Assembly: GCA_947460875.1 (NCBI GenBank) | Contig: CANHGR010000016.1 | Location: 1 to 49,949, forward strand | Direction of reading: 5' to 3' | Length of the DNA: 49,949 nt | Source of the DNA: Sphingobacteriaceae bacterium | GTDB lineage: Bacteria; Bacteroidota; Bacteroidia; Sphingobacteriales; Sphingobacteriaceae | Shown: positions 1 through 49,949 of the stretch, piece after piece | Position numbering within the stretch: position 1 is the first letter of the stretch | Layout: each line of letters opens with the position of its first letter | Position numbers and translations under genes: made by a program | The notes under the pieces: generated by a model | Databases searched by the model: none | Seen by the model: only the letters and a program-made list of their open reading frames with translations | What the model was told of the DNA's origin: nothing

Positions 1-141
1 ATAGCATTTATTGTTTTTTACCTCTTAAATAACCGTTCAAATGCCCTGTGGTTCGGTATCAATTTTATAGTGTTATATTTATTCTTTACAGCATTTGAAA
101 TTTACTCTCTATTACGTAACTTGCGCGCTCTTAAAAAATAA
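1..141 (+). CDS. C-terminal end of a small membrane protein upstream of atpB (partial)
   Basis: Frame 1 is open from the window edge to a TAA at 139-141 and encodes 46 residues. They contain one clear hydrophobic segment (AFIVFYLL..., then ALWFGINFIVLYLFFTAFEIY) and end in a basic tail (LLRNLRALKK). The gene stops 17 bases before the atpB ATG, so it probably belongs to the ATP synthase operon. In Bacteroidetes the position before atpB is usually held by small AtpI/AtpZ-like or uncharacterised membrane proteins that help F0 assembly. That assignment is by position only; no diagnostic motif is left in this fragment. Confidence 0.6.
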   Translation: MAFIVFYLLNNRSNALWFGINFIVLYLFFTAFEIYSLLRNLRALKK

Positions 142-158
142 TAGAAACCCAGTTGGTG

Positions 159-1316
159 ATGATTTTAAGCAAAGACTGTCTGAAAAAAATTACAAGCATC
201 ATTCTATTTTCCGCATTTTTTTTTAGCTATTCACCATCTTTTGCTCAAACTTTTGAGTTAGATTCTGTTTCTGAAGAAGCGCACATCCTGCCTCCGGCTG
301 AACAAGAACATGCCCTAACAGCTCAGAATGCGGGGCATGCAGACAAGGAGAAGTTTAACGCAGGAGAAATGATCCTTGAACATATCGGCGATGCACATGA
401 ATGGCATATCCTTACTCTTGGTGATCATCATGTAACTGTACCTCTTCCGGTCATCTTATTGAACGACGGAAAGTTGGATGTCTTTATGTCAGGCGGCTTT
501 CATCACGGAGAACAAGATGTTACTACAAAAAATGGTAACACCTACCGCTTAAATCACAAAGGAAAGATCGAAAGTGTAGATGGAGCATCATTCTACGATT
601 TTTCAATTACCAAGAACGTCTTAACACTGTTTGTCAGCGCCATAATTCTGTTGTTTCTGTTCATCGGAATAGCAAATTCATACATTAAGAATAAAAATAA
701 GGCGCCCAACGGCATGCAAGCGGTTGTTGAGCCCTTTGTCATCTTTATTCGCGATGAAGTAGCAAAACCGGCCATCGGTGCCAAGTATAATCGGTACATG
801 CCCTTCCTGCTAACTATTTTCTTTTTCATCTGGATAAATAACATGCTGGGTCTGATCCCTATCATCCCGTTTGGAGCTAACCTTACCGGAAATATTGCAG
901 TAACAATGACGCTGGCGATGTTTACATTCATTATAAGCCTGGTTGTTTCCAACAAGAACTACTGGGCGCATATCCTTGCACCCGATATACCTAAATCATT
1001 ATACATTCTTCTTGTGCCGATCGAGATTCTTGGTGTATTCCTGAAACCCTTCGTTCTGACACTACGGCTTTTCGCGAATATGACAGCCGGCCACATTATT
1101 CCATTAGCGTTTATTAGTCTTATTTTCATATTTGCCGAAATGAGCCCTATGGCAGGATACGGCGTTTCAGTGATTTCAGTTGGATTAAGCGTGTTTATGA
1201 AGGTCCTTGAATTGCTGGTCTGTTTCCTGCAAGCTTATGTATTTACCCTGCTTTCCGCGATGTATATCGGGATGGCAACTGAAGAACATTCACATGATGC
1301 TCATGAGCATCATTAA
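159..1316 (+). CDS. atpB: F0F1 ATP synthase subunit a
   Basis: Subunit a forms the proton half-channels of F0 in the inner membrane. The family signature with the essential arginine is visible as LTLRLFANMTAGH, followed by the last helices. The protein is long (385 residues) because it carries a cleavable-looking signal peptide (FSYSPSFAQ) and a periplasmic stretch of about 120 residues before the first F0 helix, which is typical of Bacteroidetes. TTG (153), GTG (156) and ATG (159) are adjacent in frame; I chose the ATG. The periplasmic stretch and the last residues (EEHSHDAHEHH) are rich in histidine. It is the first complete gene of the operon; atpE follows after 30 bases. Confidence 0.95.
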   Translation: MILSKDCLKKITSIILFSAFFFSYSPSFAQTFELDSVSEEAHILPPAEQEHALTAQNAGHADKEKFNAGEMILEHIGDAHEWHILTLGDHHVTVPLPVILLNDGKLDVFMSGGFHHGEQDVTTKNGNTYRLNHKGKIESVDGASFYDFSITKNVLTLFVSAIILLFLFIGIANSYIKNKNKAPNGMQAVVEPFVIFIRDEVAKPAIGAKYNRYMPFLLTIFFFIWINNMLGLIPIIPFGANLTGNIAVTMTLAMFTFIISLVVSNKNYWAHILAPDIPKSLYILLVPIEILGVFLKPFVLTLRLFANMTAGHIIPLAFISLIFIFAEMSPMAGYGVSVISVGLSVFMKVLELLVCFLQAYVFTLLSAMYIGMATEEHSHDAHEHH

Positions 1317-1346
1317 GAGAGAATTTTAACAATTAATTATATCAAT

Positions 1347-1613
1347 ATGTCAGTTTTATCAGTTTTACTACAGGCAGCAGAAGCAGCGCCAGATCTTTCG
1401 TTAGCTTATGCAGGCGCAGGTATTGGTGCAGGTATTGCAGCTCTTGCAGCCGGTGTAGGTATCGGCCGTATCGGTGGATCAGCGTTAGAGTCAATCGCAC
1501 GCCAGCCATCAGCTTTAGGTGATATCCGTTCAAACATGATCGTTGCAGCAGCCCTTGTAGAAGGTGCGGCATTCGTTGCGATCGTTGCTTGTCTGCTTAT
1601 TATCTTTAAGTAA
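1347..1613 (+). CDS. atpE: F0F1 ATP synthase subunit c
   Basis: This 88-residue proteolipid forms the rotating c-ring. It shows the usual hairpin: a glycine-rich first helix (GAGIGAGIAALAAGVGIG), the polar loop ARQP at residues 51-54, and a second helix with the ion-binding carboxylate E72 in AALVEGAAF. The residues around E72 look like the proton type and lack the extra ligands of Na+-type rings; this is an inference. The gene lies between atpB and atpF, and a perfect hairpin follows its stop codon. c is needed in many more copies than the other subunits. Confidence 0.96.
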   Translation: MSVLSVLLQAAEAAPDLSLAYAGAGIGAGIAALAAGVGIGRIGGSALESIARQPSALGDIRSNMIVAAALVEGAAFVAIVACLLIIFK

Positions 1614-1620
1614 GAAACAA

Positions 1621-1662
1621 AAGAACTGCTGATACAGGCGATTGGCCGTATCAGCAGTTCTT
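1621..1662 (+). repeat. Perfect 15-bp inverted repeat between atpE and atpF
   Basis: The arms AAGAACTGCTGATAC (1621-1635) and GTATCAGCAGTTCTT (1648-1662) are exact reverse complements with a 12-base loop. The hairpin begins 7 bases after the atpE stop and ends 39 bases before the atpF start. Only two T residues directly follow the stem, so it is not a classical terminator. An mRNA-stabilising or partial-termination element that raises atpE output over the downstream genes is the simplest reading (inference). Confidence 0.8.
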
Positions 1663-1701
1663 AAATTGAATGTTGAATAGCTTTTTTTAAAAAGATATAA
1701 A

Positions 1702-2196
1702 ATGGAATTATTAACCCCCGGACTCGGATTAATATTTTGGACAGTTCTGATCTTCTTATTGTTGGTTTTCCTGTTAGGAAAGTTTGCCTGGAAGCCCATC
1801 ATGACGATGCTCAACGAGCGTGAACGCTTTATTGAAGACTCGCTTAGCAAAGCGGAAATTGCGCGTCAGGAAATGGCTCTGCTTACCAATGAGAATGAGC
1901 AGCTCTTAAAAGAAGCTCGTGCAGAACGCGATAGAATCTTGAAAGAAGCAAAAGAGTTGAAAGATCAAATTGTTAACGATGCAAAAGGCATTGCAAAATC
2001 TGAAGGTGCAAAGATGATCGAAAAGGCTAAGAAGGAGATCGATGATCAAAAGAACGCAGCTTTAGCAGAGGTAAAGAATCAAGTAGCGACCCTATCCATT
2101 GAGATCGCTGAGAAGGTTTTAAGGAAGCAATTTCAGGACGGAGATAAACAGGATGCGCTTGTTAGCGAGTTGTTAAAGGAGATTAAATTAAACTAA
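1702..2196 (+). CDS. atpF: F0F1 ATP synthase subunit b
   Basis: Subunit b is the peripheral stalk that holds F1 against rotation. The 164-residue protein has one N-terminal membrane helix (about residues 7-28, LIFWTVLIFLLLVFLLGKFAW) and then a long charged coiled coil rich in A, E and K, the normal subunit b architecture. The conserved KPI motif after the helix (WKPIMTML) is present. The length fits the bacterial family. It precedes atpH by 46 bases in the same operon. Confidence 0.95.
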   Translation: MELLTPGLGLIFWTVLIFLLLVFLLGKFAWKPIMTMLNERERFIEDSLSKAEIARQEMALLTNENEQLLKEARAERDRILKEAKELKDQIVNDAKGIAKSEGAKMIEKAKKEIDDQKNAALAEVKNQVATLSIEIAEKVLRKQFQDGDKQDALVSELLKEIKLN

Positions 2197-2242
2197 ATTA
2201 TTAGTTTCAGCTTGATTATTCATTGCTGATAAACAAGATAAT

Positions 2243-2788
2243 ATGTCGGAAATACAAGTAGCCTCAAGATACGCAAAATCACTAATTGATCTTGCTCAGG
2301 AGCAAAACGCCCTGGAAAAAGTGCGTGAGGATATTGAATTATTTATAAAGGTCTGTAAGGACAATCCTTTATTGAAAGCTGTTTTGCGTAACCCGATTAT
2401 CGGTCCTGAAAAAAAGAGAGCTATTCTCGATGAGCTTTTCTCGGGTAAAGTGCATAAAATGTTACTGTCGTACTTTAACATCGTGGTGAACAAGGGACGT
2501 GCTGAGATTCTGTATGCGACCGCCTTAGAGTTTGTAAACAATTATAACACGCGTAAAAATATTGTTAAGGCAACTGTGTCTTCTGCATCGCCTTTGAGTG
2601 AAAAGAATAAAAGAGAGCTCGAGAATCTTGTAAAAAACGTAACGAAGGGTGAAGTAATTCTTGAAACGAAAGTTGATCCTGATTTGATAGGTGGTTACGT
2701 GTTAAAAGTTGGAGATAGACAATTCGATGCAAGTATTTCCAATAGCCTTAAGAAATTAAAAAAGGAATTTAACTCCCAAATCTCCTGA
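2243..2788 (+). CDS. atpH: F0F1 ATP synthase subunit delta
   Basis: Delta (OSCP-like) links the b stalk to the top of F1. The 181-residue protein begins [20 protein letters not shown], matching the family's N-terminal helix. It ends with the conserved C-terminal block containing [21 protein letters not shown]. It lies between atpF and atpA in the canonical order. The 46 bases before atpA are A-rich with no clear Shine-Dalgarno sequence. Confidence 0.95.
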
Positions 2789-2834
2789 AAGAAGACGGGG
2801 CGAAAAAAAATTAAAAACGATAAAAAAAAATAAA

Positions 2835-4409
2835 ATGGCAGAAGTTAGACCAGATGAGGTATCCGCAATCTTAAGACAACAATTGTCAGGCTTTAAATCA
2901 GAAGCCGAACTGGAAGAGGTTGGCACTGTATTACAGGTTGGAGATGGTATAGCACGTGTTTACGGCTTAACCAAAGTTCAATCAGGTGAGCTAATTGAGT
3001 TCGAAAACGGACTACAAGGAATCGTACTGAATCTTGAAGAAGATAATGTGGGCGTGGTATTGCTTGGTGCTTATGATGAGATCAAAGAGGGTGACACTGT
3101 AAAGCGTACGAACAAGATCGGATCGATTAAAGTCGGTGACGGGATGTTAGGTCGCGTGGTTAACACGTTAGGTCAGCCAATTGATGGCAAAGGACCAATC
3201 ACCGGACAGACTTATGAGATGCCTCTTGAGCGTAAAGCTCCGGGAGTAATTTACCGGCAGCCAGTAACGGAGCCACTACAAACTGGTATAAAGGCAATTG
3301 ATGCGATGATTCCAATCGGTCGCGGACAACGTGAGTTGGTAATCGGGGATCGTCAGACGGGGAAGACCGCAGTTTGTATCGATACAATTATCAACCAAAA
3401 AGAATTTTACGAAGCAGGTCAGCCTGTTTTCTGTATATATGTTGCAATAGGCCAAAAGAACTCTACCGTTGCGCAAATTGTGCGTACTTTAGAGGAAAAA
3501 GGTGCTATGCCTTATACCGTTATTGTTGCTGCTTCTGCTGCAGATCCTGCTCCAATGCAGTTTTTTGCTCCATTTGCAGGCGCAGCTATCGGCGAGTTCT
3601 TCCGAGATACAGGTAGACCGGCATTAATTATTTATGATGATCTTTCAAAGCAAGCAGTTGCTTATCGCGAGGTTTCATTGCTATTACGTCGTCCACCAGG
3701 CCGTGAGGCTTATCCTGGAGACGTTTTCTATCTTCACAGCCGTCTATTAGAAAGAGCAGCAAAAATCAACACCTCTGATGCTATTGCTCAGGCGATGAAC
3801 GATCTTCCTGAGTCTATCAGAGGTATCGTGAAAGGTGGAGGCTCTTTAACCGCACTGCCGATTATTGAAACACAAGCAGGCGACGTTTCTGCATATATCC
3901 CAACGAATGTGATTTCGATTACAGACGGACAAATATTCCTGGAGTCTAACTTGTTTAACGCAGGTGTTCGTCCGGCTATTAACGTGGGTATCTCGGTATC
4001 TCGTGTGGGTGGTAACGCTCAGATTAAGTCGATGAAAAAAGTAGCGGGTACTTTGAAGTTGGATCAAGCGCAATATCGTGAGTTAGAGGCATTTTCTAAA
4101 TTCGGTTCAGACCTTGATGCGGCAACCAAATCTGTACTTGACAAAGGAGCACGTAACGTAGAAATCTTGAAGCAAGGTCAATTTTCGCCTGTAAAAGTTG
4201 AAAATCAAGTAGCTATTCTTTACATCGGAACGAAAGGTTTATTACGTAATGTACCTGTCAATAAGGTTAGAGAATTTGAAGCGGAATATTTGCAACAGTT
4301 AGAAGTGCGTCATCCTGAAGTCTTAGCGGGTTTGAAAGCCGGAAAGCTTGATGATGCCATTACCACTGCGCTTGAAACAGTGGCAAAAGAACTTACAGGA
4401 AAGTATTAA
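2835..4409 (+). CDS. atpA: F0F1 ATP synthase subunit alpha
   Basis: Alpha is the non-catalytic nucleotide-binding subunit of F1. The Walker A motif GDRQTGKT is at residues 171-178, and the family signature with the arginine finger appears as [12 protein letters not shown] beta-barrel N-domain and helical C-domain complete the 524 residues, a normal length. The partner beta subunit gene atpD is not in this window. Confidence 0.97.
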
Positions 4410-4468
4410 CAGATATGCGTACAGCGTATTCAGGCAGGTCTTAGTTACGCTATACTCAATACTAAAAA

Positions 4469-5350
4469 ATGGCTAATTTAAAAGAAGTAAGAAATCGGAT
4501 TGTATCAGTAAGCTCTACTCAGCAGATTACCAAGGCTATGAAAATGGTTTCGGCTGCGAAGTTAAAGCGTGCTACAAATGCAATTGTACAATTACGTCCA
4601 TACGCTAATAAATTAAAGGAGATCCTTTCAAATCTTTCGGCGAATCTGGAAGATGGATCAGTTTCCCCTTACATCACAGAACGCGACCCTCAAAAAATTC
4701 TAATTGTTGCAGTGTCCTCTAATCGCGGACTAGCCGGTGCATTTAATGCCAACGTAATAAAGACTACCAATATTCTAATCTCTGAAAGATATCAAGAGCA
4801 GGCAAGAAAAGGTAATGTAAGCATCGTTGCAATTGGTAAAAAAACACAAGACTATTATGAAAAGCGTAAATACAACGTTATTGGTAATAACAATGATATT
4901 TACGGTGATCTTACATTCGCAAATGTTTCTAAGATAGCGGAAGCAATTATGGAAGGATTTGCCAAAGGCGAATTTGACCGCGTGGAGCTTGTCTATAATC
5001 AGTTTAAAAATGCTGCAGTTCAGATTCTTGCCACCGAGCAGTTGTTACCACTATCTAAAACAGAGAATGTAGAGAATACCAGTCCAACAGATTATATTCT
5101 AGAGCCATCATTGGAGCAGATTGTTGAGCAACTAATTCCGAAATCTATCAAAACTCAAATCTATAAAGCAGTACTTGATTCGAATGCTTCTGAACATGGT
5201 GCTAGAATGACGGCGATGGATAAGGCTACTGAGAATGCCGGCGATTTATTGAAGGCCCTAAAACTGTCATACAATCAGGCCCGTCAGGCAGCTATCACCA
5301 CCGAACTAACTGAAATTGTAAGCGGAGCGGCAGCATTATCTAATGGCTAA
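4469..5350 (+). CDS. atpG: F0F1 ATP synthase subunit gamma
   Basis: Gamma is the central rotor shaft of F1. The 293-residue protein has the conserved N-terminal helix (MANLKEVRNRIVSVSSTQQI, TKAMKMVSAAKLKRA). It also has the C-terminal helix with RMTAMDKATENAGDLL and the typical ending ELTEIVSGAAAL. It is the last ATP synthase gene here. In most other phyla atpD and atpC would follow, but here a small unrelated membrane protein does, as expected for the split operon of Bacteroidetes. Confidence 0.96.
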   Translation: MANLKEVRNRIVSVSSTQQITKAMKMVSAAKLKRATNAIVQLRPYANKLKEILSNLSANLEDGSVSPYITERDPQKILIVAVSSNRGLAGAFNANVIKTTNILISERYQEQARKGNVSIVAIGKKTQDYYEKRKYNVIGNNNDIYGDLTFANVSKIAEAIMEGFAKGEFDRVELVYNQFKNAAVQILATEQLLPLSKTENVENTSPTDYILEPSLEQIVEQLIPKSIKTQIYKAVLDSNASEHGARMTAMDKATENAGDLLKALKLSYNQARQAAITTELTEIVSGAAALSNG

Positions 5351-5412
5351 GTATATTGATTTAGATTTTTTTAATTAATATTGCGTAGCAATTAATACAA
5401 AATATTTCAGAG

Positions 5413-5628
5413 ATGGAAAATAAAAACGTAGCCAGAGTAGCAAATACAAACAACAATGCTAATGAAACCAGTCATTATGTCTTAATGACTATAGGCATCG
5501 CAATTGGCATGTTAGGGGTGGTTCTACGTTTTTTAAGCGATTGGGAGTATATGGATCTTATCGCCAATTTCATCTTCATCATAGGAACTATTGCCAGCTT
5601 AAAAGCTGTTGTTGATATCTTAAAATAG
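5413..5628 (+). CDS. Small two-helix membrane protein of unknown function
   Basis: The 71 residues comprise a polar, Asn-rich N-terminus and two hydrophobic segments (about 24-43, VLMTIGIAIGMLGVVLRFL, and 49-70, LIANFIFIIGTIASLKAVVD). I recognise no named domain. It starts 62 bases after atpG on the same strand and could be read from the ATP synthase transcript. It converges with gldB, with only two bases between the two stop codons. A role linked to F0 is possible, but only position suggests it. The hydrophobic pattern and compact spacing make it a likely real gene. Confidence 0.65.
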   Translation: MENKNVARVANTNNNANETSHYVLMTIGIAIGMLGVVLRFLSDWEYMDLIANFIFIIGTIASLKAVVDILK

Positions 5629-5630
5629 AC

Positions 5631-6668
5631 CTATTTCGGCTTATAGCCCGACTTGCTAAGAATTTCCTGCGCATCAGTATTTTTCATTAGTTCCTGTAGG
5701 CTAATTTCAGGATTGTCGGCGGCGTATTTACGCACAATTTGCCAGCCAGCCCAGATACCTAATTTTGGTGCGGATTCATTTTGATCTCCGATGCCTGGCG
5801 TAAAAGGGGCTTCGCTAAGGTATTTTTGAATTTTTCGGTAATCGGCTTCGAAAAGTAAGTTTTCTTCTAAAAAATAGGCCCAAATGTTCGCTTCGTTTTC
5901 TTCGGCCCACTTTAGCTGCTGGTCTGAATAGCCTATGAGTAAAGAATCGGGTATATCAGGCATCACCGTATTCATGAAATATAAGATCTTACCATTATAA
6001 ATCATTTTCGACAACATGGAACGATCGTCGTCTCGTTCAGGAAGAACTTCTTCTCTAATATAGTACTCAATTACACGCGGTGTAATATTTTCGGGCGTGA
6101 ACCTCCGCGAAATATAAGCGGGAATACTTCCGCGTAAAGAGGGATAAAATTTTGAATCGGCACCAAGAAACATATCCAGGCCAATTCCGATATAATTATT
6201 GCCAATTGGAGTTTGAACCGTAAAGCCCGAAACAAAAGAAATTAGACGCGGTACCTTTTGTTCGGGGTAAAAATAAAGGATATGCTTAAAAGCATCGGTC
6301 AGCTCTTGCTCTTTTGTAGAAAGATTAGGAAAGACTTGAGTTATTTCGGAGTTAAGTGCCATGTAGTCTATATTGCTCAGAACATCACGCAAAATAGCAT
6401 AATAGGCGGTATCTGAACTTGTTCCAATTCCGAGCATTTGTGACACATAATCCTCATAAAAATCTCCGTAATCTTCCTTGAGTCTCGGAATTTCTGAAGA
6501 GAAATTTGCAGAATTTAGCTTGTTGAGTGCTTGATCAAATCGATCAATTTTAATTTCAAGCTTTATTTTACTGACATCGATCTTATCGTCTGCGCCACAA
6601 GAAATTGCTAAAAAGCTTGTAAAAAAAAACAAGTAAATTAGTGGCGTTCTATAAAAATATCTTTGCAT
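5631..6668 (-). CDS. gldB: Gliding motility lipoprotein GldB
   Basis: GldB is an envelope lipoprotein required for gliding and type IX secretion in Flavobacterium. The 345-residue protein has a signal peptide with lipobox LAISC (Cys24), and the mature part matches the family pattern I recall (KIDRFD near the N-terminus, then LKEDYGDFYEDYVSQMLGIG). An upstream in-frame codon at 6743 would give 25 extra residues and bury the lipobox. The ATG at 6668 gives a correct lipoprotein signal and lies just downstream of a -7 box at 6701-6708, so I chose it. It is divergent from nadE. gldC, its usual neighbour, is not beside it. Confidence 0.88.
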   Translation of the reverse strand: MQRYFYRTPLIYLFFFTSFLAISCGADDKIDVSKIKLEIKIDRFDQALNKLNSANFSSEIPRLKEDYGDFYEDYVSQMLGIGTSSDTAYYAILRDVLSNIDYMALNSEITQVFPNLSTKEQELTDAFKHILYFYPEQKVPRLISFVSGFTVQTPIGNNYIGIGLDMFLGADSKFYPSLRGSIPAYISRRFTPENITPRVIEYYIREEVLPERDDDRSMLSKMIYNGKILYFMNTVMPDIPDSLLIGYSDQQLKWAEENEANIWAYFLEENLLFEADYRKIQKYLSEAPFTPGIGDQNESAPKLGIWAGWQIVRKYAADNPEISLQELMKNTDAQEILSKSGYKPK

Positions 6669-6700
6669 AAGGGTGCTTAAAATTAAAGAAATTAGAAGTG

Positions 6701-6708
6701 CAAACCTA
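6701..6708 (-). promoter_or_regulatory. Bacteroidetes -7 box for gldB
   Basis: The minus strand reads TAGGTTTG, a full match to TAnnTTTG, about 33 bases upstream of the chosen gldB ATG at 6668. No clear -33 TTG was found at the right distance, so the call rests on one box. Confidence 0.45.
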
Positions 6709-6749
6709 ATTCCGTTTGCAGCTATTAATGGTTTGAGAAACATTGTATT

Positions 6750-8390
6750 ATGAAGATCGCGTTAGCACAACTTAACTATCATACCGGAAATTTCGAATCG
6801 AATACACAAAAAATTATCGATGCCATTGGTCATGCAAAGGGTAAAGGAGCGGAGTTGGTTGTATTCGCCGAACTGTCAGTATGCGGTTACCCGCCGAGAG
6901 ATTTTCTTGAATTTCCAGAGTTTATTGAACTGTGTGAATCGGCTGCAAAGCAAATTGCTGCGTATTGTATCGACGTGGCCTGCATCATCGGCTTGCCCTC
7001 TCCTAATCGTCGAGTTGAGGGAAAAGATCTTTTCAATTCTGCGTACTTTATTGAAAATGGAAAGATTAAATCGGTTGTCAATAAAGCCTTATTGCCCAAT
7101 TACGATGTTTTCGATGAATATCGTTATTTCGAACCCGCTACTAGATTTGAATGCATCGAATTTAAAGGATTTAAAATAGCACTTACCGTATGCGAAGATC
7201 TTTGGAATATCAATGATAATCCTTTGTACGTATTAAACCCGATGGATGTATTGATTGTACAGGAACCGGATTTGATGATTAACATCGCTGCATCACCTTT
7301 TTCATACTTGCATGATGATGCACGGATTAAAATTCTGAGCGATAACTGTCGCAAATATGATCTTCCCTTACTGTATGTAAATCAGGTTGGAGCGCAAACA
7401 GAGATCGTGTTCGACGGAGGGTCGCTCGCGTTCAATGCAAAAGGCGAGATTTTGGATGAAATGAAATATTTTGAGGAGGACATTCAAATTTATGAATTCA
7501 GTGGAGGGCAGATCATTGGTCGCGAGGTAGTAAGTCATCATACGCTTAGTGATCTTGAGCAGATTCATCATGCTCTAATTCTGGGTATTAAAGATTACTT
7601 CAACAAATCAGGCTTTAGCAAAGCAATCTTAGGATTATCCGGAGGGATCGACTCTGCGGTAGTTTGTGCTCTTGCCGCTGAAGCGCTTGGACCAGAAAAT
7701 GTGATGGCGGTATTAATGCCTTCCATTTATTCAACTGAGCACTCTGTTCAGGATGCACTGGATCTGGTTAATAATCTAAATTGTAAACATGAGATCATCG
7801 CTATCAAAGACGCAACTATCGCTTTTGACAAAATGATGGAGCCGGTTTTTAAAGATTTACCTTTTAATATTACCGAAGAAAATATACAAGCCAGATGCCG
7901 CGCTATAATTTTAATGGCAATGTCCAATAAATTCGGTTACATTTTATTAAATACCTCTAACAAGAGCGAATGCGCAGTTGGTTACGGTACCCTTTACGGG
8001 GATATGGCTGGCGCTATAGGTGTTTTAGGAGATGTTTATAAAACACAGGTTTACCAATTGGCTGATTATATTAATCGCGAACGCGAGATTATACCCTTAA
8101 ATAGTATCATCAAGCCACCTTCTGCTGAATTAAGGCCGGGGCAGAAGGATTCCGACTCATTGCCTGAATATAATATTCTGGATAAAATACTATTTGAATA
8201 TATAGAACAGAAAAAGAGCTCCAGAGACATTATTGCGAGTGGCTTTGATGAAGCCACCGTTCGTCGGATATTGAAAATGGTGAATGTTGCAGAATTTAAA
8301 CGATATCAAACTCCACCAATATTGAGAGTTTCACCAAAAGCATTTGGTATGGGAAGAAGAATGCCTATCGTTGGGAAGTATTTGTCTTGA
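6750..8390 (+). CDS. nadE: Glutamine-dependent NAD+ synthetase
   Basis: This enzyme makes NAD+ from nicotinate adenine dinucleotide, ATP and glutamine, the last step of NAD synthesis. An N-terminal nitrilase-type glutaminase domain carries the Glu-Lys-Cys triad (E41 in FAELSVCGYP, K112 in NKALLPNYD, C148 in LTVCEDLW). The C-terminal synthetase domain carries the PP-loop SGGIDS at residues 297-302. The 546 residues fit the two-domain form. It is divergent from gldB and converges with lnt, with two bases between their stops. Confidence 0.96.
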   Translation: MKIALAQLNYHTGNFESNTQKIIDAIGHAKGKGAELVVFAELSVCGYPPRDFLEFPEFIELCESAAKQIAAYCIDVACIIGLPSPNRRVEGKDLFNSAYFIENGKIKSVVNKALLPNYDVFDEYRYFEPATRFECIEFKGFKIALTVCEDLWNINDNPLYVLNPMDVLIVQEPDLMINIAASPFSYLHDDARIKILSDNCRKYDLPLLYVNQVGAQTEIVFDGGSLAFNAKGEILDEMKYFEEDIQIYEFSGGQIIGREVVSHHTLSDLEQIHHALILGIKDYFNKSGFSKAILGLSGGIDSAVVCALAAEALGPENVMAVLMPSIYSTEHSVQDALDLVNNLNCKHEIIAIKDATIAFDKMMEPVFKDLPFNITEENIQARCRAIILMAMSNKFGYILLNTSNKSECAVGYGTLYGDMAGAIGVLGDVYKTQVYQLADYINREREIIPLNSIIKPPSAELRPGQKDSDSLPEYNILDKILFEYIEQKKSSRDIIASGFDEATVRRILKMVNVAEFKRYQTPPILRVSPKAFGMGRRMPIVGKYLS

Positions 8391-8392
8391 GT

Positions 8393-10003
8393 TTAGTCTT
8401 TTCTTTTTACTGCGCCTGTGATTAGCAAGATTAACAGAATACCAGCTCCTCCGGTTCCTGCGAAAGCAATGAAATCGCCATTATTAACGTAGAAAGTTAA
8501 ATCTTCATTCAAATTAATGTCTTCTTTTATAGCGGCAGGAACCCACCAAGAAGTGCTTTTTACCAGGTCCCCACGCTGATTAATAAACGCCGAAATGCCT
8601 GTGTTCGCTGATCTCGCAACCCAACGTCGGGTTTCTATTGCGCGTAGTTTCGCGTAAAGCATGTGTTGGTCCTTGCCTGATGTATTCCCCCACCAGCCGT
8701 CGTTTGTGACAATCGCAATAAATTGCGATCCCTTTTTTACACTTTCTGCGATGTATGCTCCCCATATCGATTCATAACAAATTGCAGGAGTGACACCAAT
8801 ACCGCTTTGCGAATAAAATACTCCTGCCTCCTCCTGACTGCCGAACCCACCCGAAGATCCACCAAAACTTTCAAATATCGGTTTCAAGAAAGTTAGTAGC
8901 GTTGGAAAAGGTAATTTTTCAACGCCCGGCACCAATCTAGATTTATGATAGAACTGAACTTTTGAAGAGTTCTCTATTTGTACTGCAGAATTAAAATAAT
9001 CAAAGTATTTCCCTACTTCTTTCTTAAAAGTTGCTGTCGGCGTTTTTGGCGCAGGGTATAAAAGGTAGCTGGAAATTCCAGAGATGACATTACCGTTTTT
9101 GTATTGATTCAAAAAGTCGTGAACTTGTATGTAGTTGACATTTGACCTTATTTTTTCTTCATCTACATAGTCGGGCAGTCCGGTTTCTGGCCAAATAAAA
9201 TATTCTGTATTAGGTTGAGCAACAGATTCAGATAATGTTATAAGCTGTTGAACTTGCATGAAAGAAGGGCTGTTCCATTTCAAGTAAGGATCAATATTCG
9301 GCTGGACAACTACCACATTGGCCGGATTCAATTTTTCCTGGTAATTGGTATAAATGGTAAGAGAACAGATTATTGGGGATGCGATGACGACGCTCGTAGC
9401 TATAATCAGTTTATTCTTGTCTGCTGATGAAGATTTAACACTTTTATATAATTCGAAAACAAGGATATTAGATATAAGAATCCAAAGCGTGCCTCCATAA
9501 ACGCCGGTAAATTCATACCATTGAACTAACTGATGCGTCGATGCGAAGGCATTGCCTAATGTCATCCACGGGAAGGCAAGATCCCAAGACTGGTGTAGAA
9601 ATTCATATGCTATCCATAAGCAAATTAGGGCTGTGTATGACCAAGGCTTTGAAGAAACCCGGCGGAATCTATAGTACAACCAAAAAACGAAGGCCATCAG
9701 CAGGGATCCCAGTCCGAAAGGGATTAATGAAATAAATGAGGCGATCCAAACGGGTAGTCCGGCGCTGGTAAAGGAATTAAACACCCAATAGATACAGGAG
9801 GTGTTCCAAACCAAAAAAGTTAAGAAGCTCAACCAAAATATCTTTCCACCTTTTCGTTGCGCACTGAAATCCATTATTGTCTCGAGCGCGATTAAAAGTG
9901 GAACAAAGCCTATCAGAACTAAAGGAGCAGTAAATGGTATGGGCGGCCAAGCTAACCAGAGGATAAATGCACTTGAGAGAGCTAGAAAAATGTTCTTTTT
10001 CAA
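8393..10003 (-). CDS. lnt: Apolipoprotein N-acyltransferase
   Basis: Lnt adds the third acyl chain to lipoproteins at the periplasmic face of the inner membrane. The 536-residue protein has an N-terminal bundle of hydrophobic helices, then a carbon-nitrogen hydrolase domain. The catalytic Glu is in FIWPETGLPDY, the Lys in YHKSRLVPGVE and the Cys in AICYESIWG. One more C-terminal helix anchors it (FAGTGGAGILLILLITGA). It is the last gene of the minus-strand group rsmI, PH-SHOCT protein, lnt; its ATG lies one base after the preceding stop codon. Confidence 0.94.
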   Translation of the reverse strand: MKKNIFLALSSAFILWLAWPPIPFTAPLVLIGFVPLLIALETIMDFSAQRKGGKIFWLSFLTFLVWNTSCIYWVFNSFTSAGLPVWIASFISLIPFGLGSLLMAFVFWLYYRFRRVSSKPWSYTALICLWIAYEFLHQSWDLAFPWMTLGNAFASTHQLVQWYEFTGVYGGTLWILISNILVFELYKSVKSSSADKNKLIIATSVVIASPIICSLTIYTNYQEKLNPANVVVVQPNIDPYLKWNSPSFMQVQQLITLSESVAQPNTEYFIWPETGLPDYVDEEKIRSNVNYIQVHDFLNQYKNGNVISGISSYLLYPAPKTPTATFKKEVGKYFDYFNSAVQIENSSKVQFYHKSRLVPGVEKLPFPTLLTFLKPIFESFGGSSGGFGSQEEAGVFYSQSGIGVTPAICYESIWGAYIAESVKKGSQFIAIVTNDGWWGNTSGKDQHMLYAKLRAIETRRWVARSANTGISAFINQRGDLVKSTSWWVPAAIKEDINLNEDLTFYVNNGDFIAFAGTGGAGILLILLITGAVKRKD

Positions 10004-10004
10004 T

Positions 10005-10589
10005 TTATAGGTCTGAGAGTATACTGGCTTTTTTTGTTTCGTATTCTTCGAGGGAGATCAATTGTTTTTCGAAAAGACTTTTAAGCTTTTGCAATTTCTG
10101 CGTAAGCTCGTCTTCCCGATCGGGTAGCGCTATGTGTTCTATTTTAGGCTCAATATGCGGGGCGGCCTGATTCGCTTTTTCCTGTTGAACACGAAGCAAT
10201 TCTTTATATTGATCGAGTTGCTCGTTAGAATACTGATACAATTTTCTTGCCTGTATTTTGGGGATATAATCGATCGCAATATTCTCTCCTTTTTGAGGTA
10301 CGGCGACAAATTTAGCGCCGAAAAATTCTTCTTTGAAAGATACCTCTTTGACATCCGCCCAAGCGAAAATGATAAAATCTGTTGTCAATCCAAGATTGCC
10401 CGGAATACAGAAAATGATGCGCTTGTTGGTAACAGCTATAGAATCAGGGATGAGCGTAACCGCCGGTTTTTTCTGAATTGCCAGATAGACAATCGCTTCG
10501 CCGGAAGTTAGCATATCGTGCAGTTTTCCGAGCACTTTTTCTGCTACTTTCGGATCTTGATCGTCAGTTATAAATTGTTCTAAAGACAT
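10005..10589 (-). CDS. YokE-like PH domain protein with C-terminal SHOCT motif
   Basis: The N-terminal 120 residues resemble bacterial PH-like domains of the YokE type, with a block such as PDSIAVTNKRIIF and later VPQKGENIAIDYIPK. The C-terminus (LTQKLQKLKSLFEKQLISLE followed by EYETKKASIL) is a SHOCT-type short helical motif. These domains are presumed to mediate protein or membrane contacts; no reaction is known. A longer start at 10616 would overlap rsmI by 20 bases. I chose the ATG at 10589 because it gives no overlap and a natural N-terminus (MSLEQFITDDQ). It sits between rsmI and lnt in one operon. Confidence 0.75.
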   Translation of the reverse strand: MSLEQFITDDQDPKVAEKVLGKLHDMLTSGEAIVYLAIQKKPAVTLIPDSIAVTNKRIIFCIPGNLGLTTDFIIFAWADVKEVSFKEEFFGAKFVAVPQKGENIAIDYIPKIQARKLYQYSNEQLDQYKELLRVQQEKANQAAPHIEPKIEHIALPDREDELTQKLQKLKSLFEKQLISLEEYETKKASILSDL

Positions 10590-10596
10590 AATTTTT

Positions 10597-11271
10597 TCAT
10601 GATTTTCCAGCCACACAAATTACAAATTCTCCCTTTAAAGTATGGGTTTCAAAATGCGTTTTAATTTCAATCAAGGTGCCCCGTACGGTTTCTTCAAATA
10701 GCTTAGATATTTCGCGCGATACGGAGGCCTGCCTTTCTTGACCAAAGAGGTCGATAAATTCTTGAAGTGCTTTTAATAATCTATGGGGTGACTCATAAAA
10801 AATCATTGTGCGCGACTCGTCGGTCAACTCCCTTAATCTAGTTTGTCTTCCCTTTTTTACGGGCAAGAACCCTTCGAAAGTAAATCTGTCTGCGGGTAAG
10901 CCGGAGTTAACTAGGGCGGGTACAAAAGCCGTAGCTCCCGGTAGGCATTCAACTGCAATATCTTCTTTTAATGCTTCTCTAACTAGTAAAAATCCCGGAT
11001 CAGAAATGCCTGGGGTGCCAGCATCAGATATTTGAGCAATTTGCTTTCCTTCCTTCAACAACCTTACTATTTCAATAGCCGATTTATGTTCATTGTGTTG
11101 ATGATGAGCAAAGACTTTTTTATCGATCCCGAAATGCCTTAAAAGAGGGGCACTGGTTCGGGTGTCTTCCGCAAGGATAATATCACATTCCTTCAAAATT
11201 CGAATGGCCCGTAGAGTAATATCTTCAAGGTTTCCGATCGGAGTAGGGACGAGGTAAAGTTTGCCGCTCAT
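10597..11271 (-). CDS. rsmI: 16S rRNA (cytidine-1402-2'-O)-methyltransferase
   Basis: RsmI methylates the ribose of C1402 in the ribosomal decoding centre using S-adenosylmethionine. The 224-residue protein shows the family blocks LYLVPTPIGNLEDITLRAI, LAEDTRTSAPLLRHFGI and SDAGTPGISDPGFLLVREA. It lacks the roughly 60-residue C-terminal part of the E. coli enzyme, which I believe is normal for Bacteroidetes. It is divergent from serS across 84 bases and heads the minus-strand operon. Confidence 0.93.
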   Translation of the reverse strand: MSGKLYLVPTPIGNLEDITLRAIRILKECDIILAEDTRTSAPLLRHFGIDKKVFAHHQHNEHKSAIEIVRLLKEGKQIAQISDAGTPGISDPGFLLVREALKEDIAVECLPGATAFVPALVNSGLPADRFTFEGFLPVKKGRQTRLRELTDESRTMIFYESPHRLLKALQEFIDLFGQERQASVSREISKLFEETVRGTLIEIKTHFETHTLKGEFVICVAGKS

Positions 11272-11332
11272 TTATATAATGTTGCAATTTGTTCTGCGTT
11301 AAAAAACTTACAACCGCATTCCCAAAGTGTTA

Positions 11333-11340
11333 TATCTTTG
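11333..11340 (+). promoter_or_regulatory. Bacteroidetes -7 box for serS
   Basis: TATCTTTG matches TAnnTTTG exactly and ends 15 bases before the serS ATG, implying a very short leader. No good -33 TTG was seen at 17-23 bases upstream. Confidence 0.5.
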
Positions 11341-11355
11341 CCAAAAGTTTAAATT

Positions 11356-12627
11356 ATGCTGCAAGTTAGTTATATCCGCGAAAATAGGGATAAGGTTTTA
11401 GAGCGATTGGCTGTAAGGAGTTTTAAACAGCCTGAGCTTATTGACCAAATAATTAATCTTGATGACGATAGACGCAAGATTCAGACCCAGCTCGACTCAC
11501 TCTTAGCCGACGCAAATTCTTCTGCAAAGCAGATTGGTGATCTGATGAGACAAGGGTTGAAAGATAAGGCCGATGAGCTGAAAACGCAGACCGCTAATTC
11601 GAAGGAACAGACGAAGGAATTGGGCGATAAGCTTGTCGCAGCAGAAAAGCTTTTAGAAGCCGATCTACTTCTGCTGCCAAATTTGCCACATTCATCGGTA
11701 CCGAAAGGAGTAGGTGCTGAGAATAATGTTGTTGTATTGAAGCATGGCGATTGTCAATCTTTGCCTGAAAATGCACTTCCACATTGGGAATTGGCCGCCA
11801 AATATGATATTATAGATTTTGAACTTGGAAACAAAATCGCCGGTGCAGGCTTTCCGGTTTATAAAGGCAAGGGCGCTAAATTACAGCGCGCACTAATCAA
11901 CTTTTTTTTAGATAGTGCTGAAAAAGCTGGATATCATGAGATTCAACCACCAATAGTGGTTAATCAAGATTCAGGATACGGAACCGGTCAGCTTCCGGAT
12001 AAAGAAGGACAGATGTATCATATCGGAATAGATAACTTGTACCTCATTCCAACGGCAGAAGTGCCTATCACGAATCTATATCGAGATGTGATCTTGAAAG
12101 AAGAAGAACTGCCCGTAAAAAATTGCGGCTATACCCCATGTTTCCGTCGCGAAGCGGGGTCTTACGGAGCACATGTCAGGGGTCTAAACAGGCTACATCA
12201 GTTTGATAAGGTAGAGTTGGTGCAAGTAGTCCATCCCGATAGGTCGTATGAGATTTTAGAAGATATGAACCAATATGTTCAATCATTATTGCAGGCACTT
12301 GAACTTCCATACCGTGTTTTAAGCCTTTGCGGTGGCGATATGGGCTTCACATCAGCAAAAACCTATGATATGGAAGTATGGTGCGCGGCCCAAGCGCGCT
12401 GGTTGGAGGTATCTTCTGTTTCAAATTTCGAAACTTTTCAAAGTTATCGTCTTAAACTTCGTTTTCGAGGAAAAGAGGGAAAACCCCAATTAGCACATAC
12501 TTTAAATGGAAGTGCCTTAGCCTTGCCTAGGATAGTAGCTTCATTATTAGAGAATAATCAAACAGATAAAGGAATAAAAATTCCGAAGGCCTTGGTCCCA
12601 TATACCAAGTTTGAGTGGATTGATTAA
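11356..12627 (+). CDS. serS: Seryl-tRNA synthetase
   Basis: This class II synthetase charges tRNA-Ser (and tRNA-Sec where present). The N-terminal third forms the long antiparallel coiled-coil arm (about residues 30-105, charged heptads). The catalytic core shows TAEVPITNLYRD, motif 2 as FRREAGSYGAHVRGLNRLHQ and motif 3 as LNGSALALPRIVASLLE. Length 423 is typical. It stands alone on the plus strand, with xylB 208 bases downstream. Confidence 0.97.
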   Translation: MLQVSYIRENRDKVLERLAVRSFKQPELIDQIINLDDDRRKIQTQLDSLLADANSSAKQIGDLMRQGLKDKADELKTQTANSKEQTKELGDKLVAAEKLLEADLLLLPNLPHSSVPKGVGAENNVVVLKHGDCQSLPENALPHWELAAKYDIIDFELGNKIAGAGFPVYKGKGAKLQRALINFFLDSAEKAGYHEIQPPIVVNQDSGYGTGQLPDKEGQMYHIGIDNLYLIPTAEVPITNLYRDVILKEEELPVKNCGYTPCFRREAGSYGAHVRGLNRLHQFDKVELVQVVHPDRSYEILEDMNQYVQSLLQALELPYRVLSLCGGDMGFTSAKTYDMEVWCAAQARWLEVSSVSNFETFQSYRLKLRFRGKEGKPQLAHTLNGSALALPRIVASLLENNQTDKGIKIPKALVPYTKFEWID

Positions 12628-12835
12628 TGCTGCTATTTGAATAGTAATTTTAGAGTTTGCTGAAGCTTTTGTCAAAATGCCTACAAATTGTTATTTATGA
12701 TTTTTAATAAATCTTTTTTATAATTTTACGCTCCTGTCCGCTCGTCAGGCAATTAACCAATAAGAAAAACAAAAATTAACATATACCTTTTATTGTCAAT
12801 TAACAGGTATCAGTTTTAAACATCGGGATATAATT

Positions 12836-14320
12836 ATGTTGTTATTAGGGATAGATATAGGCACTTCTTCAATTAAAGTATCGGTTGTCGATTCAGAGAC
12901 CCAGCAAAGTATCGTCTCAGCACAATATCCAGATGAAGAAACTGATATTATTTCGGTGCATCCCGGATGGGCTGAACAATCGCCTGAAATGTGGTGGAGC
13001 CATGTAAAAAAAGCGATACTTAGAGCAAATGCAATGACTAAGTATAACCCCAAGGATATCGGCTCTATAGGTATTGCCTATCAGATGCACGGACTTGTAG
13101 CGGTTAATAAAGATGGAGAAGTTCTTCGTAATTCTATTATTTGGTGCGACAGTCGTGCGGTTGAAATAGGCAATGATGCTTTTGACGCAATCGGGCATGA
13201 AAAGGCTTTATCTCATCTATTAAATTCGCCAGGAAATTTTACTGCTTCAAAGTTGGCCTGGGTGAAAGCAAATGAACCAGCTATTTATGCCTCTATAGAT
13301 AAAGTTATGCTTCCTGGAGATTTCATCTCTATGAAACTTACAGGAGAGATAACTACCAGTATTTCAGCTCTTTCTGAAGGTGTTTTCTGGGATTTCAAGG
13401 AAGACCAGCTATCTGAAGATGTGATGGGATACTACCAACTGGATAAAGCTCTAATCCCTCAAGTCCGTCCGGTATTTTCTGATCATGGAAAATTGATGAA
13501 GAGCATGGCCGATGAATTGGGCTTAAAGGAATCTATACCAGTAACGTATAAAGCGGGTGATCAGCCGAATAATGCTTTATCACTAAATGTATTAGAACCG
13601 GGTGAAGTTGCCGCTACTGCCGGCACTTCAGGTGTAATTTATGGTGTGAGCGATCAATTGGTGTATGATCAACAATCGAGGATCAATACATTCGCACATG
13701 TTAACTATGCAGAAGATAGAAAGCGTCTTGGCGTCTTGCTTTGTATAAATGGCACAGGAATTCTGAACCGCTGGATAAAAAATATGCTGGCATCAGATAT
13801 TAGTTATTCTGACATGAATAGCAAGGGGCAGCAGATCAACATCGGAAGTGATGGCTTGCGAGTTTTGCCTTTTGGTAATGGCGCAGAGCGAATGCTCAAC
13901 AACGAAATTGTGGGTGTGCACTTCCAGAACATCGATCTTAATTTGCATACGCAGGCGCATATGTTCAGAGCAGTACAGGAGGGTATTGCTTTTGCGTTTA
14001 GATATGGCCTGGATATTATGCGCGAAAACGGAATGAATCCGAGGGTGATTAGGGCAGGAATAGCAAATCTTTTTCTGAGTGAACTCTTTACGGAGGCGTT
14101 TGTAAATGCAACTCATGTGCCTGTAGAGCTTTATAAGAATGACGGTAGCGTAGGAGCAGCTTTAGGCGCTGGTATTGGTGTAAAAGCATTTGCATCTGCA
14201 ACTGAAGCATTTAGCAAAAGCAAACCGCTTCAGTTGGTTGAGCCGCGAGCTATTGATCGCTACGAACCGGTTTATCAGGAGTGGAAAGAACTATTGGAAA
14301 AACAATTAACGAAAAACTAA
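12836..14320 (+). CDS. xylB: Xylulokinase (FGGY family)
   Basis: It phosphorylates D-xylulose to xylulose 5-phosphate for the pentose phosphate pathway. The N-terminal FGGY signature is [16 protein letters not shown], and the actin-like ATPase fold continues through residues such as AGDQPNNAL and [11 protein letters not shown]. The C-terminal nucleotide-binding block is [17 protein letters not shown]. The pairing with xylA 19 bases downstream fixes the substrate as xylulose and not glycerol or another polyol. No transporter or XylR-type regulator is in the cluster. The 208 bases upstream are AT-rich, with only an imperfect -7-like box (TACCTTTT near 12785). Confidence 0.93.
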
Positions 14321-14339
14321 ATATCAAATAATAAACATT

Positions 14340-15671
14340 ATGGCAAGTATTGTAACAGGAGACAAAGAATTTTTTAAGGGAATAGCAAAAATTCAATATG
14401 AGGGTCTTGAATCAGATAATCCCCTAGCTTTCCGTTGGTACGACGAGAATAAAGTGGTTGCGGGAAAGACAATGAAAGAGCATTTCAAGTTTGCAGTGGC
14501 TTATTGGCATTCATTCTGCGGGAATGGTTCAGATCCATTTGGCGGACCAACGCAAACTTTTGCTTGGGATGAAAAATCGGAGCCTGTTGCACGTGCAAAA
14601 GATAAGATGGATGCTGCGTTTGAATTCATCACTAAACTTGGACTTCCATATTATTGCTTTCATGATACAGATCTTGTAGAACATGGTAATGACATTTTAG
14701 AAAACGATAAAAGACTACAAGCAATTACTGCCTATGCTAAGCAAAAGCAAGCTGACAGTAGTGTTAAATTGCTTTGGGGTACTGCCAACTTATTCTCTCA
14801 TCGCCGCTACATGAACGGTGCTTCGACCAACCCTGATTTTCATGTGTTAACACACGGAGCCGCTCAGGTTAAAGGAGCTTTAGATGCAACTATCGCGCTC
14901 AAAGGTGAAAATTATGTATTCTGGGGCGGTCGTGAAGGCTATATGAGCTTGTTAAACACAAATATGAAACGTGAGCAAGAGCATTTGGCAAGATTCCTCC
15001 ATGCTTCTAAAGATTATGCGCGTAAAAATGGATTTAAAGGCACATTCTTCATCGAGCCAAAGCCATGCGAGCCGACTAAGCATCAGTATGATTATGATGT
15101 GGCAACTGTTTTAGGTTTCCTCCGTCAGTATGATCTTCTAAATGATTTCAAAATGAACATCGAAGTAAACCATGCAACTCTCGCGGGTCATACTTTCCAA
15201 CATGAATTGCAAACGGCAGTTGATGCAGGCGCTTTAGGCTCTATCGATGCTAATCGTGGCGATTACCAAAATGGCTGGGATACAGACCAGTTCCCGAATA
15301 GCCTTAATGAACTTGCCGAATCAATGATGATCATCTTGCAAGGCGGTGGTTTACAGGGTGGTGGTGTTAATTTTGACGCTAAAATCAGAAGAAATTCTAC
15401 AGATCCTGCAGATTTGTTCTATGCGCATATTGGTGGTATTGACACATTTGCCAGGGCGTTGGTTATCGCAGACAATATCCTTACTAAATCTGATTACAAA
15501 AAGGTTTTGACTGATCGTTATTCTTCTTACGACAGTGGAAAAGGAAAAGAGTTTGAACAAGGCAAATTAACTCTTGAGGATTTGAGAGAATATGCGATCC
15601 AGAATGGCGAGCCTGCTACTATTAGCGGAAAGCAAGAATATCTTGAAGCATTAATTAACAGATATATCTAA
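14340..15671 (+). CDS. xylA: Xylose isomerase
   Basis: It interconverts D-xylose and D-xylulose in a TIM barrel with two divalent metals. The family blocks are clear: [10 protein letters not shown] with the catalytic His, [15 protein letters not shown], the metal ligands in [14 protein letters not shown] and [14 protein letters not shown], and the closing DTDQFP. The 443 residues place it with the longer class II enzymes. It is translated with xylB as an operon and ends in a strong hairpin terminator. Confidence 0.97.
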
Positions 15672-15700
15672 TAAATTCCGGTCAGCCGGATGGTATTTAT

Positions 15701-15734
15701 AGCGGGATACAGGTTTTGTGTATCCCGCTTTTTA
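15701..15734 (+). terminator. Intrinsic terminator after xylA
   Basis: AGCGGGATAC (15701-15710) pairs perfectly with GTATCCCGCT (15720-15729) around a 9-base loop, followed by TTTTTA. It lies 30 bases after the xylA stop. The 3' end touches the stop codon of the convergent tetR gene (15732-15734), so it may act on both strands, though the minus-strand U tract is weak. Confidence 0.88.
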
Positions 15735-16310
15735 TTTAAGCGCTGCCTTAACTAAATAAGGCAATATTTCTTTTTGAAAGGATATGAAGTTCTTTCTCAC
15801 GTCCGAGTCGCTTACGGAAGTGAACGCAAATGAAAAGATAATGCTTTTGCTGGCCTTGATCAAAAACCGCAGCCTTTCTGAGTAATCGGCAGCATTTCTA
15901 AATAATGGCGCTTGGTTAAAGGATTGGATTAAAAGCATTTCCAAGTCGTCCGATAAAGCTTTAAGGAATTCTTGAGAGTTGGCAGATTCACGGATAAACT
16001 CCCAGCCAATAAATTCATTGCAAACGGTATAAGATAGCCGACTTGTTTTGAGGATAAGGTCGCTCAAATACGCTTCTTCACTCAAATCTTCGGATACATT
16101 ATTAATCAGATCTTGAACGCTATCTCTGATATAATCCATCAAGATAGTGTGGAGCAGCACTTCTTTGCCTTCAAAATGTTTATAGATGGTTGCTTTAGCG
16201 ATTTTCGCTCTCTTAGCAATTTCTACAACGCTAGTTTTATGATAGCCGAATCTCCTGAACAGGTCGCGCGCAGACTTTTTTATACTTTCAGCAACTATAT
16301 CCTGTTCCAT
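15732..16310 (-). CDS. TetR/AcrR family transcriptional regulator
   Basis: The 192-residue protein has a TetR-type helix-turn-helix at about residues 20-50 (TSVVEIAKRAKIAKATIYKH, then FEGKEVLL), followed by an all-helical ligand domain with no assignable ligand. Its ATG (16308-16310) directly abuts the TAA of the upstream lipoprotein gene, and that gene overlaps pheS, so all three appear to form one transcript with the regulator last. No efflux pump or obvious target lies nearby. It converges on xylA across the terminator. Confidence 0.9.
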   Translation of the reverse strand: MEQDIVAESIKKSARDLFRRFGYHKTSVVEIAKRAKIAKATIYKHFEGKEVLLHTILMDYIRDSVQDLINNVSEDLSEEAYLSDLILKTSRLSYTVCNEFIGWEFIRESANSQEFLKALSDDLEMLLIQSFNQAPLFRNAADYSERLRFLIKASKSIIFSFAFTSVSDSDVRKNFISFQKEILPYLVKAALK

Positions 16311-16721
16311 TTAATTTTGCACAACAATTTCAAAACTTGTTAGCCTTACTTGATAGCTCTTAAGCGATCTGGTTGCAGGGGCTTTGGACGGCGAACCATC
16401 AAAAAGTGAAAATTTGGCTCCGCTGCATACGTCATCTGCTCCCAGACCGGTTTCATCCGGCACTACTGCGCACTTCGCTGTCGGGTTTACTGTACTGCAC
16501 CGGTCATAAGCAACGTATGCTCCGTCTGTCCTTCGGTAGATAATTAGACCGGCAACCCCTTGATTATTTACAAGCAGTACTCCATTTGCGTTTTTATTAA
16601 TCTGAAATTGCTGAATAGAGATCCTGTAATTTACATAAACATCTGGTATGATGTCTGAGCTATCCTTAGCACAGGAAGTCAACATTAATACGAAACCCAC
16701 TGACAGCCATATCCTTTGCAT
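16311..16721 (-). CDS. Lipoprotein with degenerate Rieske-like pattern
   Basis: The 136-residue protein has a short signal peptide with lipobox LTSC (Cys17), so it should be anchored in the envelope. The mature part resembles a small Rieske fold: after YVAYDRC (Cys75) come Cys84 and then DDVCSGAKFSLFDG (Cys99). The positions where Rieske proteins carry the two iron-binding histidines are Thr77 and Ala102, so a [2Fe-2S] centre seems unlikely. The cysteines may instead form a disulfide. TTG at 16724 is an alternative start; I chose the ATG at 16721, which forms TGATG with the pheS stop and so suggests coupled translation. The function is unknown. Confidence 0.75.
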   Translation of the reverse strand: MQRIWLSVGFVLMLTSCAKDSSDIIPDVYVNYRISIQQFQINKNANGVLLVNNQGVAGLIIYRRTDGAYVAYDRCSTVNPTAKCAVVPDETGLGADDVCSGAKFSLFDGSPSKAPATRSLKSYQVRLTSFEIVVQN

Positions 16722-17773
16722 CAAATCAGTTCCGTTTGAAATTGTTTAAGGAAACGCACATCATTTTCTGAAAATAAACGCAAATCCTTTATTTGGTATT
16801 TTAGGTTTGTAATTCGTTCAATACCCATCCCGAAGGCAAATCCACTAAACTTTGTACTATCTATGCCGCAATTTTCAAGCACACTGGGGTCAACCATCCC
16901 ACAGCCTAAAATTTCTACCCATCCTGATTGCTTACACATTTGGCATCCCTTGCCTTTGCAAATAGTGCAAGAGATATCCATTTCTGCCGATGGCTCTGTA
17001 AACGGAAAATATGACGGACGAAAGCGAACTTTAGTACCTTCGCCATACATTTCTTGTACAAAATAGAATAATGTTTGCTTTAAATCTGCAAAAGAAACGT
17101 TCTCATCCACGTATAATCCCTCTACCTGATGAAAAAAGCAGTGTGCACGAGCTGAAATCGCTTCGTTTCTATAAACCCTACCTGGCATAATTGCTCTGAA
17201 TGGAGGCTTTCCGTTTTCCATCATTCGTACTTGCACCGATGAGGTATGTGTGCGCAGTGCGATTGCCCCGCCCTTGTCATCCTTATTCGAGGAAGGTGAT
17301 GTGCTAATAAAAAAAGTATCCTGCATGTCGCGGGCCGGATGTTCCTCAGGAAAATTAAGAGCAGTAAAATTGTGCCAGTCATCTTCAACTTCGGGGCCTT
17401 CCTCCACGTTAAAGCCTAGCCGCTTAAATATCTCTATAATTTCCTTTCTGACGAGAGATAAAGGATGTCGGGCTCCCAATTCAAACCCTTCGCCCGGAAG
17501 CGTTAAGTCGGGTTTTGAATCGCCCGTCAAGGTTTGTTCCGTTAAATTTTCCTTTAGCGTCCTATATCTTTCTTCAGCCAAGTTTTTAAAATCGTTTAAT
17601 ACCTTGCCAATTAAACGTTTTTCTTCCGGACTAACATTCTTAAATTCTTCAAAAAGATCTTTGATAATACCTTTAGTTCCAAGAAATTTGATCCTGAAAT
17701 TCTCCAGTTCATCCGGAAAAGATGATTTAAAATCATTTATTTCTTCTGAATACTGGTTTATTTTATGTTGCAT
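16721..17773 (-). CDS. pheS: Phenylalanyl-tRNA synthetase alpha subunit
   Basis: PheS forms the alpha2beta2 enzyme that charges tRNA-Phe. The N-terminal coiled coil is followed by the class II core with GARHPLSLVRKEI, motif 2 in MPGRVYRNEAISARAHCFFH and motif 3 in GFAFGMGIERI. A four-cysteine insertion (CTICKGKGCQMC) precedes SGWVEILGCGMV; this is a known variant of the family and may bind zinc. The 350-residue length is normal. The partner pheT is not in this window. The next gene overlaps the stop by one base. Confidence 0.96.
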   Translation of the reverse strand: MQHKINQYSEEINDFKSSFPDELENFRIKFLGTKGIIKDLFEEFKNVSPEEKRLIGKVLNDFKNLAEERYRTLKENLTEQTLTGDSKPDLTLPGEGFELGARHPLSLVRKEIIEIFKRLGFNVEEGPEVEDDWHNFTALNFPEEHPARDMQDTFFISTSPSSNKDDKGGAIALRTHTSSVQVRMMENGKPPFRAIMPGRVYRNEAISARAHCFFHQVEGLYVDENVSFADLKQTLFYFVQEMYGEGTKVRFRPSYFPFTEPSAEMDISCTICKGKGCQMCKQSGWVEILGCGMVDPSVLENCGIDSTKFSGFAFGMGIERITNLKYQIKDLRLFSENDVRFLKQFQTELI

Positions 17774-17936
17774 TTTTATTGTGTTAGGCTTTGAGGGTAC
17801 TTGCTAAAGGTATTATATCTCAATTATCAAAAAAATAAAATCTGTTCGCTAAATTACCATTTATCTTAGATTAGGGCAATAATCAAATTTGAACTTAGGT
17901 GTAAAATAATTTAGCTAAAATGTGTTTAATTCATTT

Positions 17937-20384
17937 ATGATCCGTCAGTTTCTTTTCTTCTTTTTTTTCAATTTAAGTTTTTCACTTTTTGCTCAGCAAA
18001 GTAGCATTGAAGGTAGAATTATCGACGCAGACGGACGTCCGGTTCCCTTTGCTTCAGTATTTGTCAAGAATCATAACATGAGCGTAATTGCAAATGAAAA
18101 TGGACTCTACAAGATAGTATTACAACCTGACAGATATACACTGCTTGTCGGTGTTTTGGGTTATAAGCCAAGGCAGGTTATTGTTTTGCTGCAGAGTTCA
18201 GCTATTGTAAATATTGAAATCGAACAGGAAACTTACTTTCTGAATGAGGTCATCATAAACCCAGCGAAAGAAGATCCTGCCTATGAAATTATTAGAAAAG
18301 TAATAACTAGGCGAAAGTTGCTTCGGGATGAAGCAGGCGACTATGTCTGCGACGTTTACACTAAAGGCGTGCAAAAATTAATTAGCGTGCCTGATAAAAT
18401 ACTTGGAAGAAAGGTGTCGAATTTATTTGCTTTAGATAGTAATGGACAGGCTATCTTATACCAATCAGAAACTCGGTCTAAGATTTATTCTGTTGCCACA
18501 AAACAGAAAGAATTGATGGTGGCCTCTAAAGTTGCCGGAGATAATCAGGGCTTTAGCTTTAACAGTGCTCTCGATCTACAGGTAGATTTTTATAATAATC
18601 TTTTGCACTGGGATGCGCTTGGCAAATCAAGCTTTGTTTCGCCCGTCGCAGATGACGCGATACATTTTTATGAATATAAATTACTAGGTGAGTCTGAACG
18701 AGAAGGAAAAATAGTTTATAAAATTCAGGTTAATCCGGATCATTTACACTCTCCAGGGTTTAGAGGGAATATTTTTGTCTTAAAAGACGAATGGCGCTTG
18801 TATAGCGTGGATTTATATTTAACGGCCGATGCCCGAATTAATTTCGTTGATACGCTTAAAATAACTCAAAATTTTTCCGAAATATCAAAAGGAATTTGGA
18901 AACAATCTGACATTACATTCAAGTTTAACGGACGGGTTTTGGGGTTTGATTTTGCCGGATACGTTAATGGTTTAAATAGCAATTATGATCTCAAAGTGCC
19001 GGCAACTGAATATTTTTCTCGTAATGAGATTATGAAAGTACCGGCCGACGTTAATAGAAAGGACAACACTTATTGGACGCTAAACAGGCCAATGCCGCTA
19101 ACGTTAAACGAGCGAGTTAATTATTTTACTAAAGACAGCATTGACGCTAAAAGGCAGTCGAGAGAGTATCTCGATTCGATTCAGCGCCTCAGAAACAAAT
19201 TTAGACTGATCCCATTCATTCTAGTGGGGCAACAAGCAGAGAATATTTTCAGAAACAGTTCATGGTATATTTACCCATTGCATAATATTGTTTTCTATAA
19301 TACAGTCGAGGGTTGGGGACTCAACCTGAGAGCTCGTTATACCAAGCAATATAATTTCCGGCGTTCTCTGACCTTTGAGCCCAATGTTCGATATGGTTTT
19401 GCCCGCAAGTCGCTAAACATGAACGCTTTGGTAAGCTACCAATATGATACATTACATCATGCCAGCATTAGTTTAAAGGGAGGTACAGACTTTCTTGACT
19501 TAAATAATAGAGGCACACTCAATCTGTTTTATAATACGCTCACTACACTTTTTGATGGGCATAATTATCTTAAGCTGTACCGGTCAAAGTTTATTTCGAT
19601 TAGAACTCAGCGTGAGATTATCGACGGACTCCAGATCACTGCAGGAGCGGAAATTGCGGTGCGTTATCCTGTGAATAATGCATCAAACCGACTTGTTTTT
19701 GATCACGCAGCAAAAGTACTTACTTCCAATAATCCATTTATTCCCGATAAGGATGAGAATCTGTTTCCGATCAATAATGCCTTTATCATTGAGGGTAAAG
19801 TTTCTTACACGTTTGGGCAGCGCTACATCAGCAGGCCGGACGGAAAGATATACCAAACCCCAAGGTATCCAACTATACAATTCGACTATCGAAAAGGAAT
19901 AAAAAATGTCTTTAATTCAGTGGTCGATTATGATTTTATGTCCGCCGATATTTCACAGGATAAAATCTATATGGGGTTGATGGGGAGGAGCTCGTTTTAT
20001 GTATCTGCAGGCATGTTTTCAAGAAAAAAATCACTATATTATCCTGATATTCATCATTTCACAGGTAACCAAACCGCTATTTATAATCCGATTTTTCCAA
20101 ATTTCCACTTTCTTGATTATTACGCTTATAGTACAAGCAGGAAATATTTTGAAGCACATTATGAGCATAATTTTGCCGGTTTATTCATAAGAAAACTTCC
20201 TGTTCTTAGAAATTTAAAGTTAGAAGAGGTAATCGGAGGCGCTTTTTTAACGTTACCTAACAGGACGAATTATAAGGAAGCATATGTAGGACTGCAGCGT
20301 CTGGTTTTTAGGTTTGACTACGGGTATTCCTGGGTTCCCGGCCAAAAACCGAGGCCTGCGTTCCGTTTATTTTACGGCTTTTAG
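17937..20384 (+). CDS. DUF5686 outer-membrane protein with carboxypeptidase-regulatory-like domain (copy 1)
   Basis: The 815-residue protein begins with a very hydrophobic signal peptide ending LFAQ. Next comes a carboxypeptidase-regulatory-like beta-sandwich (about residues 20-105, IEGRIIDADGRPVPFASVFV), then the DUF5686 region with EDPAYEIIRKVI and VYTKGVQKLISVPDKILG. The C-terminal half looks like an outer-membrane barrel, with alternating aromatic strands and a final aromatic (FRLFYGF). GTG at 17922 is an alternative start; the ATG at 17937 directly precedes the signal peptide. The function is unknown; the family is widespread in Bacteroidetes. A paralogue follows 61 bases downstream. Confidence 0.88.
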   Translation: MIRQFLFFFFFNLSFSLFAQQSSIEGRIIDADGRPVPFASVFVKNHNMSVIANENGLYKIVLQPDRYTLLVGVLGYKPRQVIVLLQSSAIVNIEIEQETYFLNEVIINPAKEDPAYEIIRKVITRRKLLRDEAGDYVCDVYTKGVQKLISVPDKILGRKVSNLFALDSNGQAILYQSETRSKIYSVATKQKELMVASKVAGDNQGFSFNSALDLQVDFYNNLLHWDALGKSSFVSPVADDAIHFYEYKLLGESEREGKIVYKIQVNPDHLHSPGFRGNIFVLKDEWRLYSVDLYLTADARINFVDTLKITQNFSEISKGIWKQSDITFKFNGRVLGFDFAGYVNGLNSNYDLKVPATEYFSRNEIMKVPADVNRKDNTYWTLNRPMPLTLNERVNYFTKDSIDAKRQSREYLDSIQRLRNKFRLIPFILVGQQAENIFRNSSWYIYPLHNIVFYNTVEGWGLNLRARYTKQYNFRRSLTFEPNVRYGFARKSLNMNALVSYQYDTLHHASISLKGGTDFLDLNNRGTLNLFYNTLTTLFDGHNYLKLYRSKFISIRTQREIIDGLQITAGAEIAVRYPVNNASNRLVFDHAAKVLTSNNPFIPDKDENLFPINNAFIIEGKVSYTFGQRYISRPDGKIYQTPRYPTIQFDYRKGIKNVFNSVVDYDFMSADISQDKIYMGLMGRSSFYVSAGMFSRKKSLYYPDIHHFTGNQTAIYNPIFPNFHFLDYYAYSTSRKYFEAHYEHNFAGLFIRKLPVLRNLKLEEVIGGAFLTLPNRTNYKEAYVGLQRLVFRFDYGYSWVPGQKPRPAFRLFYGF

Positions 20385-20445
20385 CAATGGTTTAATCTTT
20401 TTAAAAGCAACCAATTAAGATTTTCTTCATCTTTACTTAAACAAT

Positions 20446-22911
20446 ATGACGAAGCTGCTTTTAGGATTTTTTTTTCTCTCGTTTTTCCTTTCCAACCTTT
20501 CTGCTCAAACTTTTAGTCTCTCAGGCAGAGTTACTGGAACCGACGGACGGGCAGTTCCATTCGCTGCCATCTATCTAAAAAATACCACAAAAGGAACTTC
20601 TGCAAATGCTGATGGCGAATACAGGTTAACACTTAGTTTGGGCAAATATGAAGTCGTTTACCGAGCATTGAATTTTAAACAGGAGATAAAGGAAATCAAT
20701 CTGCAAAGCTCGCAGCGGTTAAACGTTGTATTAATTAATGAAGCGTACGAATTGCAGACCGTAACAATAAGTGGAGCCGAAGATCCCGCTTATCGGATAA
20801 TGCGAAACACGATTAAAGAACGTAAAAGGCATTTAGAAGAAGTTCTGTCTTACACAACCGACGTATATATCAAAGGCGTGCAAAAACTTTTATCAGCACC
20901 AAAAAAGTTTTTAGGACGAGATATCGATAAGGTTTTGTCAGAACAGGAGTTAGATTCTAATCGAACGGGAATTATTTATTTATCTGAGTCTGAATCAAAG
21001 TTTAGTTTTTCTAGACCTGACAAGATTCACGAGGAAATGAATGCTTCAAAAGTTTCAGGAAGCAATCGCTCTTTTAGTTTCAATCGGGCGTCTGACATGA
21101 AGTTTAATTTTTATGAGAATTTATCTTACTGGGATGAGCTTAGTGCGCGACCAATGGTATCACCAATTGCTGAAAATGCCCTATTTTATTACGACTATAA
21201 GTTGCTAGGCACAATACAAGAAAATGGCGAAACGATTCATAAAATAATGGTCGTACCAAAGCGTAGGGCGGACCCTGTTTTCCGTGGGAATATCTATATC
21301 ATCGAAGGCGGTTGGCGTATCTATTCGGTAAATCTGCAGCTCACAAAAGAGTCTAATCTAAATTTTGTTGACACCTTGAAAATTGATCAGCAGTTTTTTC
21401 CTGTTAGCGAGAAAATTTGGATGCCCTCCGGTATAAAATTTGAGTTTACGGGAGGCGCACTAGGTTTTCGACTTGGCGGATACTACATAGCTGTGTATAA
21501 AAACTATAATATCAATCCAGCGCTCGATAAAAAGGAATTTGTCGAGACTCTGCGCATCACCACGGAGGTGAATAAAAAAGATTCAGTCTATTGGCTGCAA
21601 AATAGACCCCTTCCTTTAACAGATGAAGAAAAGCGCGATTATATAAAGAAGGAATCAATTGCTTTAAAGCGGGAGTCAAAACCCTACCTGGATTCTTTAG
21701 ACAAAGTCAATAATAAGTTTAAAATTATCCGTTTTCTAATCGGAAGTGGGCATAATATTAGGAATCGATATGAAAAAGAAACATACAGTTTTAGTCCTTT
21801 GATTAACTCTAACACGTTTTTTTATAATACTGTCGAAGGATTTGCCCTGAATTATGGCGTTTCCTACACCAAACAGTTTGATACAACTCAAAACAGAAAT
21901 ACCGTCTTTTCTGGTCGTATTAGGTACGGTTTTGGAAACAAAAAGTTTCATGGGTCGGGAAGTGCTGTTTTTCCTGTTAAGGGATACTCGTTAAGCGTTA
22001 ACCTTGGTTCAAATGTCTTGGACATGAACTCAGAGGGTGGAATTACGACTCGAGCCAACAGCATCAATTCACTTCTTTACGAAACAAACTATCAAAAGTT
22101 TTACCAAAAAAAGTTTTTGGGGGCAACGATTTCAGGACGAATTTCAGGCGGGATTACTGCGACGATGGGCGCAGAATGGGCAAGCAGAATGTGGCTGCCT
22201 AATGCGTCTGATTATACGATCAGAAATCTTGACGACAAAGCGTTTAGCTCCAATAATCCCTTTGTCCCGGCTTTAGATGTACCTTTATTTCCCGAAAACC
22301 AGTCGCTTAAACTTAATATACGCTTCAGCTATGAATTCAGTAAGAAATACGTCACTTATCCTCGCGGACGATATTATCTTCCCTCTAAATATCCTAGGAT
22401 TAACCTGAGCTATACAAAGGCCATAAACAATGTATTCGGATCAGATGTCGACTACGATTTTATATCGGCAGACATTTCCAAATCAACTATAAAATTAGGC
22501 TTATACGGAAAAACTTCATTCTTAATATCTGCAGGTAAATACTTGAATAATAGTCAATTATATTATATTGATTCTAAGCACTTTGTGGGTACTCAAACTT
22601 TGGCGTTTGAACAGCGCCAACACGCCTTTCTTCTATTAGACTATTATCTTAACAGCACGGCAGATAAATATTTTGAAGCCCACGCCGAGCATAATTTTTC
22701 GGGATTTATTTTAAATAAAATCCCGCTCATCAGACAGCTAAAACTGCAAGAGATTATTGGCGCAAACTATTTGTCTACTCCTGCACTAAATAACTATAGT
22801 GAGTTATACTTAGGATTTAAATATCTTAATTTTAAGGGCTTATATGGCATGTCTTTTGATCAAAATAACAAACTACGGTCGGGTTTTAGAATAGGATATA
22901 GCCTTCTATAA
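20446..22911 (+). CDS. DUF5686 outer-membrane protein with carboxypeptidase-regulatory-like domain (copy 2)
   Basis: The 821 residues follow the same plan as the upstream gene: signal peptide ending NLSAQ, a regulatory beta-sandwich (LSGRVTGTDGRAVPFAAIYL), the core EDPAYRIMRNTIKERK with VYIKGVQKLLSAPKKFLG, and a barrel-like C-terminus ending FRIGYSLL. The shared motifs in the same order point to a tandem duplication that has since diverged well. Both copies probably come from one transcript or adjacent promoters. TonB-plug or ligand motifs were not seen, so a SusC role is not supported. Confidence 0.88.
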   Translation: MTKLLLGFFFLSFFLSNLSAQTFSLSGRVTGTDGRAVPFAAIYLKNTTKGTSANADGEYRLTLSLGKYEVVYRALNFKQEIKEINLQSSQRLNVVLINEAYELQTVTISGAEDPAYRIMRNTIKERKRHLEEVLSYTTDVYIKGVQKLLSAPKKFLGRDIDKVLSEQELDSNRTGIIYLSESESKFSFSRPDKIHEEMNASKVSGSNRSFSFNRASDMKFNFYENLSYWDELSARPMVSPIAENALFYYDYKLLGTIQENGETIHKIMVVPKRRADPVFRGNIYIIEGGWRIYSVNLQLTKESNLNFVDTLKIDQQFFPVSEKIWMPSGIKFEFTGGALGFRLGGYYIAVYKNYNINPALDKKEFVETLRITTEVNKKDSVYWLQNRPLPLTDEEKRDYIKKESIALKRESKPYLDSLDKVNNKFKIIRFLIGSGHNIRNRYEKETYSFSPLINSNTFFYNTVEGFALNYGVSYTKQFDTTQNRNTVFSGRIRYGFGNKKFHGSGSAVFPVKGYSLSVNLGSNVLDMNSEGGITTRANSINSLLYETNYQKFYQKKFLGATISGRISGGITATMGAEWASRMWLPNASDYTIRNLDDKAFSSNNPFVPALDVPLFPENQSLKLNIRFSYEFSKKYVTYPRGRYYLPSKYPRINLSYTKAINNVFGSDVDYDFISADISKSTIKLGLYGKTSFLISAGKYLNNSQLYYIDSKHFVGTQTLAFEQRQHAFLLLDYYLNSTADKYFEAHAEHNFSGFILNKIPLIRQLKLQEIIGANYLSTPALNNYSELYLGFKYLNFKGLYGMSFDQNNKLRSGFRIGYSLL

Positions 22912-22945
22912 ACTCATTAGGCCTTTTTTCTCGACTTGAAATTCC

Positions 22946-22953
22946 TATCTTTG
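22946..22953 (+). promoter_or_regulatory. Bacteroidetes -7 box for trhO
   Basis: TATCTTTG is an exact TAnnTTTG match, 37 bases before the trhO ATG. The nearest upstream TTG is too close to serve as a -33 box. Confidence 0.5.
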
Positions 22954-22990
22954 CACTGCATTAAACGCTGTTTGCAGCAGTATCAATGAA

Positions 22991-23947
22991 ATGAATTCAT
23001 ATCAAACACTACTTTACTATTGCTATAGTGCGATAGATAATGCGGAACAATTTGCCGCAGACCATCTTAATTTTTGTAAGTCTGTTAACCTTGTTGGTCG
23101 AATTATCATTGCCGATGAGGGTTTGAATGGAACAGTTTCCGGAACGGCGGAGTCGTGTAAGATTTACATGGATACCATTTTGGCAGATCCCCGATTTGCA
23201 GAAACTGAATTCAAAATCGATGAGGTAGCAGAGCCTTCTTTTATAAAAATGCATTGTCGCTATAAATCTGAAATTGTTTATTCAGGCTTACGTGATCCTA
23301 AGCTAATTGATCCAACAAAGAAAACAGGTATCCACCTCGAGCCGGAAGAATTTCTGGAGATGAAAGATAGGGATGATGTGGTAATTTTAGATGTACGGTC
23401 TGACTACGAGCATTCGCTGGGCAAGTTTAAAAATGCATTAACCCTTGATATAGAGAATTTTAGGGATTTCCCAGCTAAAATCAATGAGTTAGCGAAATAC
23501 AAAGACAAAAAAATTCTTACATATTGTACTGGCGGAATTAAGTGCGAAAAAGCATCGGCCTTGCTTTTGCATGAAGGCTTTGAAAATGTGTACCAGTTAC
23601 ACGGTGGTATCATTAAATACGGTAAAGAAGCAGGCGGGAAGGATTTTGAAGGGAAATGTTATGTGTTTGATAATCGAGTGGCAGTTGATGTAAATTCTGT
23701 TAATCCGATTGTGATTTCTACCTGCTATAATTGCGGTAAAAACACAACAAAGATGATTAATTGCGCGAATCCGGAATGCAATGAGCATTTTACGCAGTGT
23801 GATGAATGCGGCGAGGCACTTGATGGTTGCTGTTCAACTGTTTGTCAGTCCCATCCGCGAAAGCGACAATATGATGGAACAGGATATTATGTAAAAATTC
23901 CACAGCCCGTTAACACCGCTAAGCGATCGAAGGCGATAGGCGCATGA
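22991..23947 (+). CDS. trhO: tRNA uridine(34) hydroxylase, rhodanese-like
   Basis: TrhO (YceA family) hydroxylates U34 of certain tRNAs. The 318-residue protein has the N-terminal acylphosphatase-like part (VGRIIIADEGLNGTVSGT) and a rhodanese domain (VVILDVRSDYEHSLGKFKNA) with the catalytic Cys179 in LTYCTGGIKCEKASA. A cysteine-rich C-terminus (CYNCGK, CANPEC, CDECG) probably binds zinc. A second ATG at 22986 is out of frame. The stop TGA overlaps the ATG of the broken DUF486 gene as ATGA. Confidence 0.94.
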   Translation: MNSYQTLLYYCYSAIDNAEQFAADHLNFCKSVNLVGRIIIADEGLNGTVSGTAESCKIYMDTILADPRFAETEFKIDEVAEPSFIKMHCRYKSEIVYSGLRDPKLIDPTKKTGIHLEPEEFLEMKDRDDVVILDVRSDYEHSLGKFKNALTLDIENFRDFPAKINELAKYKDKKILTYCTGGIKCEKASALLLHEGFENVYQLHGGIIKYGKEAGGKDFEGKCYVFDNRVAVDVNSVNPIVISTCYNCGKNTTKMINCANPECNEHFTQCDECGEALDGCCSTVCQSHPRKRQYDGTGYYVKIPQPVNTAKRSKAIGA

Positions 23948-24336
23948 GAATAAGCACGGTTAGTCGTGCGATCCTAAGTATCTCGATTATTTTCATGACT
24001 CTAGCTTGGTAAGTGTAATTGAAATTCGGAGAGATGGAATGAAGCAGAGACTTCGGATTGATCGCCATAATTCTGATTTTTTGGGGCATTGCGCTTGCAG
24101 AATATCCTTTTCAGATTCCCGCCAATAAATATGGATTTAAAGAAAATGGAGGCCCGTTCAACCTTTTAGAATTAAAAGTAATTCATGAGGCTTTATCAGT
24201 TTTAGTTTTTCTGTTCGTTACTATCGTATTTTTCAAAACTGAAAAAGTAGCATGGAACTATCTGGGGGGCTTTGGGTTCATTCGACTTGCCGTCTTTTTA
24301 TTATTAAAAACTGGCAGCAAAAAATGGCTAATTTAG
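23944..24336 (+). pseudogene. DUF486 (DMT-type) membrane protein gene with three in-frame stops
   Basis: One uninterrupted frame runs from the ATG at 23944 (overlapping the trhO stop as ATGA) to the TAG at 24334-24336. Its translation matches DUF486 family landmarks: FMTLAW near the start, LKF shortly after, IALAEYPFQIPANKYGF in the centre and WNYLGGFGFIRLAVFLL near the end. Three stops interrupt it: TAA at 24010 (where the family has Tyr after Trp), TAA at 24016 (where it has His) and TGA at 24040. No frameshift is needed. The intact part after 24058 has no good start codon. The family is a small four-helix membrane protein of unknown substrate. The gene is probably inactivated recently, as codons around the stops still align. 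Confidence 0.85.
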
Positions 24337-24359
24337 ACTGACCAAATCAATTATAAATC

Positions 24360-25031
24360 ATGTCAAAATCGGTAACGAAACTCTTCTTTCTAGTGTTAAT
24401 TTTTTGTGTAGGAGACAGCTATTGTCAGCAAAAGCCTCGATTCTATGATGAAATTCAAGCTTTTAAGAAGCAGGACAGCCTTCATTTTCCGAAGAAGAAT
24501 TCCATTCTACTTGTCGGAAGCTCATCATTCAGATTCTGGACAAGCGCTCAGGCAGATTTCCCGGCTTATCCAATATTGAATCGTGGATTTGGAGGAGCTA
24601 CCCTTCTGGATATGATTAGATATGCAAACGATATTATTTTACCTTATAATCCAAAGCAGATCCTGATCTATTGCGGTGAAAATGATTTAGGAGAATCAGA
24701 TACGATGTCTGTGCAGACAGTAGTAAATCATTTCAAGCAATTGTACGGCATCCTTAGGAAAGGACTGGGAAATAATGTTAATATTTCATACGTTTCAATG
24801 AAGCCCAGCGTCCTTAGGGAGAAAATAATGCCCAAACTTGATGCGGCGAATTTGAAGATCAAGGCTTTTCTTGCTGCGGAGAATAATACCCAATTTATAG
24901 ATGTTTATCATGCCATGCTAACCAAAGATGGCGTACCGATGCCTGAAATATTCAGGGATGATAAATTACACATGAAGCAGAATGGCTATGCAATATGGCA
25001 AAAAACTATAGAGCCTTATTTAGTGAACTAA
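24360..25031 (+). CDS. Exported SGNH/GDSL-type hydrolase
   Basis: The 223-residue protein has a signal peptide (LVLIFCVGDSYCQQ) and the four SGNH blocks: the nucleophile Ser in LLVGSSSFRFW, Gly in ILNRGFGGAT, Asn in YCGENDLGES, and Asp/His in FRDDKLHMKQNGY. The family hydrolyses esters of lipids, sugars or acetylated glycans. The form here resembles the short GDSL-like acylhydrolases common in Bacteroidetes envelopes. The substrate cannot be read from the sequence. It lies 23 bases downstream of the DUF486 pseudogene. Confidence 0.87.
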   Translation: MSKSVTKLFFLVLIFCVGDSYCQQKPRFYDEIQAFKKQDSLHFPKKNSILLVGSSSFRFWTSAQADFPAYPILNRGFGGATLLDMIRYANDIILPYNPKQILIYCGENDLGESDTMSVQTVVNHFKQLYGILRKGLGNNVNISYVSMKPSVLREKIMPKLDAANLKIKAFLAAENNTQFIDVYHAMLTKDGVPMPEIFRDDKLHMKQNGYAIWQKTIEPYLVN

Positions 25032-25034
25032 AGG

Positions 25035-25703
25035 TTAATCTTTATTCTGCTTGATATTTTTAATGTTAAATCTGGGTTTATAAGCGGCTGGGTTGTTCGG
25101 TTGCTGTGGCGATTCGTCTTTTGATTGTTCTTCTTCCTTTTCAATTTCTGATTTAGCGACAATAGCTTTCATATTGAATTTAGGTTTATATGTGGCTGGT
25201 TTTTCAGAGATTTCTTCTATGTTATCAGCCGGTATTGATTCTCCGAGGTTATTATTCTGCTTGACTGGAGCAGTTTGCATGTTAAACCTTGGCTGATATG
25301 CAGGTCTAGGTTTCTCCTCCGGTAGGGTGGATCCCATGTCCGATGAAAGATAATCTTTGTCGGGGGTCTCAATTGAAGGACTTTCAATTGCTTGATTCGC
25401 AAGCGTTTTTGGCTTAAACGTCGGCGTGTAAGAATGTTTCTGTTCGATGGTAGGATATTCGAGCGGTTCGGTTTGAGTAGCGATAGCTGATTTTTCTATC
25501 TGGACTTTGGTAGCTTTTGGCTCAGCCTTTAGATGGTATGCCCGGCGGATTTTGTTAAAAAGAAATTTCTTACTATGGTCGAAGCTTTTCTCACCCATCT
25601 GTTGGTATTCGCTTTTAAACTCTGCATATAATATAGGTTCGGCCGCGCTGAACTGCGACAGGTCGATTCTTTTTTTAGCTGAAAATTCTTCGAAGCTTAA
25701 CAA
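25035..25703 (-). CDS. Unknown protein with four evenly spaced YxPxF motifs
   Basis: I do not recognise a domain. The first 60 residues look folded (helical, charged, ending NKIRRAYHLKA). The rest is low in hydrophobics and probably disordered. A short motif recurs four times: SYTPTFKP, AYQPRFNM, TYKPKFNM and AYKPRFNI, with the tyrosines at residues 92, 136, 172 and 208 (spacing 44, 36, 36). The linkers are acidic and rich in P, E and S. The only start giving the folded N-terminus is TTG at 25703, directly after an in-frame stop; the next Met is residue 36. It converges on the SGNH hydrolase gene, three bases away. Confidence 0.65.
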   Translation of the reverse strand: MLSFEEFSAKKRIDLSQFSAAEPILYAEFKSEYQQMGEKSFDHSKKFLFNKIRRAYHLKAEPKATKVQIEKSAIATQTEPLEYPTIEQKHSYTPTFKPKTLANQAIESPSIETPDKDYLSSDMGSTLPEEKPRPAYQPRFNMQTAPVKQNNNLGESIPADNIEEISEKPATYKPKFNMKAIVAKSEIEKEEEQSKDESPQQPNNPAAYKPRFNIKNIKQNKD

Positions 25704-25783
25704 TTATAATGAGTATTTAAGAACAGTAACTTTGTTTAACCTTTAATCTAAATTAAACAATTAATACTAGTTGAGAGCATTAA

Positions 25784-26506
25784 CTAAGCCATATTGTGGT
25801 AAACCGCCTGCACATCATCATCCTCTTCAAGTTTGTCTATTAGCTTTAAAACATCGGCAGCTTGTTCTTCATTAATTTCGGTAGTAGATTCGGCCACGCG
25901 TTCCAACTTTGCACTTGTAACAGCAATTCCTTTTTCCTCTAAGGCCTTTTGCATCTTACCGAAATCCTCAAAAGAAGTGTGGATCACTCCTACATCTTTT
26001 CCTTCCTCATCCTCCTCCACGTAAAGATCTTCCAGCCCGGCGTCGATCAATTCAAACTCCAGCTCTTCTAGGTCTAAATCTCCTGGTTCAAAACGAAAAA
26101 CAGATTTACGGGTAAAAATAAAATCAAGTGATCCGGTTTTGCCAAGAGCGCCACCGGTTTTACTGAAATAGCTTCGCACGTTGGCAACCGTTCGGTTATT
26201 GTTATCTGTAGCAGTTTCGACCAAAACGGCAACACCATGCGCAGCATATCCTTCAAAAACAGTCTCTTCGTAATTATTTTCATCTTTACTTGAAGCACGT
26301 TTTATAGCCGCGTCAACCCTGTCTTTGGGCATGTTAACAGCCTTTGAATTTTGAATTGCCGTACGCAATCTTGAGTTAGTGTCAGGGCTTGGTCCACCTG
26401 CTTTAACTGCCATGACAATTTCCTTGCCCAGACGCGTAAACTGAACGGCCATTTTTGCCCAACGCTTAAATTTTCTCTCTTTTCGGAATTCAAATGCTCT
26501 TCCCAT
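25784..26506 (-). CDS. YebC/PmpR family protein
   Basis: YebC proteins were described as transcription regulators; more recent work links them to ribosome function at difficult peptide sequences. The 240-residue protein shows the family N-terminus (MGRAFEFRKERKFKRWAKMA), the block GPSPDTNSRLRTAIQNSKA with NMPKDRVDAAIKRA, and FEGYAAHGVAVLVE, then the acidic C-terminal domain. A TTG codon at 26515 would add three residues; the ATG at 26506 matches the conserved MGR start. It is transcribed away from the RraA-like gene. Two -7 boxes lie just upstream. Confidence 0.93.
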   Translation of the reverse strand: MGRAFEFRKERKFKRWAKMAVQFTRLGKEIVMAVKAGGPSPDTNSRLRTAIQNSKAVNMPKDRVDAAIKRASSKDENNYEETVFEGYAAHGVAVLVETATDNNNRTVANVRSYFSKTGGALGKTGSLDFIFTRKSVFRFEPGDLDLEELEFELIDAGLEDLYVEEDEEGKDVGVIHTSFEDFGKMQKALEEKGIAVTSAKLERVAESTTEINEEQAADVLKLIDKLEEDDDVQAVYHNMA

Positions 26507-26512
26507 ACGATA

Positions 26513-26545
26513 CAAATCTATTTGTGATATCTATCTGCAAATGTA
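26513..26545 (-). promoter_or_regulatory. Promoter region of yebC with two -7 boxes
   Basis: On the minus strand TACATTTG (26545-26538) and TAGATTTG (26520-26513) both match TAnnTTTG. The second has a TTG exactly 17 bases upstream, taken from the end of the first box, giving a full TTG-N17-TAnnTTTG promoter, but it would yield an almost leaderless mRNA. The first gives a leader of about 25 bases without a clear -33 box. Confidence 0.5.
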
Positions 26546-26730
26546 AAAAATTAGCGAATGATCTTGTGGTTTGTTTTTGACTGTTATTTTAACATGCGAA
26601 CCATAAAATAGACTTTCAACAGCGAAATTAAATTTTAGACGAATCCTAAAATTCTTTATCTTTCCAATCGTAAAAAAAGGACTCGAATTTTTTCCAGATG
26701 CAACTAGTTGGAAAATCAAATGCTAATAAT

Positions 26731-27657
26731 ATGAAATTAAGTCAAGCAATCATTTTATTCTCGCTAAGCGGGATGATGTTAAGCGCCCAGCTCTGCGCGC
26801 AAACGATTTCTAAAGAGGAAATTTCTTTCCTGACTTCCGAATGGAAGGGCGAGCGTTTCCCGGATGGAAGACCGAAAATAGCCGATAATCTACTAGATCG
26901 AGCGAAATTTATCATGATTGATGATGCTTGGACAGTGCTAAAAAATGAGGGCTACCTAAACCAATTTGAAGGAAACTGGAAAATGGTTAACGATCAGCCA
27001 ATGACAGGAAGGGCGCTTACTGCCATGTATTTGCCAAGCAGACCCGACGTGGAAAAGAATATTAAAGAGCGAGGTGCTACTCAGGGAAGAAAAGGCAACA
27101 CTAATGCGTGGCCGATTGATATTTTGACTAACGGAGATATTTATATCGCTGATGCCTTTGGCAAGATCAGTGGAGGCTCTATCATGGGCGCTACCTTAGC
27201 CAACTCCATCTATAGCAAGTCCGGTAACGGGGTAGTTTTTGACGGCGCCGCGCGCGATCTGCAAGAGCTAAGCGTTTTGAAAGGTTTTAATGCGTTTGTT
27301 CGCGATTTTCATCCATCATTCACAGAAGAGATGGTGTTGATGGGCTTAAATACCGCAATCCGCATCGGTAATGCCATTGTGCTTCCCGGCGATTTAGTAA
27401 TCGCCCAAAAAGAAGGTGTACTTTTTGTTCCTGCTCATTTAGCTGAGCAAGTTGTGAGCACTGGTGAATTTGTGGTCAGGAAAGATAAGTTTGGATTTGA
27501 AATGGTTCGGAGCGGAAAATTTAGCACCGGTGAGATAGACAGCCAGTGGACAGATCCAATTAAAGTAGAGTTTTTAGCCTGGCTGGAAAAGCATCCCGAA
27601 ATGGGCAAGATGACCCGCGCCGAAGTAGATAAGATGATGAGTAAGCGGACTTGGTAA
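26731..27657 (+). CDS. Exported RraA-like protein
   Basis: The family includes RraA, a regulator of RNase E, and the metal-dependent HMG/CHA aldolases. The core signature is present: GGSIMGATLANSIYSKSGNG followed by VVFDGAARDLQEL, where RD is the conserved metal/substrate pair. Unusually it has a signal peptide (MKLSQAIILFSLSGMMLSAQ ending CAQT), so it should act in the periplasm or outside the cell, which excludes an RNase E role. The position 21 residues before the Arg, Asp in true aldolases as I recall the D-X20-R-D motif, is Ala. ATG at 26698 is an alternative start; 26731 puts the Met at the signal peptide. The length is 308 residues. Confidence 0.82.
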   Translation: MKLSQAIILFSLSGMMLSAQLCAQTISKEEISFLTSEWKGERFPDGRPKIADNLLDRAKFIMIDDAWTVLKNEGYLNQFEGNWKMVNDQPMTGRALTAMYLPSRPDVEKNIKERGATQGRKGNTNAWPIDILTNGDIYIADAFGKISGGSIMGATLANSIYSKSGNGVVFDGAARDLQELSVLKGFNAFVRDFHPSFTEEMVLMGLNTAIRIGNAIVLPGDLVIAQKEGVLFVPAHLAEQVVSTGEFVVRKDKFGFEMVRSGKFSTGEIDSQWTDPIKVEFLAWLEKHPEMGKMTRAEVDKMMSKRTW

Positions 27658-27743
27658 ATTCGAATAGTTTAGTTAACAGAGAAAGTATAGATTATCGCGG
27701 GAGTTTTTGACGACTAGTAGAACTGCGTTTGAAGATGTAATTA

Positions 27744-30700
27744 CTAATCTAACTTCGCCGCCAAGACCAAGTTTCTTCGATATTTCTTTACTTCACCATT
27801 TAAATTAAAACTTTCTAAATGAATAACATAAACCCCTACGGGGGATAGCTCGGTATCTTCATTTAATCCGTCCCAAGTGATCACGCCTTGTGCAGATAAT
27901 GTTTCGTTCTTTATCAGTTTTCGTATCAACTTTCCTCTAGTATCATAAACAGAGGCATTGACGATAAGGCCGGGTTCTGAAAAATTGTAGTTTAACAACA
28001 AGACATCTTCAAAACCATCTTGGTCGGGCGAAAACGATTTGGAGGAAAGTACTATTTCTCCCTTGATTGGAATTTTAATGTCATCATACTGCGAATTTCT
28101 GTAACCGGGCGTTGCATAACCTGCAGAAGCGGTAGCTGATCGGAAATTTCCCGATTCGTTTGCGGGCTTATCGAAACTACTCCGTTCCAAAGATACCCCC
28201 TCTTGGTTTTTAATTAGTGGAAAATGCATTTTCGCAGAGTAATTAAGTTGATCTATATGCAGGCCACGGCTAATTAAGGCAACCACTCCCGCATCATCAT
28301 TAAATAAAGGAAGAGATGCAAGTTTTAAAAAGGCTTTGGGATCTTCAGTTCTGTATTCTTTCTTGATTATGTCAGGATCTGTGCTAATTGCCAAGTATTG
28401 GTTAGGCTGCATGAGCAGCTGTGTCGTGCTAAGATGTTTTAAACTTATAAGATTATCTTTCTCATTTAAGGTAGCTATTCCTAACTCCTCCAAATTTAAT
28501 ACCTTATTCGAGCGGTTATAAATCTCAACAAAATCAACCCCTCCGGTTCGTGGGTTGAACAGTATTTCATTGATGATTAAATCATTCTTAGCAATTATAG
28601 ATGGATAGAAAAACTCAATTTGGTTTAAAGGCACTGAGATGACAGTACCCGCGCAATCTGTCACATCATTGATGCTAAGGCGATAAGTGTTCCCTCTAGC
28701 AATGCTAGAATTAAATCTGAGCACGATACTCTCAAAATTTGGTCCGATTGGCAATGCTCCAGCGGCGCTTCCCGCACCATTATTCAGTTGAAAGTTCTGA
28801 GCAATAGAAGCCGAGAGACTATCAACAGGTCTATTAAAATTGAGCTTCAGACTTATACTGTCGATAAGCAATACGCTTGTCAGCTTAAGTAGATCATTAG
28901 CAGAATACTTCTTGTAAACAGAGTTTTGACCTCCCGGAGTGCCTCCTGCAGTAGTCAAACTTCCTGCCCAATTTTGAGTTCCCGAGCAGATTGCCTGAGG
29001 GTCAATAAGCTCAAGGCTCCAACCGCCCTGTTGTTTTTCTTTGTCTCGATACCATAGGTTGTTGTATGGTACTGTATTAAATTCTTTTCCTTTATTGTTT
29101 TTCAGAATTAAAACATCCTCGTCGTTGTTTAGGCTAGGCCATGGTGCAATTCCCATAACATTTCCAAAAGGCTTAAAATTTAAAGTATCCTTTTCAGCGC
29201 ACAAAATGAGATATCCTCTAGCATCCACTTGCCCCTTTTTGAAGATATATTTTATGCCACTTGCATCCTCATAACTCATCCCATTTAAGTTCACTGCAGC
29301 ATCTGTTGGGTTGTGCAGCTCAATAAATTCAGCTTCCGGTAAGCCGATTACCGGGGAAGCATCTGCAAAAATTTCATTAATGAGCACCTTGTATTCTGCT
29401 TCTGGAAGGCTCGGAATTAGAACAGATTTTTGATTTTTATTCGGGTCTATTTTTATTCCGATTACCGACCATAAAGAATCAATTGTTAGTGTGTAAAGCT
29501 TATCTTGTTCAAACCGGTTTTTGAAGGTTAAATCAATTTGGCTGTAATTACCTCTAAATTTTGCTTTAATAGACTTCCCTGCCAGTCCAAGGTCGAAAAA
29601 ACTTGCCTTAATCGAAGCAGTGTCAGGAACCGTGTTCAACGTGACCCTTAGTGTAGAATCTGAAGTAATTGAGACGCTATCAACGAGCAAAGCTAGGCTG
29701 ATGCTCGTGCTATCACTATTTGTTTTTCCTGGCGTACCACCAATGTCGTTCTTAGAGGCATTCCAGCTATAAAAACCTTGGTTCAATACACTAAACTGAA
29801 CTCTTTCTAGCGACCATCCGCCCTGTTTCTTTATCGGATCTTTATACCACGCATCTGAGTAGGCCACCGAATCAGAAGTTCTGTTTTTAAAGCTTTTTAA
29901 CACGACATGATCAGAAGCGTTGTTTAAGGATGGCCATGGTGATAATCCCGCAACTTTACCAAAAGATTTATATTGAAGTGTGTCGGCAATCGGACAAAGA
30001 ATCAAGTATTCTTTCGGGGCAATTTTAGCACTTTTAATGCTAGATTTTGCCCCGAGGTCATTTAGAGTCCACCCATTAATGTCAATCGTATCTCTTCCGG
30101 GATTGTAAATTTCTACAAACTCTACCAATGGTAAGCCCTGTTCTGGCGAGGGATCTGCGAAAATTTCACTAATAAATATTTTCGCAGTATCGGCTCGAAC
30201 CGGTGGAACGGCTGGTAAGATTGTGGGATCAGCAGTCGTAAAGCTTAAATTCTGCGTCTTGATACTATTCCCGGTACAATCTCTAATATCGAAAACGCGG
30301 AGGCTGTATATTGTCGATTTACTGAACTTGGCACTATATTTTAGGGTTGCCTGCAAGTAATCTGGATCGAAAATAACAGAAGAAAAATTTCCCGTAGAGG
30401 GTTGTAAGATCCATTTGTTAATGGATATTGTCGAGCCATCGATATGTTTGTTGAAATACACCAATATCGTAGAATCTGACAACTGAGAAATACTATCAGC
30501 GATCAGTGGTATTTTGTCATATCCTGTTCTGAAAATTGAATTTCGCTTTCCGGGCGTTCCACCGGTACTGTCGATCGATGAACCCCAGTTAAACCGACCT
30601 TCACATCTGCAGGTCGGATCCTGACGTTCCAGTGTCCAACCGCCCTGTTTTTTTACCGTGTTGCGGTACCAAGTATCGCTGTATGATATTGAATCGATTA

Positions 30701-31973
30701 TTTTGCCTTCTGGACTAATCAATTTCAGGTTGTCGTTGGCATTATTTAAGGACGGCCAGGGCGAAATACCGATGACCTTTCCAAACCTTTTATATTCATT
30801 CGTATCGGCTTTCGCACTCAGAATTAAATATTGGCCCGATGCGATGCTATCTGTTGGGAAGGTTGTGGTTGTTATGGCGTCGCTATACTTCCAATTTTTC
30901 AAAGAAATCGTCTTTGTTGTGTTATTAAATAATTCAACAAATTCAACGCTGGGCAGATCAATTTGAGGAGAAGGGTCTGCGAAGATCTCATTTATGACAA
31001 GGTCATAATTAGCTGCTAAATAGGGTTTTATATAGCTAAAAGAAGCTATATTGCTACCAGCAATATAATTGTTATTTTGGTCTTTTAGATTATTTACCGT
31101 AAGCTGATAATTGCCAGTAAAAAATGCATCTTGAAACTTTAGTTTGTAAACGGAAGGGTTTGCAGTTGTACTTACTGAAAGCGGGTTGTTATATCCTTTA
31201 TTCAAAAAATAGTTACCCGGAATCTTGGCTGAGATGCTATCTAACGGTTCATCAAAAAACGCTTCAAACGATACCGAGTCCTTTACTGTAATTGATAACA
31301 GTTTAGGTGGCAGCACATCTGTTATAAATATTTCAGCTTGAAAATCATCAAAGATAAATTTGTCAGAATTGCTTGTGGTATACTTGCAATGAACCCCAAA
31401 CCATGCAGAGGAGTTGATCGAAATGTCGGTAGCAATACCTTCAGACATAAAATTTACACCTCCCGTAATATCCGTTTTAACCTCCCATAGGCCATTTATT
31501 GTTCGAGTAACTTGTACTCTGGCAATTAGGAGGTTAGTGTTTGCGCGTACTTTTGCCGGGCCGTTTATCAGTTGGGTTATCACGGTGCCACTCTGTTTAT
31601 AAAGATCGTATGAATCGCTGTTACCGCTTTCGCCAATCTGAATAAAATACCCGCTCAATGGACCGCGAAGGTTTTCATTGTCTGATATCAAATAGATTCG
31701 GACTTGATTATTTGCCGATGGATCGAAGCCGAGTTGCACGTAAAATTCCCATTTAGCATTCATAGTAAGCGAGCTTGCCGTCGCTAAATAAATCGTTTGC
31801 GCTGATGTATTCGGCGCCGTCTGAAGCTGCTTGTTATTATTGATATTAAAGCCTGAAAGATCGCCTCGCCATTCGGGCTGGGCACCTAAATTACCGTCCG
31901 TAAAACTGTCATTTAACTGTGAAAAGGCAGACTTAAAGCAGATAAGCAGCACAAAAACAAAACATTTTCTCAT
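27744..31973 (-). CDS. Large secreted protein with four lamin-tail domains and a FlgD/CHU-type C-terminus
   Basis: The 1409-residue protein has a signal peptide (MRKCFVFVLLICFKSAFSQ) and a LamG-like N-terminal domain. Four lamin-tail domains begin near residues 325 (VINEIFADPSP), 602 (FISEIFADPSP), 868 (LINEIFADASP) and 1136 (IINEILFNPRT). Bacterial-Ig/SbsA-like domains separate them (for example AFFDEPLDSISAKIPGNYFL). The first three lamin-tail units share PWPSLNN and the ending QGGW...GGTPG. The C-terminus (FSPDQDGFEDVLLLNYNF, then GVYVIHLES) is the FlgD/gliding-associated type that often marks type IX cargo. It is probably a surface or extracellular protein; the ligand is unknown. A GTG at 31991 is an alternative start. 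Confidence 0.88.
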   Translation of the reverse strand: MRKCFVFVLLICFKSAFSQLNDSFTDGNLGAQPEWRGDLSGFNINNNKQLQTAPNTSAQTIYLATASSLTMNAKWEFYVQLGFDPSANNQVRIYLISDNENLRGPLSGYFIQIGESGNSDSYDLYKQSGTVITQLINGPAKVRANTNLLIARVQVTRTINGLWEVKTDITGGVNFMSEGIATDISINSSAWFGVHCKYTTSNSDKFIFDDFQAEIFITDVLPPKLLSITVKDSVSFEAFFDEPLDSISAKIPGNYFLNKGYNNPLSVSTTANPSVYKLKFQDAFFTGNYQLTVNNLKDQNNNYIAGSNIASFSYIKPYLAANYDLVINEIFADPSPQIDLPSVEFVELFNNTTKTISLKNWKYSDAITTTTFPTDSIASGQYLILSAKADTNEYKRFGKVIGISPWPSLNNANDNLKLISPEGKIIDSISYSDTWYRNTVKKQGGWTLERQDPTCRCEGRFNWGSSIDSTGGTPGKRNSIFRTGYDKIPLIADSISQLSDSTILVYFNKHIDGSTISINKWILQPSTGNFSSVIFDPDYLQATLKYSAKFSKSTIYSLRVFDIRDCTGNSIKTQNLSFTTADPTILPAVPPVRADTAKIFISEIFADPSPEQGLPLVEFVEIYNPGRDTIDINGWTLNDLGAKSSIKSAKIAPKEYLILCPIADTLQYKSFGKVAGLSPWPSLNNASDHVVLKSFKNRTSDSVAYSDAWYKDPIKKQGGWSLERVQFSVLNQGFYSWNASKNDIGGTPGKTNSDSTSISLALLVDSVSITSDSTLRVTLNTVPDTASIKASFFDLGLAGKSIKAKFRGNYSQIDLTFKNRFEQDKLYTLTIDSLWSVIGIKIDPNKNQKSVLIPSLPEAEYKVLINEIFADASPVIGLPEAEFIELHNPTDAAVNLNGMSYEDASGIKYIFKKGQVDARGYLILCAEKDTLNFKPFGNVMGIAPWPSLNNDEDVLILKNNKGKEFNTVPYNNLWYRDKEKQQGGWSLELIDPQAICSGTQNWAGSLTTAGGTPGGQNSVYKKYSANDLLKLTSVLLIDSISLKLNFNRPVDSLSASIAQNFQLNNGAGSAAGALPIGPNFESIVLRFNSSIARGNTYRLSINDVTDCAGTVISVPLNQIEFFYPSIIAKNDLIINEILFNPRTGGVDFVEIYNRSNKVLNLEELGIATLNEKDNLISLKHLSTTQLLMQPNQYLAISTDPDIIKKEYRTEDPKAFLKLASLPLFNDDAGVVALISRGLHIDQLNYSAKMHFPLIKNQEGVSLERSSFDKPANESGNFRSATASAGYATPGYRNSQYDDIKIPIKGEIVLSSKSFSPDQDGFEDVLLLNYNFSEPGLIVNASVYDTRGKLIRKLIKNETLSAQGVITWDGLNEDTELSPVGVYVIHLESFNLNGEVKKYRRNLVLAAKLD

Positions 31974-32057
31974 CTTTGTCAAAAGATTCACCCTTGTTGA
32001 GCAGCTGTTTATACGTAAATCAAAGTCAATTAGTTACATAAAAATTAAATTAAAAGC

Positions 32058-33047
32058 ATGAAAGTTGCAGTTGTAGGCGCTACCGGCCTAGTTGGTTCGG
32101 TGATGTTAAAAGTATTAGCTGAGCGCAATTTCCCGGTTACAGAATTGATTCCAGTAGCATCCCCAAAAAGTGCCGGCAAAGAAATTGATTTTAAGGGTAA
32201 AAAGTATAAGGTTGTAACCGTGGATGAAGCAATTAAAATGAAACCTGATGTAGCATTATTTTCGGCAGGTGGAAGTACGTCCTTGGAGCAGGCCCCCCGT
32301 TTCGTCGCTGCCGGAACCACGGTGATTGATAATTCTTCTGCTTGGCGAATGGATCCAACTAAAAAATTAGTTGTACCAGAAGTTAACGCGCATGTTCTTA
32401 CAGCATCTGATAAAATTATAGCTAACCCGAATTGTTCTACGATACAGATGGTGGTAGTTCTCGAGCCATTACATAAAAAATATGGCATAAAAAGAGTAGT
32501 GGTTTCAACCTATCAATCGGTTACTGGTACGGGTGTTAATGCCGTAAATCAGTTGATGAATGAGCGTAAAGGTATTACCGGGCCAATGGCTTATGCTTAC
32601 CCAATCGACTTAAATGTGATTCCTCAAATTGATGTTTTTCAAGATAATGGGTATACTAAAGAGGAAATGAAAATGATCCTCGAAACAAAAAAGATCATGG
32701 GTGATAATTCTATTGCAGTAACGGCAACAACTGTGCGTATACCTGTAATGGGCGGTCATTCGGAGTCGGTAAATATTGAGTTCGAAAAGGATTTTGACAT
32801 CGCTGAAGTACGCAAAATACTAGAGCAGGAACCGGGTATTATTGTGACGGATGATCCAGCTAACGCGAAGTATCCTATGCCAATGGATGCACACGAAAAA
32901 GATGAAGTGTTTGTCGGCCGCATCCGCCGAGATGAATCTTTGCCTAAGACGTTAAATCTTTGGATTGTCGCCGATAATCTCCGTAAAGGAGCTGCCACAA
33001 ATGCAGTTCAGATTGCAGAGTATCTTGTGCAAAAAGGACTTCTTTAA
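32058..33047 (+). CDS. asd: Aspartate-semialdehyde dehydrogenase
   Basis: Asd reduces aspartyl phosphate to aspartate semialdehyde, the branch point to lysine/diaminopimelate, threonine and methionine. The NADP-binding N-terminus is VAVVGATGLVGSVMLKVL, the nucleophile is Cys in ANPNCSTIQMV, and the acid/base His is in GGHSESVNIEF. The 329 residues fit the short bacterial form. It is divergent from the lamin-tail gene across 84 bases and stands alone. A hairpin follows its stop. Confidence 0.96.
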   Translation: MKVAVVGATGLVGSVMLKVLAERNFPVTELIPVASPKSAGKEIDFKGKKYKVVTVDEAIKMKPDVALFSAGGSTSLEQAPRFVAAGTTVIDNSSAWRMDPTKKLVVPEVNAHVLTASDKIIANPNCSTIQMVVVLEPLHKKYGIKRVVVSTYQSVTGTGVNAVNQLMNERKGITGPMAYAYPIDLNVIPQIDVFQDNGYTKEEMKMILETKKIMGDNSIAVTATTVRIPVMGGHSESVNIEFEKDFDIAEVRKILEQEPGIIVTDDPANAKYPMPMDAHEKDEVFVGRIRRDESLPKTLNLWIVADNLRKGAATNAVQIAEYLVQKGLL

Positions 33048-33052
33048 TCTTA

Positions 33053-33087
33053 AATTTGATCCGATGAACTATTCATCGGGTCAAATT
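33053..33087 (+). terminator. Hairpin after asd, possible terminator
   Basis: AATTTGATCCGATG (33053-33066) pairs with CATCGGGTCAAATT (33074-33087), 14 pairs with one G-U, around a 7-base loop. It starts six bases after the asd stop. No T tract follows (CTACCAG), so it may protect the 3' end of the mRNA and not itself terminate transcription. Confidence 0.5.
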
Positions 33088-33135
33088 CTACCAGAATATC
33101 CTCAATTTTCTTTCTGATTCGCTATTTTTACGCTT

Positions 33136-34545
33136 ATGCGGATTTATCTTTTCTTTTTTTTCGTTATTGTTTCCCTGAATAGTTTCAGTCAGACGCTCGC
33201 CCAAAAAATCCAAAAAGCCTACGATCTTTTTTCAAAAGACAAACAGTTGCTGTATGGCATCAGCTCGCTCACAGTGCTCAATGCTCAAACTGGCGAGGTA
33301 GTTTTTTCTGAAAATTCGAACACCGGACTTCCGCCCGCATCTACGTTAAAAATAGTAACATCCATCACTGCATACAATTTACTTGGGAAAGACTTTACTT
33401 GGCAAACCGGCCTGACATATTCAGGTACAATCAACGCCGATGGAACTTTAGAGGGTAATTTAATTCTTGTTGGAGGGGGCGATCCCACCTTAGGCAGTGA
33501 GAGATATCGTCAGTCGAATCCTAAAATACTATTTGATCGATGGTTATTAGCGATCAAAAAAGCAGGAATTAAGCGCATAAACGGCAGCGTAATAGCAGAT
33601 GATAGATTATTTGGAACGCAGAGTCTTCCGTTGGGTTGGATTTGGCAAGATATAGGCAACTATTATGGTGCGGGCACCTCGTCGTTATCCTGGGGCGAAA
33701 ATCAGTTTGGTTTGGTTTTCAGCCCGGGAGCAAAAGCAGGCGAGCCTACGGTGCTAGTCCGCACAGAGCCTTCAATGAACTATCTGAAAATTGTAAACGA
33801 AGTGACTACTGGCGTAGCGGGAAGTGGCGATAACGTCTATGTATTTTCAGCGCCTTATTCTGCTGTCGTGTACCTTCGTGGCACATACGGAATTGACCTA
33901 AAGAAAACTATTTTTGCTTCGGTGCCTGATCCAGCATTTGAAGCAGTTTATCGTTTGAATGATACGCTGAAGCGAGCAGGCATTTCAATAAGTGCCGAGC
34001 CTTCAACATTTCGTTTGCTAGCATTGGCTAATAAAACATTGCCCTTATCCCCTAAAATTATTGACACGTACAATTCGCCATCGCTTGAAAACGTAATTTA
34101 TTGGTTTAATCAAAAAAGTCTTAATTTATACGGCGAGCAGATGCTTAAAACTTTAGGCCAGAAGAAAGTAGGGAGCATAAGTGGCGGGGGCACAGACATC
34201 GTTACCAACTATTGGTCGGATAAGTTAGGAATTGACTCAAATTCATTAAAAATACTCGACGGCAGTGGGTTATCACCTGAGACTAGAGTAACCACTCTTA
34301 CTATGGCGAGAATTCTACAATCGGCTAAGAAAGAAACGTGGTACGATTCCTTTTACCAAAGTCTTCCTTCTTACAATAATATGAAAATGAAAAGTGGTAG
34401 CATAAAAGAAGTTTTGGCATATGCCGGATACGAATACAGTGTTTCCGGAACTCCATTGGCGTTTTCAATTATAGCAAGTAATTACAGTGGAAGCACTTCT
34501 GAAATTAGGCAAAAGATGTTTAGGCTGCTTGATTCACTTAAATAA
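33136..34545 (+). CDS. dacB: D-alanyl-D-alanine carboxypeptidase/endopeptidase (PBP4 type)
   Basis: This class C-type low-molecular-mass penicillin-binding protein trims peptidoglycan in the periplasm. The 469-residue protein has a signal peptide ending NSFSQ. The SxxK motif is STLK (residues 69-72), the SxN motif is in KSLNLYGEQML, and the KTG-box equivalent is KSG in MKMKSGSIKEVLAYAGY. A large insertion between the first two motifs is typical of PBP4. An imperfect -7 box (TATTTTTA) lies near the start. It is followed by ispH on the same strand after 46 bases. Confidence 0.93.
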   Translation: MRIYLFFFFVIVSLNSFSQTLAQKIQKAYDLFSKDKQLLYGISSLTVLNAQTGEVVFSENSNTGLPPASTLKIVTSITAYNLLGKDFTWQTGLTYSGTINADGTLEGNLILVGGGDPTLGSERYRQSNPKILFDRWLLAIKKAGIKRINGSVIADDRLFGTQSLPLGWIWQDIGNYYGAGTSSLSWGENQFGLVFSPGAKAGEPTVLVRTEPSMNYLKIVNEVTTGVAGSGDNVYVFSAPYSAVVYLRGTYGIDLKKTIFASVPDPAFEAVYRLNDTLKRAGISISAEPSTFRLLALANKTLPLSPKIIDTYNSPSLENVIYWFNQKSLNLYGEQMLKTLGQKKVGSISGGGTDIVTNYWSDKLGIDSNSLKILDGSGLSPETRVTTLTMARILQSAKKETWYDSFYQSLPSYNNMKMKSGSIKEVLAYAGYEYSVSGTPLAFSIIASNYSGSTSEIRQKMFRLLDSLK

Positions 34546-34591
34546 AGCGAGGATCTCCTAAACAAATTCGTAATTTTACTAGATAGAGCGC

Positions 34592-35440
34592 ATGAGTTAT
34601 AATTTACAAGTTACGATAGACAACGAGTCCGGATTTTGTTTTGGAGTCGTTTATGCTATCGACATGGCCGAAGAAATTTTAGAAGAACGCGGATACCTTT
34701 ATTGCCTTGGCGATATCGTGCATAATGATGAAGAAGTCGAGCGCTTAAAAGCAAAGGGCCTGCGAATTATTTCACATGAGGATATTAAAGGCTTGAAAGA
34801 TGAAATGGTGCTCATTAGGGCCCACGGTGAAGCGCCGGAAACCTACAAGATTGCGCTTGAAAACAATATCAGTCTTGTGGATGCTTCTTGTCCTGTTGTT
34901 TTAAAGCTTCAAAACCGTATCAAACATTCTTACGACAACGATGAAAAGATATTGATTTTCGGTAAGCATGGCCATGCAGAGGTTATTGGCTTGGAGGGGC
35001 AGACAAACAATGAGGCTCTTGTTTTTCAAGATATCAAAGAGTTGGAAAACGTTGAGTTGCCTGCCAAATTTACCCTGTACAGCCAGACAACAAAAAGCAC
35101 GGAAAAATTCTATGATATCAAAAATAAATTCATTGAAAAAGGATATGAAGTGCGTGCATATGATACTATTTGTAGACAGGTATCCAACCGCGATGAAGAA
35201 TTGAGAAAGTTTGTAAAAGACTACGATAAAATAGTTTTTGTTTCCGGCATAAAATCATCAAACGGCAAAGTTTTGTTTGAAGTTTGTCGCCAGCATAACC
35301 CGAATACTTATTTTATTTCTAGTAGTACAGAATTAAATCTGTCAATGTTCAATCAGAACGATAAGGTTGGCATTTGTGGTGCAACTTCTACTCCGATGTG
35401 GCTGATGCAGCAAGTAAGAGATGTGCTTTGCACGTACTAG
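34592..35440 (+). CDS. ispH: 4-hydroxy-3-methylbut-2-enyl diphosphate reductase
   Basis: IspH performs the last step of the MEP pathway, giving IPP and DMAPP with a [4Fe-4S] cluster. The three cluster cysteines are visible: C16 (GFCFGVVYA), C100 (DASCPVV) and C194 (DTICRQVSNRDEE). The active-site residues H44 (DIVHN), H78 (RAHGE), H128 and E130 (KHGHAEVIG) are present. The 282-residue length is usual for Bacteroidetes. Its presence indicates isoprenoid supply by the MEP route. Confidence 0.95.
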   Translation: MSYNLQVTIDNESGFCFGVVYAIDMAEEILEERGYLYCLGDIVHNDEEVERLKAKGLRIISHEDIKGLKDEMVLIRAHGEAPETYKIALENNISLVDASCPVVLKLQNRIKHSYDNDEKILIFGKHGHAEVIGLEGQTNNEALVFQDIKELENVELPAKFTLYSQTTKSTEKFYDIKNKFIEKGYEVRAYDTICRQVSNRDEELRKFVKDYDKIVFVSGIKSSNGKVLFEVCRQHNPNTYFISSSTELNLSMFNQNDKVGICGATSTPMWLMQQVRDVLCTY

Positions 35441-35475
35441 TTACAAATGTTAGTCCAACCTCATATTTATTCAAA

Positions 35476-35509
35476 TTGCTAAATTATACAGATCTAAATT
35501 CTATTTTTG
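35476..35509 (+). promoter_or_regulatory. Promoter of hemH
   Basis: TTG (35476-35478) and TATTTTTG (35502-35509) match TTG-N(17-23)-TAnnTTTG with a 23-base spacer. The -7 box ends 13 bases before the hemH ATG. Confidence 0.6.
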
Positions 35510-35522
35510 CGCCGAGCTAACT

Positions 35523-36575
35523 ATGAGTAAAAAGGGAGTATTATTGGTAAATCTGGGTACACCGGACAGCCCCTCAGTGGCTAATGTGAGAAAGTACCTA
35601 AATGAGTTCTTGATGGATAAAAGGGTTATCGACATTAATCCTGTGCTTCGAGCATTGCTCGTAAGGGGAATTATTGTACCCTTCAGAGCACCGAAATCTG
35701 CAAAATTGTATAAAGCGATTTGGACAGAAAAAGGTTCGCCACTTCTTTTCCATAGCGTCAGACAACAAGAGTTATTGCAACAGGCCTTAGGTAAAGACTA
35801 TCAGGTTGAGCTTGCTATGAGATACCAGAGTCCCTCAATAGAATCAGCACTTTTGCGACTTAAAGCATCGGGTGTTGGCAGCATAAAAGTAATTCCGCTG
35901 TTCCCGCAATATGCTTCTGCAAGCACTGGTTCAGTTATGGACAAAGTGATGGAACTTGTTAAAAATTGGTTAACTATTCCTAATATCTCATTTGTCAATT
36001 CTTTTCATGATAATGAACTGATGATCGAGACGTTCGCTGAGATAGCGAAGAACTATCAACCCGCGAGTTTTGATCATATTTTATTCAGTTTCCACGGGCT
36101 GCCACAACGACAGTTAAGAAAGTCAGATCATACCGGTAAGTATTGTTTGCAGGCGAAAAACTGTTGCTCGAGACTTAGCAATGCAAATCAATTTTGTTAT
36201 TCCGCCCAGTCTCATCATACTGCTAGATTAATTGCGAAAAAGTTAAGTATCCCTGAAGATAACTATACCGTATGTTTTCAATCAAGATTGGGTAATGATC
36301 CTTGGGTAAAACCTTATACAAGTGAAATTATTGAAGAACTAGCCAAAAAGGGAGCAAAACGTTTGTTGGTTTTTTGTCCTGCCTTTGTTGCCGATTGCCT
36401 TGAAACAGTTTATGAAGTAAGTGTCGAATATTTCGATGAATTTAAAGCTCTCGGTGGCGAGGAGGTGCAATTGGTGGAAAGCCTTAATGATCACCCTATT
36501 TGGATAAAGGCACTTGAAAAAATCGTGAGAGAAGAATCTATAGTTTCCAATGGCGCTGAAGTTCCTAATTCCTAA
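35523..36575 (+). CDS. hemH: Ferrochelatase
   Basis: HemH inserts Fe2+ into protoporphyrin IX, the last step of protohaem synthesis. The N-terminal block VLLVNLGTPDSPSVANVRKY, the metal-site His in LFSFHGLPQRQLRK and the Glu in FCPAFVADCLETVYE are present. The 350 residues fit the family. Its stop codon overlaps that of the convergent waaA gene by three bases within the palindrome CCTAATTAGG. No other haem genes are nearby. Confidence 0.96.
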   Translation: MSKKGVLLVNLGTPDSPSVANVRKYLNEFLMDKRVIDINPVLRALLVRGIIVPFRAPKSAKLYKAIWTEKGSPLLFHSVRQQELLQQALGKDYQVELAMRYQSPSIESALLRLKASGVGSIKVIPLFPQYASASTGSVMDKVMELVKNWLTIPNISFVNSFHDNELMIETFAEIAKNYQPASFDHILFSFHGLPQRQLRKSDHTGKYCLQAKNCCSRLSNANQFCYSAQSHHTARLIAKKLSIPEDNYTVCFQSRLGNDPWVKPYTSEIIEELAKKGAKRLLVFCPAFVADCLETVYEVSVEYFDEFKALGGEEVQLVESLNDHPIWIKALEKIVREESIVSNGAEVPNS

Positions 36576-37789
36576 TTAGGATACAGTTGATCCATAATAA
36601 TTTTAGTTGCGCCTCTATTGTCCTGAACATATTTCCCAGCTTTTTTCCCTGCTGTAATTCTGTTTACCGGTTCTTGCAATTGTTGCATAACTGTTTTAAG
36701 TTCGTATAGGTCTTTGATGCTGAATGCAGCTTCCTGATTTATTAGATCCCGTGCTTCAGGAAATTTAGCGTAGTTCGGTCCAAATATTATTGGCTGGTTA
36801 AATACTGCTGCTTCGAGAGTGTTGTGAATTCCTTTTCCGAAACCACCTCCGATATAAGCGACATGGGTGTATTGATATAATGAGGAAAGCAGGCCGATAT
36901 TATCAATAATTAATACTTTCTTTTCCTTGATAGATTTCTCTTTATCTCTAGCCGAATATTTTATCGCATTTGGAAAAAGAGCATGCAGCTCTTTTATCCG
37001 GAGTTCTGAGATATCGTGCGGAGCAATAATAAATTTCCATGCCGGATAGTCATCACTTAACTTCAATAGGAGTTTTTCGTCCGTTGGCCAAGTACTTCCG
37101 GCAATAAAAACCATTGCATCTGCGCAAAAGGCTTCGATAAGTGGCAAAGATTTAGGTGTGGAAGCATTTTTAGCAACCCGATCCAAACGGGTGTCGCCGC
37201 TAATAGTCACATTCAAAATTCCTATCGCGTTTAGCAGTTTTTTGCTATTGTCATCCTGAACAAAAATCTTGGTTATCAAACTTAACATTTTGCGTTGCAG
37301 ACCCCCATACCATCGAAAAAAAGACTGCCGCTCCCAAAAAAATGCAGAAATTACATAGAGAGGAATTTTACTCTTTTTCAGCTCATTAAAATAATGATAC
37401 CAGAAATCATATTTAGTAAAAATTGCTATTTCTGGGTTAATCTGCCGGATGAATTTTTTTGCATGGGTAGGAGTGTCAATCGGTAGGTAAAACACCTTTT
37501 CTGCAAGTGGGTGGTTTTTATGAACTTCATATCCTGATGGTGAAAAAAAACTTATTATTATATTCTTTTCCGGGAATTTGTTTTTGACAGCTTCAAGAAC
37601 AGGTCGGCCTTGTTCAAATTCTCCTAATGACGGAAAATGGAACCACACCTTTTTGATATCTGTACTTTCGTAAGAACTGAAAACTTCCTTCTGGCCTCTC
37701 AACCATGCCTTCGCTTTTGGATTGCATGGGGCATAAATCCAAAGTAACAAACGGAATGCCGAAATACTTAAATTATAGAGAAAAAGCAT
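36572..37789 (-). CDS. waaA: 3-deoxy-D-manno-octulosonic acid (Kdo) transferase
   Basis: WaaA adds Kdo to lipid A precursor, linking lipid A to the LPS core. The 405-residue protein has an N-terminal membrane anchor (YNLSISAFRLLLWIYA), the catalytic Glu in SLGEFEQGRPV, and a GT-B fold. The nucleotide-sugar domain shows SGDTRLDRV, FIAGSTWPTDE and the family block GGGFGKGIHNTLEAAVF. It is divergent from ugd across 65 bases, beside a cluster of nucleotide-sugar genes that fits surface polysaccharide or LPS work. Confidence 0.93.
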   Translation of the reverse strand: MLFLYNLSISAFRLLLWIYAPCNPKAKAWLRGQKEVFSSYESTDIKKVWFHFPSLGEFEQGRPVLEAVKNKFPEKNIIISFFSPSGYEVHKNHPLAEKVFYLPIDTPTHAKKFIRQINPEIAIFTKYDFWYHYFNELKKSKIPLYVISAFFWERQSFFRWYGGLQRKMLSLITKIFVQDDNSKKLLNAIGILNVTISGDTRLDRVAKNASTPKSLPLIEAFCADAMVFIAGSTWPTDEKLLLKLSDDYPAWKFIIAPHDISELRIKELHALFPNAIKYSARDKEKSIKEKKVLIIDNIGLLSSLYQYTHVAYIGGGFGKGIHNTLEAAVFNQPIIFGPNYAKFPEARDLINQEAAFSIKDLYELKTVMQQLQEPVNRITAGKKAGKYVQDNRGATKIIMDQLYPN

Positions 37790-37854
37790 TTTAAAAGTTA
37801 ATTCTTATCTTCGTCGAAAGTAACGTTTAATCTTTCAAAAGCGAATACAAAAAT

Positions 37855-39180
37855 ATGAAAATTGCAGTTGTAGGTACAGGATATGTTGGATTAGTAACAG
37901 GGACCTGTCTTGCAGAAACTGGCAATACAGTTACTTGTGTTGACATTAATGAACAAAAAGTTAAATTAATGCAAAGTGGGCAAATTCCGATCTACGAGCC
38001 CGGACTAGAGATGTTGTTTCACCGAAATATCGAACAAAGTCGCCTTACCTTTACGACGAATCTTGTTGAGGCTGTGAAGGACGCGAAAATTGTTTTCCTG
38101 GCACTGCCCACGCCTCCCGGTGAAGGCGGAGCGGCAGATTTGAGTTATGTATTAGGTGCAGCTGAGAGCCTGGCAAAAATTATCATTAATTATAAACTTA
38201 TTGTTACTAAATCTACTGTGCCGGTTGGAACAGCGGATAAAGTGAAAGCTGTATTTGAAAAGCATTTGGACAAGACCTCCGGTGGAGAAGTAGATGTCGT
38301 TTCAAATCCGGAATTTTTAAGGGAAGGGGTTGCCGTTGATGATTTTATGAAGCCAGATCGGGTTGTTATCGGCACAAAAAGCGAGAGAGCGCAGAAGATA
38401 ATGTCGGAACTTTATTCCCCTTATGTAAGGCAAGGAAATCCGATTATATTTATGGATGAGCGTTCTTCTGAGCTTACTAAATATGCTGCAAATTCATTCC
38501 TTGCTACAAAAATTTCTTTTATGAATGAGATCGCAAATCTTTGCGAACTGGTGGGTGCGGATGTTGACGCTATAAGGCGTGGGATCGGTGCAGATGAACG
38601 GATCGGAAAGCGTTTTTTGTTTCCTGGAATTGGTTATGGAGGCAGCTGTTTCCCGAAAGATGTTCAAGCATTGGTTCAGTCTGCATCAGAGCATACATAT
38701 GATTTCAAAATATTAAATTCTGTATTAGAAGTAAACGCATTACAGAAAAAAATATTAGTCGAGAAATTACTTAATTACTATAAAGGCGATATTAAAGGGA
38801 AGAAATTTGCATTATGGGGTTTGGCGTTTAAACCTGAAACGGACGACATCAGAGAAGCACCGGCTCTCGATATAATTGAAAATTTGTTGGAATATGGCGC
38901 GACGATAACGGCGTTTGATCCACAGGCTATGAGCCAGGTAAAGAATATATTTGGCGAAAAGATAAGTTTTTCTTCTAATCAATATGATGCGCTGGAAGGT
39001 GCAGATGCATTAGTGATTGCTACAGAGTGGTCGCTCTTCAGAAATCCCGATTTTGATAGAATGGAAAGTTTAATTAAGCATAAGGTAATTTTTGACGGAC
39101 GAAATCTCTACGATTTGCAGAAAATGATCGATCTTGGATATTATTACAATAGCATTGGTCGTAAATTAGTTCAATTATGA
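37855..39180 (+). CDS. ugd: UDP-glucose 6-dehydrogenase
   Basis: Ugd oxidises UDP-glucose to UDP-glucuronate with two NAD+. The NAD-binding N-terminus is [19 protein letters not shown], the substrate Lys lies in [14 protein letters not shown], and the catalytic Cys265 is in [14 protein letters not shown]. The C-terminal domain ([20 protein letters not shown]) completes the 441 residues. Its stop overlaps the start of the next gene as ATGA. This suggests coupled translation with the enzyme that uses its product. Confidence 0.96.
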
Positions 39181-40160
39181 ATTCGGGAAAAAGAATTCTG
39201 ATCACGGGTGCGGCCGGATTTCTGGGCTCGCATCTCTGCGACAGGTTTATTAAAGAAGGTTTCGATGTTATTGGTATGGATAATCTAATAACCGGCGACC
39301 TGCGCAACATCGAACATCTGTTCAAACTCCCGAACTTCGAGTTTTACGAACACGATGTTTCTAAATTTGTTTATGTCCCGGGCAACTTAGATTATATCCT
39401 ACATTTTGCATCTCCGGCTAGTCCGATAGATTATTTAAAAATCCCAATTCAAACCTTAAAAGTTGGTTCATTGGGGACACATAATTTGCTTGGGCTTGCA
39501 AGAGTAAAAAAAGCACGAATACTTGTGGCATCAACATCTGAAGTCTATGGAGATCCAACTGTGAATCCTCAGCCTGAAGAGTATTGGGGCAATGTCAACC
39601 CTGTCGGCCCCAGAGGGGTTTACGATGAGGCTAAGCGCTTTCAGGAAGCGATTACAATGGCCTATCATACATTTCACGGATTAGAAACTCGGATTATACG
39701 TATTTTCAATACCTACGGCCCAAGAATGCGCCTTAATGATGGCCGGGTTTTGCCTGCCTTTATAGGCCAAGCTTTACGAGGTGAAGATTTGACAGTTTTT
39801 GGAGATGGATCGCAAACTCGCTCTTTCTGCTATGTGGATGATTTAGTAGAGGGAATCTGTCGTCTGTTATTCAGTGATTATTCGCAGCCAATGAATATTG
39901 GAAATCCCGATGAAATTACGATAAAGCAGTTTGGTGATGAAATCATCAAACTTACCGGTACAAGTCAGAAATTAATTCTCAAGCCCTTGCCAACCGACGA
40001 TCCAAAACAACGCAGACCTGATATTACTAAAGCACGGTCAATTCTCGGTTGGGAGCCCAAAATATCTAGGGCCGAAGGCTTGAAAATAACCTATGAATAC
40101 TTTAAATCGCTCCCGGAAAAGGAAATTCTACATAAAGACTTTACTTATTTTAATAAATAA
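39177..40160 (+). CDS. uxs: UDP-glucuronate decarboxylase (UDP-xylose synthase)
   Basis: UXS decarboxylates UDP-glucuronate to UDP-xylose. This extended SDR has the Rossmann motif GAAGFLGSH, and the catalytic segment STSEVYGDP with YDEAKR provides the Tyr and Lys. [12 protein letters not shown], with [17 protein letters not shown], is characteristic of UXS and not of epimerases. The 327-residue length matches single-domain bacterial UXS. It overlaps ugd by four bases and galE by one base. Its substrate is the ugd product. Confidence 0.9.
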
Positions 40161-41185
40161 TGAAACCTAAAATCCTTGTAACCGGGGGAACGGGATATAT
40201 TGGTTCTCATACTGTCGTCGAGCTACAAAAGAAAGGTTTTGAAGTTGTTATTATCGATAACTTGTCAAATTCGAGCATTAAAATACTCAATCAAATCGCT
40301 CAAATTACTGGTATAATGCCAGAGTTTATTAATATTGATCTTAGTGATGAAAAGTTAGTGACTGATTTTGCCGCTTCAAGGGATGATATTCAATCGATCA
40401 TACATTTTGCGGCATTTAAAGCAGTTGGAGAATCGGTTCAATTTCCCTTAAAGTATTATAGGAATAACTTGTTTTCTCTAATAAATCTACTCACTGCTTT
40501 TTCCGGGCGCGAGATTCAATTTGTATTTTCTTCCTCTTGTACCGTTTACGGACAGCCTACTTTTTTGCCTGTAACAGAAAGTGCTCCATTAACACAGCCC
40601 GAATCGTCTTATGGGAACACAAAACAAATTTCAGAAGAAATTTTGTTGGAGACGGCGAGCTCAAGTGGAAATTTTAGCGTTATTTCCTTAAGATATTTTA
40701 ATCCTGTCGGCGCCCATGAGTCTGCCTTAATTGGAGAACTTCCTAGTGGTGTTCCACAAAATTTAGTGCCATTTATAACCCAAAGCGCTATTGGTAAACG
40801 AGGCCCCATTACCGTTTTTGGTAATGATTACGACACCCCGGATGGGAGTTGTGTTAGAGACTATATTCATGTGGTTGACCTCGCTAAAGCCCATGTTGCC
40901 GCATTAAAAAAGTTAGAGTCGAACACGGGCGGAAAATACGACGTTTTTAACGTCGGAACCGGGAAAGGTAGTTCGGTGTTTGAAGTTATTAGAGCCTTCG
41001 AAAATTCAACCGGAGTTAAGCTTAATTACAAGATCGGACAGCGGAGAATGGGGGATATCGAAAAAGTTTGGGGTGATGTGACAAAATCAGAGACTGAATT
41101 AAATTGGAAAGCAGAATTAGGCCTCGAAGACATGTTGCGTTCTGCTTGGGCTTGGGAGGAATACCTAAATTCTAATCCGGTTTAA
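40160..41185 (+). CDS. galE: UDP-glucose 4-epimerase
   Basis: GalE interconverts UDP-glucose and UDP-galactose (and possibly the N-acetyl forms). It shows the motif VTGGTGYIGSHTVVEL, the catalytic Ser in SSSCTVYGQP, and YGNTKQ with the Tyr-x3-Lys pair. The C-terminal family block NVGTGKGSSVFEVI is present. The length is 341. Its ATG overlaps the UXS stop as TAATG, and rfbB starts one base after its stop, so the four genes are very tightly coupled. Confidence 0.94.
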   Translation: MKPKILVTGGTGYIGSHTVVELQKKGFEVVIIDNLSNSSIKILNQIAQITGIMPEFINIDLSDEKLVTDFAASRDDIQSIIHFAAFKAVGESVQFPLKYYRNNLFSLINLLTAFSGREIQFVFSSSCTVYGQPTFLPVTESAPLTQPESSYGNTKQISEEILLETASSSGNFSVISLRYFNPVGAHESALIGELPSGVPQNLVPFITQSAIGKRGPITVFGNDYDTPDGSCVRDYIHVVDLAKAHVAALKKLESNTGGKYDVFNVGTGKGSSVFEVIRAFENSTGVKLNYKIGQRRMGDIEKVWGDVTKSETELNWKAELGLEDMLRSAWAWEEYLNSNPV

Positions 41186-41186
41186 G

Positions 41187-42239
41187 ATGAAGAAGATACT
41201 AATTACCGGTGGAGCCGGGTTTATTGGTTCGCACGTCGTGCGAAGATTTGTTAAATCCTACCCAGATTATCTAATCGTTAATCTCGATAAGCTTACATAT
41301 GCGGGCAATCTTGCAAATTTGAAAGACCTTGATAGTCACTCAAACTATAGATTTATAAAAGCAGACATCGTCGATTCAGACTTTATCGATCGCTTATTCC
41401 TAAATGAGCAGTTCGATGCAGTCATTCACCTCGCGGCTGAATCACATGTTGACCGTTCCATTGCTAGCCCAATTGATTTCGTAATGACTAATGTAGTGGG
41501 AACAGTCAACCTGCTTAATGCTGCTCGAAAGGCGTGGAAAGGCGACTATCTCAACAAGAGATTTTATCATATTTCTACAGACGAAGTTTATGGCGCATTA
41601 GGCAAAACTGGCATGTTTACGGAAGAAACCGCATATGATCCACATAGTCCGTATTCCGCATCCAAAGCCAGCTCAGATCATTTTGTGCGCGCTTATGTTG
41701 ATACTTATGGCATGAATGCTGTGATTTCTAATTGTTCAAATAATTACGGTTCACATCATTTTCCGGAAAAATTAATTCCACTTGCAATCAATAATATAAA
41801 AAATAATAAACCGGTGCCGGTTTATGGAACAGGCGAAAATGTTCGCGATTGGCTTTGGGTTGAAGATCATGCCCGAGCAATAGACCTAATCTTTCATAAA
41901 GGGGTAACTGGTCAGACTTATAATATAGGTGGACACAATGAGTGGAAGAACATTGATTTAATTCATTTGCTATGCAGAATAATGGACCGGAAATTAAACC
42001 GAGAAGAGGGTTCATCGGCTAAACTAATCACTTTTGTTACGGATCGTGCGGGACATGATCTGCGGTACGCTATAGATTCTTCAAAGCTCCAGCGAGAGTT
42101 GGATTGGATGCCAAGCCTGCAATTTGAAGAGGGTTTGGAGAAAACGGTCGAATGGTATCTAGAGAATGATGAATGGCTTAACGATGTTACATCAGGTCAT
42201 TATTTGGCATACTATGAAGAGCAGTACGTTAACCGTTGA
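41187..42239 (+). CDS. rfbB: dTDP-glucose 4,6-dehydratase
   Basis: RfbB makes dTDP-4-keto-6-deoxyglucose, the entry to rhamnose and other deoxysugars. The 350-residue SDR has ITGGAGFIGSHVVRRF, HLAAESHVDRSI, the active-site STDEVYGALG with the Thr-Asp-Glu triad, YSASKASSDH, and VYGTGENVRDWLWVEDH. The rest of the rhamnose set (rfbA, rfbC, rfbD) is not in this window. It ends the nucleotide-sugar operon and converges on the permease gene 18 bases away. Confidence 0.93.
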   Translation: MKKILITGGAGFIGSHVVRRFVKSYPDYLIVNLDKLTYAGNLANLKDLDSHSNYRFIKADIVDSDFIDRLFLNEQFDAVIHLAAESHVDRSIASPIDFVMTNVVGTVNLLNAARKAWKGDYLNKRFYHISTDEVYGALGKTGMFTEETAYDPHSPYSASKASSDHFVRAYVDTYGMNAVISNCSNNYGSHHFPEKLIPLAINNIKNNKPVPVYGTGENVRDWLWVEDHARAIDLIFHKGVTGQTYNIGGHNEWKNIDLIHLLCRIMDRKLNREEGSSAKLITFVTDRAGHDLRYAIDSSKLQRELDWMPSLQFEEGLEKTVEWYLENDEWLNDVTSGHYLAYYEEQYVNR

Positions 42240-42257
42240 ACTAATAGATTTACAATT

Positions 42258-43490
42258 TTATTCGTACCTCAAAGAGTCTACAGGATCTAATTTTGATGCC
42301 TTTGATGCCGGATAGAAACCAGATATTAACCCCACACCAACACATACAACAACACCCAATGCCATCCAATTCCAGGGAATTATAAAACTGGCGCCAAGTA
42401 CCATCGCCACTAAATTGCCAATTGATATTCCTAAGATAATACCTGTTACTCCACCCAGTAGACAAATAACAATAGCTTCTATCAGGAATTGTCGTCTAAT
42501 AACAGTCGGTGTAGCACCAATTGCTTTTCGGATTCCAATCTCACGCGTCCGCTCTGTAACAGAAACGAGCATAATGTTCATTAACCCAATCGATGCACCA
42601 ACCAATGTAATCAAACCAATAACAACCGCTGCTAAAGTGATCCATTTTAAGTTTTCAAGCAAGGTCTGAGCGATCGCATCGCTCTTTGTAATTTCAAAGT
42701 TATCCTGAAGGCCCGCTTTTAATCCTCGGATGTTTCTAAAAATTGCAGTCGCTTCGCCACTTGCCGCTTCAGACTGCTGCGGGTCATTAGTCATTACCGA
42801 AATCGTGTAGGATGGATTGGCGCTCGTCATGATTTGTCTTGATTTGATCAAGGGGATGACGCAGACTTTGTCTCCCCCAAATCCGAGGCTCGATCCTTTT
42901 TCAGCATATAAGCCTATAATTCTAAATCTTGAGCTACCGATGGTGATCATCTTTTCAATCGGGTCAAGATTTGGGAATAATCTTGTTTTAATTTCACTGC
43001 CAATTATAACAACATTACTCCCAAATTCTAATTCACCTTTTGAGAAATTCCTTCCCGAGGCAATTTTGTAACCACCGGTCGAGGAATAGTTGTCATCTGC
43101 TCCAAGTACAGCTATATTGGGGTTTGTTTTTTCATTCGCATATTTAACGGTAGCATTTTGCGACGCAAATGTGTTGACAGAAACAATTGCTGGGAAATTA
43201 AACGAATTTTTAAAATTGATAGCTTCATCAAAAGTAATCGCGGGATAACGTTTCGGCTGCTGACCTCCCCCGCCGATCCGGATACCTATCCCTCGGTTCC
43301 TTATGGTAAAGGAATTAGCCCCCATACTTGAAAAGGTGCTATTAAGGGAGCTTTTGATGGCATCGATAGAAGTTAAAATACCAACAAGTGCGGTCAGACC
43401 GATCGCAATGATTAAAGCCGTTAAAAATGTGCGGAGTTTGTTACTGCTGATTGACTGTAGCGCCAGCTTAATATTCTCCTTATAACTCAT
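42258..43490 (-). CDS. MacB/FtsX-type ABC transporter permease
   Basis: The 410-residue protein has one N-terminal helix after the motif [17 protein letters not shown] periplasmic MacB-like domain of about 220 residues follows, and three C-terminal helices with the conserved block [17 protein letters not shown], which contacts the ATPase. Such permeases work with a MacB-type ATPase and often a membrane-fusion protein in lipoprotein or peptide export, but neither partner is next to this gene. Two ATG codons are possible (43502 and 43490); I chose the second, which gives the usual [11 protein letters not shown] start. The A-type carrier terminator lies 24 bases upstream. Confidence 0.88.
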
Positions 43491-43513
43491 TTCAATCGCC
43501 ATACTTATAAAAA

Positions 43514-43546
43514 TAAAAAAAGTCCCGATGAATTTGACATCAGGAC
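43514..43546 (-). terminator. Intrinsic terminator after the A-type Fe-S carrier gene
   Basis: On the minus strand GTCCTGATG pairs with CATCGGGAC (nine pairs, one G-U) around a 7-base loop and is followed by seven T. It begins 23 bases after the carrier stop and ends 24 bases before the permease ATG. Confidence 0.87.
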
Positions 43547-43568
43547 CCCTGGAAATGTTACATTTTAT

Positions 43569-43922
43569 TTAAACTGCGAAAGAAGTTCCACAGCCACAGG
43601 TGCTGCTGGCATTTGGATTATTAAAAGTGAAGCCGCGTGCATTTAGCCCATTTTGAAAATCCACAACCATTCCGGCCAAGTAAAGTCCATGTGCTTTATG
43701 CATATAAACTTTTATACCATCAATATAAAATTCCTGATCTCCTTCTTTTTTTTGATCGAATCCTAGTACATAGCTCATCCCCGAACACCCACCGCCTTCA
43801 ACACCCAGCCTAAGACCGAAATCTTCAGCTAATTCTTGCTGTTGTATAAGTTTTCTAATCTCCTGTTTTGCGCCTTCGCTCAAGGAAACCGGCGCAATTG
43901 CATCTATTGTATCAGTGCTCAT
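43569..43922 (-). CDS. A-type iron-sulfur carrier protein (HesB/IscA family)
   Basis: A-type carriers pass Fe-S clusters to target enzymes. The 117-residue protein has the three conserved cysteines: one in EGGGCSGMSYVLGF and two in SSTCGCGTSF near the C-terminus. The track through LSEGAKQEIRKL and GVEGGGCSG is typical. The longer reading frame starts at 44000, but the ATG at 43922 gives the family's usual length and lies 20 bases after a good -7 box. It is divergent from the small membrane protein gene. IscA, ErpA and SufA cannot be separated from the sequence alone. Confidence 0.92.
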   Translation of the reverse strand: MSTDTIDAIAPVSLSEGAKQEIRKLIQQQELAEDFGLRLGVEGGGCSGMSYVLGFDQKKEGDQEFYIDGIKVYMHKAHGLYLAGMVVDFQNGLNARGFTFNNPNASSTCGCGTSFAV

Positions 43923-43942
43923 AATACTTACTTTTGAACATA

Positions 43943-43950
43943 CAAATATA
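43943..43950 (-). promoter_or_regulatory. Bacteroidetes -7 box for the A-type carrier
   Basis: The minus strand reads TATATTTG, an exact TAnnTTTG match, 20 bases before the ATG at 43922. It supports that start over the upstream codon at 44000. No -33 TTG was found. Confidence 0.5.
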
Positions 43951-43957
43951 AGTGAAA

Positions 43958-43987
43958 TTGCACACTTTTGCTTTGTTTGTACGTTTC
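43958..43987 (+). promoter_or_regulatory. Promoter of the membrane protein gene at 44008
   Basis: TTG (43958-43960), a 19-base spacer and TACGTTTC (43980-43987) match the Bacteroidetes promoter with one mismatch in the last base. The ATG is 20 bases further. It lies beside the opposite-facing promoter of the A-type carrier. Confidence 0.5.
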
Positions 43988-44007
43988 CTAACAATTGCAA
44001 TCTTAAT

Positions 44008-44538
44008 ATGGATATAGTAACTTACCTTCTAGAGATTAGTAAATACACGTTTTCGGGCTTGATAGTTGTTTACGCAGCTTTTTATCTCCACAAAGGCTAT
44101 TCTGAGAGAACTAAAATGATTGAAATATTACAATTGAAGAAGGCATCACAATCACAGCTCCTGCCGCTCCGACTTCAGGCATATGAGCGCCTAATACTAC
44201 TTGTAGAACGCTTAAATCCTGCTAATTTATTACTGAGACTTCATTCTGGTGATAGAAGCGCCGGCGAAATGCGTCAATTAATTATATCGGAGGTTCGTTC
44301 CGAATTTTTGCATAACATTTCTCAGCAGCTATACGCAAGCGAGCGGGCGTGGCAAATAACTAAGAGAATTAAAGATGATACGATAGCTCTGGTTAACAGC
44401 GCAGCAAAAAATTTGCCGGATGATAGTTCTTCATTAGAGCTTAATAAAGCAATTTTGACGCATTTGGCTGGGCTCGATGAAAATCCTTATGACACAGCAT
44501 TATTTGTTATAAAACAGGATATTCATCAGTTGTTTTAA
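44008..44538 (+). CDS. Conserved membrane-anchored protein of unknown function
   Basis: The 176-residue protein has one N-terminal membrane helix (about residues 12-30, [17 protein letters not shown]), followed by a helical cytoplasmic part. That part includes [19 protein letters not shown] and [20 protein letters not shown] recognise the pattern from Bacteroidetes genomes but no named function. A longer frame from 43915 would run through the promoter and has no good start; the ATG at 44008 is preferred. It lies 25 bases upstream of the mutase gene on the same strand and may be co-transcribed with it. Confidence 0.75.
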
Positions 44539-44550
44539 ATTTTTCAATAG

Positions 44551-44559
44551 AAAAGGAGG
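44551..44559 (+). promoter_or_regulatory. Strong Shine-Dalgarno sequence before the mutase gene
   Basis: AAAAGGAGG lies four bases before the ATG at 44564. It fixes that start. I saw no comparable Shine-Dalgarno sequence before the other genes here, as expected for Bacteroidetes. Confidence 0.65.
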
Positions 44560-44563
44560 CCCA

Positions 44564-46111
44564 ATGTCCGATAGGAAATTTATCACCACCTCAGGTATCA
44601 ACGTACTCGAAGTATATTCTAAACAGAAGGATATCTCAGAATTGCCCGGCGAGTTTCCCTTTACCCGAGGTATTCAAAAGGACATGTATAGAGGCAAACT
44701 ATGGACGATGAGGCAATACGCCGGTTTTTCTACCCCTGAAGAATCTAACAAGCGGTATCATTATCTTTTGCAACAAGGCACAACCGGACTGTCAGTTGCA
44801 TTCGACCTGCCCACGCAGATCGGTTACGACTCTAATCATGCACTTGCGGAAGGCGAAGTAGGTAAGGTTGGAGTGCCGATCGATTCGTTGCGTGATATGG
44901 AAATATTATTTAATGGTATTACGCTACAGTCTATAACCACTTCAATGACGATCAATGCCACTGCAGCGATCCTGATGGCTATGTATATTGCGGTGGCTAA
45001 AAAGCAGGGGGCAGATATTAAAGAGATTTCCGGAACAGTGCAAAATGATATTCTTAAAGAGTATGCAGCTAGAGGTACTTATATCTTTCCTCCGAAGCCC
45101 TCGATGCGCTTAATTAATGACCTTTTTGAATATTGCTCTAAAGAAACGCCGAAATGGAATACAATTTCTGTTTCCGGATACCATATCCGCGAAGCCGGCT
45201 CTACAGCCGTGCAGGAACTTGCATTCACATTATCTAATGGTAAGGCATATTTGAAGGCCGCGATTGAAAAGGGACTGGATATCAATTTATTTGGTAAGCG
45301 GGTTTCATTTTTTTTTAACTGTCACAATAACTTTTTTGAAGAGATCGCTAAGTTCAGGGCGGCACGGCGTATGTGGGCTCAGATAACCAAAGAGCTAGGG
45401 GCAACTGATCCGGCGGCTCAGAAGCTTCGTTTCCATACGCAAACCGGAGGATCTACCCTAACTGCGCAGCAGCCACTTAACAATATCATACGCGTAACTA
45501 ACCAAGCTTTAGCAGCAGTACTCGGAGGAACTCAGTCCCTTCATACCAATGGTTTTGATGAAGCATTATCATTACCGGGAGAGGCCGCGGCAAAAATTGC
45601 CTTGCGCACCCAACAGATCATCGCTTTTGAATCCGGAGTGCCAGACACTGCCGACCCATTGGCCGGTTCCTTCTTCGTTGAAGCCCTAACCGATCAAGTT
45701 GAAGCTGCCGCTTGGGAGTATATAGAAAAAATTGATGCGATGGGAGGCGCTGTTAGTGCTATCGAATCGGGTTATATGCAACAAGAAATTGCTAACTCAT
45801 CTTTTGAATATCAACTTGAAGTTGAAAATGGAGATAGAATCATTGTTGGAGTAAACAGTTATACAGATACCGAAAGTATTGATCCTGATCTTCTTCGAGT
45901 TGACGACTCAATAAGAATCCTGCAAATGAACAAATTAGCGAAGGTTAAGGCAGATCGAAATCATGCTGACGTAATATTGAAGCTCGAAAATTTACGACTT
46001 GCTGCTCAAGGCGACGCTAATTTAATGCCACTTATTCTCGAATCTGTGGAAGCCTATGCAACTGTAGGTGAAATCTCAGATTCATTACGAACCGTTTTCG
46101 GCGAATACTAG
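44564..46111 (+). CDS. Methylmalonyl-CoA mutase catalytic subunit without B12 domain
   Basis: The 515 residues match the TIM-barrel catalytic half of B12-dependent acyl-CoA mutases ([31 protein letters not shown]). Aligning by spacing to the P. shermanii enzyme, Y52, R170 and H207 correspond to Tyr89, Arg207 and His244, including identical distances (118 and 37). Isobutyryl- and 2-hydroxyisobutyryl-CoA mutases differ at the first two, so methylmalonyl/succinyl-CoA is the likely substrate. The cobalamin-binding domain with DxHxxG is absent from the C-terminus and from this window, so a separate small subunit is needed. It starts after a strong Shine-Dalgarno sequence. Confidence 0.87.
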
Positions 46112-46401
46112 ATGATCGTTACTTCGCCAAATGAACGAAAAATGTGCTTTTCGTGTATTTGTTTTGTTTTAAGTTGCAATTAACTTAATGTTAAATGCAA
46201 GAAAACTTTACAACAAAATTAATGGAATATTAACTCAAAAATTTAATATTAACTATTTGAATATCAAATAGTTAATATTAATGTTAAAAAATAGTAGATT
46301 TTAGTTTTTTTAATAAAAAAAAAGTCGAATATTCGATGTATCAAAAGGTGCTCTCGAATTCTTGCACCATAGGCTGAAAATCAGATTATTAGAAAAAGCG
46401 G
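46112..46401 (+). other. AT-rich intergenic region upstream of dnaA, candidate origin or dnaA control region
   Basis: These 290 bases hold no gene. They are very AT-rich, with a long perfect inverted repeat at 46243-46281, a 12-bp palindrome TCGAATATTCGA at 46325-46336, repeats of TAATATTAA, and two copies of TTAATGTTAAA near 46188 and 46276. I looked for DnaA boxes (TTATCCACA and close variants) and found none convincing, so an origin role is only a possibility. dnaA control sequences are the alternative. Confidence 0.5.
46243..46281. repeat. 18-bp perfect inverted repeat upstream of dnaA
   Basis: TTAATATTAACTATTTGA (46243-46260) and TCAAATAGTTAATATTAA (46264-46281) are exact reverse complements separated by ATA. 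The arms are almost pure AT. No T tract or nearby upstream gene end suggests a terminator: the mutase stop is 131 bases away. A protein-binding site or cruciform-prone unwinding element fits better. Confidence 0.85.
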
Positions 46402-47829
46402 ATGGAAAAAACCAGTACCAGTGTGTGGAATAATTGTCTCCAGATCATAAAGGATAACATTCCTACTCAGAGCTTCAAAACATGGTTCGAGCCGATCAAA
46501 GCATTACGGTTGGAGGGCAATATTTTAACCATACAGGTGCCGAGTCTATTCTTTTACGAATGGCTTGAAGAACATTATGTGGGCCTGTTGCGCAAGACGG
46601 TCAAGAAGCAGTTAGGCGAGGATGGACGCCTCGAATATAATATAGTTGTAGAAAAATCTTCGAATAGCACACCATTTACAACTAATATGCCTTCAAACGG
46701 AAATGGAGCCGAAGGGAAGAATCAATCCATGCCGATGCCAGTATCCCTTAACAAGGATATCAAGAACCCATTTGTAATCCCGGGATTGAAGAAATTGCAG
46801 GTTGATCCACAGCTTAATGCCAATTATAGCTTTGAGACTTTTATTGAAGGGGATTGCAACCGCTTAGCTCGTTCTGCCGGATATGCCGTCGCAGGTAAGC
46901 CGGGTGGCACTTCATTTAATCCTTTGATGATTTATGGAGGTGTTGGTCTTGGAAAGACTCACTTAGCTCAAGCAATAGGTAATGAGGTTAAACGAACCTT
47001 ACCCGATAAACTTGTTTTATATGTTTCTTGCGAAAAATTTACGCAACAGTTTGTTGATGCTTTGAAAAACAACAATATCAATGATTTTGTGAACTTTTAT
47101 CAGGCAATGGATGTTCTGATCATGGATGATGTTCATAATTTCGCGGGTAAAGAAAAGACTCAAGATATTTTCTTCCATATTTTCAATCATTTGCATCAGG
47201 CGGGAAAGCAATTGATTATTACTTCGGACAAAGCTCCAAAAGACCTTTCAGGCTTGGAAGAGCGTCTGCTTAGTCGCTTTAAATGGGGACTATCAGCGGA
47301 TCTGCAGATTCCAGATCTTGAAACTAGGATGGCGATCCTTAACAAAAAGATGTATACAGATGGAATTGAATTGCCATCCGAAGTAATTGAATATGTTGCC
47401 CATAATATCGACAATAATGTGCGCGAACTTGAAGGCGCAATGATTTCTTTGTTGGCACAGTCTACTCTAAATAAAAAGGAAATCGACCTGAATTTGGCTA
47501 AATCCATGCTGAAGAATTTTATTAAAAATTCTTCGAAAGAAATATCAATGGAATACATCCAGAAACTCGTTTGCGAATATTTCGAAGTTCCTATTGAAAT
47601 GGTGAAATCAAAAACCCGAAAGCGCGAGATTGTTCAGGCAAGACAAATTTCGATGTACCTTTCTAAAAGCCATACAAAAACCTCGCTTAAATCTATCGGA
47701 GCCTTTTTTGGAGGACGCGATCATTCAACCGTTATCTACGCTTGCCAGACTGTAGAAGACCTTATTGATACCGATAAAAAATTCAAGGCATACGTAGCAG
47801 ATATTCAAAAGAAGCTTAAAATGAGCTAG
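46402..47829 (+). CDS. dnaA: Chromosomal replication initiator DnaA
   Basis: DnaA binds and opens the replication origin. The 475-residue protein shows domain I (VWNNCLQIIKDNIPTQSFKT), a short linker (about residues 90-125), and the AAA+ domain. The Walker A motif is GGVGLGKT (179-186) and Walker B ends in LIMDDVH (Asp242-Asp243). Domain IV has the DNA-binding signature GGRDHSTVIYACQTVEDL (Arg439 to Thr443 core). It stands alone with its own terminator. dnaN and other origin-linked genes are not next to it, as is common in Bacteroidetes. Confidence 0.97.
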   Translation: MEKTSTSVWNNCLQIIKDNIPTQSFKTWFEPIKALRLEGNILTIQVPSLFFYEWLEEHYVGLLRKTVKKQLGEDGRLEYNIVVEKSSNSTPFTTNMPSNGNGAEGKNQSMPMPVSLNKDIKNPFVIPGLKKLQVDPQLNANYSFETFIEGDCNRLARSAGYAVAGKPGGTSFNPLMIYGGVGLGKTHLAQAIGNEVKRTLPDKLVLYVSCEKFTQQFVDALKNNNINDFVNFYQAMDVLIMDDVHNFAGKEKTQDIFFHIFNHLHQAGKQLIITSDKAPKDLSGLEERLLSRFKWGLSADLQIPDLETRMAILNKKMYTDGIELPSEVIEYVAHNIDNNVRELEGAMISLLAQSTLNKKEIDLNLAKSMLKNFIKNSSKEISMEYIQKLVCEYFEVPIEMVKSKTRKREIVQARQISMYLSKSHTKTSLKSIGAFFGGRDHSTVIYACQTVEDLIDTDKKFKAYVADIQKKLKMS

Positions 47830-47848
47830 AAATACATTTCTCTACTAG

Positions 47849-47890
47849 AAAACCCCTTTCGGATACCACTTCGACAGGGGTTTTTGATTT
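47849..47890 (+). terminator. Intrinsic terminator after dnaA
   Basis: AAAACCCCT (47849-47857) pairs with AGGGGTTTT (47876-47884) around an 18-base loop, followed by further T residues (TTTTTGATTTT). It starts 20 bases after the dnaA stop. Confidence 0.82.
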
Positions 47891-47972
47891 TAGCGGGTTT
47901 CGTTTTTTGGTTGTACCTAAATTTTTATTTTTTTAGCAAAAAATTGCAACATAGCAATTCGCGTTGCGTCTA

Positions 47973-48827
47973 TTATATAGTAAGCTTAGAAATTTGGAAG
48001 ACGTTTATGTAGATCAACACTATACACTGGTTGTTGAGTACAAAGAAAGGCAGACGGGGCATATCTTGAACTTTACAGGCTTTATTCTAAGGCAATATAA
48101 CCCGTGGCTTCCGTATTCTAAATGACCAAGATAAAGCGGTAGATAACGTTGATGGTACTGAATCAAAACAGGGAAATTTGGTCAGTTTTGAGATCGCTTT
48201 TGACACTCTTAATCCCGGCAATTGGTGCCTGTCGGGACGCAAAATAAGAGAGTTAAGTTACGCAGTCTAACTGCCAGCTGGTAATTCTTTAGCAATAAAG
48301 AACAGTTATGGAAACATTGCGTTACCGGATTTCCGAGGTATTACGGATATAGAGGGGGCATCTAGCAATCCTACAACAGGCATTCTATCAAATGCGATTA
48401 AAAATATCTGAGTAAAATTTGGCTCAGTTATTATAAATTAGGCCTTGTTAATGCAGGTAAGCTCGAGGCTAGGCTATAAAGCTACTTACCTCTAAAGATT
48501 GAAAGAATTCCGGGCGATACAAACCTCACGCTGAAATACGCCGGAGAATTTAGAATCGGAAAAGTAGAGGCATCCGTCAAAAAAGTAAATATAGATTCAC
48601 AGTATTCGAGTATTTCTCTTGCTTTTGATCCTGCTTCAAATTTCTTCTTTGATGTAAGCGGGTCATACCTGTCTTTCAATTATAATAAAGACAGATTGAG
48701 TTTAAGTTCAAGCGAAACCTCAGATTAGTAGGCAAAAAATTACGTCGGTAGATATGGTAGATATGGAAAGTGATCCGATTCTCAGGTAACTATAAAGTCT
48801 ACTTGCAGTTCAGTAAAGTTCTTGTAG
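47973..48827 (+). pseudogene. Decayed DUF4097-like/adhesin-type beta-repeat protein gene
   Basis: About 855 bases without an intact frame, but coding sense can be followed through three frames. Segment A (to TGA 48123) reads VYVDQHYTLVVEYKERQ. Segment B (about 48091-48441) reads ILNDQDKAVDNVDGTESKQG, later GRKIRELSYAV, stop, LPAGNSLAIKNSYGNIALPD. Segment C (48447-48827) reads VNAGKLEARL, stop, SYLPLKIERIPGDTNLTLKY, later SQYSSISLAF and, after two stops, AKNYVGRYG. Stops include TAA 48268, TGA 48409, TAG 48439, TAA 48477, TAG 48726, TAG 48729 and TGA 48771. The pattern of YGNI/LKY/SQYSSI strands matches secreted beta-solenoid-like DUF4097 proteins of Sphingobacteria. The N-terminus and signal peptide are not recognisable. 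It directly abuts the NUDIX gene. Confidence 0.8.
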
Positions 48828-49379
48828 TCAATTAACTGAACCCAATTTTATCAATGCATAAAAAATTGCGCTGGCATGAAGTGCCTGCTGAAATTTATTT
48901 TCAAGGAGCATCTCTTTGAGGTGGTCCATACTTATTAGTTCAACCTCAATTTCCTCTCTACCGTCAAGATGTTGTTCTTGTACTTTTTTTCCACCGGTCG
49001 CTAAATAACACCACGTCTTATTATTTCCAGTCGATGGATTGGCATATAAATTAGCCATCAATTCAATTTTATCGAATTGATAGCCAGTTTCTTCAAGCAA
49101 TTCTCTTTCGATCGCCTGCGCTGGCGTCTCACCCGGATCAATACATCCCCCCGGAATCTCTGTAATAACTTCAGCCACGGCGTGCCGGTATTGCCTGATG
49201 ATAATAACCTTCGTGTCTTCCGTAATTGCAACCGCATTTACCCAGTCAGGGTATTCTAATACATAGTAATCCGGTATTTCTGTGCCGTTAGGCATCCGAC
49301 AGGTATCAACCCGCAGAGTAGCCCACTTTTCTTGAACTAAATATTTAGTTGAAAGACGTTTCCAGTTCAGCTTACTCAT
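48828..49379 (-). CDS. NUDIX hydrolase
   Basis: The 183-residue protein has a complete Nudix box at residues 78-100: GCIDPGETPAQAIERELLEE followed by TGY, fitting Gx5Ex7REUxEExGU. The N-terminal part and the conserved IRQYRHAVAEVITEIPGG resemble ADP-ribose pyrophosphatases (NudF type), so a nucleoside diphosphate sugar is the likely substrate (inference). Its ATG lies eight bases inside the end of the upstream gene, which suggests coupled translation. Its stop is directly beside the end of the decayed gene. Confidence 0.9.
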   Translation of the reverse strand: MSKLNWKRLSTKYLVQEKWATLRVDTCRMPNGTEIPDYYVLEYPDWVNAVAITEDTKVIIIRQYRHAVAEVITEIPGGCIDPGETPAQAIERELLEETGYQFDKIELMANLYANPSTGNNKTWCYLATGGKKVQEQHLDGREEIEVELISMDHLKEMLLENKFQQALHASAIFYALIKLGSVN

Positions 49380-49761
49380 ACTGCCGATTATTCAGAAATT
49401 TATCGATCATTTCCCGCTTGTTGAGATTATCGAAAGACTGAATATGATGATCTTCCTCAATTAGTTTAAATATCATGAGGACTTTATGTAGAATACTGTC
49501 CGTTTCCGGGATGTCTTCAAAAGGATGGGCAGCTTCAAATAAAAGTTGTCCCAGCAAATCTAGTTTCTCTGAAGAATAACTTTTGCTTTTTAAGATGGCC
49601 TCAAATTCTGCTGGAGACTTTTTAAAAAGGCTTTCAAAATTTAGACCAAAGTCCTCAGTCAAGGTTCTCTTGATCAGTTCTTCCGCCTCATCGTTTTTTA
49701 TTTCATTTTTTAAGCCAATAATTCGGGAAATAACCTTCGCAAGCTTCTGTATCTCAGCCAT
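49372..49761 (-). CDS. Small helical protein of unknown function
   Basis: The 129 residues are charged and mostly helical, without membrane segment, signal peptide or cysteine motif. I recognise no domain. A central stretch (LDLLGQLLFEAAHPFEDIPE) and the C-terminal half (ILHKVLMIFKLIEEDHHIQS) are the most regular parts. It overlaps the NUDIX gene by eight bases and follows the TPM-domain gene by 74 bases, so the three probably form one minus-strand operon. Its overlap and codon-like composition favour a real gene. Confidence 0.7.
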   Translation of the reverse strand: MAEIQKLAKVISRIIGLKNEIKNDEAEELIKRTLTEDFGLNFESLFKKSPAEFEAILKSKSYSSEKLDLLGQLLFEAAHPFEDIPETDSILHKVLMIFKLIEEDHHIQSFDNLNKREMIDKFLNNRQYE

Positions 49762-49835
49762 AAAATATCTCTTTTCAACATGGTTTTAAATCCGCCGAGG
49801 ATAGTTTTTGTGGCCTTTCGGAAAGATATTGTTGC

Positions 49836-49949
49836 CTACCAGCTTCCGCTAGCACCACCGCCGCCAAAGCCTCCACCTCCGAAGCCGCCGAAGCCGCCTC
49901 CACTGCCGCCACCAAATCCACCACCACCACCACCCCGATGACCACCACC
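49836..49949 (-). CDS. C-terminal glycine-rich tail of a TPM-domain (YgcG-type) membrane protein (partial)
   Basis: The minus strand from the window edge to the TAG at 49838-49836 encodes 37 residues, almost all glycine with F, S, H and R, ending FGGGGASGSW. This ending is characteristic of TPM-domain proteins (YgcG family), which have a signal peptide, a TPM domain, a membrane helix and a Gly-rich tail. The rest of the gene lies beyond the window, so the call depends on the tail alone. The repeated GGT/GGC/GGA codons explain the CCACC-like repeats seen on the plus strand. Confidence 0.7.
   Translation of the reverse strand, partial: GGGHRGGGGGGFGGGSGGGFGGFGGGGFGGGGASGSW

Follow-up and report, generated by a model that had tools for sequence, protein, structure and literature searches.

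A probable dnaA promoter and leader, with a private palindrome, in a Sphingobacteriaceae region suspected of being a replication origin

In Escherichia coli the promoter of dnaA is repressed by its own product, with a DnaA box lying between the promoters dnaAp1 and dnaAp2, and DnaA regulates dnaA both there and in some other bacteria, according to an excerpt of PMC8203912. Excerpts from work on the Bacteroidetes describe a -7 box, TAnnTTTG, which in Flavobacterium psychrophilum occupies positions -12 to -5 (PMC9723704) and in Bacteroides has the same form (PMC7366714), and they report for Flavobacterium johnsoniae a link between low structure near the start codon and better translation (PMC6847099). 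Little is known about how the level of DnaA is controlled outside model bacteria; a leader hairpin that recurs in most of a family, taken together with the pattern of DnaA boxes, is a candidate that can be tested.

We analyzed the intergenic gap at 46112-46401 of a contig from a Sphingobacteriaceae bacterium. The window, meaning the whole stretch of DNA that was analyzed, is the entire contig of 49,949 bases, which belongs to a draft genome of 2.21 Mb in 26 contigs and ends 2.1 kb past dnaA. This genome is the sole representative of its genus in the genomes searched, and its nearest named relatives by DnaA belong to Daejeonella (95% identical) and also to Pedobacter, Mucilaginibacter and Sphingobacterium. 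A methylmalonyl-CoA mutase gene, whose stop codon immediately precedes 46112, lies on the 5' side of the gap and dnaA on the 3' side. The 290 bases between them have a GC content of 24.8%, compared with 39.8% for the whole window. The locus is most likely an ordinary dnaA promoter with a leader, which had been suspected of being an origin; to the whole explanation, in which these 290 intergenic bases close off the mutase gene and hold the promoter and leader of dnaA, we assign a probability of roughly 65%. What is distinctive about the locus is a hairpin zone in the leader that recurs in the family and has no Rfam match, and a 39-bp palindrome found in this genome only. The features are as follows.

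44564-46111, plus strand: methylmalonyl-CoA mutase gene (Pfam PF01642)
46135-46160, plus strand: possible 3' end signal of the mutase gene, ACGAAAA-atgtgc-TTTTCGT and then a T-rich stretch (weak; read from the sequence)
46243-46281, no strand assigned: perfect inverted repeat TTAATATTAACTATTTGA-ATA-TCAAATAGTTAATATTAA, with 18-bp arms and a 3-base centre (direct reading and script)
46283-46311, plus strand: upstream part of the promoter, putatively the -33 region, with GTTAA at 46283-46287 and TTTAGTTTTTTT at 46300-46311 (aligned in 65 family members)
46328-46335, plus strand: AATATTCG, putative -7 box and core of TCGAATATTCGA (pattern enrichment and position)
46340-46401, plus strand: predicted 5' untranslated leader of the dnaA mRNA, about 62 nt (placed from the -7 box)
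46347-46368, plus strand: predicted hairpin of GGTGC (46347-46351) and GCACC (46364-46368) with a 12-nt loop (folding)
46374-46393, plus strand: conserved block CTGAAAATCAGATTATTAGA between the hairpin and the start codon (alignments)
46402-47829, plus strand: dnaA, 475 aa (Pfam Bac_DnaA, Bac_DnaA_C and DnaA_N)

At the 5' end of the gap, the stretch at 46135-46160 folded no better than shuffled sequence (50 of 200 shuffles were as good), and a terminator scan of 45900-46500 returned zero sites. On the other side of dnaA, the roughly 1 kb at 47830-48830 holds no gene-length frame on the plus strand, the longest running 82 aa from stop to stop; several adjacent short frames there may be what is left of a decayed gene.

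The last 110 or so bases before dnaA are conserved in both place and sequence in most of the family genomes that we searched. The 65 upstream regions in our alignment share, with variations, GTTAAnAnTAnTTTnAAAnTTTAGTTTTTTAAT, a T-tract and GAATATTCGATGTTCC, followed by a variable stretch of near-constant length and then by TTGTAAATCAGATTATTAG and the start codon. This alignment omits L012 and L014 (93 bases only), L063 (dnaA at the contig start) and L074, as well as L033, which equals L004, and the duplicates L009 and L036. Alignment A4 has 63 rows (without L072 and L073), and A2 and A3, with 34 and 14 sequences, were grouped visually; AAATCA and TTA show no variation across A2 and are less constant in A4.

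At E <= 2.2e-4, a leader model built on sequence only from 63 of these regions (R1) placed the leader next to dnaA in 87 of the 101 family genomes, and at least 27 of those 87 had contributed sequences to the model. By coordinates, 84 of the 89 matches abut dnaA. In G100 the match is at one end of a contig on which dnaA begins at base 1, and those in G063 and G082 are probably contig-end cases of the same kind. Apparent second copies in G029 and G058 were rejected, since both are at contig ends and the G029 sequence runs into the start of dnaA. The 14 genomes with no R1 match at this threshold include members of the genera g5, g8 and g11, together with G008 (partial dnaA) and G068 (no dnaA found). 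When 149 genomes from across the class were searched, using filters that lose weak matches, matches below 5e-4 appeared only in the 5 family members among them.

Rfam gave a best E of 0.74 for 46000-46500, which is under the gathering score, and in 10 relative loci no leader reached that score. The one Rfam match in those loci was a TPP riboswitch close to the dnaA of Parapedobacter defluvii (L058:5198-5294, minus strand). Pedo-repair (RF01715), known to us from an excerpt of PMC2864571, was not among the Rfam matches, and we found no description of this dnaA leader among the literature matches listed.

Upstream of the leader, the family carries a strongly positioned motif. With a few duplicates included, related species counted separately and the pattern picked after inspection, 58 of 68 family loci have [AC]ATNTTCG at -120 to -40, and in 55 of these it stands at -77 to -73 (mean of shuffles 1.5, maximum 5). 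The copy in the source genome, AATATTCG, stands at the conserved position and has 6 of the 8 letters of TAnnTTTG. If the -12 to -5 rule is applied to it, transcription would start near 46340 and the leader would be about 62 nt long; TAGTTTTT, at 46302-46309, could conceivably serve as the -7 box instead. Outside the family, where the set comprised 31 of 37 loci (L076-L112; the others were omitted because their upstream region was short or their start uncertain) and where the enriched patterns were picked after inspection with five tried, [AC]ATATTTG was present in 12 of 31 loci (shuffles 0.19, maximum 2), and three other -7 patterns were present in 9, 8 and 16 (shuffle means 1.6, 3.0 and 6.2). 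The strict TAnnTTTG showed no enrichment in the same loci (3 of 31; shuffles 2.1). Elsewhere in the source genome, TTTTNNGAATATTCG had 20 matches with up to one mismatch, compared with 14 for a reversed control, which is uninformative.

The sequence-only reading had listed TCGAATATTCGA as a second palindrome. It is indeed present at 46325-46336, as a single copy in the window, but it is more plausibly the -7 box with its flanks, because relatives retain AATATTCG and often lack the symmetry.

Immediately downstream of the putative -7 box, the segment 46336-46372 has a folding energy of -7.9 kcal/mol, with a z of -2.4 and 3 of 200 shuffles folding equally well, and the hairpin within it coincides with the hairpin zone of the relatives. 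The complete 62-nt leader of the source genome folded no better than shuffles (43 of 200; z -0.7). On average, the self-complementary zone runs from about -68 to -26 relative to the start codon, and its sequence is unconserved. We measured the pairing with a swap test on 45 members, those left of 63 after dropping any with at least 75% identity in the variable segment: their own halves gave -8.0 kcal/mol, and swapped halves -5.6 ± 0.33 (0 of 20,000 permutations). With the 3' half shuffled within each species the value was -5.58 (0 of 300), with the 3' half reversed it was -5.70, and the swap effect was gone. The effect peaks at offsets of -70 to -64 and vanishes by -56; among seven upstream control blocks, two deviated, at -230 by 2.1 sd and at -150 by 2.7 sd. 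The 65 dnaA leaders have a mean z of -1.14, with 57% below -1, compared with -0.36 and 26% for 167 other leaders, all drawn from loci of 6 kb or more. Related species were counted separately in this comparison, and its p-value is to be read with caution since the sequences are related. Beyond the family the trend is weak, with the best offset at -84 (-4.6 vs -3.8 ± 0.36).

An aligned, covarying RNA helix was considered and rejected. RNAalifold returned no consensus structure and no pairs on 34, 14 or 63 sequences, and double compensatory changes over 27 disjoint pairs showed no excess (8 vs 5.3 expected; 172 of 2000 reach that count), with 80 of 244 paired cells broken in the comparison. Across the family, the hairpin appears to be kept in place with its stem re-made. 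Such a combination fits a structural role, in protecting the 5' end or in spacing, better than it fits recognition of a set sequence.

The perfect inverted repeat with 18-bp arms and a 3-base centre had been noticed before, and it is present at 46243-46281 exactly as claimed; so are the repeated elements TAATATTAA (46244 and 46273, each within the palindrome) and TTAATGTTAAA (46185 and 46278). Among inverted repeats with loops of up to 12 bases it is the longest in the window, and the runner-up, at 1621-1662, is a perfect 15 bp with a 12-base loop. The palindrome exceeds chance: when the 290 bases were shuffled 1000 times with dinucleotides preserved, no arm exceeded 12, a length seen in 3 of the shuffles. 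Its conservation before dnaA in relatives, which the sequence-only reading had proposed as a check, was not borne out, as only 1 of 301 family genomes has it and that one is its own; the 300 others lack it. Within the source genome the palindrome and its core each occur once with up to three mismatches allowed, and on this single copy a repeat-family or regulon reading was rejected. At the other loci, no inverted-repeat arm longer than 13 (loops of up to 10) was found in the 500 bases immediately preceding dnaA. As far as we have searched, then, the palindrome is a lineage-specific element. Its 3' edge lies 59 bp before the predicted transcription start. Folded as RNA it has an energy of -17.1 kcal/mol (z -7.2), and we rejected it as an intrinsic terminator, there being no T-run after 46281 on the plus strand and no site in the terminator scan.

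Recognizable DnaA boxes are common before dnaA in the family. Counting related species separately over the 65 regions of the upstream alignment, TTATNNACA occurs 82 times in 44 of them (shuffles: mean 6.8, maximum 13), with recurring positions at -188/-175, -91, -54 and -17 from the start codon. Inverted pairs of boxes lie upstream of dnaA in L049, L050, L052, L060, L073 and others. For example, two Pedobacter loci have perfect inverted pairs about 150-185 bases before dnaA, TGTGGATAA-G-TTATCCACA in L060 and TGTTGATAA-CCCATAC-TTATCAACA in L073, and L049 and L052 share the pair TGTTAATAA-ATAG-TTATTAACA. Boxes in or near the promoter, as expected of a promoter regulated by DnaA itself, are thus found in 44 of the 65 family regions; the source genome is one of the 21 that have none. 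As a side observation, Pedobacter cryoconitis Xaverov 94 (JAAAFW) has two dnaA loci, L064 and L074, 86% and 79% identical to the query; they are on two large contigs, which points to a mixed assembly or to a second dnaA.

In the source genome, the earlier view that no clear DnaA boxes are present holds: the 290 bases contain zero copies of TTATCCACA with 0-1 mismatch. With up to one mismatch allowed, the box derived from the family, TTAT[CTA][CA]ACA, has 2 sites within 300 bases of the dnaA start on its 5' side, where 1.7 are expected (248 of 500 shuffles reach this), so that degenerate DnaA sites were rejected at chance level. By the same two measures, the DnaA-box cluster of an oriC was not found in the 290 bases. 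What does stand out is TATTAAC/GTTAATA, with 3 sites in the 300 bases before dnaA vs 0.14 expected (0 of 1000 shuffles), although 2 of the 3 lie within the palindrome and are therefore non-independent. These sites have 7 of the 9 letters of the relatives' box TTATTAACA and lack the final A of the DnaA box. L046 also has TATTAAC followed by GTTAATA, with a gap of 6 bp where the source genome has 17, a difference of about one helical turn. Over its last 105 residues, DnaA differs from that of seven relatives at 4-10 positions, none of them within GGRDHSTVIYAC, the DnaA signature, which we take to be the part that contacts DNA. Most of those seven relatives have ordinary DnaA boxes.

A further check on the suspected origin is GC skew. 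Because the source genome is a draft in 26 contigs and this contig ends 2.1 kb after dnaA, the skew was measured in relatives. In the window itself, skew is mostly positive, including most of the 40 kb preceding dnaA, with dips at 15-18, 25-31 and 42-45 kb; the last of these sits just before the mutase gene, and skew is positive again around dnaA. The single-contig relative G028 belongs to a more distant genus (DnaA 79%, no leader match at E <= 2.2e-4) and has dnaA at 1,046 kb. In its sampled skew, the change from negative to positive falls between 0.24 and 0.44 Mb and the change back near 2 Mb, and the cumulative minimum of the first stretch was fine-mapped to 285-320 kb, about 0.73 Mb from dnaA. 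Without a shuffle control, we count 7 boxes TTAT[CT][CA]ACA in 315.5-321.2 kb of G028, of 31 in 240 kb. In the second single-contig relative, G100 (DnaA 89%, leader present, dnaA at the first base), the switch in sampled skew falls between 0.32 and 0.58 Mb, and two stretches, at 2.54 and 5.06 Mb, have an odd sign. In G005, a closer relative in draft form, skew is too weak for a verdict.

Several observations go with these genomes. The box-dense gap of G028 is flanked by divergent frames that we take to be nadB and nadA; this AT-rich gap, at about 317.07-317.58 kb of contig 1 (L181:17073-17576), lies at the skew minimum and is a candidate origin of G028. The skew switch is thus near nadB-nadA in one of the two single-contig relatives. 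Before the dnaA of G028 (L119, G028:C1:1030001-1050000), a TTATC[CA]ACA site, counted on either strand, starts 104 bases upstream, and there is no leader match. The source genome has a nadB-nadA homologue on contig C15, with an AT-rich gap of 396 bp (8170-8565) that contains TTATTAACA and with noisy local skew; direct pairs of TTATCMACA within 30 bases were not found anywhere in this genome.

These data bear on four readings that compete with ours in whole or in part. The 290 bases could be the place where chromosome replication starts, or the unwinding element of that origin, with unusual DnaA sites, as had been proposed. They are AT-rich and adjoin dnaA, they carry the excess of TATTAAC/GTTAATA sites, and the skew of the window goes from negative to positive close to dnaA; similar dips, however, occur at two other places in the window, the DnaA signature is identical in the seven relatives compared, and the palindrome is in none of the other 300 genomes. 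An origin at dnaA was rejected on the skew of G028 and G100, where the switch is distant from dnaA in both, a result measured in relatives of a draft genome. An origin that works here through unusual DnaA sites is unlikely, and the broader proposal, with the unwinding element included, we regard as having very little chance of being right. A palindrome-rich AT region beside dnaA should not be equated with an origin. A different objection concerns the leader: the conserved 110 bases might be a protein-binding site at the level of DNA, the hairpin signal being DNA symmetry and not RNA structure. The near-constant spacing of the two conserved blocks would suit such a site, as would the failure to find a consensus RNA helix, but DNA operators usually conserve sequence, and here it is the paired stretches that vary between species and the self-complementarity that stays. 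We consider this reading improbable.

The other two readings concern the palindrome, and we rate them equally, each as a tentative possibility that falls somewhat short of even odds. The palindrome may be the operator of a dedicated dnaA regulator, a dimer or tetramer, or a lineage-specific, degenerate pair of DnaA sites; alternatively, it is a recent neutral copying error (an inverted duplication) or the 3'-end hairpin of the upstream transcript, with no role for dnaA. Perfect two-fold symmetry across 39 bp, a position 59 bp ahead of the predicted transcription start, the inverted DnaA-box pairs before dnaA in some relatives, and the TATTAAC and GTTAATA of L046 argue for an operator. Its single genomic copy, so that no regulon is seen, and its absence from the 300 other family genomes argue against one, and for degenerate boxes in particular the last A is absent and near-matches are no commoner than in shuffles. 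Restriction to one genome and arms free of mismatches are what a young, neutral duplication would show, but long repeats without a mismatch are generally unstable if nothing maintains them. A 3'-end hairpin would be strong if transcribed, as its folding energy indicates, but the plus strand has no T-run and the terminator scan was empty.

The ordinary promoter and leader remain our preferred explanation. In the mechanism that we propose, the housekeeping sigma factor would read AATATTCG at 46328-46335 as the -7 box, and transcription of dnaA would begin at about 46340. Lying near the mRNA 5' end, the leader hairpin would act through its structure; in the simplest case it would shield the 5' end from decay or keep the start region open. 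In the relatives, DnaA would repress its own promoter. The 39-bp palindrome, lineage-specific and probably young, stands just upstream of the promoter, and if it is functional it would be a two-fold symmetric protein site that tunes dnaA, replacing the inverted DnaA-box pairs of some relatives. A bolder version, to which we give only a slim chance, is that an undescribed dnaA leader found throughout the Sphingobacteriaceae, with a 5' hairpin of freely drifting sequence between two conserved flanking blocks, sets the level of the initiator, and that in this species a new operator, the 39-bp palindrome, serves another protein and replaces a lost feedback through DnaA boxes.

Compared with known systems, the leader resembles the cis-regulatory families of Rfam in lying 5' of a housekeeping gene and differs from them in having no match at the gathering score. 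It is like the stabilizing 5'-terminal stem-loops of the ompA, papA and aprE leaders in that a hairpin stands at or near the predicted 5' end and in that structure recurs and sequence does not; unlike them, the family dnaA leader has strongly conserved flanks, and a stabilizing effect here is putative. The self-repressed dnaA promoter of E. coli is paralleled by the relatives, in which boxes are strongly enriched before dnaA (44 of 65), whereas the source genome is boxless and its putative promoter would be of the Bacteroidetes type. With respect to that type, the family has TTCG in place of TTTG (58 of 68), AATATTCG agrees at 6 of 8 letters and there is no clear -33 TTTG, but AATATTCG stands at a near-fixed distance and resembles the [AC]ATATTTG found before dnaA in 12 of 31 loci outside the family.
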